From Actinoallomurus purpureus (GTDB lineage Bacteria > Actinomycetota > Actinomycetes > Streptosporangiales > Streptosporangiaceae): a stretch of DNA of 64,000 nt. Each line of letters starts with the position of its first letter. Position 1 is the first letter of the stretch. Where the stretch lies: positions 124,001 through 188,000 of the forward strand of contig NZ_JAMXMY010000017.1 of NCBI RefSeq assembly GCF_024055795.1, read 5' to 3'. Position numbers and translations under genes: made by a program. This document shows, in pieces, positions 1 through 64,000 of this stretch. The notes below the pieces were generated by a model, which was not told the DNA's origin, searched no databases, and was given only the letters and a program-made list of their open reading frames with translations.

Positions 1-1
1 G

Positions 2-556
2 GAGACGGTCATCGTCTCGTGCGGGCATCTGGCCGAGGTCCTCCAAGAGCACCTGGCCTCCCACGACCAGCCGGTCGATATCTCCACGGTGGTGGAGACC
101 GAACCGCTCGGACGCGGCGGTGCGCTGAAGTACGCGGGCAAGCATCTACCGACGCCGAGCGGGCCGTGGTACGCCACCAACGGGGACGTGTGGACCCGGT
201 TCTCGCTACGGCAGATGGCCGCCTACCACACCGAACGCGGCGCGACCGCGACGTTGGCGCTGGCGCGGCCCCGCCTGCCGTGGGGGGCGGTCGAGGTCGA
301 CCAGCTCGGTCACATCGTCGATTTCGCCGAGGCACCGCGGCTGCCGTACCCGATCAACGGCGGGATCTACGTGTTCGGCCCCGACATCCTCGACCTGCTG
401 CCGGACAAGGGCGACCACGAACGCACCACCTTCCCCCAACTGGCCAAGCAGCGGCGGCTGGCCGGCTTCGCGATCGAGGGCTACTGGCGTGCGATCGACA
501 CCCACAAAGACATCCAGGAGGCCGCTAAAGAACTCGAAGGCTACCTGAACAAATAA
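2..556 (+). CDS. Sugar-phosphate nucleotidyltransferase, 3' part
   Basis: The frame is open from the first bases of the window, so the N-terminus, including the usual GGxGTR nucleotide-binding loop, lies outside. What remains (about 184 residues) reads like the second half of the NTP_transferase fold: VETEPLGRGGALKYA near residue 30 (the family's ETxPLGTGGAL segment), ATNGDVWTRF (the family's NGD metal site), and NGGIYVFGPDILDLL with EGYWRAIDTHKDIQEA at the end (typical of GDP-mannose and dTDP-glucose pyrophosphorylases). Such enzymes make NDP-sugars from sugar-1-phosphates in the cytoplasm. The sugar cannot be told from this part. The stop is followed by hairpins at 563-609, so it is probably the last gene of its unit. 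Confidence 0.85.
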   Translation, partial: ETVIVSCGHLAEVLQEHLASHDQPVDISTVVETEPLGRGGALKYAGKHLPTPSGPWYATNGDVWTRFSLRQMAAYHTERGATATLALARPRLPWGAVEVDQLGHIVDFAEAPRLPYPINGGIYVFGPDILDLLPDKGDHERTTFPQLAKQRRLAGFAIEGYWRAIDTHKDIQEAAKELEGYLNK

Positions 557-562
557 TGCCTG

Positions 563-609
563 GTCCGTGCAGCGCAATTCCGCACGGACATAAGGCGTTT
601 CCCGCCTTT
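563..609. terminator. Two adjacent hairpins after the nucleotidyltransferase
   Basis: GTCCGTGC (563-570) pairs with GCACGGAC (582-589). Directly after it AAGGCG and CGCCTT form a second short stem, followed by TTAAAT. The position just after a stop codon suggests transcription termination for the plus-strand gene. Confidence 0.5.
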
Positions 610-635
610 AAATAGCATTACCGCCTGGCAATCCC

Positions 636-668
636 GGCGGGCGCTGCCTTGATGACGCAGCACCCGCC
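636..668. terminator. Hairpin between convergent genes
   Basis: GGCGGGCGCTGC (636-647) pairs with GCAGCACCCGCC (657-668) with one mismatch and a 9-nt loop. It lies between the plus-strand nucleotidyltransferase and the minus-strand DUF4192 gene, so it can serve both. Confidence 0.55.
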
Positions 669-703
669 AGGGATCTCCCGACGACGACGTCACCTCGTGC
701 CGG

Positions 704-1690
704 TCAGCTCGCCTCGTCGAGTTGCTCCGGGGTGATGTCGAGCGGCACGGACCAGGGCGGCAGGCCGCTGACGAACAGCTCGTGCAGCAGCCGCGCCATG
801 GAGTAATGCGGGTCGGCGGCCAGCGCCCGGTCCAACGCGAGGTTGGCCAGCGCACCCTCGCCCGCCCGCCAGGCGGCGAACGCCAGCAGGCAGGCCGGCC
901 CGGCGAGGTAGGACTCGGGCACACGGCGCACCACGTCGCGCCACAACCCGATGTGCGCGCCGATCTCACCGTCGTCGATGCGCACCCACGCCTCGTCGCG
1001 AACCCGGAGGTTGACCAGGAGCACACCCAGCCAGGCGACCTCCTCATCAGTCGGCGGATCGCCTCCCGCCCGCGCGCGCTCGATGAGGACCCGCACCAGC
1101 CGCACCCCCTCATCGGCGACGCGGCGCCCCATCTCGCCGCTGCTCCCCTCGGCCCAGGAGACCAGGCGGCGCTCTGCCTGGAGCGCGGCCTGCCGCATCC
1201 GCTCCCCACCGACCGGCGCGATCATCCGCGCCAGCTCGTCGCGGTCCGGCAGTGCGACGAGACCCCCGGCGATGGCGGCCGCGGCCACCGCGCTGCCGCG
1301 CACGTCGACGAACGTGCCCTCCGGCGGGCAGCAGGCCGGGTCGGTGCACAGGTAGGACCAGTAGCGGGCGTCCTCGACGCGCAACACCTCGCGCAGCCGC
1401 ACACCCTCGCTGGCGAGGCGGTCGCCGACCCGCTCGACGACGGGCGTCACCCGCGCGCCCGGACCGTAACCGGCGAGGATGACATCCTCAGGCCGGCGCC
1501 GCGTGATGAGCTCGGTGACATGGTCGAGGAGCGCATCCGAGGCCGTTAAGTCCAGCCGGATCGCGTATGTGCCGTCTGCGCCGCCGCAACACAGCACGAC
1601 GACGCTGTCGGTGGGATGGAAGCCGACGAGGTAGGGGATGGCGGCGACGACGTCGGCGGGCGACCGGAGCCGCAAGGTGTTCGCTCTCAT
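704..1690 (-). CDS. DUF4192 domain-containing protein
   Basis: 328 residues. I chose ATG 1690 because the protein then begins MRANTLRLRSPADVVAAIPY, the usual start of DUF4192 proteins; the frame stays open far upstream only through unrelated IS sequence. The segment LVGFHPTDSVVVL (about residues 21-33) is the family hallmark. The middle holds an arginine-rich helical part, and the C-terminal half (LALDRALAADPHYSMARLLHELF) resembles a tetratricopeptide-like helix pair. The family is common in actinobacteria and has no established biochemical role, so none is claimed. A truncated transposase fragment ends about 70 bp upstream of its start and may have displaced its native promoter. Confidence 0.85.
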   Translation of the reverse strand: MRANTLRLRSPADVVAAIPYLVGFHPTDSVVVLCCGGADGTYAIRLDLTASDALLDHVTELITRRRPEDVILAGYGPGARVTPVVERVGDRLASEGVRLREVLRVEDARYWSYLCTDPACCPPEGTFVDVRGSAVAAAAIAGGLVALPDRDELARMIAPVGGERMRQAALQAERRLVSWAEGSSGEMGRRVADEGVRLVRVLIERARAGGDPPTDEEVAWLGVLLVNLRVRDEAWVRIDDGEIGAHIGLWRDVVRRVPESYLAGPACLLAFAAWRAGEGALANLALDRALAADPHYSMARLLHELFVSGLPPWSVPLDITPEQLDEAS

Positions 1691-1762
1691 GGCCACGAGC
1701 CTCTCGCGCTCCGCCGCGCCCCGGCAGCCCCCGCTGAAGATCTGTGGAAAACCGTGCGTCCC

Positions 1763-1886
1763 GGTACGCCGCGTGGCGTTCGGTGAGGGTCTTGTTCCAC
1801 ACCAGGCGCACACACCCGAACGTGCGGCTGAAAACCGCTGCTTGTTCGGGGCCGGGGTAGGCCCGGCACTTGTACGCCGTCCGCAT
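1763..1886 (-). pseudogene. tnpB fragment, about 41 N-terminal codons
   Basis: Starts MRTAYKCRAYPGPEQAAVFS, identical to the intact TnpB at 5422-6630 through residue 41 (ERHAAY), then continues into unrelated sequence. All RuvC catalytic residues are missing. An upstream in-frame GTG three codons earlier is also possible as start. Non-functional remnant. Confidence 0.85.
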
Positions 1887-2041
1887 GACCGACACCTTAC
1901 AACTGTCGCGCTCCCATGTAAGTCGAATGACCGTATGTCGGCGGACTCCGTTCTCAGGCCGTCCCGGCTACGCCGGGCCGCTCCTGACGGAGCCCGGATT
2001 CCTCCCCGGCCTGAAGGCCAGGGCATCCTCCGGAGGACTAG
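1763..2041 (-). mobile_element. Truncated IS200/IS605-type solo-tnpB element, left end only
   Basis: This 279-nt stretch, read on the minus strand, matches the left end of the intact element at 5267-6691 with about 95% identity by eye. Matching covers the left-end hairpin, the tnpB leader and the first codons of tnpB. It starts with CTAG directly after TTCAC (minus strand; 2042-2046), as the intact copy does. Similarity stops abruptly near 1763, in the codons after HAAY, where unrelated sequence upstream of the DUF4192 gene begins. No right end is present, so this copy cannot move as it stands. Confidence 0.85.
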
Positions 2042-2163
2042 GTGAAGCCGGTTCGACGGCGGCCGGTGCCTCCAGCCACCGCCCTCCTCGGACGCAGGGT
2101 CCTTCTGTGGACGACTCTTCCTTCCCCGACCCGAACGTCTTGGGGCCGAGACGCCGGGCCCGG

Positions 2164-2601
2164 TCACCGGCCCGGCAGGCGCGTCGTGACCTCCTGGAGG
2201 AACCAGCCGTTGCCGTCCGGGTCGCTGAACGAGGCGAACGACCCGTAGCTCGCACGGTCCGGATCCGGGCCGGGGACCCGCCCCTGGGTCTCGGCGTGGT
2301 GGAACACGCCACCCGCGTCGTGGAACGTCTCGCTGATCTCGACGCCACGGCCGGCCAGCTCGGCCCGGGCCGCCTCAATGTCGGTCACCACCAGGTGCAG
2401 GCCCTGCGCCGAGCCCGGTGCGGCCGAGGTGATGCCGGTGCCGAAGATGATCGAGCACGCCGACCCGGGCGGTGTCAGCTGCACCACCCGGAAATCCTCC
2501 CCGGTGGCGAAGTCGGCGTCCTCTCGCCAGCCCAGCTCCTGGTAGAAGTTCTTGGCCCGGTCCACGTCGGCGACGGGCAGCACGACGACCTCAAGCTTCA
2601 T
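2164..2601 (-). CDS. VOC-family (glyoxalase/bleomycin-resistance fold) protein
   Basis: 145 residues from ATG 2601 (MKLEVVVLPVADVDRAKNFY). The first beta-alpha unit is the standard VOC start, with FYQELGWREDADF following, and the end PDGNGWFLQEVTTRLPG is the typical second-half metal-site strand, with Glu in the FLQE position. In the family, paired beta-alpha-beta-beta-beta modules form a metal site for dioxygenases, isomerases or drug-binding proteins; the substrate here is not evident. A GGGGGAG ribosome site stands upstream and would also fit GTG two codons earlier (about 11 nt spacing). It stands alone; downstream on its strand is the inserted IS fragment. Confidence 0.85.
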   Translation of the reverse strand: MKLEVVVLPVADVDRAKNFYQELGWREDADFATGEDFRVVQLTPPGSACSIIFGTGITSAAPGSAQGLHLVVTDIEAARAELAGRGVEISETFHDAGGVFHHAETQGRVPGPDPDRASYGSFASFSDPDGNGWFLQEVTTRLPGR

Positions 2602-2734
2602 GTCCACGATTTCTACTTCTCCCCCTTGTTGGTGATCTGTGCCATCGCCTCCGGCTCCTGTCCCACCGGGGGCTGGTCCCGCCATCCACCCTCACGCCAC
2701 CCATCGCCAAGGCGCGGCCAAGTCTCAGCAACGA

Positions 2735-3451
2735 TCAAGCCGCGTGCGTCGGTGATTCGACGGCATCGGCCCGCGCGCGGGCGACGATCCGGCCGCGGTC
2801 CGAGTCCGGGAAGCGGTCGAGCATCGTGCGCAGCGTTCCGGCGTCGACGTCGGCGCCGAAAGGATCCGTGCCCGGTTCGAGCCGCACGCCCTCGGCCAGG
2901 GGGCCGGCGACGACGGGGTCGAAGCCGAACGCGTCGACGAGGCGCGCGACGGTGGCGAGGTCGTCCGGGTGGTCGCCGGCGATCGCGATGGCCTTGCGTC
3001 CGGGCGTCCCGGCGGGGCGGGCCTCGTCCTCGAGGTCGTGGTAACCCATATGGTTGAACGCCTTCACCACGCGGGAGCCGTCAAGGAAATCCTGGACGAT
3101 CTCGCTGGAGGACGTGCGCGGGTCGGTGAGGTCGGCGCGGACGCCGTCGACCTCCCACCAGTAGTTCATCGCGTCGATGACGAGTTTGCCGCGCAGCGCC
3201 TCGGCGGGGATGCCGCGGTACTTGCCGAGCGGGAGGGCGAGGATCGCCACGTCCGCCCGGGCGGCGGCGTCCGCCGCGGTGACCGCGACCGCGCCGGGCG
3301 CGAGGACCTCGACCGTGAGGGCGATGTCGGCGGGATCGCCGGATCCGGCGATGAGCACCCGATGGCCCGCGGCCAGGGCGAGTCGTGCGAGGACGGTGCC
3401 GACCTTCCCGGCGCCGAGGATGCCGATCGGGTGAACGTCCGCGTTGTCCAT
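2735..3451 (-). CDS. NADPH-dependent F420 reductase-like NAD(P)-binding protein
   Basis: About 238 residues. An N-terminal Rossmann motif [16 protein letters not shown] is followed by HRVLIAGSG, and the middle holds [19 protein letters not shown], a segment typical of the F420_oxidored family (NADPH:F420 reductase and relatives). Such proteins pass hydride between NADPH and coenzyme F420 in the cytoplasm. I chose ATG 3451 because GGAG stands 5 nt before it; GTG 3466 is an in-frame alternative but has the ribosome site inside the coding part. It lies 19 nt downstream of a luciferase-like monooxygenase gene that may use the same cofactor or FMNH2, so the two are probably one operon controlled by the divergent MarR gene. 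Confidence 0.82.
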
Positions 3452-3470
3452 GTTCTCTCCGTTCACGACG

Positions 3471-4502
3471 TCAGCCCGCCAGCATGTCGCGGACCATCGG
3501 GATGACCTTCGTGCCGTAGAGCTCCACGGCCCGCAGGCGCGCGCCGGCCGCCTGCGTACCGCCGGTGTAGATGAGGTCGAATCGGCCGACGCCGAGGCTT
3601 GCGACCGCGCGGGCGATCTTGCGCGCGACCGTCTCGGGCGAGCCGATGTAGAGCGAGCCGTGCTCGATCTCGGCGTCGTACTCCTCGCGCCGGATCGGCG
3701 GCCAGCCGCGCAGCGCGCCGATACGGTCGCGGATGACGCGGTAGCCCGGCCAGTGCAGCTCCCTGGCCTCCTGATCCGTGTCGGCGATGAAGCCCGGCGA
3801 GTGCATCCCGACCGGATGCGCGGTCGTGCCGAACTGCGCGGCGGCGCGCCGGTAGAGCTCGATATGGGCGGCGAAGCGGTCAGGTGCGCCGCCGATGATG
3901 GCGAGCATGAGCGGAAGGCCGTGGCGCGCGGTGCGGACCACCGACTGCGGCGAGCCCCCCACGCCGATCCAGGTGGTCAGGCGCCCGGACTCGGTCTTGG
4001 GGAAGACGTCGGCGTTCTCGAGCGGGGCCCGTACCGTGCCCTTCCAGGTGACGGGCTTCTCGTCGAGCAGCCGGACGAACAGCTCGGCCTTCTCCTCGAA
4101 CAGCACGTCGTAGTCCGCCAGGTCGTAACCGAACAGCGGGAACGACTCCGTGAAGGAGCCGCGTCCGAGGATGACCTCGGCCCGTCCGTTCGAGAGGGCG
4201 TCGACGGTCGCGAAGCGCTGGAACACCCGGACCGGGTCGTCTGAGCTCAACACGGTCACGCCCGAGGCGAGCCGGATGCGGGAGGTACGCGTGGCGATGC
4301 CGGCGAGCACGGTCTCCGGGGTGGAGATCGCGTACTCGGGGCGGTGGTGCTCGCCGAGGGCGATGACGTCCACGCCGAGCTCGTCGGCGAGGACGGCCTC
4401 GTCCATGACCTGCCGGATCGCCGCGGCGTACGAGAGGAGGGCGCCGGAGTCGTCCTCCGGGATGTCGCCGAAAGTGTCGAGGCCGAATTCGAGGTCAGAC
4501 AT
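3471..4502 (-). CDS. LLM-class flavin- or F420-dependent oxidoreductase
   Basis: 343 residues, the usual length for bacterial luciferase-like monooxygenases. Signs of the TIM-barrel family: [17 protein letters not shown] (about 43-59), [33 protein letters not shown], and the C-terminal [23 protein letters not shown], the substrate/flavin-domain signature. Members oxidise small molecules with FMNH2 or with F420. The adjacent F420-reductase-like gene favours F420 but does not prove it. Its start faces the MarR gene across 95 nt with two palindromic operators, so MarR control in response to a xenobiotic ligand is likely. Confidence 0.87.
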
Positions 4503-4544
4503 GGAAGGGCTCCCTTGGTCGGGCGCGGACGCCCGTCCGAGATG

Positions 4545-4585
4545 ATTGATGCGTCAATTATGTACGATGTGGTTGACGTGTCAAT
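4545..4585. promoter_or_regulatory. Twin palindromic operators between LLM and marR genes
   Basis: TTGATGCGTCAA (4546-4557) and TTGACGTGTCAA (4573-4584) share the pattern TTGAYRYRTCAA with centres 27 nt apart. Such TTGA-TCAA palindromes are typical of MarR-family operators. Their place in the 95-nt divergent gap suggests that the MarR protein represses both directions, including its own gene, whose AGGAGGG ribosome site follows directly. Confidence 0.75.
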
Positions 4586-4597
4586 CAGGAGGGCCGG

Positions 4598-5083
4598 ATG
4601 ACGGAAAGCACAGACGAGCGACGCAGTGTGTTCCCGACCGTCGAGGAGCTGCGCGTCTGGCGTGACTTCATCGAGACGGCGGAGGCGCTCCGCTCCAACC
4701 TCACGTCGCGGTTGCAGAGCGAGTCCGCGCTGTCGCCGGGCGACTATGCCGTGCTCCTCGCGCTGAGCGAGGCGGACGGGCACCGGCTGCGCTCCTCCGA
4801 ACTGGCCGCCGGTATCGGCTGGGAACGCAGCCGTCTCTCCCACCACCTGGGCCGCATGGAGCGGCGCGGCCTGGTCCGCCGCCAGAACTGCGCCGCCGAC
4901 AACCGAGGCGCGGAGGTCGTGCTCACCGCCGAGGGCGCCGAGGCGTTCCGGCGGGCGTCGATTCCGCACCTGCGCGCGGTCCGGGAGCTGTTCATCGATG
5001 CGCTCACGCCGGAGCAGCTCACCATGGTGGACGAGATCGCCGGGGCACTCCGCGCGCACCTCGGCGCGCCGCGCGACCTCTGA
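4598..5083 (+). CDS. MarR-family transcriptional regulator
   Basis: 161 residues. The winged helix is clear: LSPGDYAVLLALSEADGHRL, then LAAGIGWERSRLSHHLGRME as recognition helix (about 72-91) and RRGLVRRQNCAADNRGAEVV as wing, followed by LTAEGAEAF and a C-terminal dimerisation helix. It is divergent from the LLM/F420-reductase pair, and two matched palindromes lie between. MarR proteins usually repress until a phenolic or other small ligand binds. The single cysteine in the wing (RRQNC) could sense oxidants, but this is only a possibility. Confidence 0.9.
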   Translation: MTESTDERRSVFPTVEELRVWRDFIETAEALRSNLTSRLQSESALSPGDYAVLLALSEADGHRLRSSELAAGIGWERSRLSHHLGRMERRGLVRRQNCAADNRGAEVVLTAEGAEAFRRASIPHLRAVRELFIDALTPEQLTMVDEIAGALRAHLGAPRDL

Positions 5084-5173
5084 TCGGCGGCCCCCGACGA
5101 CTTCACCGACGCCCTCGAACGCGACGCGGCCCGCGACAGAACCTGACTTCTCCGGCACGGCACACTGAGTCGG

Positions 5174-5266
5174 GTGGAACTACACGAGACCGTACATCTG
5201 TGGGGGCCCACGCCGGGATACCTCAACACGGCGCGCCCGTGTCGTGGTGCCGGACATCGAGTTCAC
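5174..5266 (+). pseudogene. Class-V aminotransferase remnant, 5' part (before IS)
   Basis: From GTG 5174 the frame reads VELHETVHLWGPTPGYLNTA, the usual start of class-V PLP aminotransferases of the EgtE/kynureninase-like group. It then shifts: the next recognisable family segment, VVVPDIEFT, is in another frame at 5241-5266. About 70-80 residues that normally separate the two are missing, so an internal deletion preceded or accompanied decay. The gene is then cut by the tnpB element after TTCAC (5262-5266); the rest resumes at 6692. Confidence 0.75.
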
Positions 5267-6691
5267 CTAGTCCTCCGGAGGATGCCCCGGCCTTCAGGCC
5301 GGGGAGGAATCCGGACTCCGTCAGGAGCGGACCGGCGCAGCCGGGACGGCCTGAGAACGGACTCCACCGACATTCGGTCATTCGACTTACATGGGAGTGT
5401 GACAGTTGTAAGGTGCTGGTCATGCGGACGGCGTACAAGTGCCGGGCCTACCCCGGCCCCGAACAAGCGGCGGTTTTCAGCCGCACGTTCGGGTGTGTGC
5501 GCCTGGTGTGGAACAAGACCCTCACCGAACGCCACGCCGCGTACCACCAGCGAGGCCAGAAGACCTCCTACAAGCAGACCGACGCTGCTTTGACCGGATG
5601 GAAGAAGACCGAGGACCTGGCGTTCCTCTCGGAGGTGTCCTCGGTTCCGCTGCAGCAGACGCTGCGGCACCAGCACGCGGCGTTCGCGAACTTCTTCGCC
5701 GGCCGCACCAAGTACCCGCGGTTCAAGAACCGCAACTCCCGGCAGACCGCGCACTACACCCGCTCGGCGTTCCGCATGAACAACGGCGAACTGTCCATGG
5801 CCAAAACCCGGGCACCGCTGCGGTTCGTGTGGTCCTTCGACGACGTCGAGGTCTCCACGCTCAACCCCACCATGGTCGTCATCTCCCGAGACCCGGACGG
5901 CCGCTGGTACGTCACGTTCGCCGTCGACACCGACGCCCCCGACCCCATCGATGAGGCCGGGCACGCCATCGGCGTCGATCTGGGGATCAAGGACTTCGCG
6001 GTCACCTCCGACGCCGAACGCATCGCCAACCCCCGGCATCTGGAGCGCAAGGCCCGCAACCTGGCCCGCTACCAGCGGCGGATGGCCCGCCGTGAGCGTG
6101 GGAGCATGAACCGGCGTAAGGCCAAGGCGAAGGTCGCCCGCGCCCACCGCAAGGTCCGCAACGCCCGCGCCGACTTCCTGCATCGCGTCAGCACCAACCT
6201 GATCCGCCGGGCGGATGTCATCGTCATCGAAGATCTCGCGGTCAAGAACATGGTGAAGAACCGGAAGCTGGCGCGGGTGATCTCCGATGCGGGGTGGGGG
6301 GAGTTCCGCCGGCAGCTGGAGTACAAGGCCGAACGCGCCGGGCGCACCCTCGTGGTGATCGACCGCTGGTATCCCTCGTCCAAGACCTGCTCGGTGTGCG
6401 GGTACCTGCTCGCGGAGCTGAGTCTTTCCACCCGGCACTGGACGTGTCCGGGCTGCCGCACCCGGCATGACCGGGACATCAACGCGGCCAAGAACATCGT
6501 TGCGGCTGGTCGAGCCGTAGCCGGGCACAACCCCGGTGATGCCTGTGGAGCTGGTGTCAGACGGCAAGGGTCCTCCCTTCCGCAGTCGGCGCTGAAACAG
6601 GAAACCCGCGCTGTGAGGCGCCCGGCCTAAAGGCCGGATCGGCCACACGGCCGATGGGAATCCCCTTTCTTCAGAAGGGGGAGGAAGTCAA
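5267..6691 (+). mobile_element. Solo-tnpB IS200/IS605-group element, intact
   Basis: 1425 bp. The left end begins CTAGTCCTCC directly after TTCAC and carries the perfect hairpin CCCCGGCCT/AGGCCGGGG (5285-5304). The right end is a hairpin of CCCCTT(T)CT with AGAAGGGG, carrying one bulged T as in IS608 ends, followed by GAGGAAG and the closing TCAA (6688-6691). Only tnpB is present; no tnpA Y1 transposase is seen, so movement would need TnpA in trans. The boundaries are fixed independently: removing 5267-6691 rejoins the interrupted aminotransferase frame (..DIEFT-SNLFPW..) without gain or loss. No target duplication, as expected for this group. Confidence 0.88.
5422..6630 (+). CDS. tnpB: TnpB, RNA-guided RuvC nuclease of IS200/IS605 group
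   Basis: 402 residues from ATG 5422 (MRTAYKCRAYPGPEQAAVFS); GTG 5413 is an alternative start. The N-terminal helix-turn-helix and the WED-like part come first, then the RuvC core. Catalytic Asp186 lies in GVDLGIKDF, Glu270 in VIVIEDLAVKNM and Asp352 in RHDRDINAAKNI. A CSVC...CPGC zinc ribbon sits between the last two. All three acidic residues and four cysteines are present, so it looks active. Known relatives use an RNA from their own 3' end to cut DNA next to a motif equal to the insertion target. That restores the element at its old site after excision. The C-terminal tail past the zinc ribbon is long and Gly/Arg-rich, overlapping the likely guide RNA. Confidence 0.92.
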   Translation: MRTAYKCRAYPGPEQAAVFSRTFGCVRLVWNKTLTERHAAYHQRGQKTSYKQTDAALTGWKKTEDLAFLSEVSSVPLQQTLRHQHAAFANFFAGRTKYPRFKNRNSRQTAHYTRSAFRMNNGELSMAKTRAPLRFVWSFDDVEVSTLNPTMVVISRDPDGRWYVTFAVDTDAPDPIDEAGHAIGVDLGIKDFAVTSDAERIANPRHLERKARNLARYQRRMARRERGSMNRRKAKAKVARAHRKVRNARADFLHRVSTNLIRRADVIVIEDLAVKNMVKNRKLARVISDAGWGEFRRQLEYKAERAGRTLVVIDRWYPSSKTCSVCGYLLAELSLSTRHWTCPGCRTRHDRDINAAKNIVAAGRAVAGHNPGDACGAGVRRQGSSLPQSALKQETRAVRRPA

Positions 6692-6711
6692 CTCCAACCT
6701 CTTCCCCTGGC
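6540..6711 (+). ncRNA. Predicted omega (right-end) RNA with guide
   Basis: In studied TnpB systems the guide RNA covers the 3' end of tnpB and the right end of the element and runs 16-20 nt into the flank. Here that predicts a scaffold ending at TCAA (6688-6691) and a guide starting at 6692, CTCCAACCTCTTCCCCTGGC. Paired stems are visible (CGGCCTAAAGGCCG and GGCCACACGGCC near 6623-6655, then the bulged right-end hairpin). The 5' boundary is a guess; the 3' rule is by analogy. Confidence 0.45.
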
Positions 6712-7025
6712 TGGTCCAGGACCTCGACGTACGCACGGTGCCGCTCGAGAAGGTCGCGGACGCCGTCGACGGCCGTACGGCGCTCGTGGCCTTCAGCGTG
6801 GTGCAGTCGGCCACCGGGGAGATCGCGCTGGCCGACCGGTTCCTGGCGGGCCTGGGCCTGCCGCCCACGGGCAGCGCGATCGTGAGCGTCGACGTGCCCG
6901 GAGCCGCCGAGCGGCTCGCGGCAGCGGGAGTGCGCGCCGCCGTACGGGACGGGCGGCTGCGGGCGGCGTTCCACCTGTACACGACGGACGCCGACGTCGA
7001 CCTGGCGCTGAACGCGCTCACCTGA
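6692..7025 (+). pseudogene. Class-V aminotransferase remnant, 3' part (after IS)
   Basis: Continues the frame cut by the element: SNLFPWLVQDLDVRTVPLEK, then VVQSATGEIA, then a jump to RFLAGLGLPPTGSAIVSVDV and the normal C-terminus HLYTTDADVDLALNALT. Between GEIA and RFLAG the family normally has about 150 residues, including the PLP-binding lysine; these are deleted in frame. The product could not bind PLP, even without the IS. The frame can be read from an ATG inside the element (6654), giving 123 residues, but I see no reason to think it is made. Confidence 0.75.
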
Positions 7026-7146
7026 GACGCACATGTCTGACAAAAGGGCCAAACCGACCGCTTAACCGGAACACTGGCCAATGAGCGACAGATGATGCGA
7101 AGGTGACAGAAAGGTTTCGTCTGCTTACGGTGGTGATCGTCGGCGA

Positions 7147-8688
7147 ATGCGCACACCCTACGACGAGAGACCATGGCTTCGTTTCTATCCGGACGGGGTC
7201 CCCGCCGACGTCGACGTGCCGGACGTGCCGCTCACGCGGCTGCTCGACGCGTCGGCCGATCGCTTCCCCGGCCATCGGGCGCTGGAGTTCCTCGGCCGCT
7301 CGATGACGTACACGCGGCTCCGCGACGCGGTGGACCGGTTCGCGACGGCGCTGGCCGGGCTGGGCGTCGGTAAGGGCGACCGGGTGGCGGTGATCCTGCC
7401 CAACTGCCCGCAGGAGGTCATCGCCTTCTACGCGGTGCTGCGGATCGGCGCGGTGGTGGTACCCACCAATCCGCTGTACACGTCGTCGGAGCTGCGGCAC
7501 CAGCTGGCCGACTCGGGTTCCCGCATAGTGATCGTCTTCGACAAGGCGTACAAGACGGTGCGCGATGCCATGCCCGGAACGGCGGTCGAGCACGTCGTCG
7601 TCACCTCGCTGCCCGACTACCTGCCCTTCGTCAAGCGGGAGTTGCTCAAGCTCCCCCTCGCCAAGGCGCGCCGGCTGACCGCCGAGCTGAGCACCGAGGT
7701 GCCGGCCGACGCCCCCGTCCTGTGGTTCGACGACCTGCTCAAACAGGCGTCCGAACCGCACCCGCAGGCGATGCTCGACCCGTTCCGCGACCTGGCCGTC
7801 CTCCAGTACACCGGCGGCACCACCGGCCGGCCGAAGGGCGCCATGCTCACCCACCGGAACCTCGTCGCGAACGCGGTGCAGACCACGGCGTGGGATCCGG
7901 CGATCCGGCCGGGACGCGACGTCAGCCTGGCCGTGGTGCCGCTCTTCCACGTCTTCGGCCTGACGTTCTGCCTCACCTGCACGATCCTGATCGGCGGAAC
8001 GGTCGTGCTGATCCCCCGTTTCGACCTGGACCTCGTGCTGGACGCCGTCCGCAGGCACAAGCCGACGCTGTTCCCCGGCGTCCCCCCGCTGTTCCAGCAG
8101 CTCGCCGCCGCGCCAGCGGCGAAGAAGGCGGGGGTGGGCTCGATCCGCACCTGCGTCTCGGGGGCGATGCAGCTCGCCCGTACGACGGTCGACGCCTTCA
8201 AGGCGGGGACGGGCGGGCACATCGTGCAGGGCTACGGGATGACCGAGACGTCGCCCGTGGTCATGGCCAATCCCCTCGACGGGAACGCCCGGCACGTGTC
8301 CGTCGGCGCTCCCCTGCCGAGCACCGAGGTACGGATCGTCGACGAGAACGACCCCTTCCGCATCCTTCCGGTCGGGTATCCGGGCGAGTTGCTCGTGCGC
8401 GGCCCGCAGGTCTTCGCCGGGTACTGGAACCAGCCCTCCGAGACCGCGGAGACCCTCTCCCCCGACGGCTGGTTCCGGACGGGCGACATCGCGGTGATGA
8501 GCCCGGACGGTTTCTTCACCCTCATCGACCGCAAACGCGACGTCATCATCGTCGACGGGTTCAACGTCTATCCCTCGGAGGTGGAGGCGGTGCTGCACGC
8601 CCACCCGTCCGTCGAGGAGGCGGCCGTCGTCGGTGTGCCGGACCCGGGCCACGGGGAGGCGGTCGCCGCGTACGTCATCCCGAGGTAG
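7147..8688 (+). CDS. Long-chain fatty acid-CoA ligase, ended early by TAG
   Basis: 513 residues up to TAG 8686-8688. Order of AMP-binding family motifs: YTGGTTGRPKGAML (about 221-234, phosphate loop), GYGMTETSP (about 362), DGWFRTGDIAVMSPDG (A7) and IDRKRDVIIVDGFNVYPSEV (A8 hinge). The same frame continues after the TAG for 52 codons to TGA 8845-8847. That part encodes the rest of the mobile C-terminal domain, including LPRTMLGKVLRR with the A10 lysine (codon 553) needed for adenylation. As written, the protein lacks that lysine. Known family role: ATP-dependent activation of fatty acids to acyl-CoA. A point mutation, readthrough or a sequence error are all possible. It stands alone, after the decayed aminotransferase. 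Confidence 0.85.
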   Translation: MRTPYDERPWLRFYPDGVPADVDVPDVPLTRLLDASADRFPGHRALEFLGRSMTYTRLRDAVDRFATALAGLGVGKGDRVAVILPNCPQEVIAFYAVLRIGAVVVPTNPLYTSSELRHQLADSGSRIVIVFDKAYKTVRDAMPGTAVEHVVVTSLPDYLPFVKRELLKLPLAKARRLTAELSTEVPADAPVLWFDDLLKQASEPHPQAMLDPFRDLAVLQYTGGTTGRPKGAMLTHRNLVANAVQTTAWDPAIRPGRDVSLAVVPLFHVFGLTFCLTCTILIGGTVVLIPRFDLDLVLDAVRRHKPTLFPGVPPLFQQLAAAPAAKKAGVGSIRTCVSGAMQLARTTVDAFKAGTGGHIVQGYGMTETSPVVMANPLDGNARHVSVGAPLPSTEVRIVDENDPFRILPVGYPGELLVRGPQVFAGYWNQPSETAETLSPDGWFRTGDIAVMSPDGFFTLIDRKRDVIIVDGFNVYPSEVEAVLHAHPSVEEAAVVGVPDPGHGEAVAAYVIPR

Positions 8689-8847
8689 CCGAACGCGCCG
8701 AGCCGGGACGAGCTGCGCGCGTACTGCGCGCAGCACCTCGTCGGCTACAAGGTGCCCGCGTTCGTCGAGCTCCGCCCGTCGCTGCCGCGCACCATGCTGG
8801 GCAAGGTCCTGCGCCGGGTCCTCCGGGAGGAGCACGCACCGTCGTGA
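8689..8847 (+). pseudogene. Cut-off C-terminal tail of the CoA ligase
   Basis: This is the in-frame continuation after the amber codon: RDELRAYCAQHLVGYKVPAF then LPRTMLGKVLRRVLREE and TGA. It matches the normal family C-terminus without any frameshift, and codon use stays GC3-rich. So the stop is recent, or the base is wrong. Confidence 0.75.
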
Positions 8848-8880
8848 GCTCGCCTGTCCCCGCCCGGCCCGTACGGCGCC

Positions 8881-8915
8881 CGCCCGGCCTCGTACCGGCA
8901 TCGACGCGCCGGGCG
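8881..8915. terminator. Hairpin between convergent ligase and helicase genes
   Basis: CGCCCGGC (8881-8888) pairs with GCCGGGCG (8908-8915), loop 19 nt. It lies in the 75-nt gap between convergent stops. Confidence 0.4.
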
Positions 8916-8922
8916 GCCCGTG

Positions 8923-11010
8923 TCAGTCCGCGGTGTCGAGCCGGCGCAGCGCCGCCTTGACGGTCGCGGAGTCGAACGTCGTCCAGAACGGCGGCAGCGA
9001 CGACCGCAGGAAGGTGCCGTAGCGCGCGGTCGCCAGCCGCGGGTCCAGGATGGCGACGACGCCGCGGTCGGTCATCGACCGCAGCAGGCGTCCCGCGCCC
9101 TGCGCGAGCAGCAGCGCGGCGTGGGTCGCGGCGACGGCCATGAAGCCGTTCCCGCCGTGCGCGGCGACGGCGCGCTGCCGGGCCGAGGACAGCGGGTCGT
9201 CGGGGCGCGGGAACGGGATGCGGTCGATGACGACCAGCCGCAACGACGGACCGGGCACGTCGACGCCCTGCCAGAGGGACAGCGTGCCGAACAGGCAGGT
9301 CGCCTCGTCGTCGGTGAACTGCTTGATGAGCTGCGACGTGGAGTCGTCCCCCTGGCACAGCAGCGGATGCGTGAGGCGGCCGCGCAGTTCCTCGGCCGCC
9401 TGCTTGGCGGCCCGCATGGAGGAGAACAGGCCGAGCGTGCGGCCCCCGGCGGCCTCGATCAGCTCGGTCAGCTCGGTGAGGTACGCCTCGGGCAGGCCGT
9501 CGCGGCCCGGCTGCGGGAGCTGCCGCGCGATGTACAGGATGCCGGTGCGGGCGTGGTCGAACGGCGAGCCGACGTCCAGCCCCGACCACCGCAGCGGCCG
9601 CTCCGCCGCGTCCTTCTTCGCCGGCTCGTCGCCCTCGGGCGCCGCCGGCGCCTCCGCCACCCCCTCCGGTGCCGCGCCGAGCGGCGGCAGGCCCCACTGC
9701 CGGGCCAGCGGCTCGAACGATCCGCCCAGCGACAGGGTGGCCGAGGTCAGCACGGTCGTACGGCGGCCGAACAGCCGCTCGCGGAGCAGGCCGCCGACGC
9801 CCAGCGGGGCCACCCGGAGCGCGGTGGGCCGCCGGGAGTCCTCGGTGAAGGGACGGTCCAGCCAGACGACGTCGTGCCGGGAGGCCAGATCGGCCTCGAA
9901 CGTCTCCAGGAGCCGCCCGGCCGTGTCGTGGATCTCCTCCAGGGCCGTGAGGGCGGCCCGGGCCGCGCCGAGCCGCTCCGCGTCGTCCTCCGCGGTCTTC
10001 AGCGTGGTGCGCAGGGCGGTCGTGCAGGCGTACGCGGCGTTCCGGACCGACAGGAGGATCACGCCGAGGGCCTGCGGGAGGACGTCCATGCGGCCCGCCG
10101 GGGTGTCGGCCAGGAGGGGCTGCAGCGCCTCGCCGGCCTCCTTGAGCCGGTCGGCGAGGTCCTCCTCGATGAGGCGGCCGCAGCGCCGCGCGGCGAACTC
10201 CACGGCCGACACGGACAGCTCCGCGGTCGCCACGGACGTCACCCGGTCCACGAGCTCGTGCGCCTCATCGATGATCACGACGTCGTGCTCGGGCAGGACC
10301 TGGAACTCCTCGAGCGCGTCGATGGCCAGCAGGGCGTGGTTGGTGACGACGACGTCGGCCTCTCCCGACTTGTCGCGGGCACGCTCGGCGAAGCACTCGG
10401 TGCCGAAGGGGCAGCGCTGTGCCCCCAGGCACTCACGGGCGCTCACCGCGACCTGGCGCCAGGCCTGCTCGGGCACCCCCGGGACGAGCTCGTCCCGGTC
10501 GCCGGTCTCCGTCGTCTCGGCCCACTCGTGGATGCGCTGCACCTGCCGGCCGGTGGCGGAGACGGACTGGGCGTCGAAGAGGATCTCGTCGGGGTCGTCG
10601 GGCTCGTCCACCTGCATCCGGTGCAGGCACAGGTAGTTGCGCCGCCCCTTGAGGATCGCGAACACCGGCGCGCGGCCGAGCAGCGGTGTCAGCGACTCGG
10701 CGAGACGCGGCAGGTCGCGCTCGATGAGCTGGCGCTGCAGTGCGATCGTCGCGGTGGAGACGACGACACAGGCGTTTTCGGCGACGGCGTGGCGGACGGC
10801 GGGGACGAGGTAGGCCAGGGACTTTCCGGTGCCGGTGCCCGCCTGAACGGCGAGGTGCTCCCCCGACTCGATCGTGTGGGCGACCGCTTCGGCCATCTTG
10901 ACCTGGCCGGGCCGTTCGGCGCCGCCGACCCCGCCGACCGCGGCGGCGAGAAGGGGCCCGACGTCGGGAACGTCGGTCTTTTCAGAGGAGTCGAGGAGGT
11001 CGTCGGCCAC
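8923..11010 (-). CDS. dinG: DinG/XPD-like ATP-dependent DNA helicase, Fe-S type
   Basis: 695 residues from GTG 11010 (VADDLLDSSEKTDVPDVGPL); the frame is open further up but without family features. Walker A AGTGTGKSLAY at about 57-67, STATIALQRQL (motif Ia), four cysteines in NYLCLHRM and ECLGAQRCPFGTECF (the Fe-S cluster site of the family), VIIDEAHELVD as motif II, and C-terminal TLSLWQGVDVPG and QGAGRLLRS (motifs V and VI). Such helicases unwind DNA 5'-3' and clear R-loops or structured DNA. An aminotransferase gene ends 101 nt upstream on the same strand; no functional tie is evident. Confidence 0.88.
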   Translation of the reverse strand: MADDLLDSSEKTDVPDVGPLLAAAVGGVGGAERPGQVKMAEAVAHTIESGEHLAVQAGTGTGKSLAYLVPAVRHAVAENACVVVSTATIALQRQLIERDLPRLAESLTPLLGRAPVFAILKGRRNYLCLHRMQVDEPDDPDEILFDAQSVSATGRQVQRIHEWAETTETGDRDELVPGVPEQAWRQVAVSARECLGAQRCPFGTECFAERARDKSGEADVVVTNHALLAIDALEEFQVLPEHDVVIIDEAHELVDRVTSVATAELSVSAVEFAARRCGRLIEEDLADRLKEAGEALQPLLADTPAGRMDVLPQALGVILLSVRNAAYACTTALRTTLKTAEDDAERLGAARAALTALEEIHDTAGRLLETFEADLASRHDVVWLDRPFTEDSRRPTALRVAPLGVGGLLRERLFGRRTTVLTSATLSLGGSFEPLARQWGLPPLGAAPEGVAEAPAAPEGDEPAKKDAAERPLRWSGLDVGSPFDHARTGILYIARQLPQPGRDGLPEAYLTELTELIEAAGGRTLGLFSSMRAAKQAAEELRGRLTHPLLCQGDDSTSQLIKQFTDDEATCLFGTLSLWQGVDVPGPSLRLVVIDRIPFPRPDDPLSSARQRAVAAHGGNGFMAVAATHAALLLAQGAGRLLRSMTDRGVVAILDPRLATARYGTFLRSSLPPFWTTFDSATVKAALRRLDTAD

Positions 11011-11111
11011 CCGGTCAACGCTACCGGGCGGCCCGGACCGTTCGCCGCCACAGCCACGCTTTCCCCCGAGTGTGCCCGGACGGCCCGCGGTGCGGCCGCG
11101 GGCGCGGGCGA

Positions 11112-12323
11112 TCAGGCGCGGCGGGCGGCCAGGAACTCCCCCAGCCTGCCGATCGCCTCTTCTAGGTCGTCGGCGTGCTGCAGCGTGACGATCCGCAGGT
11201 GGTCGGTCGACGGCCAGTTGAAACCGGTGCCCTGCACGACGAGGATCTGCCGGCTCTCCAGCAGGTCCAGCACGAAGCGCTGGTCGTCGTCGATGGGATA
11301 GACCTCCGGGTCCAGGCGCGGGAAGACGTACAGCGCGCCGGACGGCTTCGCGCAGCTGACGCCCGGGATCTCGTTGAGGAGCCGCCAGGCGCGGTCGCGC
11401 TGCTCGCGCAGCCGGCCGCCCGGCAGGACGAGGTCGTTGATGCTCTGGTGGCCTCCGAGCGCGGCCTGGATGGCGTGCTGGCCCGGCACATTGGGGCACA
11501 GCCGCATGTTGGCCAGCATGTCCAGGCCCTCGATGTAGGACTCCGCGTGCTCCTTCGGCCCGGAGACGACCATCCAGCCGGACCGGAAGCCGCAGACGCG
11601 GTACGCCTTGGACAGGCCGGAGAAGGTGAGGGACAGCACGTCCGGGGCGAGCGGCGCGATCGAGACGTGCTCGGCGCCGTCGTACAGGATCCGATCGTAG
11701 ATCTCGTCGGCGAGGATCAGCAGCCCCCGCCGCCGGGCCAGCTCGGCCACGCCCTGGAGGAGCTCACGGGAGTACACGGCGCCGGTCGGGTTGTTCGGAT
11801 TGATGATCACGATGGCCTTGGTGGCCGGGGTGATCTTCGCCTCGATGTCCGCGAGGTCGGGCATCCAGCCCTGGGTCTCGTCGCAGAGGTAGTGCACCGG
11901 CGTGCCGCCGCCGAGGGACACCGCCGCCGTCCACAGCGGGTAGTCCGGGGCCGGGATCAGCACCTCGTCCCCGTTGTTGAGCAGCGCCTGCAGGGCCATG
12001 ACGATCAGCTCCGACACGCCGTTGCCGAGGTAGACGTCCTCGACGCCGACCCCGGGGAAGCCCCGCTGCTCGTAGTGCTGCACCACCGCCCGGCGGGCGG
12101 ACAGGATGCCCTTGGAATCGCTGTAACCGTGGGCCACCGGCAGGTTGCGGATGACGTCCTGGAGGATCTCGTCCGGGGCCTCGAAGCCGAACGTCGCGGG
12201 GTTGCCGATGTGCAGCTTGAGGATCTGGTGTCCCTCGGCCTCCAGCTGCATGGCCCGCTTCAGGACCGGGCCCCGGATGTCGTAGAGGACGTTGGCGAGC
12301 TTGTCCGACTGGCTGACCTGCAT
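11112..12323 (-). CDS. AlaA-type PLP-dependent aminotransferase
   Basis: 403 residues, the usual length of fold-type I class-I aminotransferases. The start MQVSQSDKLANVLYDIRGPV matches AlaA-like alanine transaminases. Visible sites: NGVSELIVMALQALL, IIINPNNPTGAVYSRELL (Asn for PLP), LADEIYDRILYDG (Asp and Tyr for the cofactor), LTFSGLSKAYRVCGFRSGW with the Schiff-base Lys239, and LRIVTLQHADDL with the carboxylate-binding Arg near the end. Expected reaction: alanine and 2-oxoglutarate to pyruvate and glutamate; close relatives accept other amino acids. The first gene of its strand run, it may be read on into the helicase gene. Confidence 0.9.
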   Translation of the reverse strand: MQVSQSDKLANVLYDIRGPVLKRAMQLEAEGHQILKLHIGNPATFGFEAPDEILQDVIRNLPVAHGYSDSKGILSARRAVVQHYEQRGFPGVGVEDVYLGNGVSELIVMALQALLNNGDEVLIPAPDYPLWTAAVSLGGGTPVHYLCDETQGWMPDLADIEAKITPATKAIVIINPNNPTGAVYSRELLQGVAELARRRGLLILADEIYDRILYDGAEHVSIAPLAPDVLSLTFSGLSKAYRVCGFRSGWMVVSGPKEHAESYIEGLDMLANMRLCPNVPGQHAIQAALGGHQSINDLVLPGGRLREQRDRAWRLLNEIPGVSCAKPSGALYVFPRLDPEVYPIDDDQRFVLDLLESRQILVVQGTGFNWPSTDHLRIVTLQHADDLEEAIGRLGEFLAARRA

Positions 12324-12475
12324 GGAGATACCCTAACGGGCGAACCCAAGCCCGTCGCGAGGATTACCGGGCCACCGCCGGACAGGCACCCGGACGGGGG
12401 TTTGAGGCGAGAGCCGACGGCGTCCGGCGCTCCAGGACGCCCATAGCCAGTGGTACAACCTCGGCATTGGGGAGG

Positions 12476-13369
12476 TCACGAGCAGTCAGAGTGGTAGGCA
12501 TAGGGCAAGCCCGGGCACTGTGGGCACACGAAGAGATAAATGCCTCCCATGTCGCCAAGCATCACCCCTGGCGCGCGCTGGATCCGCCGACGCTCTTCGT
12601 AGGGGAGGTCCAGCACGGTACCCGAGGCGGGAGCGTCCTCTATGGGCAACCATGCCTTCCACGACTCTCCGTCGAACTCCGCGCTCTTCACCGTGAGCAG
12701 ATGGTCCATGCGCCGGCCGCAACGTGTGCAGCTTGGCCAGAACGGCTCCTGGGTCCAGCTCGGGTATCCGCCGACCTTGATGCCAGGCGCTACCGACAGG
12801 TGGGCCCAGTACGACCACTCAGTGCCGTCCTCCAACTCCTCGAAGCGTTCCTCCAACTCATCGGCGAGCTCCTCCGGGAGGTCCCAGTTGGGGTACTCAA
12901 CGACCCGTTCCGGGTGCAGCACACACGGATCCGGGAGGTACTCCTCGCGGGCGCCTTCAGGCCGCGGCGGTGCGCTGAGCACCGGGCCGCGCATAGAGCC
13001 GTCCTGCCAGAACAGCTCTGGCCGGGGAACATAGCCGGCCTCGTGGTCGAAGGGACACCACAGGAGTTGCAAGACGTCCTTGCCCGCAGGAAAGGGCAGT
13101 TCGGGGACATCGGCGGCGAACAACTGGAGCACCGGCACCAGAGGCTGCGGACCCGCATGAGGAGGGGCGTAGCCGGTAGGCGGGTGATCGTCACCGCAGT
13201 AGGGCCAGGGCTGAGACCGCGGCCATAGCATCGGCCCGCCGACCGAACTATCCCGAACCCCTGGCGCCCCGCCCCGCGGATGGAGCCGGACGGCATCACG
13301 GTGAAGGGCTACGACCTCAGGAAACAGAGCCTCCACCCCGACAGGGCGCGGCGGGGTGGTACGAACCAT
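12476..13369 (-). CDS. DUF1963-like (YwqG-type) protein
   Basis: 297 residues from ATG 13369, which has AGGAG 9 nt before it; an upstream TTG would add three residues. Family signs: VGGPMLWPRSQPWPYC near residue 45, PLVPVLQLFAADVPELPFP in the first third, IKVGGYPSWTQEPFWPSCTR and MDHLLTVKSAEFDGESWKAW in the last third. Six or more cysteines near the start and end (PYCGDD, SCTRCGRR, FVCPQCPG) look like possible metal pairs. The function of the family is unknown. The gene is divergent from a TetR gene with a palindrome-rich 130-bp gap. Confidence 0.8.
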   Translation of the reverse strand: MVRTTPPRPVGVEALFPEVVALHRDAVRLHPRGGAPGVRDSSVGGPMLWPRSQPWPYCGDDHPPTGYAPPHAGPQPLVPVLQLFAADVPELPFPAGKDVLQLLWCPFDHEAGYVPRPELFWQDGSMRGPVLSAPPRPEGAREEYLPDPCVLHPERVVEYPNWDLPEELADELEERFEELEDGTEWSYWAHLSVAPGIKVGGYPSWTQEPFWPSCTRCGRRMDHLLTVKSAEFDGESWKAWLPIEDAPASGTVLDLPYEERRRIQRAPGVMLGDMGGIYLFVCPQCPGLPYAYHSDCS

Positions 13370-13453
13370 TGCAGACAACTCCTGGGGCCGAGATCCATGA
13401 GAACCATCTCACCTAATCAGATGGACATCCCGTCCAATAGTGTGACCGGCGCA

Positions 13454-13483
13454 ACAAACAAGCAGGCTTGATTGCATGTTTGT
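13454..13483. promoter_or_regulatory. Nested palindromes upstream of TetR gene
   Basis: CAAGC-AG-GCTTG (13459-13470) is a perfect palindrome. ACAAACA (13454-13460) and TGTTTGT (13477-13483) form outer arms around it. TetR regulators often bind such sites over their own promoter; the site also faces the divergent DUF1963 gene. Confidence 0.5.
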
Positions 13484-13502
13484 CGCCGTCTACCGTCGAG
13501 GC

Positions 13503-14147
13503 ATGCCAGTGACCAGCCGCCGACGTCACAGCCGGGTCCCACGCCGTGCTCCCCGCACCCAGGAGGAGCGGCGAGCGGAAACGCAGGCCCGCCTGCTCGA
13601 CGCGACCGTGGAGTGCCTGGCCGAGCTCGGCTGGTCGAGCACCTCGACGACCGAGGTGGCCCGCCGCGCCGGTGTCTCCCGCGGCGCGCAGCAGCACCAC
13701 TACCCCACGAAGATGCTGCTGGTAGCGGCCGCGCTCGAACACCTCCTGGAGCGGCAGCGGCTCGCCTTCGAGCGGGCGTTCGCCGCGTCGCCGCTGGAGC
13801 GCCGCAACGTCGAGGGCGCCCTCGACCTGCTGTGGGAGACGTTCCGCCAGGCGCCCGCGCTGGCCCTCATGGAGCTGGCGATGGCCGCCCGCACCGACGA
13901 GACGCTGCGCGAGCTGAGCATCGGCATCAACGAGCGGATCATCCAGGTCATCCTCGAGGAGTTCCAGCGGCTCTTCCCCGAGTCGGTGGACGAGGAGACC
14001 GCGGGGACGCTCATCCGGACCGTGTTCGCCATGTTCGTCGGGCTGACGTTGCAGAACTCCCTCGACGACGACGCCCACGGCCACCAGGCGGCGGTGCTCA
14101 CCCAGATCAAGGGCCTGGCCCGCCTGCTCATCCCGGATCCTGTCTAA
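13503..14147 (+). CDS. TetR/AcrR-family transcriptional regulator
   Basis: About 214 residues from ATG 13503; ATG 13476 is an alternative, but it lies inside a palindrome that is more likely promoter. The TetR_N domain is plain: ETQARLLDATVECLAELGWS, then TTEVARRAGVSRGAQQHHYP and KMLLVAAALEHLL (about 25-85). The C-terminal part (ELAMAARTDETLRELSIGIN) resembles TetR_C groups near lipid or diiron-oxygenase genes. It starts a three-gene plus-strand set (9 nt to the AurF-like gene), so it probably regulates that set and itself. Confidence 0.88.
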   Translation: MPVTSRRRHSRVPRRAPRTQEERRAETQARLLDATVECLAELGWSSTSTTEVARRAGVSRGAQQHHYPTKMLLVAAALEHLLERQRLAFERAFAASPLERRNVEGALDLLWETFRQAPALALMELAMAARTDETLRELSIGINERIIQVILEEFQRLFPESVDEETAGTLIRTVFAMFVGLTLQNSLDDDAHGHQAAVLTQIKGLARLLIPDPV

Positions 14148-14156
14148 GGGAGAGTC

Positions 14157-15152
14157 ATGTCCAATCCCCCGAGCAAGACACTGGACGAGGAGATCCGCGC
14201 GACGGTCGAGGACCGCAGGTCCTACACCGGCGTGATCGAGCGCCTGTCCAAGGCGTCGGTCGACAAGCACTGGGACGCCTACGCCGACATCCCCTGGGCG
14301 GACCCGGACTTCGCGGTCGACCCGGACGATCCCCGCTGGATCCTGCCGCCCGTCGACCCGCTCGGCCGGACGGAGTGGTACCGCTCGCAGCCTCCGGGCG
14401 TCCAGTCCCGCATCGGCCTGTGGCGGGTCGCCACGACGATGAAGATCGGCCTGCAGTTCGAGAACCTGCTCAAGCGCGGCCTCCTCGGCTACGCGTACAA
14501 GCTTCCGAACGGCTCTCCGGAGTTCCGCTACGTCCTGCACGAGACGAGCGAGGAGTGCCAGCACGCGATGATGTTCCAGGAGTTCGTCAACCGGACGAAC
14601 ATGCCGATCAGAGGCATGCCCAAGGCCCTGGACGCCCTCTCGCAGATCGCCCCGCACATCCCCCGGATCTCCACCGAGCTGTTCTTCGTCTTCGTGCTCG
14701 GCGGCGAGGACCCGATCGACTACGTCCAGCGGAACACGATCAAGAGCGACCACGGTCTCCACCCGCTGCAGGAGACCATCATGCGGATCCACATCGCCGA
14801 GGAGGCGCGGCACATCTCCTTCGCCCGCCACTACCTCCGGCACCGCGTGCCCCGGCTCCCCGCCGCCCGCCGGCGGGGGCTCGGGGTGGCCGCACCGCTG
14901 ATCCTGGGCGTGATGGCGCGGATCATGCTCACTCCCCCTGGCCCGATGGTGAAGTACTTCGGCATCCCCAAAGAGGTGATCCGCGAGGCGTACCGGACGG
15001 ACGCCTGGGACGCGGAGCTGAGGAACAGCGTCGCCAAGATCCGTGACCTCGCCGCCGAACTCGGCATGATCGACGGCGTCAGCAAGCGGGTCTGGAAGGC
15101 CGTCGGCCTCTGGGACACCCCGAAGCCGCGCCGCGCCCGTGCCGCCCGTTGA
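14157..15152 (+). CDS. AurF-like diiron oxygenase
   Basis: 331 residues. Two ligand-type helices are visible: HETSEECQHAMMFQEFVN (about 125-142) and RIHIAEEARHISFARHYLR (about 203-221), each with the EExxH pattern of ferritin-like diiron enzymes; the pattern and length fit the AurF (p-aminobenzoate N-oxygenase) family in actinobacteria. AurF oxidises arylamines to nitro groups, while many genomic relatives have unknown substrates. Here it is set between TetR and SDR genes, with 9 nt and 22 nt gaps, which looks like a lipid or aromatic modification unit rather than an antibiotic cluster. The substrate is not known. Confidence 0.83.
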   Translation: MSNPPSKTLDEEIRATVEDRRSYTGVIERLSKASVDKHWDAYADIPWADPDFAVDPDDPRWILPPVDPLGRTEWYRSQPPGVQSRIGLWRVATTMKIGLQFENLLKRGLLGYAYKLPNGSPEFRYVLHETSEECQHAMMFQEFVNRTNMPIRGMPKALDALSQIAPHIPRISTELFFVFVLGGEDPIDYVQRNTIKSDHGLHPLQETIMRIHIAEEARHISFARHYLRHRVPRLPAARRRGLGVAAPLILGVMARIMLTPPGPMVKYFGIPKEVIREAYRTDAWDAELRNSVAKIRDLAAELGMIDGVSKRVWKAVGLWDTPKPRRARAAR

Positions 15153-15174
15153 GACCCACACGAGGAGTCACCGC

Positions 15175-15993
15175 ATGACCTCCCGGATCGCCATCGTCAC
15201 CGGCGGAGCCTCCGGCATCGGCCGCGCCATCGCGACCGCGCTCGCGGCGCGCGGTGACACCGTGACCGTCGCCGACATCGACGCCGAGGGCGCGAAGAAG
15301 GTCGCGGACCGGCTGTCCGCGCACGCGAAGGTCACCGCCGCCACCCTCGACGTGACGGACGCCAGCGCGGTCGCCGCGCTGTACCGGTCGGTCCGGGAGG
15401 AGCACGGCCGCCTGGACCTGGTGTTCAACAACGCCGGCATCGCGGTCGGCGGGCTGGCCGAGGAGCTCACCCTCGACCACTGGAACCGCACCATCGACGT
15501 CAACCTGCGGGGCGTCGTCCACGGCGTGCACGCGGCGTACCCGATCATGCTGGAGCAGGGGCACGGGCACATCGTGAACACCGCGTCGATGGCCGGCCTG
15601 GTGCCCGCGCCGCTGATGCTGCCCTACACCGCCACCAAGCACGCGGTCGTCGGGATGAGCCTGGCGCTGCGCGCCGAGGCGGCGAGCCGGGGCGTACGGG
15701 TCAGCGCGATCTGCCCGGGCTTCGTCGACACACCCCTGCTCGACAACGCCAATCCGGACCTGCCGGCGACCGAGACGGGGAAGAACGCCCGGCGGGCGGC
15801 CCAGCGGGTGCAGCGCAGGCTCTACCCCGCCCCGGCGCTGGCCCGTGACGTGCTGCGGGGCGTCGACCGGAACGACGCGCTCATCATCGCTCCGGCGTCC
15901 TCTCGCGCGGCGTGGCTGGCCGCACGGCTGTGGCCACGAGGCGCGGTGCGCGTCGCCGGCCTCAGCGTACGGCGCATGCGGCCCGGCCGCTGA
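15175..15993 (+). CDS. Short-chain dehydrogenase/reductase (SDR)
   Basis: 272 residues from ATG 15175, with AGGAG 7 nt upstream. Cofactor loop TGGASGIGRA (about 9-18), acidic VADID at the end of the second strand (favours NAD(H)), FNNAGIAVGG, catalytic Ser in NTASMAGL and YTATKHAVVG (Tyr-x-x-x-Lys), then CPGFVDTPL. The C-terminal tail is longer and basic (AARLWPRGAVRVAGLSVRRM), as in membrane-near SDRs. It follows the AurF-like gene by 22 nt, so the pair may act on one alcohol, ketone or fatty substrate under the TetR regulator. Confidence 0.9.
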   Translation: MTSRIAIVTGGASGIGRAIATALAARGDTVTVADIDAEGAKKVADRLSAHAKVTAATLDVTDASAVAALYRSVREEHGRLDLVFNNAGIAVGGLAEELTLDHWNRTIDVNLRGVVHGVHAAYPIMLEQGHGHIVNTASMAGLVPAPLMLPYTATKHAVVGMSLALRAEAASRGVRVSAICPGFVDTPLLDNANPDLPATETGKNARRAAQRVQRRLYPAPALARDVLRGVDRNDALIIAPASSRAAWLAARLWPRGAVRVAGLSVRRMRPGR

Positions 15994-16107
15994 CGCGTGC
16001 GGATGCCCGGGATGCCTCCGTGCTCCTGCCCCGGGAGCTCCCCGGGAGACCGCTCCGTGCTCCTTCCCCCCGGGGGCTCCCGGCCGATCCGGCGTACGGG
16101 AGGCCGC

Positions 16108-17784
16108 TCAGGGCTCCTGGCCGGCCGGGAGCTCCTCGGCCGGCGGCGACGGCAGGCGCGGATAGTGCAGGTCGAAGGCCGGCCGCTCGGAGCGGATCCT
16201 CGGGATGGAGGTGAAGTTGTGCCGCGGCGGCGGGCATGAGGTCGCCCACTCGAGGGAGTTGCCGAAGCCCCAGGGGTCGTCGACGCCGACGCGCGGCGCC
16301 GTCCGCGCGGTGATGTACACGTTGTAGATGAACACGAGCGTGGACAGCCCCAGGAGGAACGCGCCGAGGCTGGAGACGAGGTTGAGCGTGGCGAACTGCC
16401 GTGCGTAGTCGGCGACCCGCCGCTGCATCCCGTCGGCCCCGAGCCAATGCTGGACGAGGAACGTCGTGTGGAATCCGACGAACAGCATCCAGAAGTGGAT
16501 CTTTCCGAGCCGGTCGTTGAGCATCTTCCCGGTCATCTTCGGCCACCAGAAGTAGAACCCGGCGAACATCGCGAAGACGACGGTCCCGAAGACCACGTAG
16601 TGGAAGTGCGCGACGACGAAGTACGAGTCGGTGACCTGGAAGTCCAGCGGCGGCGAGGCGAGGATGACGCCGGTCAGGCCCCCGAACAGGAAGGTCACGA
16701 GGAACCCGATGGACCACAGCATCGGTGCCTCGAAGGACAGGTGTCCCCGCCACATCGTGCCGACCCAATTGAAGAACTTCACCCCGGTCGGGATCGCGAT
16801 CAGGAATGACATGAAGGAGAAGAACGGCAGCAGTACCTGGCCGGTGGCGAACATGTGGTGCGCCCAGACGGCCATCGACAGGCCGGTGATCGCGATGGTG
16901 GCGCCGACCATGCCGATGTACCCGAACAGGGGCTTGCGGCTGAACACCGGGATCACCTCGGTGATGATCCCGAAGAACGGCAGCGCGATGATGTACACCT
17001 CGGGATGGCCGAAGAACCAGAACAGGTGCTGCCAGAGCATGGCGCCGCCGTACTGGGGATCGAACACGTGCGCGCCGAGCTTCCGGTCGGCCTCGAGGAC
17101 CAGCAGCGCGGCGGCCAGGATCGGAAAGGCCATCAGCACGAGGATGCTGGTGAACAGGACGTTCCACGTGAAGATCGGCATCCGGAACATCGTCATGCCC
17201 GGCGCCCGCATACCGATGATCGTCGTGATGAAGTTGACCGCGGTCAGGATGGTGCCCATGCCGGACAGGACCAGCCCCATGATCCATAGATCCCCGCCGG
17301 TGCCAGGCGATCTGACGACGCTGTTCAGCGGCGCGTAGGCGGTCCAGCCGAAGCTCGCCGGGCCGCTGGGCACGAAGGTCGACGACAGGACGAGCAGCCC
17401 GCCGAACAGGAACAGCCAGTAGCTCAGCATGTTCATGCGCGGGAACGCGACGTCCGGCGACCCGATCTGCAGCGGCATGATCACGTTCGCGAACCCGGCG
17501 AACAACGGGGTCGCGAACAGCAGCAGCATGAGGGTCCCGTGCACCGTGAACAGCACGTTGTACTGCTCGTTGCTCATCAGCTGCAGCCTCGGCCGCGCCA
17601 GCTCGGCGCGGATGAGCATCGCCATGAGGCCGGCGACCAGGAAAAAGAAGAACGAGGTCGCCAGGTAGAGATAACCGATCACCTTGTGATCGGTCGACGT
17701 CACCCATGATTCGAGAATCCGCCCCTTCTCACGGGGCCGGGACCGCTCTGCCGCGGCCGGGGGCGTTCGACCGAGTAGGACCAT
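16108..17784 (-). CDS. ctaD: Cytochrome c oxidase subunit I
   Basis: 558 residues from ATG 17784, with GGGAG 5 nt before it. Twelve or so hydrophobic segments. Haem-copper features: [16 protein letters not shown] (low-spin haem His), [18 protein letters not shown] (Cu-B His with cross-linked Tyr), [10 protein letters not shown] (two Cu-B His), and [19 protein letters not shown] (haem His pair). It is the proton-pumping core subunit of aa3-type oxidase. No ctaC, ctaE, qcr or ctaF gene is next to it, so it is a stand-alone copy, perhaps a second CtaD used under particular conditions. The convergent SDR gene ends 115 nt away. Confidence 0.93.
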
Positions 17785-17986
17785 GAGGTCTCCCTGCCCT
17801 GAGGGCATCGCCGCAATCCACTATTCGCCGTCGTGCCGCCATGCGCAAGAGCAGCGCTAGATGTCCACATGTGGCCCCGAGTTCCCAATTCTTGCATCTA
17901 TTTCATAACGTCTCTTGATTCACACGTGCCCCACCGAAATCCTCGCGTCGCGGCGTCCCCCACGCCGCTCACGAAAGGACTGGTGG

Positions 17987-20002
17987 ATGTCCCGAGACGG
18001 ACGACGTCGTCGCGTGCTGACGGCCGCGGCCCTGGCACTGCCGCTCATCGCGGCGGGCCTGTCGGCCACGACGGCGCAGGCGAACGACCGGAGACCGGTC
18101 GCCGGCACCAAGCCCACCTGGGCGCGTGCCACAGCCGACCGCGGCAGGACCAATGACGAGCAGCGGCTCGACGCGCGGATCTGGCTGGCCGGCAAGGACC
18201 CCAAGGGCCTGGACGCCTACGCCCAGGCGGTCTCCACTCCCGGCAACCCGCTCTACCGCAAGTTCCTGCGCCCCGCCGACTTCAACGCCCGCTTCGCCCC
18301 CACGAACGAGCAGGTGAACGCCGTCAAGTCCTGGCTGACCTCCTCGCATCTGCAGGTGGACACCGTCGGGTCCAACGGCCACTACATCCACGTCACCGGG
18401 CGCGTCGCCCAGGCCAAGAAGGCGTTCGGAACCGACTTCCGCAACTACGCCGCCCAGAACACGGTCGTGCGGGCACCCGCGAGCGAGGCCACCGTCCCCG
18501 CCGCGGTCGCCTCGTCCGTGCTCACGATCACCGGCCTGGACACCGCCAAGCACGTCCGGGTCCACGGCGACACCCTGCCGCCGCCCGAGCCGAACTACTG
18601 GGTCGCCCAGCCGTGCGCGAAGTACTACGGACAGAAGGTGGGGACCGCGCAGCCCAAGGCATTCGGCAAGCACCAGCCCCGGGCGATGTGCGGCCTGCTG
18701 CCCAAGCAGCTGCGCGGCGCGTACGGCGCCACCGCGAGCGGGCTCACCGGCAAGGGCTCGACGGTCGCGATCGTCGACGCCTACGCCGCGCCGAAGATGC
18801 TCGAGGTCTCGAACCTCTACTCCAAGAAGTACGGTGACCGGCCGTTCGCCAAGGGCCAGTACCGCGAGGCCCTGCCCGCCACCTTCGACTACACCGAGGA
18901 ATGCGGTGCGGCCGGGTGGTACGGCGAGGAGGCGCTGGACGTCACGGCCGTGCACGCGGTGGCGCCCAAGGCCAAGGTCGTCTACGTCGGCGCGCAGAAC
19001 TGCCTCGACACCGGCCTGGACGACGCCCTCATCAAGATCGTCGACCAGCACCTGGCCGGCATCGTCAGCAACTCCTGGGGCGACCTGTCCCAGAACTACA
19101 CGCAGGCGATGATCGACGCGGAAGAGTCGATCTACAAGCAGGGCGCCATCGAGGGCATCGGCTTCTACTTCTCCACCGGCGACTGCGGCTACGAGGTCCC
19201 GAACACGCCCTGCCAGGCGCGGTACGGCGCGAACGGCTCGAAGAAGCGCCAGACGGACATGCCGGCCTCCGACCCGTGGGTGACCGCGGTCGGCGGCACG
19301 ACCCTCGCGGTCGACGGCCATGACCGGTACAAGTTCGAGACCGGCTGGAACTTCACCACCGACAGCCTGTCCAAGGACGGCAAGACGTGGGACCCGGCGC
19401 CTCCCGGCCACTACCCGGACAACTACGCGGGCGGTTCTGGTGGCGGCACCAGCGAGCTGTTCACCCAGCCCGGTTACCAGCGGGCGGTCGTGCCGTCGTC
19501 GCTGAGCCGGACGCTGCCTGACGGTACGAAGGCGGCCAAGCCGATGCGCGTCATCCCGGACATCGCGGCCGTCGCCGACTCGACGACCGGCATCCGGTAC
19601 CCGATCTGGGCGCAGCTGCCGGACGGCACGTTCGGCTACGCCGAGAGCCGCGTCGGCGGCACCAGCCTGGCCTGCCCGGTCATCGCGGGCCTGCAGGCGC
19701 TCGCCCAGCAGCGCCAGGGCGGCGCGCCGCTCGGCTTCGCCAACCCGGCGATCTACCTGCGGGCGGGCAAGGGCGTGTACCACGACGTGACCGACCACCC
19801 GCTCGGCAAGAGCCCGGTCGCGTTCGTACGGACCAACTACACCGACCCGTACGCCAAGCAGGGCCCGCTGGTCTACGTGCTGCGCACCACCGGCAACTAC
19901 GGCATCCCCAAGGGTGACGCGCTGCCCGCGGTCCGCGGCTACGACGACATCACCGGCGTCGGCACCCCAACCGCGAAGTACCTGCTGTCCTACCGATTCT
20001 GA
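17987..20002 (+). CDS. Secreted sedolisin (S53, kumamolisin-like) protease
   Basis: 671 residues from ATG 17987 after AAAGGA. A Sec or Tat-like signal peptide (MSRDGRRRRVLTAAALALPL, cut near ATTAQA) is followed by a pro-domain (LDARIWLAGKDPKGLDAYAQ to FGTDFRNYA). Catalytic residues of the S53 family are visible: Glu314 and Asp318 in GEEALDVTAVHAV, oxyanion Asp399 in STGDCGYE and nucleophile Ser560 in GGTSLACPV. Usual family sites read SGTS; here the first residue is Gly. Sedolisins work at low pH outside the cell. The C-terminal part is complete, and a strong terminator follows, so it is a single-gene unit. Confidence 0.92.
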   Translation: MSRDGRRRRVLTAAALALPLIAAGLSATTAQANDRRPVAGTKPTWARATADRGRTNDEQRLDARIWLAGKDPKGLDAYAQAVSTPGNPLYRKFLRPADFNARFAPTNEQVNAVKSWLTSSHLQVDTVGSNGHYIHVTGRVAQAKKAFGTDFRNYAAQNTVVRAPASEATVPAAVASSVLTITGLDTAKHVRVHGDTLPPPEPNYWVAQPCAKYYGQKVGTAQPKAFGKHQPRAMCGLLPKQLRGAYGATASGLTGKGSTVAIVDAYAAPKMLEVSNLYSKKYGDRPFAKGQYREALPATFDYTEECGAAGWYGEEALDVTAVHAVAPKAKVVYVGAQNCLDTGLDDALIKIVDQHLAGIVSNSWGDLSQNYTQAMIDAEESIYKQGAIEGIGFYFSTGDCGYEVPNTPCQARYGANGSKKRQTDMPASDPWVTAVGGTTLAVDGHDRYKFETGWNFTTDSLSKDGKTWDPAPPGHYPDNYAGGSGGGTSELFTQPGYQRAVVPSSLSRTLPDGTKAAKPMRVIPDIAAVADSTTGIRYPIWAQLPDGTFGYAESRVGGTSLACPVIAGLQALAQQRQGGAPLGFANPAIYLRAGKGVYHDVTDHPLGKSPVAFVRTNYTDPYAKQGPLVYVLRTTGNYGIPKGDALPAVRGYDDITGVGTPTAKYLLSYRF

Positions 20003-20030
20003 CCGTTCACAACCGGTCGTAGCCGACGGG

Positions 20031-20072
20031 CGAAAGGGGGCCGGGTGCGTTCGCGCACCCGGCCCCCTTTCG
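20031..20072 (+). terminator. Strong intrinsic-type terminator after sedolisin
   Basis: A perfect 19-bp stem (20031-20049 with 20054-20072) closes on a TTCG tetraloop, 29 nt after the stop codon. It is the clearest terminator in the window. Confidence 0.85.
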
Positions 20073-20108
20073 CGTTGCCCGGGGAGCCCGCCCTCCGGCC
20101 GTCGTGAT

Positions 20109-20675
20109 CACGACATCGAAGCCCCGCCGCCGCAAGACCGGCCGACCGCTCTCCTACTCTTCGGAACCAACCAGTCGGCGCCCGTCGACATCGCCGCCGA
20201 GCGGTACCATCGCGGACTGGCACCCTTGATCATCGCTACCGGTGGGGTCAATCGCCATAATGGCATCATCGAGGGCCGTGAGTTCCGCAGGCTCCTCATC
20301 GAGCGCGACGTCCCCGATTCGGTCATTCGATACGAAGACCAATCGGCGGACACGTGGCAGAACGTCGAGTTCTCTCGTGAATTGATACGCGAAGCATTGA
20401 GTCTGGGTTTGCAGGTCACCGCCGTCAGCAAGTGGTATCACCGCCGGGCGATCCATGTCCTGAGAACCCTGCTTCCTGAAGTCGGGCCTTTCCATGCCAT
20501 ATCGTGGGAGCCGATGTACGCGGGAGAACTGGTCACCCGTGACCGCTGGCCGGGCATTCCGGACGGCCGACGAAGGGTCATCCGCGAATGGGAGGAAGTG
20601 TCGCGCCGCCTCATTGACGGCTCCTTCCAAGCGGTCAACATCTCCGACGGCGCCTGGACGCTTTCGATGGGATGA
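20109..20675 (+). pseudogene. YdcF/DUF218-like fragment without clear start
   Basis: The frame reads RPTALLLFGTNQSAPVDIAA, then PLIIATGGVNRHNG, YEDQSADTWQNVEFSREL and a C-terminal half typical of YdcF-like DUF218 proteins (ElyC-like envelope family). The first 25-30 residues of the family, normally a helix before the first strand, are absent and no plausible ATG or GTG with a ribosome site lies in frame; the only upstream GTG is inside the sedolisin terminator. It could be a 5'-truncated gene or begin at a rare codon. GC falls toward the middle, unlike the neighbours. Confidence 0.5.
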
Positions 20676-20729
20676 GCACGCTCGCAAGCGGCTTGGAGGA
20701 GCTGGGCGACGCGTTGGGTCGCGTGCGGC

Positions 20730-22007
20730 CTACGCATTGACCGGGGGTGCCGGCCGCGAGTAGTAGACCTTGACGCTCCCGCAGCTTCTCGCCAGGCTCC
20801 GGACCGGCCCGGTCACCGGCAGCCGGACCTCGCCGAAGGGAGCGATCGAGATCAGCCCGCCGATGGGCAGGCTACGCACCATCTGCTGGGTGGCCCCCGG
20901 CGGCGGGTGCTCCCAGAGGATGCACACCACCCGCACCGCGACCGTGACGCCGTTCGTGTTCTGCAGCAGCAGGGTGTCGAAGTCCTGGAGAGGCTCGGTG
21001 AACCGGGTGCCCAGCAACCGGCGCGCGTGCAGTTCCTCAGCGGCACCCGCCGGCCGCTTCGACCGTTCCTTGTGCCGTACGGTCACCTGGACGTCGGCGA
21101 CGTCCCGGAAGCCGGGCCCGTCGAAGGCGAGGACGTCGAACCCGGCCGAGCGAGGTGGGAGGACGACCAAGCCGCGGTCACTCCCGTACGCGGTCCGGAC
21201 CGTGACGCCGGGGAGCGCATGCCCCGCCCGGTCGAGCGGGACGAACGTCAGGGTCGGCGCCGTGGCGGTGAGTCCGTAGTTGGTCATCGTGAGGACTTGG
21301 TCCATGTAACCGGATCCGCTGGTCCGACTGAAGGCGAAGGCGATCTGTGGGTCCGGGTTCGACGAAACGAGATTGACGATGACGACGCCGAACAGCAGCA
21401 CCCCGAGACCGGCGCTCGCCAGCCTGATCCATCGGCGCGCGAACCGCCGGGCCCGTTCCACCTCTGGTGGGGTGTCACGGGTCATGAACCCCTTGAGTCC
21501 CGAGGGCGGCTCGTACTCCCGCCGCAGTCGGTCGGCGATCTCGACGACCTCCGCTGCGGGGCGCGCGAGGCGTCCGGCGCGCAACGCGATCGGCGCGCCG
21601 AACCGCCGCAGGTTCGCGTGGACCTCCAGGCGGGCCGGGAGCGCCACGTCCTCCAGCGCCTGGCTGGATTCGCCGACGCGTACGACCAGCCGCTCGCCGC
21701 CTCGGCGGGCGCTCTGCTCGACCGCCGTCACGTTGGCCCACGAAAGGCGCATCTCGCACTTATGCCAGGTGATCCCGCGCGCGGTGAGGGTCAGGCCGCG
21801 CCTGGCGCGGAGTGCGGTCAGGACCGCGTTCGTCTCCAGGAACGCGATGCCGGGGATCCACAGGACCATCGGCCCTCCGGCGTCCCAGCCGAGAAACCAC
21901 CTCAGTGCGATGGCGACCGGCCAGAACACCGGCCAGAACCAAACTGCGTGGCTTCGATACGCGATCCGCTGCTCATCCTGCGGTGCCGTCACTGAATTCC
22001 CGTCCAT
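20730..22007 (-). CDS. Membrane protein with PH-like domain, unknown
   Basis: 425 residues, MDGNSVTAPQDEQRIAYRSH start. One or two hydrophobic segments at about 22-62 (VWFWPVFWPVAIALRWFLGW and the next) are followed by a strand-rich, PH-like part (RRGLTLTARGITWHKCEMRL, about 69-145). A third membrane segment lies near 190-210 (LASAGLGVLLFGVVIVNLV). The extracytoplasmic C-terminal half shows TNYGLTATAPTLTFVPLD, GFDVLAFDGPGFRDVADVQV and NTNGVTVAVRVVCIL, which suggests an Ig-like beta-sandwich. I do not recognise the family. It is on its own strand between a fragment and a repeat-bearing gap. Confidence 0.75.
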   Translation of the reverse strand: MDGNSVTAPQDEQRIAYRSHAVWFWPVFWPVAIALRWFLGWDAGGPMVLWIPGIAFLETNAVLTALRARRGLTLTARGITWHKCEMRLSWANVTAVEQSARRGGERLVVRVGESSQALEDVALPARLEVHANLRRFGAPIALRAGRLARPAAEVVEIADRLRREYEPPSGLKGFMTRDTPPEVERARRFARRWIRLASAGLGVLLFGVVIVNLVSSNPDPQIAFAFSRTSGSGYMDQVLTMTNYGLTATAPTLTFVPLDRAGHALPGVTVRTAYGSDRGLVVLPPRSAGFDVLAFDGPGFRDVADVQVTVRHKERSKRPAGAAEELHARRLLGTRFTEPLQDFDTLLLQNTNGVTVAVRVVCILWEHPPPGATQQMVRSLPIGGLISIAPFGEVRLPVTGPVRSLARSCGSVKVYYSRPAPPVNA

Positions 22008-22475
22008 CGTTCCCGCCCCGACTCAGCGGCGAAGATCATAAAGCCGGATGTGTCGGGACCGCGCGAATATCGCGGGCCGAGGCCGGAACCGGCCTCGGCC
22101 ACTGGGAGTGGCACCGACTTCGCGCATCCAGACTCGCCGGTACAGTCCCGGGTATCTCGGTCTCGGAGGGTGAACGCGTCCGCTGTCGTGGGCGGCCTGG
22201 TTCGGGCTGGGGCGGGCGTAACGCTCTGTGAAGCCACCAGGACTGGCTCCTTTATCGGGACGAACCACCCGGCAGCGCGAGCTTTCGCCGAGCCTTATGC
22301 CCGGCCCTCCGGCGACGCCCGCGTCGCCGCCGAGCTCTCCGGACAGCACTGGTCCGAACTCGGCGGACACATCAACCAGCTCTTCGACACCGACCAGTTC
22401 ACCGGAACTGCGACCGCTTAGAGCCCGCGCGGATAGGTCACAGTGCGGTCGCGGTGGGATGCCCACGTTGCCATC
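22008..22475. other. 468-nt gap with dispersed repeat
   Basis: No convincing gene. A plus-strand frame of 123 codons (22050-22421) and an opposed minus frame both exist, but neither has a ribosome site or known family. The clearest content is a 101-nt segment (22210-22310) that recurs at 62288-62388. Confidence 0.5.
22210..22310 (-). repeat. Dispersed 101-nt repeat, copy A
   Basis: On the minus strand it aligns without gaps to 62288-62388, with 76 of 101 positions equal. Best kept blocks are GGGCCGGGC, AAGGCTCGG/GAGGCTCGG, CTGCCGGG and TACGCCCGC. Both strands give partly conserved peptides (GGFTE-YAR in one direction), so it may be coding, structured RNA or a decayed mobile unit. Confidence 0.6.
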
Positions 22476-23414
22476 TCAGCCCGGCGTCCAGCGACGGAGT
22501 TTCTCGGGGTTGCGCACTACCCAGATGTGCTTGATCCGGTCGCCCGCGACGTCGAAGGCGAACACCGTCACGGTGACGCCGTCTTGCTGAGCCACCAGGC
22601 CGGGCTGACCGTTGACCGTACGCTCCAGCAACGTCATATTGCCGGGCCTCCGGCGGGCGAGTTCGACCCAGGCGTGCGCGATCTGCTCGCCGCCTTCGAT
22701 GGGGTGCAGGAAGGTCATGGCGCGGCCGCCGCCGTCGCCGATCGCCGTGGCGTCGGGGTCGAGCAGGCCGATGAGGGCGTCGATGTCCTTGGCTTCCCAT
22801 GCCTGCTTGAAGTCCCTGACGATGCCGGCGCGCTGGGCTGCCGGAGTCACGGAAGGCTGCGAGGCCCGGATGCGGCGGCGGGCCGAGGAGGCCAGCTGGC
22901 GGCATGCCGCCGGGGTACGGCCGACGATCTCAGCCACTTCGGCAAAGGAGTAGCGGAAGACATCGTGGAGGATGAACGCGACGCGTTCGGCCGGGGTCAT
23001 CGATTCGAGCACGACCAGGAAGGCCATGTTGACCGACTCATCCAGGGTGACTCGGTCGGCTGGGTCGACGGTGGTACCGCCCGGCCGCCCAGTGCTCGAC
23101 TCCGTACGTTCGGGCAGCGGCTCGGGGATCCATTCGCCCACGTAGGTCTCTCGCCGTGCCCGGGCGGAGTTGAGCAGGTTGAGGCAGACGCGGCCGGCGA
23201 CCGTCCTCAGCCAGGCGCCGGGGGACTCGATGGCGTCCTGCTGCTGCGGGGACATGGCGTACCAGCGGGCGTAGGTCTCCTGGACGGCATCCTCGGCCTC
23301 GGCCAGCGAGCCCAGAAGCCGGTAGGCGAGATTGATCAGCTGCCGCTGCTCGCTGATGATCACGCTGAGAGCTGGATCGAGCCGGCCGTGTCCTGGCCTG
23401 GACTGTTTGGTCAT
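22476..23414 (-). CDS. sigJ: SigJ-type ECF sigma factor with SnoaL-like tail
   Basis: 312 residues, ECF41-like layout. Region 2: SEQRQLINLAYRLLGSLAEA and DAVQETYARWYAM (about 22-55). Region 4: MTPAERVAFILHDVFRYSF and VAEIVGRTPAACRQLASSAR (about 140-185). The C-terminal extension (GIVRDFKQAWEAKDIDALIG, then TFLHPIEGGEQIAHAWVEL and DVAGDRIKHIWVVRNPEKL) is a SnoaL/NTF2-like domain, as in SigJ proteins. There it regulates the sigma factor directly instead of an anti-sigma factor. The gene is divergent from a LUD gene, which is a possible target, and a 67-nt inverted repeat lies between. Confidence 0.88.
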   Translation of the reverse strand: MTKQSRPGHGRLDPALSVIISEQRQLINLAYRLLGSLAEAEDAVQETYARWYAMSPQQQDAIESPGAWLRTVAGRVCLNLLNSARARRETYVGEWIPEPLPERTESSTGRPGGTTVDPADRVTLDESVNMAFLVVLESMTPAERVAFILHDVFRYSFAEVAEIVGRTPAACRQLASSARRRIRASQPSVTPAAQRAGIVRDFKQAWEAKDIDALIGLLDPDATAIGDGGGRAMTFLHPIEGGEQIAHAWVELARRRPGNMTLLERTVNGQPGLVAQQDGVTVTVFAFDVAGDRIKHIWVVRNPEKLRRWTPG

Positions 23415-23457
23415 GGGTGTCGCCGGCCCTCCTCGGTCTCATCGGCCCTCACCACTT

Positions 23458-23524
23458 CGACAAGACACCGCACCGGAATGTGAGGTCGGCGCCCCACCTC
23501 ACATTCCGCGGGGCGGTCTTGTCG
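23458..23524. repeat. Long inverted repeat between sigJ and LUD genes
   Basis: Arms of 29 nt (23458-23486 and 23496-23524) around a 9-nt spacer match at 24 positions. The outer 9 (CGACAAGAC/GTCTTGTCG) and the inner 12 (GGAATGTGAGGT/ACCTCACATTCC) are perfect. It lies 44 nt upstream of sigJ and 141 nt upstream of the LUD gene, so it is more like an operator or a small inserted hairpin element than a terminator. Confidence 0.8.
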
Positions 23525-23665
23525 TACCAGAAGAGACGAACACACCATCCAGCGGGCAGGAAGCTCGGGAGACACCAGGACCCGCTCCTCCGTCCCCCGC
23601 GATCGCGCTCGGACGGCACCACCTGCTCGTTATGACCCGCCACACACGACCAGCCAGGAGACACC

Positions 23666-24295
23666 ATGACGACTTCGGTTCCAGCAGCATCGTTCACTGA
23701 TCCGGCGGCCGCGCAGACCCTGGAGCGGGTGGCCGCTGCGTTGAGGGAGAACAATTTCGCCGTCGAAATCCTCGATGACGCCGCCGCCGCGCGTACCCGC
23801 GTCAGAGACCTGATTCCCGAGGGCGCCAGCGTGTTCACTGGGGCCAGCGAGACCCTCCGCCTGTCCGGCATCGATGAGGACATCAACAGCAGCGGGCGAT
23901 ACGAGTCCGTCAAGGCACGCAGCGTGACCATGGACCGCGCCACCCAATTGGCCGAGATCTGGCGGACGATCGCCTGCCCCGACGTCATTGTGGGCAGCGT
24001 CGCCGCGGTCACCGAGACCGGCTCCCTTGTGGCCGCCTCGGCCAGCGGAAGCCAGTTGGCCGGCTACTCGGGCGCCGCGGCCCGCGTGATCTGGGTCGTC
24101 GGAGCGCAGAAGGTGGTCCCTGACCTGAGCACCGCGCTGCACCGCATCGAAAACCACTGCCTCTCGCTGGAAAACGAGCGCGCCATGAAGGCCTACGGGG
24201 TGCCCAGTGCCCTCAACCGCATTCTCGTCCTCAACGCAGAACCCCACCCCGGGCGTGGCACCGTCCTGCTGCTCCGCGAAGCCATCGGATTCTGA
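23666..24295 (+). CDS. LUD-domain (LutC/YkgG-type) protein
   Basis: 209 residues; AGGAG 5-6 nt before ATG 23666. The core shows PEGASVFTGASETLRLSGID (about 51-70), an adjacent SVTMDRATQLAEIWRTIACP, VIVGSVAAVTETGSLVAAS (about 113-131) and VVGAQKVVPDLSTALHRIE (about 146-164), all typical of LUD proteins. LutC is part of the lactate-oxidation complex, but stand-alone LUD proteins in actinobacteria have no settled role. No lutA or lutB is near. Next to sigJ it may belong to a stress response. Confidence 0.85.
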   Translation: MTTSVPAASFTDPAAAQTLERVAAALRENNFAVEILDDAAAARTRVRDLIPEGASVFTGASETLRLSGIDEDINSSGRYESVKARSVTMDRATQLAEIWRTIACPDVIVGSVAAVTETGSLVAASASGSQLAGYSGAAARVIWVVGAQKVVPDLSTALHRIENHCLSLENERAMKAYGVPSALNRILVLNAEPHPGRGTVLLLREAIGF

Positions 24296-24344
24296 CACCC
24301 CCCGTCGGGCAGCGGGCCCAGATCCTCGTGCACGAGTAGCGGTG

Positions 24345-25037
24345 TCAGACCTTGACTCCCGCGCGGGTGAGCATGTGGAGCATGCCGTCGATATAGGCCG
24401 CCAGGCCGGATGCGAACTGCTCGTCGGACGGCAGCTCCACGATCTCGTCGACCAGGCTCACCACCTGCGGGAAATCCTCGGTGGGGAGCCCGTGGTAGAA
24501 ATGCCTCCGCCGCCGGCGTGCCTCGGCGCCGTCGGCCGCGTCCGCGCGGCCCCAGCGGCGTGGGACCTGATAGCCGGCGAAACCGATCGTGTAGGTGATC
24601 AGGAACCCGTAGCACCGCACCGCCAGCGGGCCGGGAATCCCCGCGTCCACCAGCCGCTGCAGAACTGCCTCCATCGCGCCTCCCACGGCGCGCCGGCTGT
24701 CGGTGATGCGCGTGGTGAGCAGCCGGACGACGCTGGGATGTTCGCGCATCATTCGAGAGAACGCGTGCGCGACGGTGTGCAACGCCTCTGCCGGCCCGGC
24801 GTCGGGTTCGTCGGGCAGGTGCATCCCGCCCAGCACCCGGTCCCCCATCGCGTCGAGGATCTCGTCCTTGTTATGGAAATACCCGTACAGCGTCATCGTG
24901 CCGACGTTCAGCTCGCCTGCGAGCCGGCGCACGGTCAGCCGGTCGAGGTCTGCTTCGTTGTCCGCGATGCGCAGGGCGACATCGATGATGCGGTCGCGCG
25001 TCAGTGAACGGTCACGCCCTCTTTGTCCCCGAGACAT
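24345..25037 (-). CDS. TetR/AcrR-family regulator
   Basis: 230 residues. DNA-binding part: LTRDRIIDVALRIADNEADL then TVRRLAGELNVGTMTLYGYF and HNKDEILDAMGDRVLGGMH (about 12-72), as in TetR/TetR_C regulators. The C-terminal half (EQFASGLAAYIDGMLHMLTR) is the ligand and dimer part. It ends on the same strand after the amidohydrolase operon, and a palindrome built from CGTAC half-sites stands just upstream of its start (25065). A similar one is present at the other end of the operon (33321), so this is the best candidate regulator of the transport operon. Confidence 0.88.
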   Translation of the reverse strand: MSRGQRGRDRSLTRDRIIDVALRIADNEADLDRLTVRRLAGELNVGTMTLYGYFHNKDEILDAMGDRVLGGMHLPDEPDAGPAEALHTVAHAFSRMMREHPSVVRLLTTRITDSRRAVGGAMEAVLQRLVDAGIPGPLAVRCYGFLITYTIGFAGYQVPRRWGRADAADGAEARRRRRHFYHGLPTEDFPQVVSLVDEIVELPSDEQFASGLAAYIDGMLHMLTRAGVKV

Positions 25038-25064
25038 GAAATCCCTTCGTAACGCCGGTCAAAG

Positions 25065-25075
25065 CGTACGGTACG
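25065..25075. promoter_or_regulatory. CGTAC-type palindrome upstream of tetR
   Basis: CGTAC-G-GTACG, 28 nt before the TetR start. Half-sites CGTAC also occur in the 15-nt palindrome at 33321-33335, though with a different spacing (1 against 3 nt). Possible TetR operator. Confidence 0.45.
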
Positions 25076-25151
25076 TCGGTGTTTCCGTCTCCGGGGTGAT
25101 CGAGCGGCCGGCGACGCGACGCGTTCGCCGCCGGCCTCGATGCGGTCTTCG

Positions 25152-26414
25152 CTACCGGGCGGCCTCGGCAAGTGTGCGCTTGACGAGCCGGCCCTCTTGC
25201 ATCACCAGCACCACGTTCGCCGGGTCGCCGAGCGTGTCGATGTCGGCGACCGGATCACCGTCGCACACCACGAGGTCGGCGATCTTTCCCACCTCGACGG
25301 TGCCGAGCGTCTCGTCCAGGCCCAGCAGCTGGGCGGCGTTCAGCGTCCCGGCGCGGATGGCCTCCAGCGGCGACAGGCCCAGCTTGACCATGTGGCCGAG
25401 TTCCCGGAGGTTCTGGCCGTGCGCGAAGACGCCCGAGTCGGTGCCGAGCGCCACCTTCACCCCACGCCGGACCGCCTCGCCCAGCCGGTCCACGGCGGCT
25501 TCGGCCATGCGCATCTTCTGCTCATAGGCCGCGGCCGTGTAGAGCCCCCGATCGATGTGGAAGGTCGACAGGGTCGGGACCACGAACGCACCCGTCTCCA
25601 GCATGAGGTCGATGCCCTCATCGTCGATGAGATAGCCGTGTTCGATGCTGGACACGCCGCCGCGCAGGGCGTTCTTGATGCCCTGCGTGCCCTGCGCGTG
25701 CGCGGCGACCGGCCGGCCGCGGTGCCGGCGGGTCTCCTCCACGACCGCCGCGATCTCCTCGACGGTCAGGCCCTCGTCCTCGGGCTGGTCGCTCGGGCTG
25801 TTCACACCACCGGTCGCGCAGACCTTGATGACATCGGCGCCCTCGCTGAGCAACCGCCTCGTCGCCAACCGGACCTGGTCGGGATCGTCGGCGAGCTCGC
25901 TGAACGGCCCCACAAGGGCCGACGGGTCGTACCCGCTCGGCAGGCTGAAGTCGGCGTGGCCGCCGGTGTGGCTCATCAACCGCAACGCGACGTGCAGCCG
26001 GGGACCCTCGATCAGGCCGAGAGCCACCGCGTCCCGGTAACCGGCGTCGATGCCGCCGAGGTCGCGCGCCGTCGTGACTCCCGCATGCAACGTGTCTCGC
26101 ATACGCTGCGCCCGCTCGAAAACGGTCACCGTCGGCCGGTTGGTCACCAACCTTCCGGTGAAGTCGGCGTTGCTGTCCATGAGGAAGTGCACGTGGCAGT
26201 CGAAGAACCCCGGCAGCAGCGTGCGCCCGTCGAGATCGACGACCGTCGCGCCGTCGATCCGCGGCCGTGAACCCTCCGGCCCGACGTAGGTGAATCTGCC
26301 GCCCTCCACCACCACAGCCGTCGACTCGGCGGGGGCGGCGCCGGTTCCGTCCACCAGCCGGGCACCGGTGAACACGGTCGGAGCCGGCGAGTGCTGCCTG
26401 CGATTCTCGGTCAT
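25152..26414 (-). CDS. Amidohydrolase-family (imidazolonepropionase-like) enzyme
   Basis: 420 residues from ATG 26414, with AGAGG 6 nt before it. ATG 26441, overlapping the amidase stop as ATGA, is an alternative through coupling. Metal and catalytic sites of the amidohydrolase fold: FFDCHVHFLMD (HxH, about 63-73), DVIKVCATGGVNS (Lys that is carboxylated), AAHAQGTQGI and IEHGYLIDDEG (two His), ALGTDSGVFAHG (Asp). The end GTVEVGKIADLVVCDGDPV is typical. Such enzymes cut C-N bonds in rings or peptide-like amides. Last gene of a six-gene operon, so it probably acts on what the ABC system imports. Confidence 0.88.
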   Translation of the reverse strand: MTENRRQHSPAPTVFTGARLVDGTGAAPAESTAVVVEGGRFTYVGPEGSRPRIDGATVVDLDGRTLLPGFFDCHVHFLMDSNADFTGRLVTNRPTVTVFERAQRMRDTLHAGVTTARDLGGIDAGYRDAVALGLIEGPRLHVALRLMSHTGGHADFSLPSGYDPSALVGPFSELADDPDQVRLATRRLLSEGADVIKVCATGGVNSPSDQPEDEGLTVEEIAAVVEETRRHRGRPVAAHAQGTQGIKNALRGGVSSIEHGYLIDDEGIDLMLETGAFVVPTLSTFHIDRGLYTAAAYEQKMRMAEAAVDRLGEAVRRGVKVALGTDSGVFAHGQNLRELGHMVKLGLSPLEAIRAGTLNAAQLLGLDETLGTVEVGKIADLVVCDGDPVADIDTLGDPANVVLVMQEGRLVKRTLAEAAR

Positions 26415-26437
26415 GCCGTACCTCTTCTGCTCGTGAG

Positions 26438-27877
26438 TCATCGACGGCGCTCCGGCGTCTCCTCCGCGAAGACCGGCGGGCGAAGCGACGCCCAGGGGCG
26501 TTCGGCCTCCAGCTGCGCCGCCACGGAGACCAGGAGGTCTTCCCGGCCGTAGGCCGCGGCCAGCTGGATTCCGATGGGCTCGCCGGACTCGGTGAGCGTC
26601 GCGGGGACCGCGATCGCGGGCTGCCCGGTCGTGTTGAACGGCGCGGTGAAGGTGAGCACGTCCACCGATCTCTGGAGGCCGTCGGCTTCCTCCCACGGCC
26701 ACCCCACCGGCTTGGGCGGCGTGGCGAACACCGGGCTCAGCAGCAGGTCGAAGTCCTGCCACCAGTTCGCCATGTCGGCGCGAAGCCGGCCCTGCCAGGC
26801 AAGCGCGTCGGCGAGTTCCAGCCCGGTGATCTCCCGCCCCCGCCGTATCCAGAACCGGGCGACGGCATCGAGATCGTCGGGGCCGGGCCGCTCGCCGAGT
26901 TCCGCGATCAGCGCCTCGATGGTCTGGACGGCGGTGACGCTCAGCGCGTCGAAGAAGGCCTTCAGGCACATCGGATCGAGCATCGGCTCGGGGTAGGCGT
27001 CCTCGATCTTGTGCCCGAGCCGCTCGAGGATCCGGGCGGTGTCCAGGACGGCCTCCCGCACCGGCTCCACGACCTGTGGGGCGTGGTCGGGCGCGTGGGC
27101 GAGAACCCCGATCCGGAGCCGTCCCGGATCGCGACCGACCATCGAGGCCAGGCCACCCGGCGGAAGGGGCGCGGGGCCGCCCCGGTCTCCGGGCGCACCG
27201 CCGCTCACCGCGTCGAGCACCGCCGCCGTGTCGCGCACGGTCCGCGTGACCACCGCGGGGACACTGTGCCCCCATCGGTTGGGCTTGCCCGGGCCCGCGC
27301 TGATGCGCCCCACGCTCGGTTTCAAGCCGACCAGGTGACAGAACGCGGCCGGCATCCGGATCGACCCACCGCCGTCGCCGCCCTGCGCCACGGGCACCAT
27401 TCCCGCGGCGACCGCGGCCGACGCACCGCCCGACGAACCACCGGAGGTCAGGTCGGTGCGCCACGGATTCCGCGTGACACCGTGGACACGGCTCTCGCTG
27501 ACCGAGACCAGGCCGAACTCCGGCGTCGAGGTCTGGCCGACGACGACGAACCCGGCTTCCCTGAGCCGCTGGTTGATGAGGGCGTCCTCCCGCGCGACGC
27601 GGCCGTGCCTGGCCACCCACACGGATCCGTAGTTCGCCGGGTCTCCCTTGCTGTCGTTGAGCGCCTTCACCAGAGTGGGCACACCCGCGAACGGGGCGTC
27701 CCGGCGCACGGTGTCCGCCTCGGCGAGCGCCTGGTCGTACCTCCGATGCGTGATGGCGTTGATCTGCGGGTTCGTCGCCTCGATGCGCTCGATGGCGGCC
27801 GTGACCAGCTCTCTCGGTGACGCCTCGCCCCGCCGTACGAGGTCCGCCTGAGCCACGGCGTCCATCGGCGACGTCAT
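26438..27877 (-). CDS. Amidase-signature (AS) family amidase
   Basis: 479 residues from ATG 27877, preceded by GGAGG at 7 nt and overlapping the ABC gene stop by ATGA. Catalytic Ser-cisSer-Lys set: Lys in [11 protein letters not shown] (about 79), Ser in the [17 protein letters not shown] signature (about 150-166) and [12 protein letters not shown] with the nucleophile Ser just after it. The C-terminal half ([18 protein letters not shown] and [12 protein letters not shown]) is standard. AS amidases cut carboxylic amides to acid and ammonia. Co-translation with the transporter ATPase suggests a role in breaking down the imported amide or peptide. Confidence 0.9.
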
Positions 27878-29724
27878 TTCGATCCCTCCCGATCCGCGGG
27901 GAAGTGGCACGCCACCGCATGCCCCGCACTCAGCGTGGACAGTTCCGGAGCCTCCGCCCGGCATCGAGATTCGGCCCTGGGACATCGAGCGGCGAACACG
28001 CACCCCCGGGCTTCTTCCGGCCGATCACCCGTGTCCGGTGGGCTCGCCGCGCCCGATTCGGGCCGGTCGCGCGGATCGGGTGACGGAACGGCTTCGAGCA
28101 GCGCCCTGGTGTACCAGTGCGCCGGCGAAGCGAACAGCGCTTCCGCCTCCGCGATCTCCACGACCCGGCCCGCGTACATCACCATCACCCGGTCCGAGAT
28201 GGCCTGCACCACCGCGAGGTCGTGGGAGATGAAGACGTAGGTCAGCTCCTCCGCCTGCTGGACCTTGAGGAGCAGATCCAGTACCTGGGCCTGTACGGAG
28301 ACGTCCAGCGCCGAGGTCGGCTCGTCCAGGACCACGACCTGCGGCCGGGCGGCGATCGCGCGGGCGATGGCGATGCGCTGCTTCTGCCCGCCGGAGAACT
28401 CGTGGGGCAGCCGGCCCGCGGTCTCCGGAGGCACGCCGACCTCCGCCAGCACCTCGTCGATCCGCCGCCGTGCCTCGCCGCCGGTCACGCCGCCGGCGGC
28501 CAGCGGCTCGCGCATCGATGTGACCACGCGAAGCTTCGGGTTCAGCGAGCCCGCCGGGTGCTGGAACACCATCTGCACGGCACGCCGGAAGGCTTTCAAC
28601 CGCTTGCCCCGCAGCCTGCCGTAGTCGGCTCCGTTCATCTCCAGCCGGCCCGCGCTGGGCTGGTCCAGCCGGACCAGCATCTTGGCGAGGGTGCTCTTGC
28701 CGGAGCCGGACTCGCCGACGACGCCGAGCACCTCTCCCCTGCCGACCCGCAACGAGACGTCCCGGACCGCATGCACGACACGGCCTCGTGCCCGGAAACT
28801 TCGGCTCAACCCGTCCACCACGAAGAGCGGGGCACCATCCAGGTCGGTTCCCCCGCCCGCGCCCTCCGCCGGCCGGCGCCTGGCGCGCTCGCCCAGTTTG
28901 GGCACCGAGCCGAGCAGCATCCTGGTGTAGTCCGAGGTCGGACGCAGGAGCACGTCCTCCACGGCGCCGCTCTCGACGATCTCGCCGTCCCGCATGACCG
29001 CCACCCGGTCCGCGGTCTGCGCGATGACGCCGATGTCATGCGAGATCAGCAGGATCCCGACGCCGAACTCGTCGCGGACCGTCCGCAGCAGGCGCAAGAT
29101 CTCCGCCTGCACGGTGACGTCGAGCGCCGTCGTCGGTTCGTCGGCCAGCAGCAGGCGTGGCTCGCCGGCCAGCGCGAGCGCCATCGCCACGCGCTGCCGC
29201 AGCCCGCCCGAGAGCTGATGCGGGTACTGCCGGGCCCGGTGCTCCGGTTCCGGCACTCGTACCCTGCGCAGCAGCTCGAGCACCGCGTTCTGCCGTGCCT
29301 TGCCCTTCAGGCCACGGTGCCGCGCCACCACCTCGCCGATCTGCCGGCCGACCCGCATGCTCGGGTCCAGCGCTCCCATGGCGTCCTGGAAGACCATGGC
29401 GACCTCGCTGCCGCGCAGTCGCGTGAGCGCCTTGTCGTCGGCGGCCGCCAGGTCGGTGCCGCACACCTCGAACGTCTCAGCGGACACGTGCGCCTGTTTG
29501 GGCAGCAGTCCGAGGCATGCCATGGCGACAGAGGTCTTCCCACTCCCACTCTCGCCGATCAGGCCGACGATCTCCCCGGCTCGAACCGTCAGGTCGACGG
29601 CGCGGACGCTGTCCGGCGCCGTGCCGTAGCGAACATTGAAATCGCGGCACCTCAGCACGGCTTCTCCGCGCCGCGCGTCGTCCTTCTGCGTCTGTCCGGG
29701 GTCGTCCGCAGCTGCGACCTTCAT
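27874..29724 (-). CDS. ABC transporter ATPase, fused DppD-DppF type
   Basis: 616 residues with two complete ATPase domains in one chain. Domain 1 (about 22-270): GESGSGKTSVA, LSGGLRQRVAMA, LLLADEPTTALD and ISHDIGV. Domain 2 (about 300-560): GESGSGKSTLAK, FSGGQKQRIAIA, VVLDEPTSALD and ISHDLAVV. At the end CVFAARCPRAESRC is the cysteine motif of oligopeptide ATPases. Separate DppD and DppF are usual; fusion is common in actinobacteria and Rhizobiales. It drives import of peptides or similar compounds. Its ribosome site overlaps the binding-protein stop (11-nt gap). Confidence 0.92.
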   Translation of the reverse strand: MKVAAADDPGQTQKDDARRGEAVLRCRDFNVRYGTAPDSVRAVDLTVRAGEIVGLIGESGSGKTSVAMACLGLLPKQAHVSAETFEVCGTDLAAADDKALTRLRGSEVAMVFQDAMGALDPSMRVGRQIGEVVARHRGLKGKARQNAVLELLRRVRVPEPEHRARQYPHQLSGGLRQRVAMALALAGEPRLLLADEPTTALDVTVQAEILRLLRTVRDEFGVGILLISHDIGVIAQTADRVAVMRDGEIVESGAVEDVLLRPTSDYTRMLLGSVPKLGERARRRPAEGAGGGTDLDGAPLFVVDGLSRSFRARGRVVHAVRDVSLRVGRGEVLGVVGESGSGKSTLAKMLVRLDQPSAGRLEMNGADYGRLRGKRLKAFRRAVQMVFQHPAGSLNPKLRVVTSMREPLAAGGVTGGEARRRIDEVLAEVGVPPETAGRLPHEFSGGQKQRIAIARAIAARPQVVVLDEPTSALDVSVQAQVLDLLLKVQQAEELTYVFISHDLAVVQAISDRVMVMYAGRVVEIAEAEALFASPAHWYTRALLEAVPSPDPRDRPESGAASPPDTGDRPEEARGCVFAARCPRAESRCRAEAPELSTLSAGHAVACHFPADREGSK

Positions 29725-29734
29725 GGTCTCTCCG

Positions 29735-31312
29735 TCACCCGATCCATGCGTCTTTCAGGAACATCCGGGTGCTCGACGGTTCGGTCTTGAATCCCGCGAG
29801 CTTCTTGGACCACACGTCGTACACCGGGGGCGCGGCATACGGGACGAGCATGTACACCCGCTCCGCGACGTACCGGTTGATGTCCGCGTACGTCTGACGC
29901 CGTTTCTGGTCGCCACCCGTCTCGTGGATGGCGTTCGACATCTGCCTCCACAGCTCCGGGTCGTTGACCTTCGTCGTCTTCGAACCCTTCTGGAACCACA
30001 GGCTCAGGTACTGGCTGGGGTCGGCGTTGAGCGCGGACGTCAACTGGATCATGTCGGCGTTCCAGTTGCCGGACAGCAGGTTGCTGGTCAGCTGCTCGAA
30101 GGGGACCTGCATGATGTCCACCTCCACGCCGATCTTCGACAGCTGTTCCTTGATGAGCTGCGCGGTGGCGAGCTTGTCCGGCCGGTTCGACCGGATCGCC
30201 AGCTTGAGCTTCACGGCTCCCGCCCCCGACGCGGCGAGAAGCTGCTTCGCCTTGTTCGGGTCGTACTGGGTGCCCGGCAGGTCTCCCGTTTGGCCCGCCA
30301 TGACCGGGTCCCCGGGCGGGATGATCCCCGAGGCGACGCCGGCCCCCTGCGATCCGACGCTGATCAACTGCTTCCGGTCGATGCCGAGGCTGATCGCCTG
30401 GCGCACCTTCTCGTTCGCCAGCGGACCGCTCACCGTGTTCAGGCCCAGCCAGTAGGCGCCGACGTCGTATCCGTCACTCACCGTGAACCTGCGCTTCAGC
30501 ACGGACGCGTTCTTGGGCAGGACGACCTGAATGACGTCCACGGTCCCGGACTGCATGGCCTGCACGCGGGTCGACTCATCAGGTATGACGCGGTAGTCGA
30601 CCTCGTTGATGTACGGCTTTGGCTTGTCCCAGTAGCCGTCGAATCGAACGGTCTTGATCAGGGAGCCTTCCCTGAAGTCCGCGAGCTTGTACGGGCCCGT
30701 CCCGTCCTCCTTCGTCTTGAGGTCGTTGGCCGAATGAGACCGGACCCACTGCTCGTTGACGATGCCGGCGCTCCACGGCTGGGCGAGCAGGTGCAGCAGC
30801 GAGGACTGCGGATCGGCCAGCTTCACCACGACCTTGTCGTCGCTCGGAGCGGTCACGTCCTTGAACTTGTAGAGCGGCCCGTACGGCGAATGCACCGCCG
30901 GGTCGACGATCCTCTTGAGGCTGAACACGACGTCGCTCGCCTTCAGCGGGCTGCCGTCGTGGAACGTGACGCCTTGGCGCAGCGTGAACTCGTAGGTGGT
31001 CGGCGACGTCTGCTTCCACGAGGTCGCCAATGCCGGCTTCAGGGTGCTGCCGTCGGACCCGAGTGAGAGAAGGCCCTCGTAGAACTGTGCGGCGAAGCGC
31101 TTCGCGTCGAACGCCTGGGCCAGGATGGGATCGAGCCCGCTCAGCGGCTGGCTCTCGTCGCCGACGGTGAGAATGCCGCCGCGATGGGGCGTGCCGCCTC
31201 CCGTACCGGACTGCGTTTGGCCGCTGCCCCCGCAGCCCGCCAATGTGATCGACGTGGCGGCGATCGCCGCCACGGTGAACGCCAGTCTCCTGACCGGCAT
31301 ACGTGAGGTCAT
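29735..31312 (-). CDS. Peptide/nickel-type ABC solute-binding lipoprotein
   Basis: 525 residues. Lipobox LAGC at about 24-27 (SITLAGCGGSGQTQSG), so it is anchored at the membrane. SBP_bac_5 features: RGGILTVGDESQPLSGLDPI, FYEGLLSLGSDGSTLKPALA, YEFTLRQGVTFHDGSPLKAS, GTGPYKLADFREGS and NEKVRQAISLGIDRKQLI. It delivers the substrate (oligopeptide or amide-like) to the permeases. The end TEPSSTRMFLKDAWIG is normal. Gap of 70 nt to the upstream permease gene. In most dpp/opp operons this gene comes first; here it comes after both permeases. Confidence 0.92.
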   Translation of the reverse strand: MTSRMPVRRLAFTVAAIAATSITLAGCGGSGQTQSGTGGGTPHRGGILTVGDESQPLSGLDPILAQAFDAKRFAAQFYEGLLSLGSDGSTLKPALATSWKQTSPTTYEFTLRQGVTFHDGSPLKASDVVFSLKRIVDPAVHSPYGPLYKFKDVTAPSDDKVVVKLADPQSSLLHLLAQPWSAGIVNEQWVRSHSANDLKTKEDGTGPYKLADFREGSLIKTVRFDGYWDKPKPYINEVDYRVIPDESTRVQAMQSGTVDVIQVVLPKNASVLKRRFTVSDGYDVGAYWLGLNTVSGPLANEKVRQAISLGIDRKQLISVGSQGAGVASGIIPPGDPVMAGQTGDLPGTQYDPNKAKQLLAASGAGAVKLKLAIRSNRPDKLATAQLIKEQLSKIGVEVDIMQVPFEQLTSNLLSGNWNADMIQLTSALNADPSQYLSLWFQKGSKTTKVNDPELWRQMSNAIHETGGDQKRRQTYADINRYVAERVYMLVPYAAPPVYDVWSKKLAGFKTEPSSTRMFLKDAWIG

Positions 31313-31382
31313 GGTGCTGTCTCTTTCTTTGCGGGCCTGATGGGGAGGAGCGATTGGTCGCCGGCGCCGTGCGGGGCGCCGG

Positions 31383-32273
31383 TCAGACGACAGAGCGGCG
31401 TGAGGTCGCGAAGCCTTCGCCGATGAGTCCCCAGCCGATCGAGGACAACAGCAGGGCCCCGCCGGCGCCGAGGACCAGCCATGGGGAGTCCGTCAGGTAG
31501 TTCTGGGATTCGGCGATCATCCGCCCCCAGCTCGGGGTCGGCGGCTGAACGCCGAGGCCGAGGTAGCTCAGCGCCGACTCCAGCAGGATGACGATGGCCG
31601 CCGAGTTCGCGAGCTGGACCATCATCAGGGGAAAGACGTTCGGCAACAGGTGCTTCACGACGATCGTCGAGGACCGCACGCCGGAGATCCGCGCGGACAG
31701 AACGAATTCCAGCTCGCGGAGTTCGACACACCGCGCCCGGACGATCCGCGCGAAGTGCGGAAGCGACACGATCGACAGCACCGCGATCAGGGTCGTCATC
31801 GAGGACGAGAAGACCGTCACGGCCGCCAGCCCGAGCAGGAGCGACGGGAACGACAGCAGAAGGTCGACCCCGCCCATCAGCAGGGCATCGAGCCAACGAC
31901 CGCCGACACCCGCCGCGAACCCGACGGCCGAACCGGCCACCAGCGCCAGCACCGAACCCGCCAGCGCGATCGACAGCGACGTGCGCCCGGCGACGCACAG
32001 CCGGACGAAGTAGTCCCGGCCCAGATCGTCCGTGCCCAGCCAGTGGGTCCCGTCGGGGGCGGCGAAGGGCTTCCCGGCGACCTCGCTCGGGGAGAACGGC
32101 CGGATCAAGGGCGCCACGTACGCGAGGGCGAACATCAGCACGAGGAGGCCGAGACCGACGGCGACTCCGACGCCGATTCGGGCACCCCGCCGCCGGGCAC
32201 GAGCGGCGGATGCGTTCTCGGGGGATTCGTTCCTGTCCGCGGGCGCGTCGGACAGCACCGGCGACTCGCTCAT
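31383..32273 (-). CDS. ABC permease, DppC type
   Basis: 296 residues from ATG 32273, which overlaps the DppB-like stop by ATGA. An N-terminal segment IGVGVAVGLGLLVLMFALAY, then HWLGTDDLGRDYFVRLCVAG (typical OppC/DppC loop) and five further membrane segments. The EAA-type coupling loop reads ELREL then EFVLSARISGVRSSTIVVKH and LLPNVFPLMMVQLANS. Forms the channel with the DppB-like protein next to it. No substrate can be told from sequence. Confidence 0.9.
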   Translation of the reverse strand: MSESPVLSDAPADRNESPENASAARARRRGARIGVGVAVGLGLLVLMFALAYVAPLIRPFSPSEVAGKPFAAPDGTHWLGTDDLGRDYFVRLCVAGRTSLSIALAGSVLALVAGSAVGFAAGVGGRWLDALLMGGVDLLLSFPSLLLGLAAVTVFSSSMTTLIAVLSIVSLPHFARIVRARCVELRELEFVLSARISGVRSSTIVVKHLLPNVFPLMMVQLANSAAIVILLESALSYLGLGVQPPTPSWGRMIAESQNYLTDSPWLVLGAGGALLLSSIGWGLIGEGFATSRRSVV

Positions 32274-33298
32274 CGCGATCCACCCACTCTTGGATCGATC
32301 AGCAGGTGGATCAGGTCCACTACGAGGTTCATCACGATGTACACGAGTCCGAGCAGCAGGATGCAGGCCTGCGTCACCGAGTAGTCCTTCTGCATCAGCG
32401 AGTTCACCGTGAGCTGGCCGATGCCCGGGATGGCGAAGACGTTCTCGATCAGGATGGAGTTGCCGACCAGGCCGGCCAGTTGCAGCCCGGCCACCGTGAC
32501 CACGGGGCCCGACGCGTTCCGCAGACCGTGCCGGAGTGTCGCCTGCAGGCGCGTCGCCCCGGTCGCCAGCGCGGTGCGGAGGTAGTCCTGTTCGTAGACC
32601 TCGATCATCGAGGTGCGCATGAACCGGCACAGCGTCGCGCCGAGGGGAAGCCCCAGTGCGAGCGCCGGCAGGACGGTGCTCTGCAGGTTCCGCACCGGGT
32701 GGTCCGAGAACGGGACGAATCCAACGCTCGGCCAGCTCGGCACGGCGATCGAGGCCACCAGGACCAGACAGACACCGAAGACGAACACCGGGGTCGCCAG
32801 TCCCAGGAAGGCGGCGCCGCGGGCCATCCGGTCGAAGGTCCGGCCCTGGCGGAGGGCCGCGATCGCGCCGGCGGGCACGCCCCACAGGATCGACACGACC
32901 GTCGCGGCCAAGGCGAGCTCCAGGGTGTTCGGGAGTCTCTCCTTGATGAGCTGGAGCACCGGCAGTCCGTTGTAGACCGAGACCCCGAAGTCCCCGTGAA
33001 GGAGCCTGCCGAGCCACATCAGGTACTGCTCGGTCAGCGGGCGGTTGAGCCCGAGATCCTGAGCCAGCCGTGCCCGGGTCGCCGCGTCGGAGTACGGCCC
33101 GGCCAGAACGTCGGCCGGATTCCCGGGGAGCAGCCGGACGAGTCCGAAGGCGACGATCGACAACACGAACAGAACGGCGAGCCCGCGAAGAACCCGCCGG
33201 GCGATGAACGCTGTCAACGGTGGCAGGGCGATTGCCCGCCCGACCAGTCCCGCAGCCACGGAACGGTGGCTCGGTGGGCCCAGCCCGGTCGCGTGCAT
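32270..33298 (-). CDS. ABC permease, DppB type
   Basis: 342 residues; GAGGAGG 7 nt before ATG 33298. Six membrane segments: start FIARRVLRGLAVLFVLSIVA, then FGLVRLLPGNPADVLAGPYS and the loop LTEQYLMWLGRLLHGDFGVS, all standard for DppB. EAA loop: EVYEQDYLRTALATGATRLQ and RHGLRNASGPVVTVAGLQL. First gene of the operon; a 15-nt perfect palindrome stands at 33321-33335 just before the ribosome site. Confidence 0.9.
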   Translation of the reverse strand: MHATGLGPPSHRSVAAGLVGRAIALPPLTAFIARRVLRGLAVLFVLSIVAFGLVRLLPGNPADVLAGPYSDAATRARLAQDLGLNRPLTEQYLMWLGRLLHGDFGVSVYNGLPVLQLIKERLPNTLELALAATVVSILWGVPAGAIAALRQGRTFDRMARGAAFLGLATPVFVFGVCLVLVASIAVPSWPSVGFVPFSDHPVRNLQSTVLPALALGLPLGATLCRFMRTSMIEVYEQDYLRTALATGATRLQATLRHGLRNASGPVVTVAGLQLAGLVGNSILIENVFAIPGIGQLTVNSLMQKDYSVTQACILLLGLVYIVMNLVVDLIHLLIDPRVGGSR

Positions 33299-33320
33299 CC
33301 GCAGACCTCCTCGTCGGGGT

Positions 33321-33335
33321 ACGTACTAAGTACGT
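33321..33335. promoter_or_regulatory. 15-nt perfect palindrome before the permease operon
   Basis: ACGTACT-A-AGTACGT, 22 nt upstream of the first start codon. In this place it would cover the promoter or start site and act as an operator, probably for the TetR encoded at the other end of the operon. Confidence 0.6.
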
Positions 33336-33529
33336 GATATTGGGCGGAACCCTGCCCAGACGAAGGGCTGTGGCCAAGCGACTCGTCCCGCTCAGCGGAC
33401 CGGCGCGTTCAGGCAGGCAGCATGGCTGCCGCCCGGAAAAGACCCGTCGATGTGGCAAGCCGGTCGTTCGCGTCTTCGGCGGCGTGCGCCGATGGCGGCT
33501 GCGGGGTCAGAGGAGTCCTCGGGTCCGTC

Positions 33530-34654
33530 TCATGCGCGCATGACGGAGCGGAGTTGCTCGCGGGCGTCGCGCATCTCCGGCAGGCCCGCCCAGCGGCCGG
33601 ACAGCCGGTAGACGTCGGCGATGTGGGTGTTCACCCGTACGGAGGAGACGAGCGGCGCGATGCGCGCCAGCGCGGTCATGCGGTCGGCGGCCATGGACGC
33701 GTCGTCCGCCCGCAACGCCGCCTCGACCTCCCACGCCTGGTAGGCGACGAAAAGGAGGGCGGAGCACTGCGCGCCGAGGCGGACGGCCTCGGCGATGGTG
33801 GCCCGCGCTCCGTCGTGCTCACGCATGCCGAGCATGGCGACCCCGACGTTTCCCAACATGTCGGACGTCTCGTGCGTGGGCAGGCCGTCGACGGCCAGCG
33901 CCTCCTCCAGCACCTCGCGTGCCGCGCGCTCCCGCCCGGGGACCAGGGCCAGGGAACGCCCGAGCCGCAGCCGCAGCCACGCCTGGCGGTCCGGGGACAG
34001 GTCACCGAGCCGCAGGCCGAGCCGCGCGTACATCGCACCGCGGTCACCGCGCCGCTGGTCGATGTTGATGCGGCTCAGCGCGCTGTACGCGTCGGCCTGG
34101 GCGCGGGTGCTGCCGGAGCGGCGCGCCAGGTCGAGGGCGAAGACCCCGGTCTGCTCGGCCGCGGTGTAGCGCCGGGAGTCGTACAGCACACGCGCCGCCT
34201 CGCAGGCGAGGCCGGAGGACGCCTCCTGCAGCGCTCGATCGGACCCGTTGATCGCCGGTCCGACCTTCCGGAGATGGCGCAGTGCCGTGGAGACGATCGG
34301 GATTCCGCCCTGCTGATAGCGGTCGTGCACGAGCCGTTCGGCGAGTTGCCGGACGTAACCGGGATCCTGATAGGGGCCGACCTTCGGAGAGGGCACGAAT
34401 GTGATGGATGCGGCCGCCGCGACGAACTCTCTGCGCCTCACGGGATCGTCCTCCGAAATGGGCGATATGCGTACCTCCCAACCTACGCGGCTCAGTAGTC
34501 GTTCCGTCCGGGCGATTCCGGGATCGCGCATGCCTCGCGAAGCCTGGGACACCCAGCTCTGGGATACGCCCAGCTCACGGGCCAGATCCAGTTGCGACCA
34601 GCCGCGCAATCCCATGATCGATCGAAGCGCCTCCGGGAGGCCGTGACCGTCCAT
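33530..34654 (-). CDS. XRE-type regulator with TPR-like C-terminal part
   Basis: 374 residues. HTH near the start: LRSIMGLRGWSQLDLARELG then VSQSWVSQASRGMRDPGIA (about 10-50). The rest is helical and TPR-like (ALQEASSGLACEAARVLYDS, AEQTGVFALDLARRSGSTRA, AYSALSRINIDQRRGDRGAM, AREVLEEALAVDGLPTHE). This layout is common in actinobacterial regulators of development or small peptide sensing. Divergent from a small unknown gene. No partner peptide was seen. Confidence 0.82.
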   Translation of the reverse strand: MDGHGLPEALRSIMGLRGWSQLDLARELGVSQSWVSQASRGMRDPGIARTERLLSRVGWEVRISPISEDDPVRRREFVAAAASITFVPSPKVGPYQDPGYVRQLAERLVHDRYQQGGIPIVSTALRHLRKVGPAINGSDRALQEASSGLACEAARVLYDSRRYTAAEQTGVFALDLARRSGSTRAQADAYSALSRINIDQRRGDRGAMYARLGLRLGDLSPDRQAWLRLRLGRSLALVPGRERAAREVLEEALAVDGLPTHETSDMLGNVGVAMLGMREHDGARATIAEAVRLGAQCSALLFVAYQAWEVEAALRADDASMAADRMTALARIAPLVSSVRVNTHIADVYRLSGRWAGLPEMRDAREQLRSVMRA

Positions 34655-34821
34655 ATTCGCAGAGTAGTGCGCACCGCACTCACCCGGCTACCGTCACCAC
34701 CCGGAACGCATGCATCATTTCCAACAGAACAGAGCACCTCTAGAAACAGCGACATTGACCAGCGGAAACAGCAGGTGTCGACGGCCCGTTCGAAGACCGG
34801 CGATTCCGGAACGGAACACCG

Positions 34822-35181
34822 ATGGGCGTATGCCCCACTCCCCACCGCGAAGCGCTCGAACACGCGCTCCGCGCCCTCGCCGACGCGGTGACCGGATTCG
34901 GGCTCCACGTCACGATCACCGGGCCCCTGACGCTGTCGGTACGCGGTGAGCGGCCCGCGCCCGAGGAGCCGGACGGCCGCCTCGCCTGCCTCATCGAACC
35001 GGCGGAGCCGCTCAGTCAGTCCGTCACGATCGAGTCCCACGGCAGCCGGCTCTGGTGGTGCTGGCTGTGGACCGACGCCGGCCCCGGCGGACCCGAGTCC
35101 GAGCCGATCCGGCCGATCGAGGAGATCGACGAGGTCGCCCGGCGCATCCGCACCGTCGTCGCGCTGGCCTCCACCACCTGA
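34822..35181 (+). CDS. Small unknown protein, 119 residues
   Basis: MGVCPTPHREALEHALRALA start; no good ribosome site. Middle: GFGLHVTITGPLTLSVRGER, then SQSVTIESHGSRLWWCWLW and IEEIDEVARRIRTVVALAS at the end. The alternating beta and final helix give a compact fold. I do not recognise a family. Divergent from the XRE gene (167 nt), an arrangement frequent for actinobacterial XRE regulators with a small partner. Confidence 0.7.
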   Translation: MGVCPTPHREALEHALRALADAVTGFGLHVTITGPLTLSVRGERPAPEEPDGRLACLIEPAEPLSQSVTIESHGSRLWWCWLWTDAGPGGPESEPIRPIEEIDEVARRIRTVVALASTT

Positions 35182-35397
35182 CCCGCCGGCGGTCCCGGTC
35201 GGGGCGACCACGGGAGGATCACCCTTCGACCCCGCCGTCAGCGCACAGAGCGGCAGAGCCCGCATCGAACCGGACCTCCCCGTCGACCCGCGCCTCGAGA
35301 TCTCGCTGAAGACTCATAAGACTCCGGTTACCCGCCGAGCAGGTTTCAACCGCGTGCGCCGGGAACCGCACCCTAGGTAGGCACACGAGGAGGAGAG

Positions 35398-37182
35398 ATG
35401 ACGCGCACTGTCGCCGATTACCTGGTGGAACGCCTCCGCGAGTGGGGTGTGGAGTACCTGTTCGGCTATCCGGGTGACGGGATCAACGGCATCATCGCCG
35501 CACTGGGACGCGCCGACGACAAGCCGCAGTTCGTGCAGGCCCGGCATGAGGAGATGTCCGCCTTCCAGGCCGTCGGGTACGCCAAGTTCAGCGGGAAACC
35601 GGCCGTGTGCACGGCGACCAGCGGCCCTGGCGCGATCCACCTGCTGAACGGCCTCTACGACGCCAAGCTGGACCACGTCCCCGTGGTCGCGATCGTCGGG
35701 CAGACCGCCCGCTCGGCGATGGGCGGCAACTACCAGCAGGAGGTCGACCTGCTGTCGTTGTACAAGGACGTCGCCAGCGAGTACGTCCAGATGGCGACCG
35801 TCCCGTCCCAGCTGCCGAACCTCCTCGACCGGGCGATGCGGATCGCCCTGGACGAGCGGGCTCCGACGGCCATCATCATCCCCTCCGACCTGCAGGAGGA
35901 GCCGTACGAGCCGCCGACCCACACGTTCAAGAACGTCCCGTCCAGCGTCCCGGGCTACACGCCTCCCGTCACCGTCGCGCCGCCGCGGGAGGTCGAACAC
36001 GCCGCGGAGATCCTGAACGCCGGTGAGCGGGTCGCGATCCTCATCGGCCAGGGCGCCCGGAACGCCGCCGCCGAGGTGCACAAGGTCGCCGAGCTGACCG
36101 GTGCCGGCGTGGCCAAGGCCCTCCTGGGCAAGGACGTGCTGCCGGACACCCTGCCGTACGTCACCGGCTCCATCGGCCTGCTCGGGACCCGGCCGTCGTA
36201 CGAGATGATGCGCGACTGCGACACGCTGCTGATCGTCGGCTCGAACTTCCCGTACTCGCAGTTCCTGCCCGAGTTCGGCAAGGCCCGGGCGGTGCAGATC
36301 GACGTCGACGGCAAGCTCATCGGGATGCGCTACCCGACCGAGGTGAACCTTGTCGGCGACGCGGCCGAGACGCTGCGCGCGCTGATCCCCAAGCTGAAGA
36401 AGCAGAAGAACCGCGCCTGGCGCAAGAAGATCGAGAAGAACGTCGAGCGGTGGTGGGGCACGGTCGAGCGCGAGGCCATGGTCGGCGCCGACCCGATCAA
36501 CCCGATGCGGCTCTTCTGGGAGCTGAACGAACGGCTGCCCGACAACGCGATCCTGAGCGCCGACTCGGGATCGGCCGCGAACTGGTACGCCCGTCACCTG
36601 AGGTTCCGTGCGGGCATCCGCGGCTCGCTGTCCGGCACGCTCGCCACGATGGGCGCCGGTGTGCCGTACGCCATCGGTGCGAAGTTCGCCCACCCGGACC
36701 GCCCCGCGATCGCCTTCGTCGGCGACGGGGCGATGCAGATGAACGGCCTGGCCGAGCTCATCACGATCCGCCGCTACGTCGACCAGTGGAGCGACAGGCG
36801 GCTGATCGTCGCCGTGCTGCACAACAACGACCTGAACCAGGTCACCTGGGAACTACGGGCGATGGGCGGCGCCCCGAAGTTCGAGGAGTCCCAGGTGCTC
36901 CCCGACATCTCCTACGCCGGGTTCGCGCGGTCGATCGGCCTGGAGGGGATCCACGTCGACAAGCCCGGCGACATCGGCGCCGCCTGGGACCACGCGCTGA
37001 GCGCGGACGGGCCGGTCCTCCTCGACGTCCGGTGCGACCCGGACATCCCGCCGATCCCGCCGTACGCAGAGTTCTCCCAGATCAAGGACATGGCCGAGGC
37101 GGTCATCAAGGGCGACGCCGACCGGGTCGGCGTCGTGAGGAAGGGCATCAAGACCAAGGTCCAAGAGCTGATCCACCACTGA
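35398..37182 (+). CDS. ThDP-dependent enzyme, pyruvate oxidase-like
   Basis: 594 residues; AGGAGGAG directly before ATG 35398. N-terminal pyrimidine domain: YLFGYPGDGINGIIAALG and ARHEEMSAFQAVGYAKFSG (Glu for ThDP activation, about 50), SGPGAIHLLNGLYDAKLDH. Central FAD/DHS domain: AEILNAGERVAILIGQGARN and DTLLIVGSNFPYSQFLPEFG. ThDP/Mg site: AFVGDGAMQMNGLAEL to LHNNDLNQVTWELRAMGG (GDG..N, about 440-475). It fits pyruvate dehydrogenase (quinone)/PoxB-like proteins better than acetolactate synthase, since QVTWE is a PoxB-like feature. May feed acetate and electrons to the respiratory chain under stress; placed near the stress cluster. Confidence 0.87.
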   Translation: MTRTVADYLVERLREWGVEYLFGYPGDGINGIIAALGRADDKPQFVQARHEEMSAFQAVGYAKFSGKPAVCTATSGPGAIHLLNGLYDAKLDHVPVVAIVGQTARSAMGGNYQQEVDLLSLYKDVASEYVQMATVPSQLPNLLDRAMRIALDERAPTAIIIPSDLQEEPYEPPTHTFKNVPSSVPGYTPPVTVAPPREVEHAAEILNAGERVAILIGQGARNAAAEVHKVAELTGAGVAKALLGKDVLPDTLPYVTGSIGLLGTRPSYEMMRDCDTLLIVGSNFPYSQFLPEFGKARAVQIDVDGKLIGMRYPTEVNLVGDAAETLRALIPKLKKQKNRAWRKKIEKNVERWWGTVEREAMVGADPINPMRLFWELNERLPDNAILSADSGSAANWYARHLRFRAGIRGSLSGTLATMGAGVPYAIGAKFAHPDRPAIAFVGDGAMQMNGLAELITIRRYVDQWSDRRLIVAVLHNNDLNQVTWELRAMGGAPKFEESQVLPDISYAGFARSIGLEGIHVDKPGDIGAAWDHALSADGPVLLDVRCDPDIPPIPPYAEFSQIKDMAEAVIKGDADRVGVVRKGIKTKVQELIHH

Positions 37183-37230
37183 CCGCGCGGGCCGGCCCCG
37201 CGCCCGACCACCGCGGACCGGCACGCCGAT

Positions 37231-37252
37231 GCGGGCCCCGTCCGGGGCCCGC
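37231..37252. terminator. Hairpin between convergent genes
   Basis: GCGGGCCCC (37231-37239) pairs with GGGGCCCGC (37244-37252), loop GTCC. It is 49 nt after the pyruvate-oxidase stop and ahead of a convergent small gene. Confidence 0.6.
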
Positions 37253-37262
37253 CTACGGCTAA

Positions 37263-37424
37263 CTAGCCGTGCTCCACGTGCTCGGATCGGTGCGGTCCGC
37301 CCTCGACCTCGCGTCTGACCTCCCGCTCGGCCCGTTGCCGGGCCTCCGCGAAGTAACGCTTGGGATCACGGATCATGCGCTCCGATCGATCGTCGGAGTC
37401 CTGCACGACGATGTCGTCCGCCAT
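37263..37424 (-). CDS. Small acidic/basic unknown protein, 53 residues
   Basis: From ATG 37424, preceded by GGGAG at 5 nt. Starts MADDIVVQDSDDRSERMIRD and continues PKRYFAEARQRAEREVRREV: an acidic head, then a charged amphipathic helix, soluble. I do not recognise a family. Real-gene signs are the ribosome site, the GC3 pattern and the terminator that faces it. Confidence 0.6.
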   Translation of the reverse strand: MADDIVVQDSDDRSERMIRDPKRYFAEARQRAEREVRREVEGGPHRSEHVEHG

Positions 37425-37528
37425 ATCCACTCCCTTCCTATGCGCAAGTGTCGGTGCCGTCACGGCGTAGGTCAATCTGGATCATGGTCTGCCGTCGTAC
37501 GCCGTGGCTCCGTCCGGTCATCGGCCGA

Positions 37529-38338
37529 TCATCGGCCGATCCGCAGCAGTCCCTCGTCCGGAGCGCCGTACGCGAGGGCGTCCGCGAGCAGACCGGCCAG
37601 CAGCCGCACGAACGGCACCTCCGCCTCGGTCACCCCGGCGACGTCGATGGCGTCCACCGTCAGGATGCCGAACGCCCGGTGGCCGGCGACCACCGGGACC
37701 GCGACGAAGGACCGGTACCCGTGCTGCGCCGAGCCGCGCCAGCCCGGCGGCGGATCGGTCACGACGTCCAGCCCCACGGCGTGCTGGTTGTGCCGGATCA
37801 TCGCGAACACCGAGTCGCCCTCGATCGTGCCCTCCTCGAAGACCGTCACCGGCTCGTCCGCGCGCCCGGCGTACTGCGCGGGCTCCAGCCGGCGCGGCTT
37901 GTCGTCGGCCAGGCGGAACCAGCAGGCCCGGACCCGTTCGGCGTCGATGAGGTGCGCGGCCGAGTCGAGGATCATCGGGACGGTGGCCTCCCGCAGGTTG
38001 CTCCGCTCCTGCCGGCTCGTGGCGGTGGCGATGCGCCCGAGCTGCCGGACGATCGGGTCGAGCGCGTCGTTCAGCGTCACGCGCATGTCGACGGCGGCCT
38101 CGATCGCGGCCTGCTCGGCCTGCTTGCGCAGCCGTTCCTTGCGGATCTGCTCGTATCCGGGGACGGCGGCACCGAGGACGCTCATCACGATGCTGACCGC
38201 GATCCACAACGGCTTGAGCGCGCCGCCGTCGCCGGCCTCGGCGCCCGCCAGGGCGACCAGGCCGACGGAGGCGACACTCACCCCGGTCGTGAGATAGATC
38301 CGACGGACGGGCCGGTATCGCCTGGGAGGAAGCCGCAC
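37529..38338 (-). CDS. Membrane-anchored GAF-domain protein
   Basis: 269 residues from GTG 38338. Two N-terminal membrane segments (YLTTGVSVASVGLVALAG and PLWIAVSIVMSVLGAAVPGY, about 15-60), a charged helical linker (RKERLRKQAEQAAIEAAVD), then a GAF domain: AHLIDAERVRACWFRLADD, VFAMIRHNQHAVGLDVVTD, RSFVAVPVVAGHRAFGILTV and FVRLLAGLLADALAYG (about 130-260). GAF domains sense small ligands or redox state. There is no output domain, so it may relay by protein contact. It lies 91 nt downstream of a universal stress gene on the same strand. Confidence 0.82.
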   Translation of the reverse strand: MRLPPRRYRPVRRIYLTTGVSVASVGLVALAGAEAGDGGALKPLWIAVSIVMSVLGAAVPGYEQIRKERLRKQAEQAAIEAAVDMRVTLNDALDPIVRQLGRIATATSRQERSNLREATVPMILDSAAHLIDAERVRACWFRLADDKPRRLEPAQYAGRADEPVTVFEEGTIEGDSVFAMIRHNQHAVGLDVVTDPPPGWRGSAQHGYRSFVAVPVVAGHRAFGILTVDAIDVAGVTEAEVPFVRLLAGLLADALAYGAPDEGLLRIGR

Positions 38339-38429
38339 CCACCGCAGATTAGGGGATCTTCGCGGGATTCGCTTGACCTACGGTCACGAGATCGGTCATA
38401 TCCGCCCCGTGGGATCCCGGTCGGCGGGA

Positions 38430-39119
38430 TCAGTCGAGGGGCGCGCGGACCACGGCGACCGGGCAGTTCGCCCGGTGCACGACGGCCTGGCTGACCGAGC
38501 CGAGCAGCATGCCGCTGAGACCGGCGCGGCCGCGCGAGCCGACCACGAGGAGTTCGGCGCCGGCGGACTCCTCGATCAGTCCCTGGGCCGACGGGCCGAC
38601 GCGGACGACCGTACGGACGTCACGGCGCGGGTCCGCGAGGCCCGCGAGCATGGCCTCGGCCGCCTCGCGGTCCTCTTCTCCGTCCACGACGTGGACGGCG
38701 GTGACGCCACAGCCGCGGTCGTGCGCCTCGGCGAACGCGAACCGGATCGCCGCCTCCGACAGCCCGGTGCCGTCCACGCCGACGACCACCCGGCCGGCCG
38801 AGGGACCGGGCGCGGCGTCGGGCAGGCCGGGGCGGACGACGACGACCGGTATGTCCGCGCGGACCGCGACCTCCATCGCGGTCGAGCCGGTGGCCAGGCT
38901 GGACATGGCCAGGAAGCCGGTCGATCCGACGACGATCAGCGCGGCGTCGGCGGCCTCGGCGAGCAGCCGGTCCGGCTCCCGCCTCGGCAGCACGCGGACG
39001 ACCGCGCCGCGCCGCCCGGCCTCCTCGATCGCCCAGTTCACGGCCTCGTCCCCGGAGGGTGTTCCGTCGACGTAGGCGATCACGGACCCGGCCTGGCCGG
39101 GGATCTGGGATCCGCTCAT
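38430..39119 (-). CDS. Universal stress protein, tandem domain (first half short)
   Basis: 229 residues from ATG 39119. The second domain is full: GRVVVGVDGTGLSEAAIRFA to GSRGRAGLSGMLLGSVSQAV, with the G-x2-G-x9-G-S ATP-binding pattern. The first (SVIAYVDGTPSGDEAVNWA to GSTGFLAMSSLATGSTAMEV) lacks about 40-50 residues between beta-2 and beta-3. Two-domain USPs usually have about 290 residues, as do the other two in this window, so an internal deletion is likely. USPs bind ATP and support survival in hypoxia or starvation. Confidence 0.88.
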   Translation of the reverse strand: MSGSQIPGQAGSVIAYVDGTPSGDEAVNWAIEEAGRRGAVVRVLPRREPDRLLAEAADAALIVVGSTGFLAMSSLATGSTAMEVAVRADIPVVVVRPGLPDAAPGPSAGRVVVGVDGTGLSEAAIRFAFAEAHDRGCGVTAVHVVDGEEDREAAEAMLAGLADPRRDVRTVVRVGPSAQGLIEESAGAELLVVGSRGRAGLSGMLLGSVSQAVVHRANCPVAVVRAPLD

Positions 39120-39477
39120 CGCCGTTCCCGCGGATCGGTTGCCCCGGCGACCATCCCGCTCCTCCCGCCAGTCCGTCGGCCTCGGAGTCCCCGGCTCGGC
39201 GAGGCGAGGGGGAGAGCCGCAGACGGGACGAGGGTCCCGCGTGTGACCCACTACAGGATTTCCAGCCCTTAGAGCCGCTAAGCGTGACAAAAGTCCCTTT
39301 TCCGGGTCCCAGGCGGCCCTCCCCCGGACGGCCGCTCCTCCGGACCATGAGGGTGCGCCCCGCAGTCGGCCCCGACGACCCCGGCTGGGCGCCCGGCCAC
39401 CTCCGGGGCGGCGCCTTTCCCCCGTTCCCCGCGTGACGAAACGGCGATTAAGGGAAGACCTGAGAGAAAGGCATGAG
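39120..39477. other. 358-nt gap, regulatory region of stress cluster
   Basis: No gene seen. It is the shared upstream region of the minus-strand USP and the plus-strand V-ATPase F-like gene. It holds a DevR-box-like site at 39284-39297; the rest is GC-rich without clear structure. Confidence 0.5.
39284..39297. promoter_or_regulatory. DevR/DosR-box-like site
   Basis: The minus strand reads GGGACTTTTGTCAC; the mycobacterial DevR consensus GGGACTWWAGTCCC agrees at 12 of 14 positions. Found between genes whose families belong to the DosR dormancy regulon. No devR/devS gene lies in this window. Confidence 0.45.
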
Positions 39478-39693
39478 ATGGCCAAAATCGCGATCATCGG
39501 GGAAGGGGCCAAGGTCACGGGCTTCGGGCTCGCCGGAGCGATCGTCCTGCCCGCCGAGGAGCCGGAGGCCGTCCGCGCCGCCTGGCGCTCCCTGGGCACC
39601 GACGTCGCCATCGTCGTCCTGACCTCGCGGGCGGCCCGCAGCCTGGACGGCAAGACGTCCTCGTGGCCGCTCACCGTCGTGATGCCGCCATGA
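39478..39693 (+). CDS. Orphan V-type ATPase subunit F-like protein
   Basis: 71 residues from ATG 39478 (GAAAGG 6 nt before). MAKIAIIGEGAKVTGFGLAG is the typical start of V/A-type ATP synthase subunit F (Rossmann-like), with AWRSLGTDVAIVVLTSRAAR and SWPLTVVMPP. Length is about 30 residues short of the family (usually near 100). No other V-ATPase gene is near, and most actinobacteria use F-type ATP synthase. It probably has another job in the stress cluster, such as a small regulatory module; only inference. Confidence 0.65.
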   Translation: MAKIAIIGEGAKVTGFGLAGAIVLPAEEPEAVRAAWRSLGTDVAIVVLTSRAARSLDGKTSSWPLTVVMPP

Positions 39694-39765
39694 TCATGCC
39701 GGTCACGCGTCGCGGATGGGCGGTCGTGAAGCGTGCGGAAGGAGAGCACGAGAAAGGGAACGCCC

Positions 39766-40509
39766 ATGCGGACCACATCCCACCACTGCGTACTCGGTGG
39801 CGACATCGCAGCGGTGATCTTCGGCGTGGACGGCGTCCTCGTCGACACCGCCCAGACGTCGGCCACGGCCTGGAAGGCCGTACTCGACCCGTTCCTGCAC
39901 TCGCACGCCGCCGTTTACGAGACGGAGTGCCGGTTCTTCGACACGGCCACCGACTACCGCCGGCACATGCAGGGCCGGACCACGCTGGTCGGCGTACGGG
40001 AGTACCTCGCGATCTGTGAGATCCCTCTGTGCTACGACGCCCTGCGCGGCCTGACCGCGCGCCATGAGGAACTGTTCCTCATGGCCATCCGCCGGCGCGG
40101 CGTCAAGGCCTTCGCCTCCACCGTCACGGTGCTCCACGCGGTACGCCTGCGCGGAGTGCGCACGGCGGCCGTGTCCGCGAACCGATACGCCGCCGAGCTG
40201 CTCCGAAGATCGGGCCTGGCGGGCCTGTTCGACGTCCGCCTGGACGGCCTGGACGCGGCCGGGTGCCATCTCCCGGCGTCGTCGGATCTCGGCCTACTGC
40301 GGGAGGCGGCACGACGAATGCGGACGCCCCCGGCGCGCACGGCCGTCATCGAGGAGAACCTCGCCGCCGTCCAGGCCGCACGGCGCGCCGGCTTCGGCCT
40401 CGTCGTCGGGGTGGACCGGGGCGGGCGTTCGCTCCTCCTGCCCGAGTACGGGGCCGACAGCGTCATCACCGACCTGTCCGACCTGCGGATCGGCGAACCC
40501 GTCGCCTGA
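39766..40509 (+). CDS. HAD-like protein lacking the nucleophile Asp
   Basis: 247 residues from ATG 39766. Layout of beta-phosphoglucomutase-like HAD proteins: AAVIFGVDGVLVDT (15-28), AVYETECRFFDTATDYRRHM (about 46), TAAVSANRYAAELLRRSGLA (motif II Ser), and FGLVVGVDRGGRSLLLPEYG near the end. In the normal motif FDxDG the first Asp is the nucleophile; here it is Gly20 (GGC instead of GAC). Motif IV also reads IEENLAAV rather than FEDA. So it is probably not a phosphatase or mutase. It might bind sugar phosphates, or be decaying. Its neighbours are stress genes. Confidence 0.75.
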   Translation: MRTTSHHCVLGGDIAAVIFGVDGVLVDTAQTSATAWKAVLDPFLHSHAAVYETECRFFDTATDYRRHMQGRTTLVGVREYLAICEIPLCYDALRGLTARHEELFLMAIRRRGVKAFASTVTVLHAVRLRGVRTAAVSANRYAAELLRRSGLAGLFDVRLDGLDAAGCHLPASSDLGLLREAARRMRTPPARTAVIEENLAAVQAARRAGFGLVVGVDRGGRSLLLPEYGADSVITDLSDLRIGEPVA

Positions 40510-40666
40510 CGCGCCGGGGCCCGACCGCCGTGACGTACCGAAGACTCGGTGACGGCGAGGGCCGATCAGCGGCTCGTGCGGTGCGCGCCGTTCGGTGCCC
40601 ACCGCGCCGGCGGCGAGCGCGGCATGCCGCATGCCGACCGCGCATCGTGCCCGCCCTTGGCGCCGC

Positions 40667-41533
40667 TCACCGGCGGGGACGCACGACGGCGACCGAGCAG
40701 GGCGCGTGGAGGAGCATCGCGTGGCTCACCGAGCCCAGCCGGAGCCCGGGGACACCGCCGAGGCCGCGGTCCCCCACGACGAGGAGCCCGGCGCCGACGG
40801 CGGCCTCCAGCAGCGCGTGCCGCGGCGTCCGCATGATCACTCGCGTCTCGGTCTCGACGTACGCGTACTTCTCGCGCCACGGAGACACCGTGCGCTCCAG
40901 CCGGGCACCGCTGAGCGTCCGGAGCTGCTCGGGGTCGCGCAACATGCCCATCTCGGCCGACGCGATCGCCTCCGCCTCCCAGCACGCGAACACCGCGCGC
41001 ACGGACCGGCCGTGCAGTGCCGCCTCCTCGAACGCGAACGCCAGCGCGGCCTCCGAGGACGTGGACCCGTCCACGCCCACGACGATGGGGCCGGCGGCCC
41101 CCGGATCCCCGCGCATGACCATCACCGGGCAGTGGCCGTACGCGCCCAGCTGCAGGGCCGTCGATCCCGCGCCGAGGCCGGCGAATCCTCCCCGCCCGTG
41201 CGAGCCGACGACCGCCAGCGCGGCGTTCTCGGACTCCTCGATGAGGATCGCCGAGGCCGGCCCGGCCGCGAACCGCGGTCGTACCGCCAGCGCCGGGCAG
41301 ATCCGCCGGGCGACGAACACCCCGTGGTCGAGGGTGTGCCGTCCCATCTTGCGGGCCGTCTCCAGCGCCTCGGGCCCCGAGGGCGGAACCGGGTACGGCC
41401 AGTGCCAGGCGTGGCAGACGGTGAGGGGCAACCTGCGGGTCCGAGCCTCCTCGACCGCCCGGCGCAGCGCGTGCTCGGCTCCCGGCGATCCGTCGAAACC
41501 CACCAGAACGTAGGTGCCGTCGAAGGATGTCAT
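40667..41533 (-). CDS. Universal stress protein, two domains
   Basis: 288 residues from ATG 41533 (MTSFDGTYVLVGFDGSPGAE). Domain 1 to about 140, with GSHGRGGFAGLGAGSTALQL, and domain 2 with GPIVVGVDGSTSSEAALAFA and GDRGLGGVPGLRLGSVSHAM; the G-x2-G-x9-G-S pattern is clear in both. Such ATP-binding tandem proteins are typical of the DosR dormancy regulon in mycobacteria. Divergent from the Rv1733c-like gene; the 156-nt gap has a weaker DevR-like site (41614). Confidence 0.9.
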   Translation of the reverse strand: MTSFDGTYVLVGFDGSPGAEHALRRAVEEARTRRLPLTVCHAWHWPYPVPPSGPEALETARKMGRHTLDHGVFVARRICPALAVRPRFAAGPASAILIEESENAALAVVGSHGRGGFAGLGAGSTALQLGAYGHCPVMVMRGDPGAAGPIVVGVDGSTSSEAALAFAFEEAALHGRSVRAVFACWEAEAIASAEMGMLRDPEQLRTLSGARLERTVSPWREKYAYVETETRVIMRTPRHALLEAAVGAGLLVVGDRGLGGVPGLRLGSVSHAMLLHAPCSVAVVRPRR

Positions 41534-41613
41534 GAGACCAGCCAACCGCGCCGCGCCTTCCCCGAGCAGAGGCCAAGGCCCACCGAGGGGAAGGACTCTC
41601 GGACCTTCAGGCC

Positions 41614-41627
41614 AGGACCAGAGACCC
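41614..41627. promoter_or_regulatory. Weak DevR-box-like site
   Basis: AGGACCAGAGACCC, 10 of 14 with GGGACTWWAGTCCC. In the divergent gap between a USP and an Rv1733c-like gene. By itself this match is weak; the context raises it. Confidence 0.3.
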
Positions 41628-41689
41628 TCCCCAATTCCTTGCGAGGACGCCTAACCTGCGGGTAGAGGTGGTCGTGATGGAGGTGTCCC

Positions 41690-42277
41690 ATGCGTGCACT
41701 CACGATCCAGGTGCTGGGGTTCATCCGTTACCTGCGCCCAGATCGCAACCCTCTGCGGCGTCCGCTCGACCGGCTCCACTCCCGGCTCGTGGCGGCGCTG
41801 GCGACGACGTTCCTCATCACGGGCGTCATCGCCTCGGCTCTCATGATCCACTTCGTCGGCGGCGCCGGCCTGCGGGCCGAACTCCACCAGGCGCGGACCC
41901 GCCACCAGGTCGACGCCGTGGTGACCGCGACCGGGGCGGCCGCGTCGAGGAACGGCGTGGAGCAGGAGACACGGCTGCGCTGGAGCGACGGAACGGGCAG
42001 GTTCCACACCGGCGGCGTCGTTCCGGCCGGTGACGACCGCGTCGGCGCCCATCGCCACGTCTGGATCGACCAGGCGGGCGACCTCGCGGCCCGGCCGCGC
42101 ACGCACGCGCAGACGCTGACCGACACCACTCTCGCCGTGCTCGCCGCCCTGACGTCCCTCGCGATCCTGCACGCCGGCGCGTACGCCGCGGTGAACCGCC
42201 GTCTCGAGCGCCGGCGAATGGTGCTGTGGGAGGACGCGTGGGCCGCCACCGCCCCTCGCTGGACCGGACGCTCCTGA
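41690..42277 (+). CDS. Rv1733c-like two-helix membrane protein
   Basis: 195 residues; GGAGG 6 nt before ATG 41690. Start MRALTIQVLGFIRYLRPDRN and PLRRPLDRLHSRLVAALATT, membrane helix about 34-57, an outer loop with TRHQVDAVVTATGAAASRNG and VWIDQAGDLAARPRTHAQT, and a second helix about 145-168 (LAVLAALTSLAILHAGAYAA), then LERRRMVLWEDAWAATAPRW at the end. Layout and motifs match the Rv1733c family, a DosR-regulon membrane protein of unknown function in mycobacteria. Confidence 0.82.
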   Translation: MRALTIQVLGFIRYLRPDRNPLRRPLDRLHSRLVAALATTFLITGVIASALMIHFVGGAGLRAELHQARTRHQVDAVVTATGAAASRNGVEQETRLRWSDGTGRFHTGGVVPAGDDRVGAHRHVWIDQAGDLAARPRTHAQTLTDTTLAVLAALTSLAILHAGAYAAVNRRLERRRMVLWEDAWAATAPRWTGRS

Positions 42278-42323
42278 GCCGGGCCCCTGTCGGCCCGTCG
42301 GGGGGCGGCCGGTCCCCGTACGG

Positions 42324-43316
42324 TCACAGATCGCCGTCCGCGACGTCGGCGGTCGGCGACCGCACGCCGTCGAACTCCTCCTGGGCCACGCCCAACCGCA
42401 TGATCATTTGCGGGTACGTGCCGTCGCAGAAGCGCGTGCGGAGGAACTCCCTCAACTCCGGGACCTCCAGCACCTGAGTGTGGAAGGCGGCCGACACGTC
42501 GTCCTCGGCGGCCCGCAGCAGCACCCGCTGCAGGGCCTCGCCCGCCCGGATCCAGTCGGCCCGGCCGTCTCCGGTGGTCGTCAGCAGGACGACGACCCCG
42601 GTGGCCTCCCGCCGCTCCCCGCCGACCAGGCCCCAGCCCTGCCCGCGGGCGAAGTCGCGCCCGGCGAAGTCGGGGTCGATGTGGTCGGGGTCGCGCGGAC
42701 AGCCCGGTTCGTGCACGCCGTCCAGCCGCTCACCGCCCGGTGCGGGCGCCCAGCGGGCCACCTCCGCGACGTAGGCAGGGTCCATCTGCTGTACCTGCTC
42801 GGCGGCCTCGGACAACGCGGCGAGCGCGATGCGCACCCGGGGGTCGGCCACGATCCGCAGCGAGACGTGCTCGGCGCAGGCGTGGGCCCGCAGGGCCTGC
42901 AGGAGGCCCACCGGTAGCGCACCGGCACGGAAGCCTCCGCGATGGGTGCGCCGCCGCTTGATCTGGTCGTACATCCGCCGCTCCTCATCGGTGGCGGGCT
43001 GCGGCGGGCCTGGGGTCACGTCGGCGATCAGTCCCGGCCGGTCGGGGTCCGGCGCCATCCGCACGTCCAGCCGGCGCCCGAGACGCCGGACGGCGAGCCG
43101 CAGGGTGAACAACGCGGCGCCGCAGCCGATCAGCATCTCCCTGCCCTGCGGATCCGCGACGTCCAGGCGGCGGTCGGTGTCGGCGTGCAGCGTCACCGTC
43201 TCGCCCTCGGTGTCGAACCACCATGGGCGGGTGTCGTGCGCCGAGGGCGCCCACACCGCGGCGTCGACCAGCACGTGCGCGCCCTTCCCTCGCTCGGGTG
43301 TGTCCGCGCGATCCAT
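42324..43316 (-). CDS. Acg-like nitroreductase-family protein
   Basis: 330 residues from ATG 43316, with GGGAGGAG 5 nt before. The start (LVDAAVWAPSAHDTRPWWFD), the RRRTHRGGFRAGALPVGLLQ middle and RAGEALQRVLLRAAEDDVSA with PQMIMRLGVAQEE near the end match the Acg (Rv2032) group, two nitroreductase-like halves in one chain. Mycobacterial Acg binds FMN but is thought to keep flavin stored rather than reduce nitro compounds. It lies 65 nt downstream of a USP gene on the same strand, likely one operon. Confidence 0.85.
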   Translation of the reverse strand: MDRADTPERGKGAHVLVDAAVWAPSAHDTRPWWFDTEGETVTLHADTDRRLDVADPQGREMLIGCGAALFTLRLAVRRLGRRLDVRMAPDPDRPGLIADVTPGPPQPATDEERRMYDQIKRRRTHRGGFRAGALPVGLLQALRAHACAEHVSLRIVADPRVRIALAALSEAAEQVQQMDPAYVAEVARWAPAPGGERLDGVHEPGCPRDPDHIDPDFAGRDFARGQGWGLVGGERREATGVVVLLTTTGDGRADWIRAGEALQRVLLRAAEDDVSAAFHTQVLEVPELREFLRTRFCDGTYPQMIMRLGVAQEEFDGVRSPTADVADGDL

Positions 43317-43381
43317 CGTTTCTCCTCCCATGGTCAGGCCCGGCGCCTGCCGGGCGGCCCCGAGCCGGCCGCCGGCGATCG

Positions 43382-44251
43382 TCAGGGCGCGGCCGGTACG
43401 ACGGCCAGCGGACAGTGCGCCCGGTGCAGCAGCGCATGGGAGACCGAGCCGAGCAGCAACCCCGTGAAGCCGCCCCGGCCGCGTGTCCCCACCACCAGCA
43501 GATCCGCCCGCGCGGAGGCACCCGCAAGTACGCGCGCGGCGCGACCGTGCACCACCTCCGAGGCCACCTCGACGGCGGGGAACTTCTCCCGCCAGGCCAC
43601 GAGCGCCTCCTCGACGCGCCGCAGTTCCTCCTCCGCCACGATCTGCGGGTCGTACACCAGCGGCTGCATGTCGCCCGGGCCGGCCGACGCCGGGTGCGAC
43701 CACGCGTGCACCACCCGCAGCCGCGCGCCCCGCAGCGCCGCCTCCTCGAACGCGAACGCGATGGCCGGCTCGCCCGCCATCGCCGCGGCGTCCACCCCGA
43801 CCACGACCTCACTCGACGCCACCGGTTCCAGGTTCCGGACCACCACCACGGGCAGCCGCGCGTGCGAGACGACCTGCAGCGTCGTCGAGCCCAGCAGGAG
43901 GCCCGCCGCCGCGCCGGTCCCATGCCCGCCCAGCACGAGCATCGCCGCGTCGCCGGACCGCTCCAGGAGCGCCCGGGTCGCCGATCCGGGTACGACCTCA
44001 CCCTCGACCGCGACGCCGGGGGCGCGCTCGCGCGCGGCCGCCACGGCCTCGTCGACGACCTCGTGCCCCTGGGACAGCAGCCACCTGCGCACTGAGGCGA
44101 AGCGGGCGTCGACCGGTGTGTCGTACAGCCATGGCGCGACGGCGTGCAGGATCCGCAGGGGCAGGCCCCGGCGGACCGCGTCCTCGGCCGCCCATCGCAC
44201 GGCGGACGCGCCGCTGTCGGACCCGTCCGTTCCCACCCGGATCACCTTCAT
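43382..44251 (-). CDS. Universal stress protein, two domains
   Basis: 289 residues from ATG 44251, with GGAGGGAG 6 nt before. Domain 1 (MKVIRVGTDGSDSGASAVRW to GGHGTGAAAGLLLGSTTLQV) and domain 2 (SEVVVGVDAAAMAGEPAIAF to GTRGRGGFTGLLLGSVSHAL), both with the ATP-binding glycine pattern. First gene of a probable operon with the Acg-like gene. Two inverted repeats lie upstream (44322-44391). Confidence 0.9.
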   Translation of the reverse strand: MKVIRVGTDGSDSGASAVRWAAEDAVRRGLPLRILHAVAPWLYDTPVDARFASVRRWLLSQGHEVVDEAVAAARERAPGVAVEGEVVPGSATRALLERSGDAAMLVLGGHGTGAAAGLLLGSTTLQVVSHARLPVVVVRNLEPVASSEVVVGVDAAAMAGEPAIAFAFEEAALRGARLRVVHAWSHPASAGPGDMQPLVYDPQIVAEEELRRVEEALVAWREKFPAVEVASEVVHGRAARVLAGASARADLLVVGTRGRGGFTGLLLGSVSHALLHRAHCPLAVVPAAP

Positions 44252-44321
44252 GATCGGCTCCCTCCCCCGCCGGGGGTTCGTGGCGCCCGGCACCTCACGT
44301 CCAGCACATCCGCGCGGCGAT

Positions 44322-44391
44322 GAGGACCCCAGGGGCGAAAGGTCCTCGGTGCCCTCCCGTTGGTCCCGGATCAGCGGCCGGGACGGCACCG
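44322..44391. promoter_or_regulatory. Inverted repeats upstream of USP-acg operon
   Basis: GAGGACC (44322-44328) faces GGTCCTC (44341-44347). Next to it is a nested structure: CGGTGCC (44347-44353) with GGCACCG (44385-44391) outside, and GTCCCGG (44363-44369) with CCGGGAC (44378-44384) inside. GGAC/GTCC cores resemble DevR half-sites. They are 71-140 nt upstream of the start. Confidence 0.45.
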
Positions 44392-45002
44392 GTGTCGCGG
44401 GCAGGGCCGCCGCACCCGTACGGCGATCGGCCGGTGCTCCCGGAATCGCGGTGCGGGGACAGGGCTCCGTTTGCCGTCCATGGCCGGCCCGAGCCCGTCA
44501 CATGAGGGTCCCATTGTGCAGGCCGCCAAGGCCATTCCCTTCCCCTGCCGGGCACCTTAATGATTCGCGCCCGCGCTATGCGTCGAATGACTCTCCATAT
44601 GCCGCTGAATCACGCCAGGAGGGGTGGTCCGGCGAACGCGCGCGCCCCGTCGGCACTTTGATGGGGCCCGCACCCACCTCCCGAGCGGAAAGAGCGACTC
44701 CGGCGGTACGGACGCGCGCCGGCCCCGCCGACGCACCGGGACCGACCGGGGTGCGGGCTGCGACCTCGACCCCTGTGATCGCCCGTCGCCCCGCGATCCA
44801 AAAGCAGTCATATTTCCGACTTAAAGTGCAGACATCAGATATGGAGAATGAGAGTCAATTATCACCATATATGGCCTCATGCGGTTGATTCTGGCCAGCC
44901 GGGGAGATGCTGTTGTTTGTGGCGATCGGACCGAAATAGTCCAATTGCCGGGCGCGATCGATCATGACCGCGCCACACACCGACCCAAGGAGGTTGCCTC
45001 AG
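44392..45002. other. 611-nt gap, partly AT-rich
   Basis: No convincing gene; short frames lack ribosome sites. From about 44560 to 44960 it is clearly AT-richer than the flanks. It contains CTCCATAT (44593-44600) and its complement ATATGGAG (44839-44846), 238 nt apart. It probably holds the promoter of the small secreted protein at 45003. It might also be an old insertion. Confidence 0.4.
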
Positions 45003-45239
45003 ATGAGGATTCCGAAGCGGATGGCACTCGCCGTCTCTGGCCTGGCCTTTGCGGGAGCGACCGCCCTGACGCTGGGGGCCGCCGCACCGGCCGGCGCCCA
45101 GACGGTGAGCAGCACCCCTCAGCACGCCATCAGCGGCCACTTCTGGGGCGGCTGTGGGGGCGGCTGGGGCTGGGGCGGCGGCTGGGGCGGCGGCTGCGGC
45201 GGCGGCTGGGACGACTGCTGGGACGACTGCTGGTGCTGA
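45003..45239 (+). CDS. Small secreted Gly/Trp/Cys-rich protein
   Basis: 78 residues; AAGGAGG 9 nt before ATG 45003. Signal peptide MRIPKRMALAVSGLAFAGAT to about residue 32 (APAGA-QT). The predicted mature 46 residues hold 16 Gly, 7 Trp and 5 Cys. Part 1 (QTVSSTPQHAISGHF) is ordinary; part 2 repeats W-G-G-G with a Cys in place of Trp (WGWGGGWGGGCGGGW); part 3 is DDCWDDCWC. I recognise no family. The odd Cys number leaves one free thiol or allows dimers. Asp-Asp-Cys pairs might bind metal. The function is unknown; it may be a wall or surface peptide. A terminator follows at 45316. Confidence 0.75.
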   Translation: MRIPKRMALAVSGLAFAGATALTLGAAAPAGAQTVSSTPQHAISGHFWGGCGGGWGWGGGWGGGCGGGWDDCWDDCWC

Positions 45240-45315
45240 TCCCGGCCATCCACTAGGAGAGCCGGTGATGGCGCTCGCGAGGCCACGTGATGCGACCGGG
45301 CGCCATCGACATGGA

Positions 45316-45346
45316 GGGTCCCGCGCCCCCGAGGGGTGCGGGGCCC
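45316..45346 (+). terminator. Terminator after the small secreted gene
   Basis: GGGTCCCGCGCCCC (45316-45329) pairs with GGGGTGCGGGGCCC (45333-45346) with wobble or mismatch at two places, loop CGA; about 77 nt after the stop. Confidence 0.6.
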
Positions 45347-45405
45347 TTCGCACGCTCATCGCGGAGGGCAAACCGTTCCGTGCTCGGCCAGGGAAAAACG
45401 TGAAG

Positions 45406-45449
45406 CTTACTCACTAGTAAGTTGACGGACGTTACGGGTTTGTTACAGA
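45406..45449 (+). promoter_or_regulatory. Promoter with TetR-type palindrome
   Basis: CTTACT-CACT-AGTAAG (45406-45421) is a perfect palindrome of the type bound by many TetR regulators. It abuts a -35-like TTGACG (45422-45427) and, 16 nt on, TACAGA (45444-45449). It would control the secreted protein at 45511. No TetR gene is adjacent. Confidence 0.55.
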
Positions 45450-45510
45450 TAAGTAAGAGGCCCGGGTCAAGACCTCCCCCGCTACCTCCCGGGCCGGAAG
45501 GAGCCCCCCG

Positions 45511-46035
45511 ATGAGCAAGTCCCTGGGTCGGCGCGCGGCCACCGCCGCCACGGTCATCGCGCTCGGCGGCCTCGGTGTCGTCGCAGCACAGGCACCGGCC
45601 GGCGCGTCGACCTTCACCACCACCTACAGCTGCAGCTCCATCCTGGGAACCCAGACCATCACCGTCAACGGGACCGCCACGGCGTCGCCCAACCCCACCA
45701 CGGTCAACACCTCGACCCACTTCACGGTCCACGTCTCGACCAGCCTGTCGTCCCCGCTGGCGATCAACTCGTGGAGCGCCACACTGGGCGCCGACGTGAG
45801 CGGTGCGCAGACCGCGTCCTTCCAGCTCACCGGATCCGGCGGCTCGATACCCGCGAACCAGGCGATCACCGCCGACGTGGCCGGCAACTGGACTCCGACC
45901 GTCACCGGAACCGACCAGTTCCAGGGCGGCAACCTCAGCATCAAGGCGAACGTCGCGATCTTCGGGAACATCACGGCCACGTGCACCCCGAGCACCCCGC
46001 GCCCCGTCGCCGAGACGCTGACCGTCACCTCCTGA
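45511..46035 (+). CDS. Secreted protein, unknown, 174 residues
   Basis: GGAAGGAG before ATG 45511. Signal peptide MSKSLGRRAATAATVIALGG to about PAGA-STF (residue 32). The rest is Thr/Ser-rich and beta-like: TYSCSSILGTQTITVNGTAT, SPLAINSWSATLGADVSGAQ, IPANQAITADVAGNWTPTVT and ANVAIFGNITATCTPSTPRP. Two cysteines (YSCSS and ATCTP) could pair. It looks like a single extracellular beta-sandwich; I do not recognise the family. Its promoter has a palindrome, and a terminator follows. Confidence 0.75.
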   Translation: MSKSLGRRAATAATVIALGGLGVVAAQAPAGASTFTTTYSCSSILGTQTITVNGTATASPNPTTVNTSTHFTVHVSTSLSSPLAINSWSATLGADVSGAQTASFQLTGSGGSIPANQAITADVAGNWTPTVTGTDQFQGGNLSIKANVAIFGNITATCTPSTPRPVAETLTVTS

Positions 46036-46051
46036 CCCCGCCGACCGGGAC

Positions 46052-46077
46052 GGCCTCGCACGCAACGGTGCGGGGCC
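46052..46077 (+). terminator. Terminator after the secreted protein
   Basis: GGCCTCGCAC (46052-46061) pairs with GTGCGGGGCC (46068-46077), one wobble, loop 6 nt; 17 nt after the stop. Confidence 0.65.
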
Positions 46078-46264
46078 GCTCCGGCCCCGCCGGTCATACC
46101 TCGGACGCCTGCTCCCGGCCCGAGAGGACCGGCTCCTCGGGGAGACCCTCGCCGGTCGCCGGCTCCGCCCGGCCGCCGATCTGCGCCACGCCGGCCGTAC
46201 TTGTCACCGGACGATCTCAGGAGACGTCACGGGAAGGTAGCGAAACCGCCTGCTGCGGGCTTGG

Positions 46265-46756
46265 TCAACCGGGGCGCGACCAGCGGGCGAGCCTGCGTCC
46301 CACCAGGAGGTAGGCGATGGCCGCACCCGCCGTGTTGAGGATCACATCGTCGACGTCGAAGCTGCGCCCCGTGATCCCAAAGCCCTGGACCGCCTCGATC
46401 CCCAGCGAGATCACGGCCGCCGCGAGGGTGAGTCGTACGAGGCCGCGAAGGCGGGCGAACAGGACGGGCAGCAGGACTCCGAGCGGCATGAGAAGCGCGA
46501 GGTTGCCGCCGATCTCGAGCAGCGCCTCCTTGACACTCGGCCGGTCGAGGTAGAACCGCAGGGTGGCCCCGGGGTGGGGATTGTCGTGCACCTGGCCTCC
46601 GGCCCCTGGCACCGGGCGCAGCGTGAGCCGGGCGAGTACGACGGCGAAGACCACGGCCGCGGCGAGTGCCACGAGGATCCACAGCCAACGGATGAGTCGC
46701 GCGGCGAGAGACCGGGAGACCTTGTTCGTGCCACGCCGCTTCGCGACGAACAGCAT
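46265..46756 (-). CDS. VanZ-family membrane protein
   Basis: 163 residues from ATG 46756, which has GGGAAGG 5 nt before; the frame is open further up but without sense. Membrane segments at about 24-46 (LIRWLWILVALAAAVVFAVV), 84-105 (EIGGNLALLMPLGVLLPVLF), 110-130 and 140-160. Motif LEIGGNLALLMPLGVLLP and SFDVDDVILNTAGAAIAYLL are typical for VanZ. VanZ proteins are linked to teicoplanin resistance in one case, but most have no set role in cell-wall or phospholipid behaviour. Divergent from the nitronate monooxygenase gene. Confidence 0.85.
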   Translation of the reverse strand: MLFVAKRRGTNKVSRSLAARLIRWLWILVALAAAVVFAVVLARLTLRPVPGAGGQVHDNPHPGATLRFYLDRPSVKEALLEIGGNLALLMPLGVLLPVLFARLRGLVRLTLAAAVISLGIEAVQGFGITGRSFDVDDVILNTAGAAIAYLLVGRRLARWSRPG

Positions 46757-46910
46757 CTTCGCCTTCCCAGAGAGTCGGGGGCCACTGATGGGGACGTGCG
46801 ACCGATACCCGCCCAACCGCGAGATATTCGCCGCAGTACGGTTCCCGTACGCTGGTTCATTGGCCGAACTCATGGCCGGCGCCCCCGGCCCGTGGTGAAC
46901 GGAGGGCGAG

Positions 46911-47966
46911 ATGATCTTCGACGAACTGCCCGTGCCGATCGTGCTCGCGCCGCTGGCCGGAGGCCCGTCCACCCCGCGCCTCACCGCCGCCGTCACCGAC
47001 GCCGGCGGGCTCGGCTTCCTCGCCGCCGGTTACCTCACCACCGACGCGCTGCGCACCCGGCTCGACGAGACGCGTGCGCTCACCCGCCGGCCCATCGGCG
47101 TCAACCTCTTCGTCCCCGGCCGTCCGACGGCCCCCGAGACCGTCGCACGGTACGCCGCTGGGCTCGCCGACGAGGCGGCCCGCGCCGGCGCGCCGCTCGG
47201 TGACCCGCGCTTCGAGGACGACGAGTGGGGGCCGAAGCTGGACCTGCTGACGGCCGCGCCCGTCCCCGTCGTGTCGTTCACCTTCGGCTGTCCCTCCCTC
47301 GACGTGATCGAGCGGCTGCACCGCGTCGGCAGCGAGGTGTGGGTGACGGTCACCCGGGAGGACGAGGCCGTCCACGCGGTCGGCGCGGGCGCCGACGCCC
47401 TGGTCGTCCAGGGCGCCGAGGCCGGCGGGCACCGGGCCGCCTTCGTCGACGACGCCGCGGACCGCGCCGACGGGATTGGCCTGCTCTCCCTGCTGCAGCT
47501 CGTACGGCACGCCGTCGACGTGCCGCTGGTGGCCACCGGCGGCATCGCCACCGGTGCCGGCATCGCGGCGGCGCTGGCCGCCGGGGCCTCGGCCGCCCAG
47601 CTCGGCACCGCGTTCCTTCGCTGCCCCGAGGCCGGCACCTCTCCGGTGCACCGGCGGGCGCTGGTCTCCCCTGCCCCGACCGCGATGACGCGGGCGTTCA
47701 CCGGGCGCCTCGCGCGCGGCGTCCTCAACCGTTTCCTCGACGAGCACAGCGACGACGCGCCCGTGGCCTACCCGGAGATCCACCACGTCACCGCGCCGCT
47801 ACGGCAGGCCGCGCGCGCCGCCGGCGACCCCGACCTGGTGAACCTGTGGGCCGGCCAGGCCCACTCTCTCGCCCGGGAGATGCCCGCCGGTGAGCTCGTC
47901 GGCGCCCTCGTCGAAGAGACCGACGCGGCCCTGAAGGCCGCCACCGCCCGCCTGCGGCGGTCCTGA
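46911..47966 (+). CDS. Nitronate monooxygenase (NMO/2-nitropropane dioxygenase family)
   Basis: 351 residues. FMN TIM-barrel: start VPIVLAPLAGGPSTPRLTAA, then TDAGGLGFLAAGYLTTDALR, VVSFTFGCPSLDVIERLHRV, GADALVVQGAEAGGHRAAF with the usual catalytic His (about 186), and VATGGIATGAGIAAALAAGA with QLGTAFLRCPEAGTSP for FMN phosphate. The enzyme oxidises alkyl nitronates such as propionate-3-nitronate to aldehydes and nitrite, a detoxification role. The gene stands alone, divergent from the VanZ gene. Confidence 0.9.
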   Translation: MIFDELPVPIVLAPLAGGPSTPRLTAAVTDAGGLGFLAAGYLTTDALRTRLDETRALTRRPIGVNLFVPGRPTAPETVARYAAGLADEAARAGAPLGDPRFEDDEWGPKLDLLTAAPVPVVSFTFGCPSLDVIERLHRVGSEVWVTVTREDEAVHAVGAGADALVVQGAEAGGHRAAFVDDAADRADGIGLLSLLQLVRHAVDVPLVATGGIATGAGIAAALAAGASAAQLGTAFLRCPEAGTSPVHRRALVSPAPTAMTRAFTGRLARGVLNRFLDEHSDDAPVAYPEIHHVTAPLRQAARAAGDPDLVNLWAGQAHSLAREMPAGELVGALVEETDAALKAATARLRRS

Positions 47967-48037
47967 CCCGTACTCGGCCGTCCACAGGCCCCGGGATTCG
48001 TGAGCCGGGAGGCGACGGTTGCTCATAGAGTGGCGGA

Positions 48038-49888
48038 ATGGCTTCCCCCCGAACCGACTCCGAGGTGAGCGAGGCGTCCGAGGTCCTGCGGCGGGTCTTC
48101 GGCTACGAAGAGTTCCGGGAGGGCCAGCAGGAGATCATCGAGCATGTCATCGCGGGCGGTGACGCGCTGGTGCTCATGCCGACGGGCGGCGGCAAGTCGC
48201 TGTGCTACCAGATCCCGGCGCTGGTGCGAAAGGGCGTCGGCGTCGTCGTCTCACCGCTCATCGCGCTGATGCAGGACCAGGTCGACGCGCTGCGGGCGCT
48301 CGGCGTGCGCGCGTGGTTCCTCAACTCCACGCAGGACCCGGACGAGCAGCGCACGGTGGAGGCGGCGTTCGTGGCCGGCGAGCTGGACCTGCTCTACCTG
48401 GCTCCGGAGCGCCTGCGCCTGGAGTCGACGCTGCGGCTGCTCGACCGGGCCGACGTCTCGCTGTTCGCCATCGACGAGGCGCACTGCGTGGCGCAGTGGG
48501 GGCACGACTTCCGGCCGGACTACCTGGCGCTGTCGCTGCTGCACGAGCGCCGCCCCGACGTGCCCAGGATCGCGCTGACCGCCACCGCGACCCGGGCCAC
48601 GCACCAGGAGATCGCGGCCCGGCTGACCCTGGAGGACGCCCGCCACTTCGTGGCGAGCTTCGACCGTCCGAACATCCAGTACCGCGTCGTGCCGAAGAAG
48701 GAGCCCAAACGGCAGCTGCTGGAACTGCTGCGCACCGAGCACCCGGGTGACGCCGGCATCGTCTACTGCCTGTCCCGGGCGTCGGTGGAGAAGATCGCCG
48801 CCTTCCTCGTGGAGAACGGCGTCCCGGCACTGCCGTACCACGCGGGGCTCGACCCGGTCACCCGCGCGGCGAACCAGGCGCGTTTCCTGCGGGAGGACGG
48901 CATCGTCATGGTCGCCACCATCGCGTTCGGCATGGGCATCGACAAACCCGACGTGCGCTTCGTCGCCCACTTCGACCTGCCCAAGTCCGTCGAGGGCTAC
49001 TACCAGGAGACCGGGCGCGCCGGGCGTGACGGCCTGCCCTCCACGGCCTGGCTGGCGTACGGCCTGCAGGACGTCATCCAGCAGCGCAAACTGATCGACA
49101 CCTCCAACGGCGACGCCGCGCACCGGCGACGGCTCGGCTCTCACCTCGACGCGATGCTGGCGCTGTGCGAGACGGTCGAGTGCCGCCGCGTCCAGCTCCT
49201 CGCCTACTTCGGGCAGGAGGGCACCCCGTGCGGCAACTGTGACACCTGCCTGTCGCCGGCGGAGTCGTGGGACGGCACGATCGCCGCGCAGAAGGTCCTG
49301 TCGACCGTGCTGCGGCTGCTGCGCGAGCGGCGCCAGAAGTTCGGCGCGGGCCACATCGTCGACATCCTGCTCGGCAAGAAGACACCGAAGATCATCCAGC
49401 ACGACCACGACACCCTCACGGTGTTCGGCGTCGGCACGGAGCTGAGCGACGTCGAGTGGCGTGGTGTCGTCCGCCAGCTCCTGGCCCAGGCGCTGCTGGC
49501 CGTCGAGGGCGACTACGGCACGCTCGTGCTCACCGACGGCAGCGCGGCCGTACTGCGCGGGGACCGACAGGTCCCCCTGCGCCGCGAGCCGGCGCGCACG
49601 GCCCCCAAGGCGGCCAAGGCCGCCAAGGCCCGCGGCGCGGCGGCCGCCGACCTGCCGGAGGAGGCCGCCCCCGTCTTCGAGCGGCTGCGCGCCTGGCGCG
49701 CCGCCACCGCCAAGGAGCAGGGAGTGCCCGCGTACGTCATCTTCCACGACGCGACGCTGCGCGAGATCGCCGTGCGCTCTCCCGCCTCCCTCGCCGAGCT
49801 GTCCTCCGTGGGCGGCGTCGGCGAGAGCAAGCTGGCCAAGTACGGACAGCACATCCTCGACACCCTGGCCGAGTCTCCCCCCGCCTGA
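48038..49888 (+). CDS. recQ: RecQ ATP-dependent DNA helicase
   Basis: 616 residues. Motif 0 [20 protein letters not shown] (about 21-40), Walker [15 protein letters not shown] (47-60), DEAH with the aromatic-rich loop [19 protein letters not shown] (about 146-164), [35 protein letters not shown] and [10 protein letters not shown] (motif VI). The zinc-binding cysteines of the RQC part are present ([20 protein letters not shown]), then a winged helix and a C-terminal HRDC domain (about 540-610, [20 protein letters not shown] and [14 protein letters not shown]). Full-length form; unwinds 3'-5' in recombination and repair. An Ala/Lys linker (about 525-540) is low-complexity. Confidence 0.95.
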
Positions 49889-50018
49889 GCGGCTGCCGTA
49901 CCCCCTCCACCCGCACGCGACAAGGCGCACACTGCAGCCCGCGCGTCCCCTCACCGACGTGCATGCGACCCCCCGTCGACCTGCTTCGCGGCCGCATCGC
50001 GGGGCCCGTGGCGTAAGA

Positions 50019-50061
50019 CGGACGCGGGCCGGCCGACGGGACGTCGGCCGGCCCGCGTCCG
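50019..50061. terminator. Strong terminator between recQ and yeaQ-like gene
   Basis: A perfect 19-bp stem (50019-50037 with 50043-50061), loop GGGAC. It lies between convergent stops and can serve both. Confidence 0.8.
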
Positions 50062-50077
50062 GCAGGCGGATGTGGGA

Positions 50078-50350
50078 TCAGCGGACCCCTCGGCGGCCGT
50101 ACATGCCGGCGGCGAGCGCCACACCCACGGCGGCCAGGCCGATCTGGAGGATCAGCTCCACCCAGTCGACGCCCTTGGTGTCGGCGACGCCGAGGCCGCC
50201 GGCGATGGCGGTGCCGATCAGCGCCGCGACGACGCCGATGACGATGGTGAGCCACATCGGGATGTGCTGACGGCCTGGAACGACGAGGCGGCCGAGCGCG
50301 CCGATGACCAGACCGATGATGATGGCGGTGATGATCCCAGTGACGTGCAT
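50078..50350 (-). CDS. YeaQ/YmgE (GlsB) family small membrane protein
   Basis: 90 residues from ATG 50350. Three hydrophobic helices: GIITAIIIGLVIGALGRLVV (about 4-23), IPMWLTIVIGVVAALIGTAI (about 29-48) and LILQIGLAAVGVALAAGMYG (about 65-84), with the PGRQHIPMW loop typical of this transglycosylase-associated (GlsB/YeaQ) family. Linked to general stress, no known enzyme activity. Divergent from the operator-controlled gene at 50593. Confidence 0.85.
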   Translation of the reverse strand: MHVTGIITAIIIGLVIGALGRLVVPGRQHIPMWLTIVIGVVAALIGTAIAGGLGVADTKGVDWVELILQIGLAAVGVALAAGMYGRRGVR

Positions 50351-50488
50351 ATCCAGGGCTTCCTTCTCACTCGGGGCTCCGGGCGGTCGGATGGTTCCCG
50401 GGATCGGACCGGGTATGCACATCCCCTCCGCGATTCGGCGTCGTCCGTGGTAAGAGCCCGATCAACTCCCGTGGGGCAGGCATGACCG

Positions 50489-50547
50489 TTGACAGGGGCG
50501 ACCCGTCGGCTATTATCTCTCATATCGAGAAGCTCTCGATCAGAGAG
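50489..50547 (+). promoter_or_regulatory. Near-consensus promoter with overlapping palindrome
   Basis: TTGACA (50489-50494), 16 nt, TATTAT (50511-50516): the best sigma-70-type promoter in the window. Directly on it lies ATCGAGA-AGC-TCTCGAT (50524-50540), with further pairing of TCTCT (50516-50520) and AGAGA (50542-50546). The palindrome covers the start point, as expected for repression. Confidence 0.7.
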
Positions 50548-50592
50548 CCAACTCGTGGTCGTTGCCCGATTTCCCTGGAGGGAAAAACCGCG

Positions 50593-51057
50593 ATGAACGC
50601 CACCAGCACCGACACCGTCCGCGTCCAGGCCCACTACGAGACCGTCAAGCGGCTCGGCCACTGGACGACCGCCCGCGACTTCGAGCTCCGCGCCCGCCGC
50701 GGCAGCACTGTCCTGGACCTGCGCTCGCCCCGGATCCCGGACGGCGACATCGAGGTGCGCATCGACCTCGACCACGCGATGCTCAAGTTGCTCGTCCCCG
50801 ATGACGCCGTCATCGACCACTGGGACCTGGAGTGGCTCGGCCGTGGCCGGGTCAAGGACGCCGCAGGCACCGCCGTCGAGACCCCGGGTCGCCGCATCCA
50901 CCTGACCGGGCGGATCAGCCACGGAGAGGTCCGCGTCAACCGCGCCGGCGTGGCGGTCCTGTCCGCGATGTTCTCGCGGGAGTTCGTCGACGACGTGCGC
51001 CGTGCGCACAAGGAGGGCGGGACGCCGACCGTGGCCGACCCCGCCCACGAGGCCTGA
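50593..51057 (+). CDS. Unknown cytoplasmic protein, repressible promoter
   Basis: 154 residues from ATG 50593, with GGAGGGA 9-10 nt before. Text: RVQAHYETVKRLGHWTTARD, then FELRARRGSTVLDLRSPRIP, IEVRIDLDHAMLKLLVPDDA, IHLTGRISHGEVRVNRAGVA and VLSAMFSREFVDDVRRAHKE. The alternating strands suggest a beta-rich fold like the adhesin-type DUF4097 or cell-wall-active domains; I can not name it with certainty. No signal peptide or membrane segment. The strong promoter with palindrome argues that the gene is kept off and made in large amounts when needed. Confidence 0.72.
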   Translation: MNATSTDTVRVQAHYETVKRLGHWTTARDFELRARRGSTVLDLRSPRIPDGDIEVRIDLDHAMLKLLVPDDAVIDHWDLEWLGRGRVKDAAGTAVETPGRRIHLTGRISHGEVRVNRAGVAVLSAMFSREFVDDVRRAHKEGGTPTVADPAHEA

Positions 51058-51062
51058 CGGGC

Positions 51063-51104
51063 GCGGCCGGCGCGGCGGCCCCCGGGGGGCGCCGCGTCGG
51101 CCGC
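51063..51104. terminator. Terminator between convergent genes
   Basis: Arms of 21 nt (51063-51083 and 51084-51104) pair with two mismatches or wobbles and practically no loop. It lies between the stops of the unknown gene and the PAC2 gene. Confidence 0.65.
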
Positions 51105-51111
51105 GTCGGCT

Positions 51112-52011
51112 CTACTGGGCGTTCTGTTCGGCGAGGAAACGCTCGAACTCCGCGGCGATCTCCTCGCCGTCCGGCATCCGGGCCGGCGAGCCGGCCAGCG
51201 GCAGACTGTTCCTGCCCGCCTCCATCACCGCGTCGTACTGCACCTCGAGATTCCGGACCGCCTCCGTGACGTCCTCCGAGGCGGCGACCTCACCATCGAT
51301 CTGCTCACGCGCCTCCACGGCGGCCTCATCGAGGTCCGTGGTCGGGAGCATCAGGCCGGTGGCGGACGAGATGCCGTGCAGCAGCGCGATCGCTGCCGTC
51401 GGGTACGCGGCCTGGGCGAGGTAGTGCGGCACGTGCGCCGCGAAACCGATGGCGTCGCGCCCGGCCTCCGCCATGCGGTACTCGATCAGCGCGGCAGCGC
51501 TCCCGGGCACCTCGGCCCGGTTGATCCACGCCGGGTGCTCCCCCAGCAGGTCGGCCCGGTTGCCGTGCGGTGTCAGGCCGGTCTCGCGCGTGTGGGGCAC
51601 CGCCATCGGGATACCGTGCATGCCGATCGCCAACTGGACGTCGAGCCGCTCGCCGAGTGAGATCACCGCGTCGGCGAACCACTCCCACGCCCGGTCCGGC
51701 TCCGGCCCGCTCAGCACCAGGAACGACACCCCGACGGCGTCCTCACACGCGTACACGGCCAGCTCGGGCGCCTCATAGCCGACCCACCGATCAGTGTCGA
51801 AGATCATCGGAGGCCGACGGGACCGATAGTCGATCAGCGAGTCGACGTCGAACGTCGCGACGAGCCGCGCGTTCAGCGTCCGCAGGTGCCGCGCGGCCAA
51901 CTGCCCGGCGCGACCGGCGTCCATGAAACCGTCAAGGTGGTACACCAGCACCGGCCGGTCCAGCTCCGGAATATCGTCGGCCAGCGTGTAAAGCGCGGTC
52001 GGATCCGCCAC
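51112..52011 (-). CDS. PAC2-family protein
   Basis: 299 residues. RPVLVYHLDGFMDAGRAGQL near the start (about 19-38), DVDSLIDYRSRRPPMIFDTD, LAIGMHGIPMAVPHTRETGL and GFAAHVPHYLAQAAYPTAAI (about 194-213) are the PAC2 features. In eukaryotes and archaea PAC2 helps proteasome assembly; actinobacteria that have proteasomes also carry it, but its role is not settled. No prcA/B or mpa is in this window. Confidence 0.87.
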   Translation of the reverse strand: MADPTALYTLADDIPELDRPVLVYHLDGFMDAGRAGQLAARHLRTLNARLVATFDVDSLIDYRSRRPPMIFDTDRWVGYEAPELAVYACEDAVGVSFLVLSGPEPDRAWEWFADAVISLGERLDVQLAIGMHGIPMAVPHTRETGLTPHGNRADLLGEHPAWINRAEVPGSAAALIEYRMAEAGRDAIGFAAHVPHYLAQAAYPTAAIALLHGISSATGLMLPTTDLDEAAVEAREQIDGEVAASEDVTEAVRNLEVQYDAVMEAGRNSLPLAGSPARMPDGEEIAAEFERFLAEQNAQ

Positions 52012-52125
52012 AGAGCCCTCCTCAACGAGTCAATGTCCGTACGAACGTGTGAGCCCCCAAGCGAAGTCCACGCTCGAACGAATCCGGACCCGGTGACCAT
52101 GGTCAGAGGCGGCGGCCCCGGTCGA

Positions 52126-52341
52126 TCACTCCACTCCGTACGAGGCGGCGGGCACCGACTGACCGATGCCGTGGAGATTGCCTTCACTGTCGCGGAACCA
52201 CGCGGCCCGCTCACCGCCTCCGCCCTGAGACGGATAGTCGCCGGCCACGTCGGCGATTCCGCCGACGGTGCGCAGCCCTGGCAGGTCGTACTCCTCGAAC
52301 ACGACGCCCGCCGAAGCCATGTGCGTACGCAATGCTCGGCG
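52126..52341 (-). pseudogene. VOC-family remnant, C-terminal part only
   Basis: The minus strand reads ALRTHMASAGVVFEEYDLPG, then GIADVAGDYPSQ and ERAAWFRDSEGNLHGIGQSV to stop. This is the last third of a glyoxalase/VOC protein. The N-terminal two thirds are missing and unrelated sequence stands there. ATG 52320 could start a 64-residue piece, without ribosome site. Decayed gene. Confidence 0.6.
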
Positions 52342-52695
52342 ATCGACCTCTCCAGGGAGAGGAACGAGGTGTTCCGCGCCATACGCCCCTCCGGTCGCCG
52401 AGCCTTGCGTACGCCGCCGCGTCCACAGCAATCCAGAACCACAGCGAGGAGCAGGGCCGTCGCCCCGCGAGGCATGAGAGTGCCGTACGTGTGACGGATC
52501 GGGGAGAGCGCCGCACGGACGGGCGGAACGGAAGCGGGGACCCCGGCCAGCGAAGAACCGACGTCCACCGGCAGGGGGGCGTGGGGGGCGGCCCCCCCAC
52601 ATCGGGGGGCTCCGGGGGGTCGCCCCCCGGACGAAATGGAGAAGGGCCAGTGGGGAAGCGGCTCCGCCGCGACCACACCGGCCCCAGGCCATTCG
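52342..52695. other. 354-nt gap with GC-rich hairpins
   Basis: No gene. Perfect hairpins at 52581-52600 (GTGGGGGG/CCCCCCAC), 52612-52630 (CCGGGGGG/CCCCCCGG) and 52658-52670 (GCGGC/GCCGC) follow the tRNA on the minus strand and probably end its transcript. Confidence 0.6.
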
Positions 52696-52768
52696 TGGAG
52701 CTATGGGGATTCGAACCCCAGACCTCCTCCATGCCATGGAGGCGCGCTACCAACTGCGCCATAGCCCC
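52696..52768 (-). tRNA. tRNA-Ala(GGC)
   Basis: 73 nt on the minus strand, GGGGCTATGGCGCAGTTGG at the 5' end. Acceptor GGGGCTA/TAGCTCC (one G-U), D-arm GCGC-AGTTGGTA-GCGC, anticodon stem CCTCC/GGAGG with loop ATGGCAT, giving anticodon GGC, T-arm TGGGG-TTCGAAT-CCCCA. Discriminator A; CCA is not encoded. It lies 95 nt downstream of the phosphatase gene. Confidence 0.95.
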
Positions 52769-52863
52769 GCGCTTTCCGATCAGGGTTTCCCCTCTCGGTG
52801 CTGCGCCAGTCTATAGGACTTCGCGACCAGACCTGTAATCGAATGCCTGGGGCGCCTCCGACC

Positions 52864-53499
52864 TCAGCCGTCGCTCTCGGCGCGGTCGTCGCTGAGGACG
52901 GGTTCGGGGAGGGTGCCGGCGTTGTGCTCGACGAGGCGCCAGCCGCTGCGGCCCTCTTCGAGGACGGACCAGCAGCAGTTGGACAGGCCGCCGAACCGGC
53001 TCCAGAGCTCCTCGGGGAAGCCGAGCCAGCGGAGCATGCCGAGCCGGAGCGCGGCGCCGTGGGAGGCGACGACGAGCAGGCCGCCCGCGGGGATCCGGGC
53101 CAGGCCCCGCTCGATGGCGGCGGTGACCCGTTTGGACACCTGCTCGGTGGTCTCGCCTCCCGGCGGCTGCCAGAGGGCGTGCTCGGTGGGGTACTTCGCC
53201 CGGATCTCGGTGTTGGTCAGGCCTTCCCACTCCCCTCCACCGCGTTCGATCAGGTCACGGTCGGGGGTGACGGACAGGCCGCTGACCGCGCTGAGCGCCT
53301 GCGCCGTGTCGGCGGCGCGCTGCAACGGCGAGGCGATGATGGCGGTCGGGCTCAGCGCGGCGAGGAGCCGCGCCGCCCGGGCGGCCTGGTCGCGGCCCGT
53401 GTCGTCGAGCGGGATGTCGGTGGATCCCTGAAAGCGGCGTTCGACGTTCCAGGTGGTCTGACCGTGCCGCCACAGCACGATCTTGCGCACCTCGGTCAC
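52864..53499 (-). CDS. Histidine-phosphatase (phosphoglycerate mutase-like)
   Basis: 211 residues from GTG 53499, overlapping the rsfS stop by GTGA. Catalytic LWRHGQTTWN (about 9-18: RHG with the phospho-His), IIASPLQRAADTAQAL, GEWEGLTNTEI (Glu acid) and VVASHGAALRLGMLRWLGFP (second His, about 145). In actinobacteria such genes after rsfS are often glucosyl-3-phosphoglycerate phosphatase (GpgP)-like; this is a possible role. The order nadD-rsfS-pgm is conserved in the phylum. Confidence 0.88.
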   Translation of the reverse strand: MTEVRKIVLWRHGQTTWNVERRFQGSTDIPLDDTGRDQAARAARLLAALSPTAIIASPLQRAADTAQALSAVSGLSVTPDRDLIERGGGEWEGLTNTEIRAKYPTEHALWQPPGGETTEQVSKRVTAAIERGLARIPAGGLLVVASHGAALRLGMLRWLGFPEELWSRFGGLSNCCWSVLEEGRSGWRLVEHNAGTLPEPVLSDDRAESDG

Positions 53500-53903
53500 T
53501 GACCGTCACCGGCCCGTACGCGCTGCTCCGAGTGGGCGTTGATGTCGTCCGGCAGGGGAACCACGGGGCAGTCCTTCCACAGGCGCTCGAGCGCGTAGTA
53601 GACGCGGTCCTCCTCGTGCTGGACGTGCACGATGATGTCGGCGTAGTCGAGGAGAACCCAGCGCCCCTCGCGCTCCCCCTCCCGGCGGATGGGCTTGGCG
53701 CCGGCGTCCTCGCGCAGCCTCTTCTCGATCTCGTCGACGATGGAGCGCACCTGACGGTCGTTGGCGGCCGAACACAGGACGAAGGCGTCCGTGATGACGA
53801 GTTGGTCGCTCACGTCGTAGGCGATGATGTTGTCAGCCAGCTTCTCGGCCGCGGCCTCTGCGGCGATCTGGACCAGCTGGGTGGCCCTCTCGGATGCGGT
53901 CAC
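53496..53903 (-). CDS. rsfS: Ribosome silencing factor RsfS
   Basis: 135 residues from GTG 53903. ATQLVQIAAEAAAEKLADNI, IAYDVSDQLVITDAFVLCSA, NDRQVRSIVDEIEKRLREDA and WVLLDYADIIVHVQHEEDRV with YYALERLWKDC are the family hallmarks. RsfS (Iojap) binds uL14 on the large ribosomal subunit and prevents subunit joining when nutrients are short. Between nadD and the phosphatase gene; it overlaps the latter. Confidence 0.95.
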   Translation of the reverse strand: MTASERATQLVQIAAEAAAEKLADNIIAYDVSDQLVITDAFVLCSAANDRQVRSIVDEIEKRLREDAGAKPIRREGEREGRWVLLDYADIIVHVQHEEDRVYYALERLWKDCPVVPLPDDINAHSEQRVRAGDGQ

Positions 53904-53939
53904 GGTGTGGTCGTTATCCTCCTCGTGGGGGCATTACAG

Positions 53940-54545
53940 TCAACCGTCACGATAAAGCCCCCGTTTGTTTATGTACTGCACGATTCCGTCTGGAACGAGA
54001 TACCAGACGGGTTCTCCGGCCCGTACACGCTCGCGGCACTCGGTCGAGGAGATCGCCAGCGCGGGCACTTCGACCAGGCTGACACCGCCCTCGGGAAGAC
54101 CGGGGTCGGCGAGGTGGTGACCGGGACGGGTACAGCCTATGAAATGCGCCAGCCTGAAGAGCTCATCCGTGTCACGCCACGTCAACATCTGGGCCAGCGC
54201 GTCGGCACCCGTGATGAAGAACAACTCCACGTCGGGCCCGTGTATTTCGCGCATCTCCCGGAGGGTCTCGATCGTGTACGTGAGCCCGGGCCGCTCGATG
54301 TCGACCCTGCTCGTCGAGAAGCTCGGGTTCGAGGCGGTGGCGATGACCGTCATCAGGTAACGGTCCTCCGCGGGCGAGGTCTTGCGGCCCTCCTTCATCC
54401 ACGGCTGGCCGGTCGGCACGAAGACGACCTCGTCCAGCCGGAACAGGTGCGCGACCTCGCTCGCGGCCACCAGGTGACCATGGTGGATGGGGTCGAAGGT
54501 GCCGCCCATGATTCCGAGACGGCGGCGCTCCGGGGCGGTGCTCAT
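53940..54545 (-). CDS. nadD: Nicotinate-nucleotide adenylyltransferase NadD
   Basis: 201 residues. [20 protein letters not shown] (11-30) holds the HxGH nucleotidyltransferase site; [38 protein letters not shown] and [15 protein letters not shown] (ISSTxxR) follow. It makes deamido-NAD from nicotinate mononucleotide and ATP. 36 nt upstream of rsfS; the pair is a standard operon in bacteria. Confidence 0.95.
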
Positions 54546-54608
54546 GCGCCGACCTTAGTGAGCGCGTGGATCGGTCGTTTCACCACGCCCCTCCTTGGCG
54601 GGCGGGGA

Positions 54609-55412
54609 TCAGTGTTCGGCGGCGGTCCGCAGGGCGAGCGTGGTCGCCCCCAGCGAGACGATGTCCGGGCTCAGCGGAGTCACCACCATGCCGACAACCG
54701 AGCCGTCGGCCCAGGCGCAGGCGGCGGTGGTCCTCTTCCCACAGCGTAGGACGCCGCCGAGGGGTCCTGCCGCAAAGTCGCTCGTGTCCGTGACACCCAT
54801 ACCCAGGAACACGGAGTCGACCTCCTCCGAGGTCGACCGCGACCGCAGCTCCGCCGCGAGCTCGGGGATGTCGTTCGCGGACATGCCGACGAAGATGAGC
54901 GGCTGCTGGGAGCCGCCGTTCTTGTAATAGATGCCGATCTTGGCCTTGGCGTAGGTCTTCCCGCTTGAATCGAGGGAGTTTCGCATCTTCTGGGCGAGCC
55001 GGTCGGCGACGCTGCCCGTGACGCGCTTGTAGTCGCCGAACGAAGCGGGGATGTCGATGGAATGCGGCGTGTCCGTCGGAGCGGTCCCGGGTTCGCTCGT
55101 CGACGCGGACGGCTCCACCGGGATCGCGCCGGACTGATGCTTGCCGCCGGACGACACGCCGATGAGCACGGCCAGGCCCCCGAAGACGACGACCGCCGCC
55201 GCGGTGCACAGCGCGATGATCAGGCCCGCGCGGCTCTTCTTGGGCGGCATGGGGGCGTGACCGTACGGCTGCCAGGGCGGGGGACCACCACCGGGCGGCA
55301 TGCCTCCTCCCGGCATCGGCCCGCCCTGGTGCGGCGCTCCCCCGTACGGATACGGCGGGGTGCCCCACCCCGAGCCCGGGAACTCCGGGCCGCCGCCCTG
55401 CCCACTGGTCAT
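54609..55412 (-). CDS. Single-span membrane protein with Gly/Pro-rich head
   Basis: 267 residues. Cytoplasmic head of about 60 residues, rich in Gly, Pro and Tyr (SGWGTPPYPYGGAPHQGGPM), a membrane helix at about 63-85 (LIIALCTAAAVVVFGGLAVL), a Ser/Thr/Pro linker, then an outer domain: SIDIPASFGDYKRVTGSVAD, YAKAKIGIYYKNGGSQQPLI, SVFLGMGVTDTSDFAAGPLG and CGKRTTAACAWADGSVVGMV with two cysteines likely paired. The design is common in actinobacteria (unknown role). 63 nt before nadD on the same strand. Confidence 0.8.
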   Translation of the reverse strand: MTSGQGGGPEFPGSGWGTPPYPYGGAPHQGGPMPGGGMPPGGGPPPWQPYGHAPMPPKKSRAGLIIALCTAAAVVVFGGLAVLIGVSSGGKHQSGAIPVEPSASTSEPGTAPTDTPHSIDIPASFGDYKRVTGSVADRLAQKMRNSLDSSGKTYAKAKIGIYYKNGGSQQPLIFVGMSANDIPELAAELRSRSTSEEVDSVFLGMGVTDTSDFAAGPLGGVLRCGKRTTAACAWADGSVVGMVVTPLSPDIVSLGATTLALRTAAEH

Positions 55413-55475
55413 GGTCTCGCCTTCTGCTCATCCAATGCGAGGACCAGTATGAAGCAATTTGACATTGAATTTCCC

Positions 55476-55504
55476 CCGCCCTGACCCGAATATCGTTTCA
55501 GGGC
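55476..55504. terminator. Hairpin after paaK-like gene
   Basis: CGCCCTGA (55476-55483) pairs with TCAGGGCG (55497-55504), loop 13 nt. On the minus strand it follows the ligase stop by a few nt. Confidence 0.5.
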
Positions 55505-55511
55505 GGACCAA

Positions 55512-56783
55512 TTAGTCGAGGCCGGGAAGCGGCGCCTCTCCCGACTCCCAGGTCACCACCCGGACCGCCTTACCGGCCTCCACGCGCGGAATCGTTCCGG
55601 CCGGCAGAACCCGCACGTCACACGACAGGCCGAGCTCCGCCGAGAGCGCCGGGGCCAGTCCCGGTCCGGCCCCTTCACAGGCCACGACGATCCTGGTCAT
55701 GGCGTTCCGCCGGTCGACGACGACCTGGTAGTGCGGGGAGGCGTGCCGGACGACGACGGCCTCGATCTCGCGGGGATAGACGTTCACACCCCGGATGACG
55801 AGCATGTCGTCGCGGCGGCCCAGCACCTTGCTCATCCGCACCAGCGTGCGGCCGCACGGGCAGGGGGCGTGGGACAGCGACGCGACGTCGCCCGTGCGGT
55901 ACCTCAGCAGGGGCATGGCCTCCTTGGGCGTGCTGAACACCAGTTCCCCCGGCGTACCGTCCGGGACCGGCGCGCCCGAGGCGTCCACCGCCTCGACGAG
56001 GAAGTGATCCTCGTTCACGTGCAGTCCGGAGCGTTCGAGGCATTCGGTGGCCACGCCCGGCCCGATGATCTCCGACAGGCCGTAGATGTCCAGCGCCGCC
56101 AGGCCGAGCAGGTCCTCGATCGTCGAACGGAGGCCCTCCGACCACGGCTCGGCCCCGAACAGGCCCGCCTTCAGCCGCAGGTCGATCCCGGCCTCCCGTG
56201 CCGCCTCGCCCAGCCGTACGGCGTAGGACGGCGTGCAGGTCAGGATGTCGGGGCGCAGGTCGGCGAGCAGGCGGAGCTGGCGTTCGGTCATGCCGCCGGA
56301 CATCGGCACCACGGTGACGCCGAGGGCGATCGCCCCCTGATGGATGCCGATGCCGCCGGTGAACAGCCCGTACCCGTACGCGTTGTGGACCACGCTGCCG
56401 GGCGCGGCGCCCGCGCAGGCCAGCGACCGCGCGCACATCTCCGCCCACAGGGCCAGGTCACGGCGCGTGTAGGCGACCAGGGTCGGCCGTCCCCCGGTGC
56501 CGCTGGAGCCGTGCACGGCGGCGACCTCCTCCCGGGGCACGGCGAGCATGCCGTACGGATAGGAGTCCCACAGGTCCTGCTTGGTGGTGAAGGGCAGCCG
56601 GTGCAGGTCGTCGAGCGTCACGTCGTGGCCGCCGGCGACCCCGGCCGCGCGCAGCCGCCCGCCCTGCAGGCCGTCCCCCGCGATCAGCCGGTCGATCAGG
56701 TCGCGCAGGCGGCGCTGCCGCACCACGGTGAGCTCGTCGCGCGACATCGTCTCCGCGGGCACCGGCCCGTACGCCTCCACCAT
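55512..56783 (-). CDS. Phenylacetate-CoA ligase-like (PaaK family) enzyme
   Basis: 423 residues from ATG 56783 (MVEAYGPVPAETMSRDELTV), close to the family's 430. LDDLHRLPFTTKQDLWDSYP, VHGSSGTGGRPTLVAYTRRD (phosphate loop, about 90), MSGGMTERQLRLLADLRPDI, LDIYGLSEIIGPGVATEC (about 255), LRYRTGDVASL and RDDMLVIRGVNVYPREIEAV. Motifs and CPCGRTL fit PaaK. No paaA-E or other degradation genes are present, so the acid substrate need not be phenylacetate. Divergent from the M48 gene; the gap has paired direct repeats. Confidence 0.88.
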   Translation of the reverse strand: MVEAYGPVPAETMSRDELTVVRQRRLRDLIDRLIAGDGLQGGRLRAAGVAGGHDVTLDDLHRLPFTTKQDLWDSYPYGMLAVPREEVAAVHGSSGTGGRPTLVAYTRRDLALWAEMCARSLACAGAAPGSVVHNAYGYGLFTGGIGIHQGAIALGVTVVPMSGGMTERQLRLLADLRPDILTCTPSYAVRLGEAAREAGIDLRLKAGLFGAEPWSEGLRSTIEDLLGLAALDIYGLSEIIGPGVATECLERSGLHVNEDHFLVEAVDASGAPVPDGTPGELVFSTPKEAMPLLRYRTGDVASLSHAPCPCGRTLVRMSKVLGRRDDMLVIRGVNVYPREIEAVVVRHASPHYQVVVDRRNAMTRIVVACEGAGPGLAPALSAELGLSCDVRVLPAGTIPRVEAGKAVRVVTWESGEAPLPGLD

Positions 56784-56835
56784 GGTGGGAGTAGAACGCG
56801 CCACGGTCCGCCGCGCAAGGGCCGGAGACGGCAGG

Positions 56836-56925
56836 GGTGTTCCCGGCCGCGCTCGGAACCTGACCATCGGAAGGGACCATCCGATTACCTTCCGAGGCGT
56901 TCTCGGCCGCGCTCGGGACCTGGCC
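56836..56925. repeat. Pair of 30-nt direct repeats in divergent promoter
   Basis: 56836-56865 and 56896-56925 agree at 26 of 30 positions (common core CGGCCGCGCTCGG), with starts 60 nt apart. Between them CGGAAGG and CCTTCCG form an inverted repeat. The gap separates the PaaK-like and M48 genes, so this may be a regulator site with two tandem units. Confidence 0.6.
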
Positions 56926-56973
56926 GGATCGCGCCGGGGGAACTCCGGACCACGGCGGCCCGTCAGACGTAGC

Positions 56974-58011
56974 ATGCCGACTATGACGAGCAACACACCC
57001 GACCGTTCTCGCACACGCTTTCCCGGGATCAGTTCCCGCGCCTATGAGCATCCCGCGGACCGGTCGGCGCTCGTCGCCCTCCGGTCGCTCAGCGGCTTCG
57101 ACACGGTGCTGCGGCGCCTCGCCGGACTGTTCAGCGAGCGCGCGATCCGCCTGATGTTCCTCGGCGGCACCGTGCGCGCCGGCGAGAGCCAGTACCGCCA
57201 CATCCACGACATTGTCCGGGACAGCGCCTACATCCTGGACCTGCCCGAGATCCCGGAGCTGTACGTCACGCAGGACCCCGCGCCGAACGCCATGACGATC
57301 GGCGTCGACAACCCGTTCATCGTCCTCAACAGCGGCCTGATCGACCTCCTCGACGACGAGGAGCTACGGTTCGTGATCAGTCACGAGGTCGGGCACGTCC
57401 TGTCCGGGCACGCGGTGTACCGCACGATGGCGATGATCCTCACCAACCTCGGCGCGCGGCTGGCGTGGCTGCCGCTCGGCAACGTGGCGATCGCGGCGAT
57501 CCTCATGGGCCTGAACGAATGGCAGCGCAAGTCGGAGCTGTCGGCCGACCGGGCGGGCCTGCTGGCCGGCCAGGACGTCGAGGCGGGCAAGCGGGCGCTG
57601 ATGAAGCTGGCGGGCGGCGCACGGCTGTCGGAGATGAACGCCGAGTCCTTCCTCGAGCAGGCACGGGAGTACGACGCGGCCGGTGACGTGCGCGACGGTC
57701 TGCTGAAGTTCCTCAACCTGCTCAGCCGCTCGCACCCGTACGCGGTGATCCGGTTCGCCGAGCTGGACCGGTGGGCCCGCGACGGCGAGTACGCCCGCAT
57801 CCTCGGCGGTGACTACGAGCGCCGCGCGGACGACTCGAGCGCTTCGATCTCCGAAGAGATCAAGAACGCGGCGAGCGCCTACCGGGAGTCGTGGAACCGG
57901 AGCGCGGACCCGTTCATCGGGGCGGTCAAGGGTGTCGCCGAGGGCGCCGTCAACGCCGGGGAGCGTCTGTTCGGCCGGTTCGGCCGGGGCGAAGACGAGC
58001 GGCAGAACTGA
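56974..58011 (+). CDS. M48-family zinc metalloprotease
   Basis: 345 residues from ATG 56974 (ATG 56983 also possible). After LYVTQDPAPNAMTIGVDNPF and FIVLNSGLIDLLDDEELRFV comes the zinc site ISHEVGHVLSGH (His137, Glu138, His141), then a hydrophobic pair (TMAMILTNLGARLAWLPLGN, VAIAAILMGLNEW) and third ligand Glu188 in SELSADRAGLLAGQD. The C-terminal tail is helical and charged. Close to HtpX/Ste24-like peptidases that act at the membrane in protein quality control. It stands before a ROK gene. Confidence 0.9.
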   Translation: MPTMTSNTPDRSRTRFPGISSRAYEHPADRSALVALRSLSGFDTVLRRLAGLFSERAIRLMFLGGTVRAGESQYRHIHDIVRDSAYILDLPEIPELYVTQDPAPNAMTIGVDNPFIVLNSGLIDLLDDEELRFVISHEVGHVLSGHAVYRTMAMILTNLGARLAWLPLGNVAIAAILMGLNEWQRKSELSADRAGLLAGQDVEAGKRALMKLAGGARLSEMNAESFLEQAREYDAAGDVRDGLLKFLNLLSRSHPYAVIRFAELDRWARDGEYARILGGDYERRADDSSASISEEIKNAASAYRESWNRSADPFIGAVKGVAEGAVNAGERLFGRFGRGEDERQN

Positions 58012-58077
58012 GGGAGATCCCGGCAGGCCGCACCCGGCCTCGGGCAGGAGCGTCACGGAGTTTCCGCGTAACCTTGA

Positions 58078-58092
58078 GTTCACTTCTTGAAC
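58078..58092. promoter_or_regulatory. Small palindrome upstream of ROK gene
   Basis: GTTCA-CTTCT-TGAAC, 15 nt before the ROK start codon. Possible autoregulatory site; the arms are short. Confidence 0.3.
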
Positions 58093-58107
58093 ATGCGAGG
58101 GGACTCC

Positions 58108-59283
58108 ATGTCGACGCCAGGCTCATCCGCGACGCCGGGATCGCAGTCGTCGCTCCGTGAGGCGAACCAGCGGCGGGTGATCCAGGCCGTCCGCGACGCC
58201 GGAGCGCCGACCCAGGCCGACATCGCCCGGAGCACGGGGCTGTCCCGGGCGACCGTCTCCAACATCGTGCGGGAACTGTCGGCGGGAGGCGTGCTCGTCA
58301 CGACGCCGACGTCGGCGGGTGGCCGCCGGGCCCGCGCGGTGTCCCTGGCGCCCGCCGCCGGGCTGGCCGTCGGCGTCGACTTCGGCCACTCGCACCTGCG
58401 CGTGGCGATCGGCAACCTCGCCCGCGAGGTCGTCGCCGAGCAGGCGATGCCCCTGGACGTGGGCGCGTCGGCCGCCGACGGGCTCGGGGCGGCCGAGCGC
58501 CTGATGGACGGGCTGCTGTCCACGGTCGGAGCGACGAGAACGGACGTGCTGGGGATCGGGCTCGGCGTGCCGGGGCCGATCGACGCGGCCAGCGGCACCC
58601 TCGGATCGAGCACGATACTGCCGGGCTGGGCCGGCATCGAGGCGGCCGGGGAGGCCCGGCGCCGTCTCGGCCGTCCCGTGCACGTGGACAACGACGCGAA
58701 CCTGGGGGCGCTGGCCGAGGTCACCTGGGGGGCGGCGCGCGGCCACGCCGACGCCGCCTACATCAAGATCGGCTCCGGCGTGGGAGCGGGCATCGTCATC
58801 GGCGGCCGCGTCTACCACGGGCCGGGCGGTACGGCCGGCGAGATCGGGCACATCACGCTGAACGAGAACGGCCCCATGTGCCGGTGCGGCAACCGCGGCT
58901 GCCTCGAGACGTACGCCGGCGGCCGCTACCTCGCCGAACTGCTGCGGCCGACCCATGGCGACGGCCTGACGACGGCGCGGATCGTGAAGCTGGCGCTGTC
59001 GGGGGACGCCCCGTGCCGGCGGGCGGTCGGCGACGCCGGACGGTACGCCGGAACGGGCGTGGCCGGCCTGTGCAATCTCCTCAATCCCCGCCTCGTCGTG
59101 GTCGGCGGCGACCTGGCCCGTGCGGGGAACCTCCTGCTGGAGCCGATGGCGGAGGCCGTCCGGCGCTCGGCCATCTCCAGCGCCGCAGCGATCGTGTCGA
59201 TCGTGCCCGGAGTGCTCGGCGACCGGGCGGAGGTCCTCGGGGCGTTGGCCCTGGTCTTGACGTCCTCCCCTTCCCCAGCCTGA
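58108..59283 (+). CDS. ROK-family transcriptional regulator
   Basis: 391 residues from ATG 58108, with GAGGGG 5 nt before. HTH at about 20-65 (NQRRVIQAVRDAGAPTQADI, ARSTGLSRATVSNIVRELSA). Then the sugar-kinase-like ROK part: AVGVDFGHSHLRVAIGN, GIGLGVPGPIDAASG, VDNDANLGALAEVTWG, GGTAGEIGHITLNENGPMCR and the CxCGxxGCLE zinc site (CRCGNRGCLETYAGG). Sugar-sensing repressor. It is followed by a secreted GH3 gene, a natural target. Its last eight residues (TSSPSPA and stop) are coded by IS-end-like sequence at 59257-59297, so the native C-terminus may have been changed. Confidence 0.88.
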   Translation: MSTPGSSATPGSQSSLREANQRRVIQAVRDAGAPTQADIARSTGLSRATVSNIVRELSAGGVLVTTPTSAGGRRARAVSLAPAAGLAVGVDFGHSHLRVAIGNLAREVVAEQAMPLDVGASAADGLGAAERLMDGLLSTVGATRTDVLGIGLGVPGPIDAASGTLGSSTILPGWAGIEAAGEARRRLGRPVHVDNDANLGALAEVTWGAARGHADAAYIKIGSGVGAGIVIGGRVYHGPGGTAGEIGHITLNENGPMCRCGNRGCLETYAGGRYLAELLRPTHGDGLTTARIVKLALSGDAPCRRAVGDAGRYAGTGVAGLCNLLNPRLVVVGGDLARAGNLLLEPMAEAVRRSAISSAAAIVSIVPGVLGDRAEVLGALALVLTSSPSPA

Positions 59284-59297
59284 AGTGAAGGCCGGGG
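59257..59297 (+). mobile_element. Solitary IS200/IS605-like end remnant
   Basis: TTGAC followed by GTCCTCCCC, then the hairpin CCCCAGCCT/AGGCCGGGG (59273-59281 with 59289-59297). The arms equal those of the left end of the tnpB element at 5285-5304 apart from one base; the loop is longer. No tnpB follows. It overlaps the end of the ROK gene. Confidence 0.5.
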
Positions 59298-59344
59298 CCT
59301 CCACGCCGCCAAGGAGATGAACGCCTGGAAGAGCATCTAAGTTG

Positions 59345-59382
59345 TGAACGCGCATGGCTATCTTCGGCCAGTTTCGCGTTCA
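59345..59382. promoter_or_regulatory. Hairpin between ROK and GH3 genes
   Basis: TGAACGCG (59345-59352) pairs with CGCGTTCA (59375-59382), with TGGC and GCCA inside. It lies 77 nt upstream of the GH3 start and may be an operator for the ROK regulator or an attenuator. Confidence 0.4.
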
Positions 59383-59458
59383 GGTCTTGATTTGATCTTG
59401 CGGTTGGGTCTTTGATCACAGGGCTTCGTCCCTCCTGACCCCGCCTGGAGCACGCTTC

Positions 59459-61705
59459 ATGAGACTCCGGATCAAGGCCGCCCGTATCGGGACGGCCATG
59501 GCGATCACCGTGTCAGGCCTGGCCCTGACCGCGACCGGCGCCAGCAGCGCCCAGTCGCCCTACCTCGACCCGCACGCCTCCGTCTCCACCCGCGTCGCCG
59601 ACCTCCTCAAGCGCATGACGATCGAGGAGAAGGTCGGCCAGCTCGCCCAGCCCGCCGTCGTGAACATCCAGGGCGGATGCCAGTGGTCCGGCGGCCCCCT
59701 GAACGAGTCCTGCATGCAGCACGTCCTCGGCGACCTGAAGGTCGGCTCGGTGCTGTCCGGGGGCGGCGAGACCCCGGTGAACAACACGCCGAAGGACTGG
59801 GCCGAGATGGTGAACACGGTCCAGAAGTACGCCATCGACCACTCGCGGCTGCACATCCCGATCGTGTACGGCGTGGACGCGGTGCACGGGCACAACAACG
59901 TGCTCGGCGCGACCAAGTTCCCCCAGCAGATCGGCGTCGGCGCGACGTGGGACCCGCAGCTCTCCCAGGCGATGGGCGAGTCGACGGCCCGGGCGGTCAA
60001 GGCCACCGGACCGCAGTGGGACTTCGCGCCGGTCCAGGACATCTCGCGCGACACCCGATGGGGCCGCTACTACGAGACCTACTCTGAGGACCCCTACCTC
60101 GCCGGCACGCTCGGCGCCGCGAACATCCAGGGCCTGCAGAAGACCGGACAGGTCAGCGCGACGGTGAAGCACTTCGCCGGGTACTCCCAGCCGTTCGCCG
60201 GCCACGACCGCTCCGAGGCCCACCTGGACCCGCGCTACTTCCAGGACACGTTCCTGCCGTCGTACAAGGCGGCCGTGGATGCGGGCGCCGACACGGTGAT
60301 GGTCAACTCCGGGTCGATCAACGGCATCCCGGCGCACGCCTCGCACTACCTGCTCACCGACCTGCTGCGCCGCCAGTGGGGCTTCAAGGGCCTCGTGGTC
60401 AGCGACTGGAACGACGTCGACGCGCTGCGGACGGCGTACCACCTGACCGACACCTACGCGGGCGCGGTCGCCATCGCGATCAACGCCGGCGTCGACATGG
60501 GCATGCTGCCGCCCGGTGAGGTCGACGGGTTCGTCCAGGGCCTGCTGGACGACGTCAAGACCGGCAAGGTCACCAAACGCCGCCTCGACGAGGCCGTGTC
60601 CCGGGTCCTCGCCCTGAAGTTCAAGCTTGGCCTGTTCGAGCACCCGTACGTCGACCCGTCCAAGGCCGACGCGGCCGTGCTGGGCACCGACAAGGACCTG
60701 GCCGTCCAGGCCGCGACCGAGTCGCAGACCCTGCTGAAGAACGACGGTAACGTCCTGCCCCTGTCGACCGGCACCGGCAAGGTCGTCGTGACCGGCCCGA
60801 GCGCCGACTCGATCCCGAACCAGGACGGCGGCTGGACCATCCAGTGGCAGGGCATCCCCAACGGCGTCAACGACCCCGGGGTGACCGTCTACCAGGGCAT
60901 CAAGAACGTCATCGGTGACCACGCCAAGCTCGTCACGAAGGCCGACGACGCGGTCGACCAGACCAAGGACGCCGACGCGGCGATCGTGGTCGTGGGCGAC
61001 AAGCCCGGCGCCGAGGGCGTCAACGACCAGGAGCAGCCCGAGCTCGCCGCCGACCAGCAGGACCTCGTCGACCGCCTGCAGGCCACCGGCAAGCCGGTGA
61101 TCGTGGTGGTCGTCGCCGACCGGCCGCTGGTGCTCGGCAGTGCGGCCGACGCCAAGCAGCTGCTCATGTCCTGGCTGCCCGGCAGCGAGGGCGGTACGGC
61201 CGTGGCGAACGTCCTGTTCGGCAAGGCCAACCCGAGCGGGCGGCTCCCGGTCTCCTGGCCGAAGACCACCGGCGACGAGCCGATGTTCTACCAGCAGCTG
61301 CCGGGCACGAACGGCGGCACCAGCTCCGGCTACGACCCGCTGTTCGCCTTCGGCGCGGGCCTGTCCTACACCACGTACGCGGTGCAGGACGTGACGGTCT
61401 CCGGCGGAAACACGGTGAAGGTGTCGGTGAAGGTCGCCAACACCGGTTCCCGCGACGGTGACTTCGTGGTGCCGGTCTTCGCGCAGCAGCCGGTCAGCCG
61501 TATCGTCGCCCCGCCGAACCGCCTCGTCGCCTTCACCCGGGTGCCGCTCAAGGCGGGCGAGTCGACCACCGTGTCACTGTCCTTCCCCCGGTCCCGCCTC
61601 GCCGTGACCCAGGGCGACATCAACGGCTCGGGCACCCGCGCGGTGCTCCCGGGCCTCTACAAGATCGTCGCCGGCGCCAAGTCCGCCGACCTGACGATCG
61701 ACTGA
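59459..61705 (+). CDS. Secreted GH3 beta-glucosidase-like enzyme
   Basis: 748 residues. Signal peptide MRLRIKAARIGTAMAITVSG to about GASSA-QS (residue 31). Domain 1 (TIM barrel): MTIEEKVGQLAQPAVV, YGVDAVHGHNNVLGATKFPQ, WDFAPVQDISRDTRWGRYYE, VSATVKHFAGYSQPFAGHDR and GLVVSDWNDVDAL with nucleophile Asp316. Domain 2 holds TESQTLLKNDGNVLPLSTGT, VVVGDKPGAEGVNDQEQPEL and PLVLGSAADAKQLLMSWLPG. A fibronectin-III-like end domain (SVKVANTGSRDGDFVVPVFA) closes it. Releases glucose or another sugar from plant glycans outside the cell; the ROK gene before it is the probable repressor. Confidence 0.93.
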   Translation: MRLRIKAARIGTAMAITVSGLALTATGASSAQSPYLDPHASVSTRVADLLKRMTIEEKVGQLAQPAVVNIQGGCQWSGGPLNESCMQHVLGDLKVGSVLSGGGETPVNNTPKDWAEMVNTVQKYAIDHSRLHIPIVYGVDAVHGHNNVLGATKFPQQIGVGATWDPQLSQAMGESTARAVKATGPQWDFAPVQDISRDTRWGRYYETYSEDPYLAGTLGAANIQGLQKTGQVSATVKHFAGYSQPFAGHDRSEAHLDPRYFQDTFLPSYKAAVDAGADTVMVNSGSINGIPAHASHYLLTDLLRRQWGFKGLVVSDWNDVDALRTAYHLTDTYAGAVAIAINAGVDMGMLPPGEVDGFVQGLLDDVKTGKVTKRRLDEAVSRVLALKFKLGLFEHPYVDPSKADAAVLGTDKDLAVQAATESQTLLKNDGNVLPLSTGTGKVVVTGPSADSIPNQDGGWTIQWQGIPNGVNDPGVTVYQGIKNVIGDHAKLVTKADDAVDQTKDADAAIVVVGDKPGAEGVNDQEQPELAADQQDLVDRLQATGKPVIVVVVADRPLVLGSAADAKQLLMSWLPGSEGGTAVANVLFGKANPSGRLPVSWPKTTGDEPMFYQQLPGTNGGTSSGYDPLFAFGAGLSYTTYAVQDVTVSGGNTVKVSVKVANTGSRDGDFVVPVFAQQPVSRIVAPPNRLVAFTRVPLKAGESTTVSLSFPRSRLAVTQGDINGSGTRAVLPGLYKIVAGAKSADLTID

Positions 61706-61736
61706 CCGGACCACCGTAGGCCGCGACTGATCACAA

Positions 61737-61775
61737 GGAGGCCGCGGGGCGATCGTCGATCGCCCCGCGGCCTCC
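61737..61775 (+). terminator. Strong terminator after GH3
   Basis: Perfect 17-bp stem (61737-61753 with 61759-61775), loop CGTCG; 32 nt after the stop. Confidence 0.85.
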
Positions 61776-62432
61776 GCATCGGGGCTCCGCACGCCGCGAA
61801 GCGCCGGGCGCTCGACGGCCGGCACGCCGGCCCCCAGGAGACGGCACGCCTTGTTCAGCGCCGTCTACTCACGCGAGCAACTTTCTCGTCTGTGTAGACA
61901 CCGTGGGAAGAGACGCCAGCTCCCGCCGAGTCCGCCGTGCTGCGAGGCGGACCACACCTCACAGCACGAAGCTCAAACCCATGAGACGCCGATCACGGCT
62001 CCCCCTTCCCCCCATGAATGGGTCGCCGCCCGCCGCGGCGTGATCGCTAGTGGTCGCCACCGCGACCGATTTGTCGCGAAAGCCTGCTGCGTGGCCGGCC
62101 GACCTCGCGATGCGGGATCGGGCGGCTGCGGGACCACTCCCCCTGCATCCGGCGTCGCGGCGACTTTGCCGCCGTCGTGGTCACGTTGCCGCCGTCGTTG
62201 ACGGGTCGATGACCGGTTTGCCCGGGTTAGCGCGTCAATACCGACGTCAATGTGGCTGATCGATCCGGTCGGGCGACTCCAAGCTCCGGCGGGCCGGGCG
62301 TGAGGCTCGGTGAAGGGCCGCACTGCCGGGCGATTCCTCCCAGTAAGGGACCCGATTCCGGCGGCTTTACCGAGCACTACGCCCGCTCGTGGCCGGACGC
62401 CCCCTGCGAGCGACTGGGGACTTCCGACGCTT
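61776..62432. other. 657-nt gap with repeat copy B
   Basis: No convincing gene; a plus-strand frame at 61851-62201 has odd composition and no ribosome site. Holds GTCTAC (61863-61868) facing GTAGAC (61894-61899), a short tandem of TTGCCGCCGTCGT near 62165-62200, and the 101-nt dispersed repeat at 62288. GC drops after about 62400. Confidence 0.5.
62288..62388 (+). repeat. Dispersed 101-nt repeat, copy B
   Basis: Same sequence family as 22210-22310 (opposite orientation there), 76 of 101 positions equal and no gap. Here it stands between the GH3 gene and the low-GC triad. Confidence 0.6.
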
Positions 62433-62888
62433 TTACTCCTTATTCCGGGGAAGTCGAGCCCATATGATCTTTCCGCCGCCGTTCATCTTCGGTATCCGCC
62501 TGGAACCCCAACTCTGAGCGAGCCGGGAGACGATGAAGAGCCCTTTTCCGCTCGTAGAGAGGAGGAATTCGTCACCTTCGGCGAGGGTTCTAGGCTTGGG
62601 CAGCGTCCAAGACGGGTCCCAGACCTCGATGAGAGGGCTACCGCCGTTCCAGCAGAGCATGAGCTTGAAGAACTCTGCGGTAGGAACGTGGACGTAGGCG
62701 TTGGTGATGAACTCCGACGCGATCAGAGTCGCATCGTCCACCAGATCAGGACGCTTCATTACGAGCATGCGGTGCTCGATGAAGGTGCGAGCGATGTCAG
62801 CGGCCTGAGGCACCGGCCGAAGGGTCACGACGGTCTTCCGATCCCTGCCGTCCATCACCGTCTCGATCGGGCTCGCCAGCGCATCCAT
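62433..62888 (-). CDS. HATPase-domain protein, anti-sigma/SpoIIAB-like
   Basis: 151 residues from ATG 62888. N box IASEFITNAYVHVP (about 57-70), G1 LIEVWDPSWTLP (about 91), G2 GKGLFIVSRLAQSWGSR (about 120), and the end GGGKIIWARLPRN. These are the ATP-binding motifs of the small HATPase_c proteins of actinobacteria, often set next to XRE-DUF397 pairs. The gene is divergent from the XRE gene. Lower GC than most of the window. Confidence 0.82.
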   Translation of the reverse strand: MDALASPIETVMDGRDRKTVVTLRPVPQAADIARTFIEHRMLVMKRPDLVDDATLIASEFITNAYVHVPTAEFFKLMLCWNGGSPLIEVWDPSWTLPKPRTLAEGDEFLLSTSGKGLFIVSRLAQSWGSRRIPKMNGGGKIIWARLPRNKE

Positions 62889-62951
62889 GGCCACCCACCC
62901 CCATCTGCCATATTTCAGGCTGTTCGGTCCATTCTGGATCGTTCTTGCTAT

Positions 62952-63009
62952 CCGGACTCGTCCGGTAATTCTTGGAGCCGATTGACAGAAAGTCTGGACC
63001 AGATAGAAC
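62952..63009 (+). promoter_or_regulatory. Promoter and palindrome before XRE gene
   Basis: TTGACA (62982-62987), 16 nt, TAGAAC (63004-63009). Upstream CCGGAC-TC-GTCCGG (62952-62965) is a perfect palindrome in the divergent gap, a likely XRE operator. Confidence 0.55.
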
Positions 63010-63053
63010 AGGCGAGATATCTTTTCGAAAGGCTTGAAGAGATTGGAGGTGCC

Positions 63054-63860
63054 ATGCAGACGGATCCAGTGATCGATCCAGATACCGGCCTCTGGAACTG
63101 GCTGGCCTACGACCTGCGGTTCTATAGACAGAAGTACGGTATGTCGCAATCGGCGATATCGGAGGTCATCAAGACCAGCCCTCCAAACCTTTCAAACCTT
63201 GAAGCGGGCAGGAGACGCCTCAAGGACGAACAGGCTGAAGCGCTAGACGAGCGCTTCAAGACAGGCGGCCACTTCAAGAGGCTCCTGAGGTACGCCCGCC
63301 TGGGGCATGATCCAAACTGGTTCAAGCAGTACGTAGGCATCGAGTCGAGAGCGTCCGTCCTCAAGGTCTATGAGCCCATCGCCGTACCAGGCATCCTTCA
63401 GACGCCCGAGTACGCGGGAGCCCTCTTCAAGGCTGGAGGCGCCCGCAACGTCGAGGAGCTGATCGAGAAGCGCATGAAGCGCCAAGAGGTGCTGCGCAGA
63501 CCGGACCCACCTCTTCTGTGGGTCGTGGTCACAGAGAACGTGATCGACTGGCCGGTAGGAGGGGCAAGCGTGATGCGGAAGCAGCTCGCTCGTCTACTGG
63601 AGGTGGCAGAGCAGCCCAACATAGGGATGCGAGTGATCCCACGGTCAGCCGGCGCTCATGCCGGCTTCGACGGCAGTCTCTACCTCCTCTCCGGAGAAGA
63701 CGGAGATATCGCCTACATCGAAGCCACCGGAGGCGGACGCCTGGTACCGTCCCTGACCGAGGTACGTTCGTACGAAGCGAGGTTTGAACGCATCGGACAA
63801 TCGGCCTTGCCGATGGAATCCTCCCTGAGAATGATCAGAGATGCGATGGAGGCTCTGTAG
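63054..63860 (+). CDS. XRE regulator, Scr1-type C-terminal domain
   Basis: 268 residues from ATG 63054, with GGAGG 4 nt before. HTH: LRFYRQKYGMSQSAISEVIK then TSPPNLSNLEAGRRRL (about 23-60). The rest is the DUF5753/Scr1-like part: EPIAVPGILQTPEYAGALFK, RRPDPPLLWVVVTENVIDWP, LLEVAEQPNIGMRVIPRSAG and AHAGFDGSLYLLSGEDGDIA. These proteins pair with a small DUF397 protein, which here overlaps its stop (TAGTG). GC content and codon use are below the flanks, so recent gain is possible. WhiJ-type and Scr1/Scr2-type pairs act in development or as antitoxin-like systems. Confidence 0.9.
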   Translation: MQTDPVIDPDTGLWNWLAYDLRFYRQKYGMSQSAISEVIKTSPPNLSNLEAGRRRLKDEQAEALDERFKTGGHFKRLLRYARLGHDPNWFKQYVGIESRASVLKVYEPIAVPGILQTPEYAGALFKAGGARNVEELIEKRMKRQEVLRRPDPPLLWVVVTENVIDWPVGGASVMRKQLARLLEVAEQPNIGMRVIPRSAGAHAGFDGSLYLLSGEDGDIAYIEATGGGRLVPSLTEVRSYEARFERIGQSALPMESSLRMIRDAMEAL

Positions 63861-63964
63861 TGTCAGCGATCATCACCTCCGACGGGTTCAGGAAAAGCAG
63901 CCGTAGTGGGAACCAAGGTGGCGCCTGCGTAGAGGTCAAAGTGGTGGATTCCGAGTCTGCCTGA
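63860..63964 (+). CDS. Short DUF397-domain protein
   Basis: 34 residues, GTG 63860 overlapping the XRE stop by one base. GFRKSSRSGNQGGACVEVKV is the DUF397 core (usual: WRKSSYSGNGGNCVEV). Normal members go on for another 25-30 residues with a VRDSKDPDGP..F segment; here TGA comes soon after VVDSESA. Either a truncated or a short member. Confidence 0.7.
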   Translation: MSAIITSDGFRKSSRSGNQGGACVEVKVVDSESA

Positions 63965-63978
63965 TTGATTGAAATAAG

Positions 63979-64000
63979 GAACCCACGACCTTCGAGTCGT
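63979..64000 (-). other. tRNA-like sequence at the window edge
   Basis: On the minus strand the last 22 bases read ACGACTCGAAGGTCGTGGG then TTC. This looks like the stretch from anticodon arm to T-loop of a tRNA, but the T-arm does not close on the side inside the window. It may be one end of an attachment site; the window ends here. Confidence 0.25.

What the first reader, a model, noticed from the sequence alone, without database searches (positions are those of the whole stretch)
5262..6711. Intact solo-tnpB element whose exact excision restores the broken reading frame
Seen: deleting 5267-6691 joins ..GACATCGAGTTCAC to CTCCAACCTC.., and the class-V aminotransferase text runs through as VVVPDIEFT-SNLFPWLVQ. 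This fixes both ends without help from databases. The target is TTCAC, the right end closes with TCAA and has a hairpin with a bulged T, and there is no duplication. TnpB has D186, E270, D352 and the zinc ribbon. Known: TnpB of such elements is an RNA-guided nuclease whose TAM equals the target. Inference: TAM TTCAC, guide CTCCAACCTCTTCCCCTGGC.
Basis: partly seen in the sequence, partly recalled or inferred. Interest (0 to 1): 0.75.

Follow-up and report, generated by a model that had tools for sequence, protein, structure and literature searches.

The report
TnpB-only jumping gene with guide RNA
This is an ordinary but unusually well-documented bacterial jumping element that carries only an RNA-guided DNA-cutting enzyme; its exact insertion point is confirmed by the empty site in a related bacterium, and its sister copies in the genome look like patchworks of one another.

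Summary
A 1,425-bp tnpB-only element of the IS200/IS605 superfamily (IS1341-type organisation) lies at 5267-6691, directly 3' of TTCAC. At least 13 full copies lie in the genome in unrelated flanks; TTCAC is in register at 19 of 20 left ends found, and 15 of 15 right ends (13 full, two contig-edge copies) finish GGAAGTCAA. A congener has the exact empty site GAGTTCAC|CTCCAACCTCTTCCCC. TnpB is intact in 12 of 13 copies, with all three catalytic acids, and the 3' end carries a covarying reRNA scaffold. TAM TTCAC and guide CTCCAACCTCTTCCCCTGGC are well-supported inferences, not assayed.

Corrections: excision restores only the local frame, because the aminotransferase gene also carries deletions of about 215 and 390 bp against congeners. 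The locus alone leaves a 2-bp ambiguity. The bulged T is not predicted.

Unexpected: the 13 copies are mosaics. Linkage falls to background within about 60 bp, yet the protein is under purifying selection (dN/dS about 0.2). Of eight genomes of the genus only this one has a full-length Y1 TnpA hit, and its HUH motif reads QVH. A new member of a known kind; the mosaic is the part worth following.

The parts
5262..5266 (+). TTCAC, target / left cleavage site, probable TAM
   Evidence: in register at 19 of 20 left ends found in the genome; present at the uninterrupted site of five congeners
5267..6691 (+). the element, 1,425 bp
   Evidence: 13 full copies with the same ends and unrelated flanks; empty site in G007
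5285..5304 (+). left-end hairpin, 8-bp stem with TTCA loop, 13 nt plus GGATG 3' of TTCAC; outer stem 5274-5279/5310-5315
   Evidence: DNA fold, z -2.63; an NTCAC motif at the same 13-nt spacing in 8 of 22 relatives by script
5422..6630 (+). tnpB, 402 aa, RNA-guided nuclease family
   Evidence: Pfam OrfB_IS605, Cas12f1-like_TNB, HTH_OrfB_IS605; NCBIfam guided_TnpB 349 bits, cut-off 100 (IS200_TnpB 373.7 bits is below its own cut-off of 425); solved TnpB 8bf8 E 8.8e-72
6542..6601 (+). reRNA scaffold core, inside the 3' end of tnpB
   Evidence: covariation over 24 sequences: 94.4% of cells paired, 18 of 32 pairs with a change on both sides, 0 of 500 shuffles as high (counts are for the whole predicted structure)
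6661..6682 (+). right-end hairpin
   Evidence: DNA fold, z -2.75, 9 bp without bulge
6688..6691 (+). TCAA, right cleavage motif
   Evidence: last four bases of 13 of 13 full copies and of both contig-edge copies
6692..6711 (+). inferred guide CTCCAACCTCTTCCCCTGGC (16-20 nt of 3' flank)
   Evidence: flank of the right end; different in each of the 13 copies. Guide role by analogy with ISDra2 (PMC8612924, passages)
5153..5266 (+). 5' remains of the host class-V aminotransferase gene; about 215 bp missing near 5232-5236
   Evidence: blastn and tblastn against congeners; the G006 protein is Aminotran_5
6692..7025 (+). 3' remains of the same gene; about 390 bp missing near 6823-6835
   Evidence: the remaining 110 aa alone give no Pfam hit
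1763..2046 (-). left-end-only relic of the same family (TTCAC plus 279 bp of element)
   Evidence: 95% identity, matches only query 1-284

Best explanation
A tnpB-only IS200/IS605-superfamily transposon (IS1341-type) of an Actinoallomurus species. A Y1 TnpA acting in trans excised and inserted its single strand 3' of TTCAC, without duplication. The transcript of the 3' end of tnpB plus the right end is processed to an reRNA whose last 16-20 nt are the flank CTCCAACCTCTTCCCCTGGC. TnpB with this RNA cuts the re-formed empty site TTCAC-CTCCAACC..., so that repair from a sister copy puts the element back. Shown: ends, target, absence of duplication, empty site, intact nuclease, conserved RNA fold, purifying selection. 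Inferred: peel-and-paste movement, TAM identity, guide use, homing by repair. The element sits in a gene that is dead for other reasons too.
For: 13 full copies with the same end structure; TTCAC in register at 19 of 20 left ends and GGAAGTCAA at 15 of 15 right ends of full and contig-edge copies; exact empty site in G007 and TTCAC at the uninterrupted site of four further congeners; Pfam and NCBIfam hits and solved TnpB relatives; 12 of 13 ORFs intact with D186/E270/D352 and four zinc-ribbon Cys; dN/dS mean 0.20 over 66 pairs and pN/pS 0.22 for private variants against 0.19 for shared ones; reRNA covariation; weak HgcC RNA hit over the right end, 27.7 bits, below its cut-off of 50.
Against: No tnpA in the element, and no TnpA with matching ends found. 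The only full-length Y1 TnpA hit of the genome (L027, another TnpB element) reads PDQVH where the two solved relatives shown and L173 read DHIH, so mobility today is doubtful. In other genera the base before TCAC varies (T, G, A), so the TAM may be TCAC. A TnpB that does not cut beside TTCAC, its right-end motif, is known (PMC11043419, passages). No RNA or cleavage data.
Confidence: 0.86

Rival explanations
1. Stranded family: the element is real but can no longer move, because no competent TnpA is left in this genome; TnpB persists only by its own RNA-guided retention.
For: Of eight genomes of the genus (own plus seven) only this one has more than a fragment of Y1 TnpA: one full-length hit with QVH in place of HUH and two hits that lack the N-terminal third of the profile. 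Copies are 87-96% alike, so no recent burst. TnpB still shows dN/dS 0.20.
Against: The assembly is a 52-contig draft (97.9% complete), so a TnpA may be missing. The family multiplied in this lineage (13 full copies against one 87% full-length copy in G003 and diverged partial matches elsewhere), which needed a transposase at some time.
Confidence: 0.4
2. TnpB has been taken over as an RNA-guided repressor or another host function (TldR-like) and no longer cuts.
For: Long-lived intact copies under purifying selection.
Against: All three catalytic acids and the zinc ribbon are kept in 12 of 12 intact copies, each copy has its own flank as guide, and the copies keep both ends.
Confidence: 0.05
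3. The element is a decayed IS605 that lost tnpA.
For: Decayed tnpA is reported in Halanaerobium (PMC7290912, passages), and PMC9956272 calls it unclear whether IS1341 elements are autonomous or decay copies (passages).
Against: Only 155 bp separate the left end from the tnpB ATG in this copy (140-166 in the 13); tblastn with the L027 TnpA finds nothing in any of the 13 copies.
Confidence: 0.08

Closest known systems
ISDra2 / ISDra2 TnpB (IS200/IS605, Deinococcus; PMC8612924, passages seen)
   Same: TnpB family by sequence, insertion 3' of a pentanucleotide without duplication, reRNA position at the 3' end of tnpB plus right end with flank as guide
   Different: no tnpA; target TTCAC, not TTGAT; TAM and guide not tested here
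IS1341 group (tnpB-only elements; PMC9956272, passages seen)
   Same: single tnpB between left and right ends, 1.4 kb, no tnpA remnant
   Different: that paper reports averages of about one to three copies of IS1341 per genome in its species; here 13 full copies in one genome
IS608 (Helicobacter; target TTAC from PMC8612924; TCAA right cleavage site recalled, from no call)
   Same: hairpin ends and TCAA right cleavage site
   Different: has its own tnpA; other target
Halanaerobium hydrogeniformans IS200/IS605 family (PMC7290912, passages seen)
   Same: multi-copy tnpB elements whose trees suggested recombination between copies
   Different: there inferred from shared inserts and poor branch support; here short-range linkage decay is measured

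Membership tests
IS200/IS605 superfamily, IS1341-type | OrfB/TnpB with RuvC and zinc ribbon | tested here: met
IS200/IS605 superfamily, IS1341-type | left and right ends with subterminal hairpins | tested here: met
IS200/IS605 superfamily, IS1341-type | insertion 3' of a fixed short target, no duplication | tested here: met
   19 of 20 left ends in the genome and empty sites
IS200/IS605 superfamily, IS1341-type | no transposase gene nor its remnant | tested here: met
IS200/IS605 superfamily, IS1341-type | mobilisation by Y1 TnpA through a single-strand circle | not testable with these tools
   only circumstantial: TnpA hits in this genome, one fragment among seven congeners
RNA-guided nuclease TnpB (OMEGA) | three RuvC acids | tested here: met
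   12 of 12 intact copies
RNA-guided nuclease TnpB (OMEGA) | conserved reRNA scaffold at the tnpB 3' end and right end | tested here: met
   structure only, expression not tested
RNA-guided nuclease TnpB (OMEGA) | guide-directed, TAM-dependent cleavage | not testable with these tools
   needs a bench assay
TldR-like repressor | loss of RuvC acids (recalled) | tested here: not met

The most novel reading that the evidence does not exclude
The copies of this TnpB family exchange very short tracts with each other, and they do so because the transposition cycle itself supplies homologous single strands: an excised single-stranded element circle anneals to a resident copy, and patchy repair of the heteroduplex shuffles variants every few tens of bases while selection keeps TnpB active. 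The nuclease family would then evolve as one recombining pool inside one genome. A linked reading is that some left-end-only relics are failed repair after TnpB cleavage: at L020 the 16-18 nt just 3' of TTCAC are missing, which is where TnpB would be expected to cut.
Probability: 0.12. Interest if true: 0.65.

Novelty: new member of a known kind. Interest (0 to 1): 0.36.

Why it matters
The element gives a fully bounded TnpB system with a natural empty site and 13 natural guides in one genome, so TAM and guide rules can be tested directly. It may also serve as a small nuclease from a GC-rich actinomycete. The mosaic copies, if general, would help explain how tnpB-only elements stay intact for long times with no transposase of their own, an open question about the IS1341 group (PMC9956272, passages).

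Tried and rejected
Left-end-only relics as a directional signature: five lie inside contigs (L016, L019-L022), but one diverged right-end-only piece also exists (L061), so 5 to 1 is not significant and I dropped the claim. Four partial copies at contig ends (L014, L015, L017, L018) were not counted as relics. Breakpoints of the relics: L020 16-18 nt, L019 about 495 nt beyond TTCAC; L016, L021 and L022 gave no usable alignment. So one of two readable cases fits TnpB cleavage, which is weak.

Its hit is 88.6% identical to a second aminotransferase gene of the own genome on contig C15 and only 75-79% to the window gene, so it is not the orthologous site; its lack of TTCAC says nothing.

A control for the mosaic on another insertion sequence of the same genome failed: the gene tried is single-copy. 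The five Actinomadura sp. CNU-125 copies show the same trend with less power (one 628-bp partial copy, L217, was left out). The no-recombination simulations fit imperfectly: they have more variable sites (398 against 331) and singletons (156 against 105) and fewer biallelic informative sites (96 against 181) than the data.

Assembly chimeras as the source of the mosaic: tracts shorter than about 60 bp lie within single reads or k-mers of usual assemblers (recalled), but the reads are not held, so this is not excluded by data.

Antisense RNA: Rfam Sernc389 matches the opposite strand of tnpB at 161.6 bits, cut-off 74; this may simply reflect tnpB homology and was not pursued.

Papers: searches for TnpB with TTCAC, gene conversion, actinobacteria, HgcC (none), IS605 ends, peel-and-paste, Streptomyces and IS605 with mosaic. 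I saw listings (titles and starts of abstracts; capped, e.g. 20 of 117) and no title naming this family; subscription papers are not held.

Full report
OBSERVATION. A DNA search of the own genome (40 of 189 first-look candidates were scored, so counts are lower bounds) finds 13 full-length copies of 1,408-1,433 bp. Taking full copies (13), contig-edge copies (2) and relics (5) together there are 20 left ends: 19 begin in register with TTCAC; in L005 the TTCAC stands 11 bp further out because of an 11-bp insertion. The pattern search lists 19 left ends and misses L004, which one search shows. Of the right ends, 15 of 15 in full and contig-edge copies end GGAAGTCAA; one search adds one diverged right-end-only piece (L061) and the right end of another TnpB gene (L063). 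The 20 bases that follow differ in each of the 13 full copies. Because CT follows TTCAC both in the element and in this flank, this locus alone leaves two bases undecided; the other copies place them in the element.

EMPTY SITE. Seven other genomes of the genus are held; six have a strong hit to the interrupted gene. G007 reads GAGTTCACCTCCAACCTCTTCCCCTGGC, identical to the joined flanks across the junction; G002, G001, G005 and G006 keep TTCAC with 1-3 changes in the 23-nt pattern. G003 lacks TTCAC (6 changes), but its gene is 88.6% identical to a second copy on own contig C15 against 75-79% to the window gene, so it is a paralogue and not a test. G004 gave only a weak hit. Orthology of the five rests on similarity (about 80-90%); gene order was not compared. 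The predicted junction is met and there is no target duplication.

HOST GENE. The G006 protein is a class-V aminotransferase (PF00266, 85 bits). Against G007 the window gene lacks about 215 bp near 5232-5236, which shifts the frame, and about 390 bp near 6823-6835, in frame, where some 13 bp match both sides of the gap (sizes are my arithmetic on the alignments, 393 against G007). The second deletion removes the segment with YKWL, which should hold the PLP lysine (recalled). Excision would therefore restore only the frame across the junction. Whether the deletions came before or after the insertion is not known.

PROTEIN. tnpB (5422-6630, 402 aa) hits OrfB_IS605, Cas12f1-like TNB and HTH_OrfB_IS605, guided_TnpB (349 bits, cut-off 100), an AI-designed nuclease 9yyg (E 3.9e-86) and solved TnpB 8bf8 (E 8.8e-72). 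Twelve of 13 copies are full-length (395-403 aa), each with D186, E270, D352 and the four zinc-ribbon cysteines; L003 stops at 228 aa. Mean dN/dS over the 66 pairs of intact copies is 0.20, range 0.11-0.35. Private variants are no less constrained than shared ones (pN/pS 0.22 against 0.19, Fisher P 0.61, 12 copies, 394 codons), as expected if each copy has been kept functional, though conversion from unsampled copies would look the same.

RNA. Twenty-four 3' ends (this copy, L013 and 22 of the 80 relatives; the other 11 own full copies were left out as near-duplicates) were aligned. The consensus fold has 94.4% of cells paired, 18 of 32 pairs with changes on both sides and a covariation score of 0.448 against 0.211 in shuffles; 0 of 500 shuffles reach any of the five measures and slid versions score 0.06-0.12 (the structure was derived from the same alignment, which favours it). 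The core (6542-6601) lies inside the tnpB reading frame. The strand 6522-6711 folds with z -2.5. Rfam has no match above cut-off on this strand; HgcC scores 27.7 bits against 50.

TARGET IN RELATIVES. A script found an NTCAC motif exactly 13 nt before the left-end hairpin motif in 8 of 22 relatives (TTCAC in L094, L098, L106, L108 and L109; GTCAC in L101 and L114; ATCAC in L102); L111 (GTCAC) fits by eye, and L103 has GTCAT at that spacing. The rest were not resolved by the script. So TTCAC is the rule in this genome, but TCAC may be the core.

MOBILITY. The element has no tnpA and no detectable remnant. In this genome Y1_Tnp hits three places: one full-length (L027, in a different tnpA-tnpB element) and two lacking the N-terminal part. 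Of the seven congeners only G002 has a hit, a 41-position fragment just over cut-off, and the only full-length element copy among them is in G003 (87%). So expansion and TnpA coincide in one of eight genomes, which is suggestive only. The L027 TnpA reads PDQVH where the two solved relatives aligned (of eight hits) and L173 read DHIH; loss of the first His of HUH should weaken metal binding (recalled).

TAXON. L094, Actinoallomurus soli WRP6H-15, lies on a 510,208-bp contig; G003:C44, a same-genus genome, is also 510,208 bp with the element at the same place. The window is therefore from an Actinoallomurus species (Thermomonosporaceae).

MOSAIC COPIES. Among the 13 copies (87-96% identical) 181 biallelic informative sites have r2 0.29 at 1-9 bp, 0.17 at 10-30 bp, 0.11 at 30-60 bp and 0.10 at 60-200 bp, against 0.097 in permutations (2,000 per distance class; 0, 0 and 12 of 2,000 reach the first three; without L003 and L013 the 30-60 bp class is no longer raised). 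Incompatibility over all pairs is 0.591 against 0.380 (sd 0.030, maximum 0.468) in 100 simulations without recombination on the ML tree; those simulations fit the site counts only roughly. Trees of four segments reject one another (AU P at most 0.011 in each of 12 cross-comparisons; iqtree warned that 5,000 resamplings are few). Five Actinomadura sp. CNU-125 copies show the same trend (incompatibility 0.28 at 1-9 bp and 0.44 at 10-30 bp against 0.54 expected; 0 and 17 of 1,000 permutations). Recombination between tnpB copies was suggested before in Halanaerobium (PMC7290912, passages). I hold recombination as shown statistically, its mechanism as open. A control on another insertion sequence was not obtained, and reads are not available to exclude assembly errors directly.

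RELICS. Five left-end-only pieces lie inside contigs, one of them in the window at 1763-2046. At L020 the congener G003 reads TTCAC followed by 18 nt that are missing beside the relic; a shared CA makes the loss 16-18 nt (G007 and G004 lack TTCAC there). ISDra2 TnpB makes a staggered cut some 15-21 nt from the TAM (15 recalled; one search gives 20-21 bp in a legend and the stagger). At L019 about 495 nt are missing. Three were unreadable.

VERDICT. A correctly delimited, ordinary kind of element with a good functional prediction, plus one surprising side observation. Novelty: new member of a known kind.

Noticed in passing
L001-L013 (13 full copies in G000): The copies are mosaics: linkage between variant sites falls to background within about 60 bp, and four segment trees reject each other.
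   Followed up: partly
L027 (G000:C15:76801-80154): The only full-length Y1 TnpA hit of the genome has QVH in place of the HUH motif; it sits with a different TnpB.
   Followed up: partly
window 1763-2046 (-), and L019-L022: Left-end-only relics of the family; at L020 the loss ends 16-18 nt 3' of TTCAC, near the expected TnpB cut.
   Followed up: partly
window 5609-6203 (-): Rfam antisense RNA Sernc389 (Saccharopolyspora) matches the strand opposite tnpB at 161.6 bits.
   Followed up: no
L202, L205, L208, L211, L214 (Actinomadura sp. CNU-125): A second multi-copy family of the same kind, 87-93% alike, with the same mosaic trend.
   Followed up: partly
L005, element start: An 11-bp insertion between TTCAC and the left end in an otherwise full-length copy.
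   Followed up: no
window 6630-6704 (+): Weak HgcC RNA family match (27.7 bits, cut-off 50) over the right end, which suggests that HgcC may be a related reRNA.
   Followed up: no
G000:C15 about 9113-11367 (L079, L076): A second aminotransferase gene of the genome is also split, by about 2.25 kb that does not match this element.
   Followed up: no
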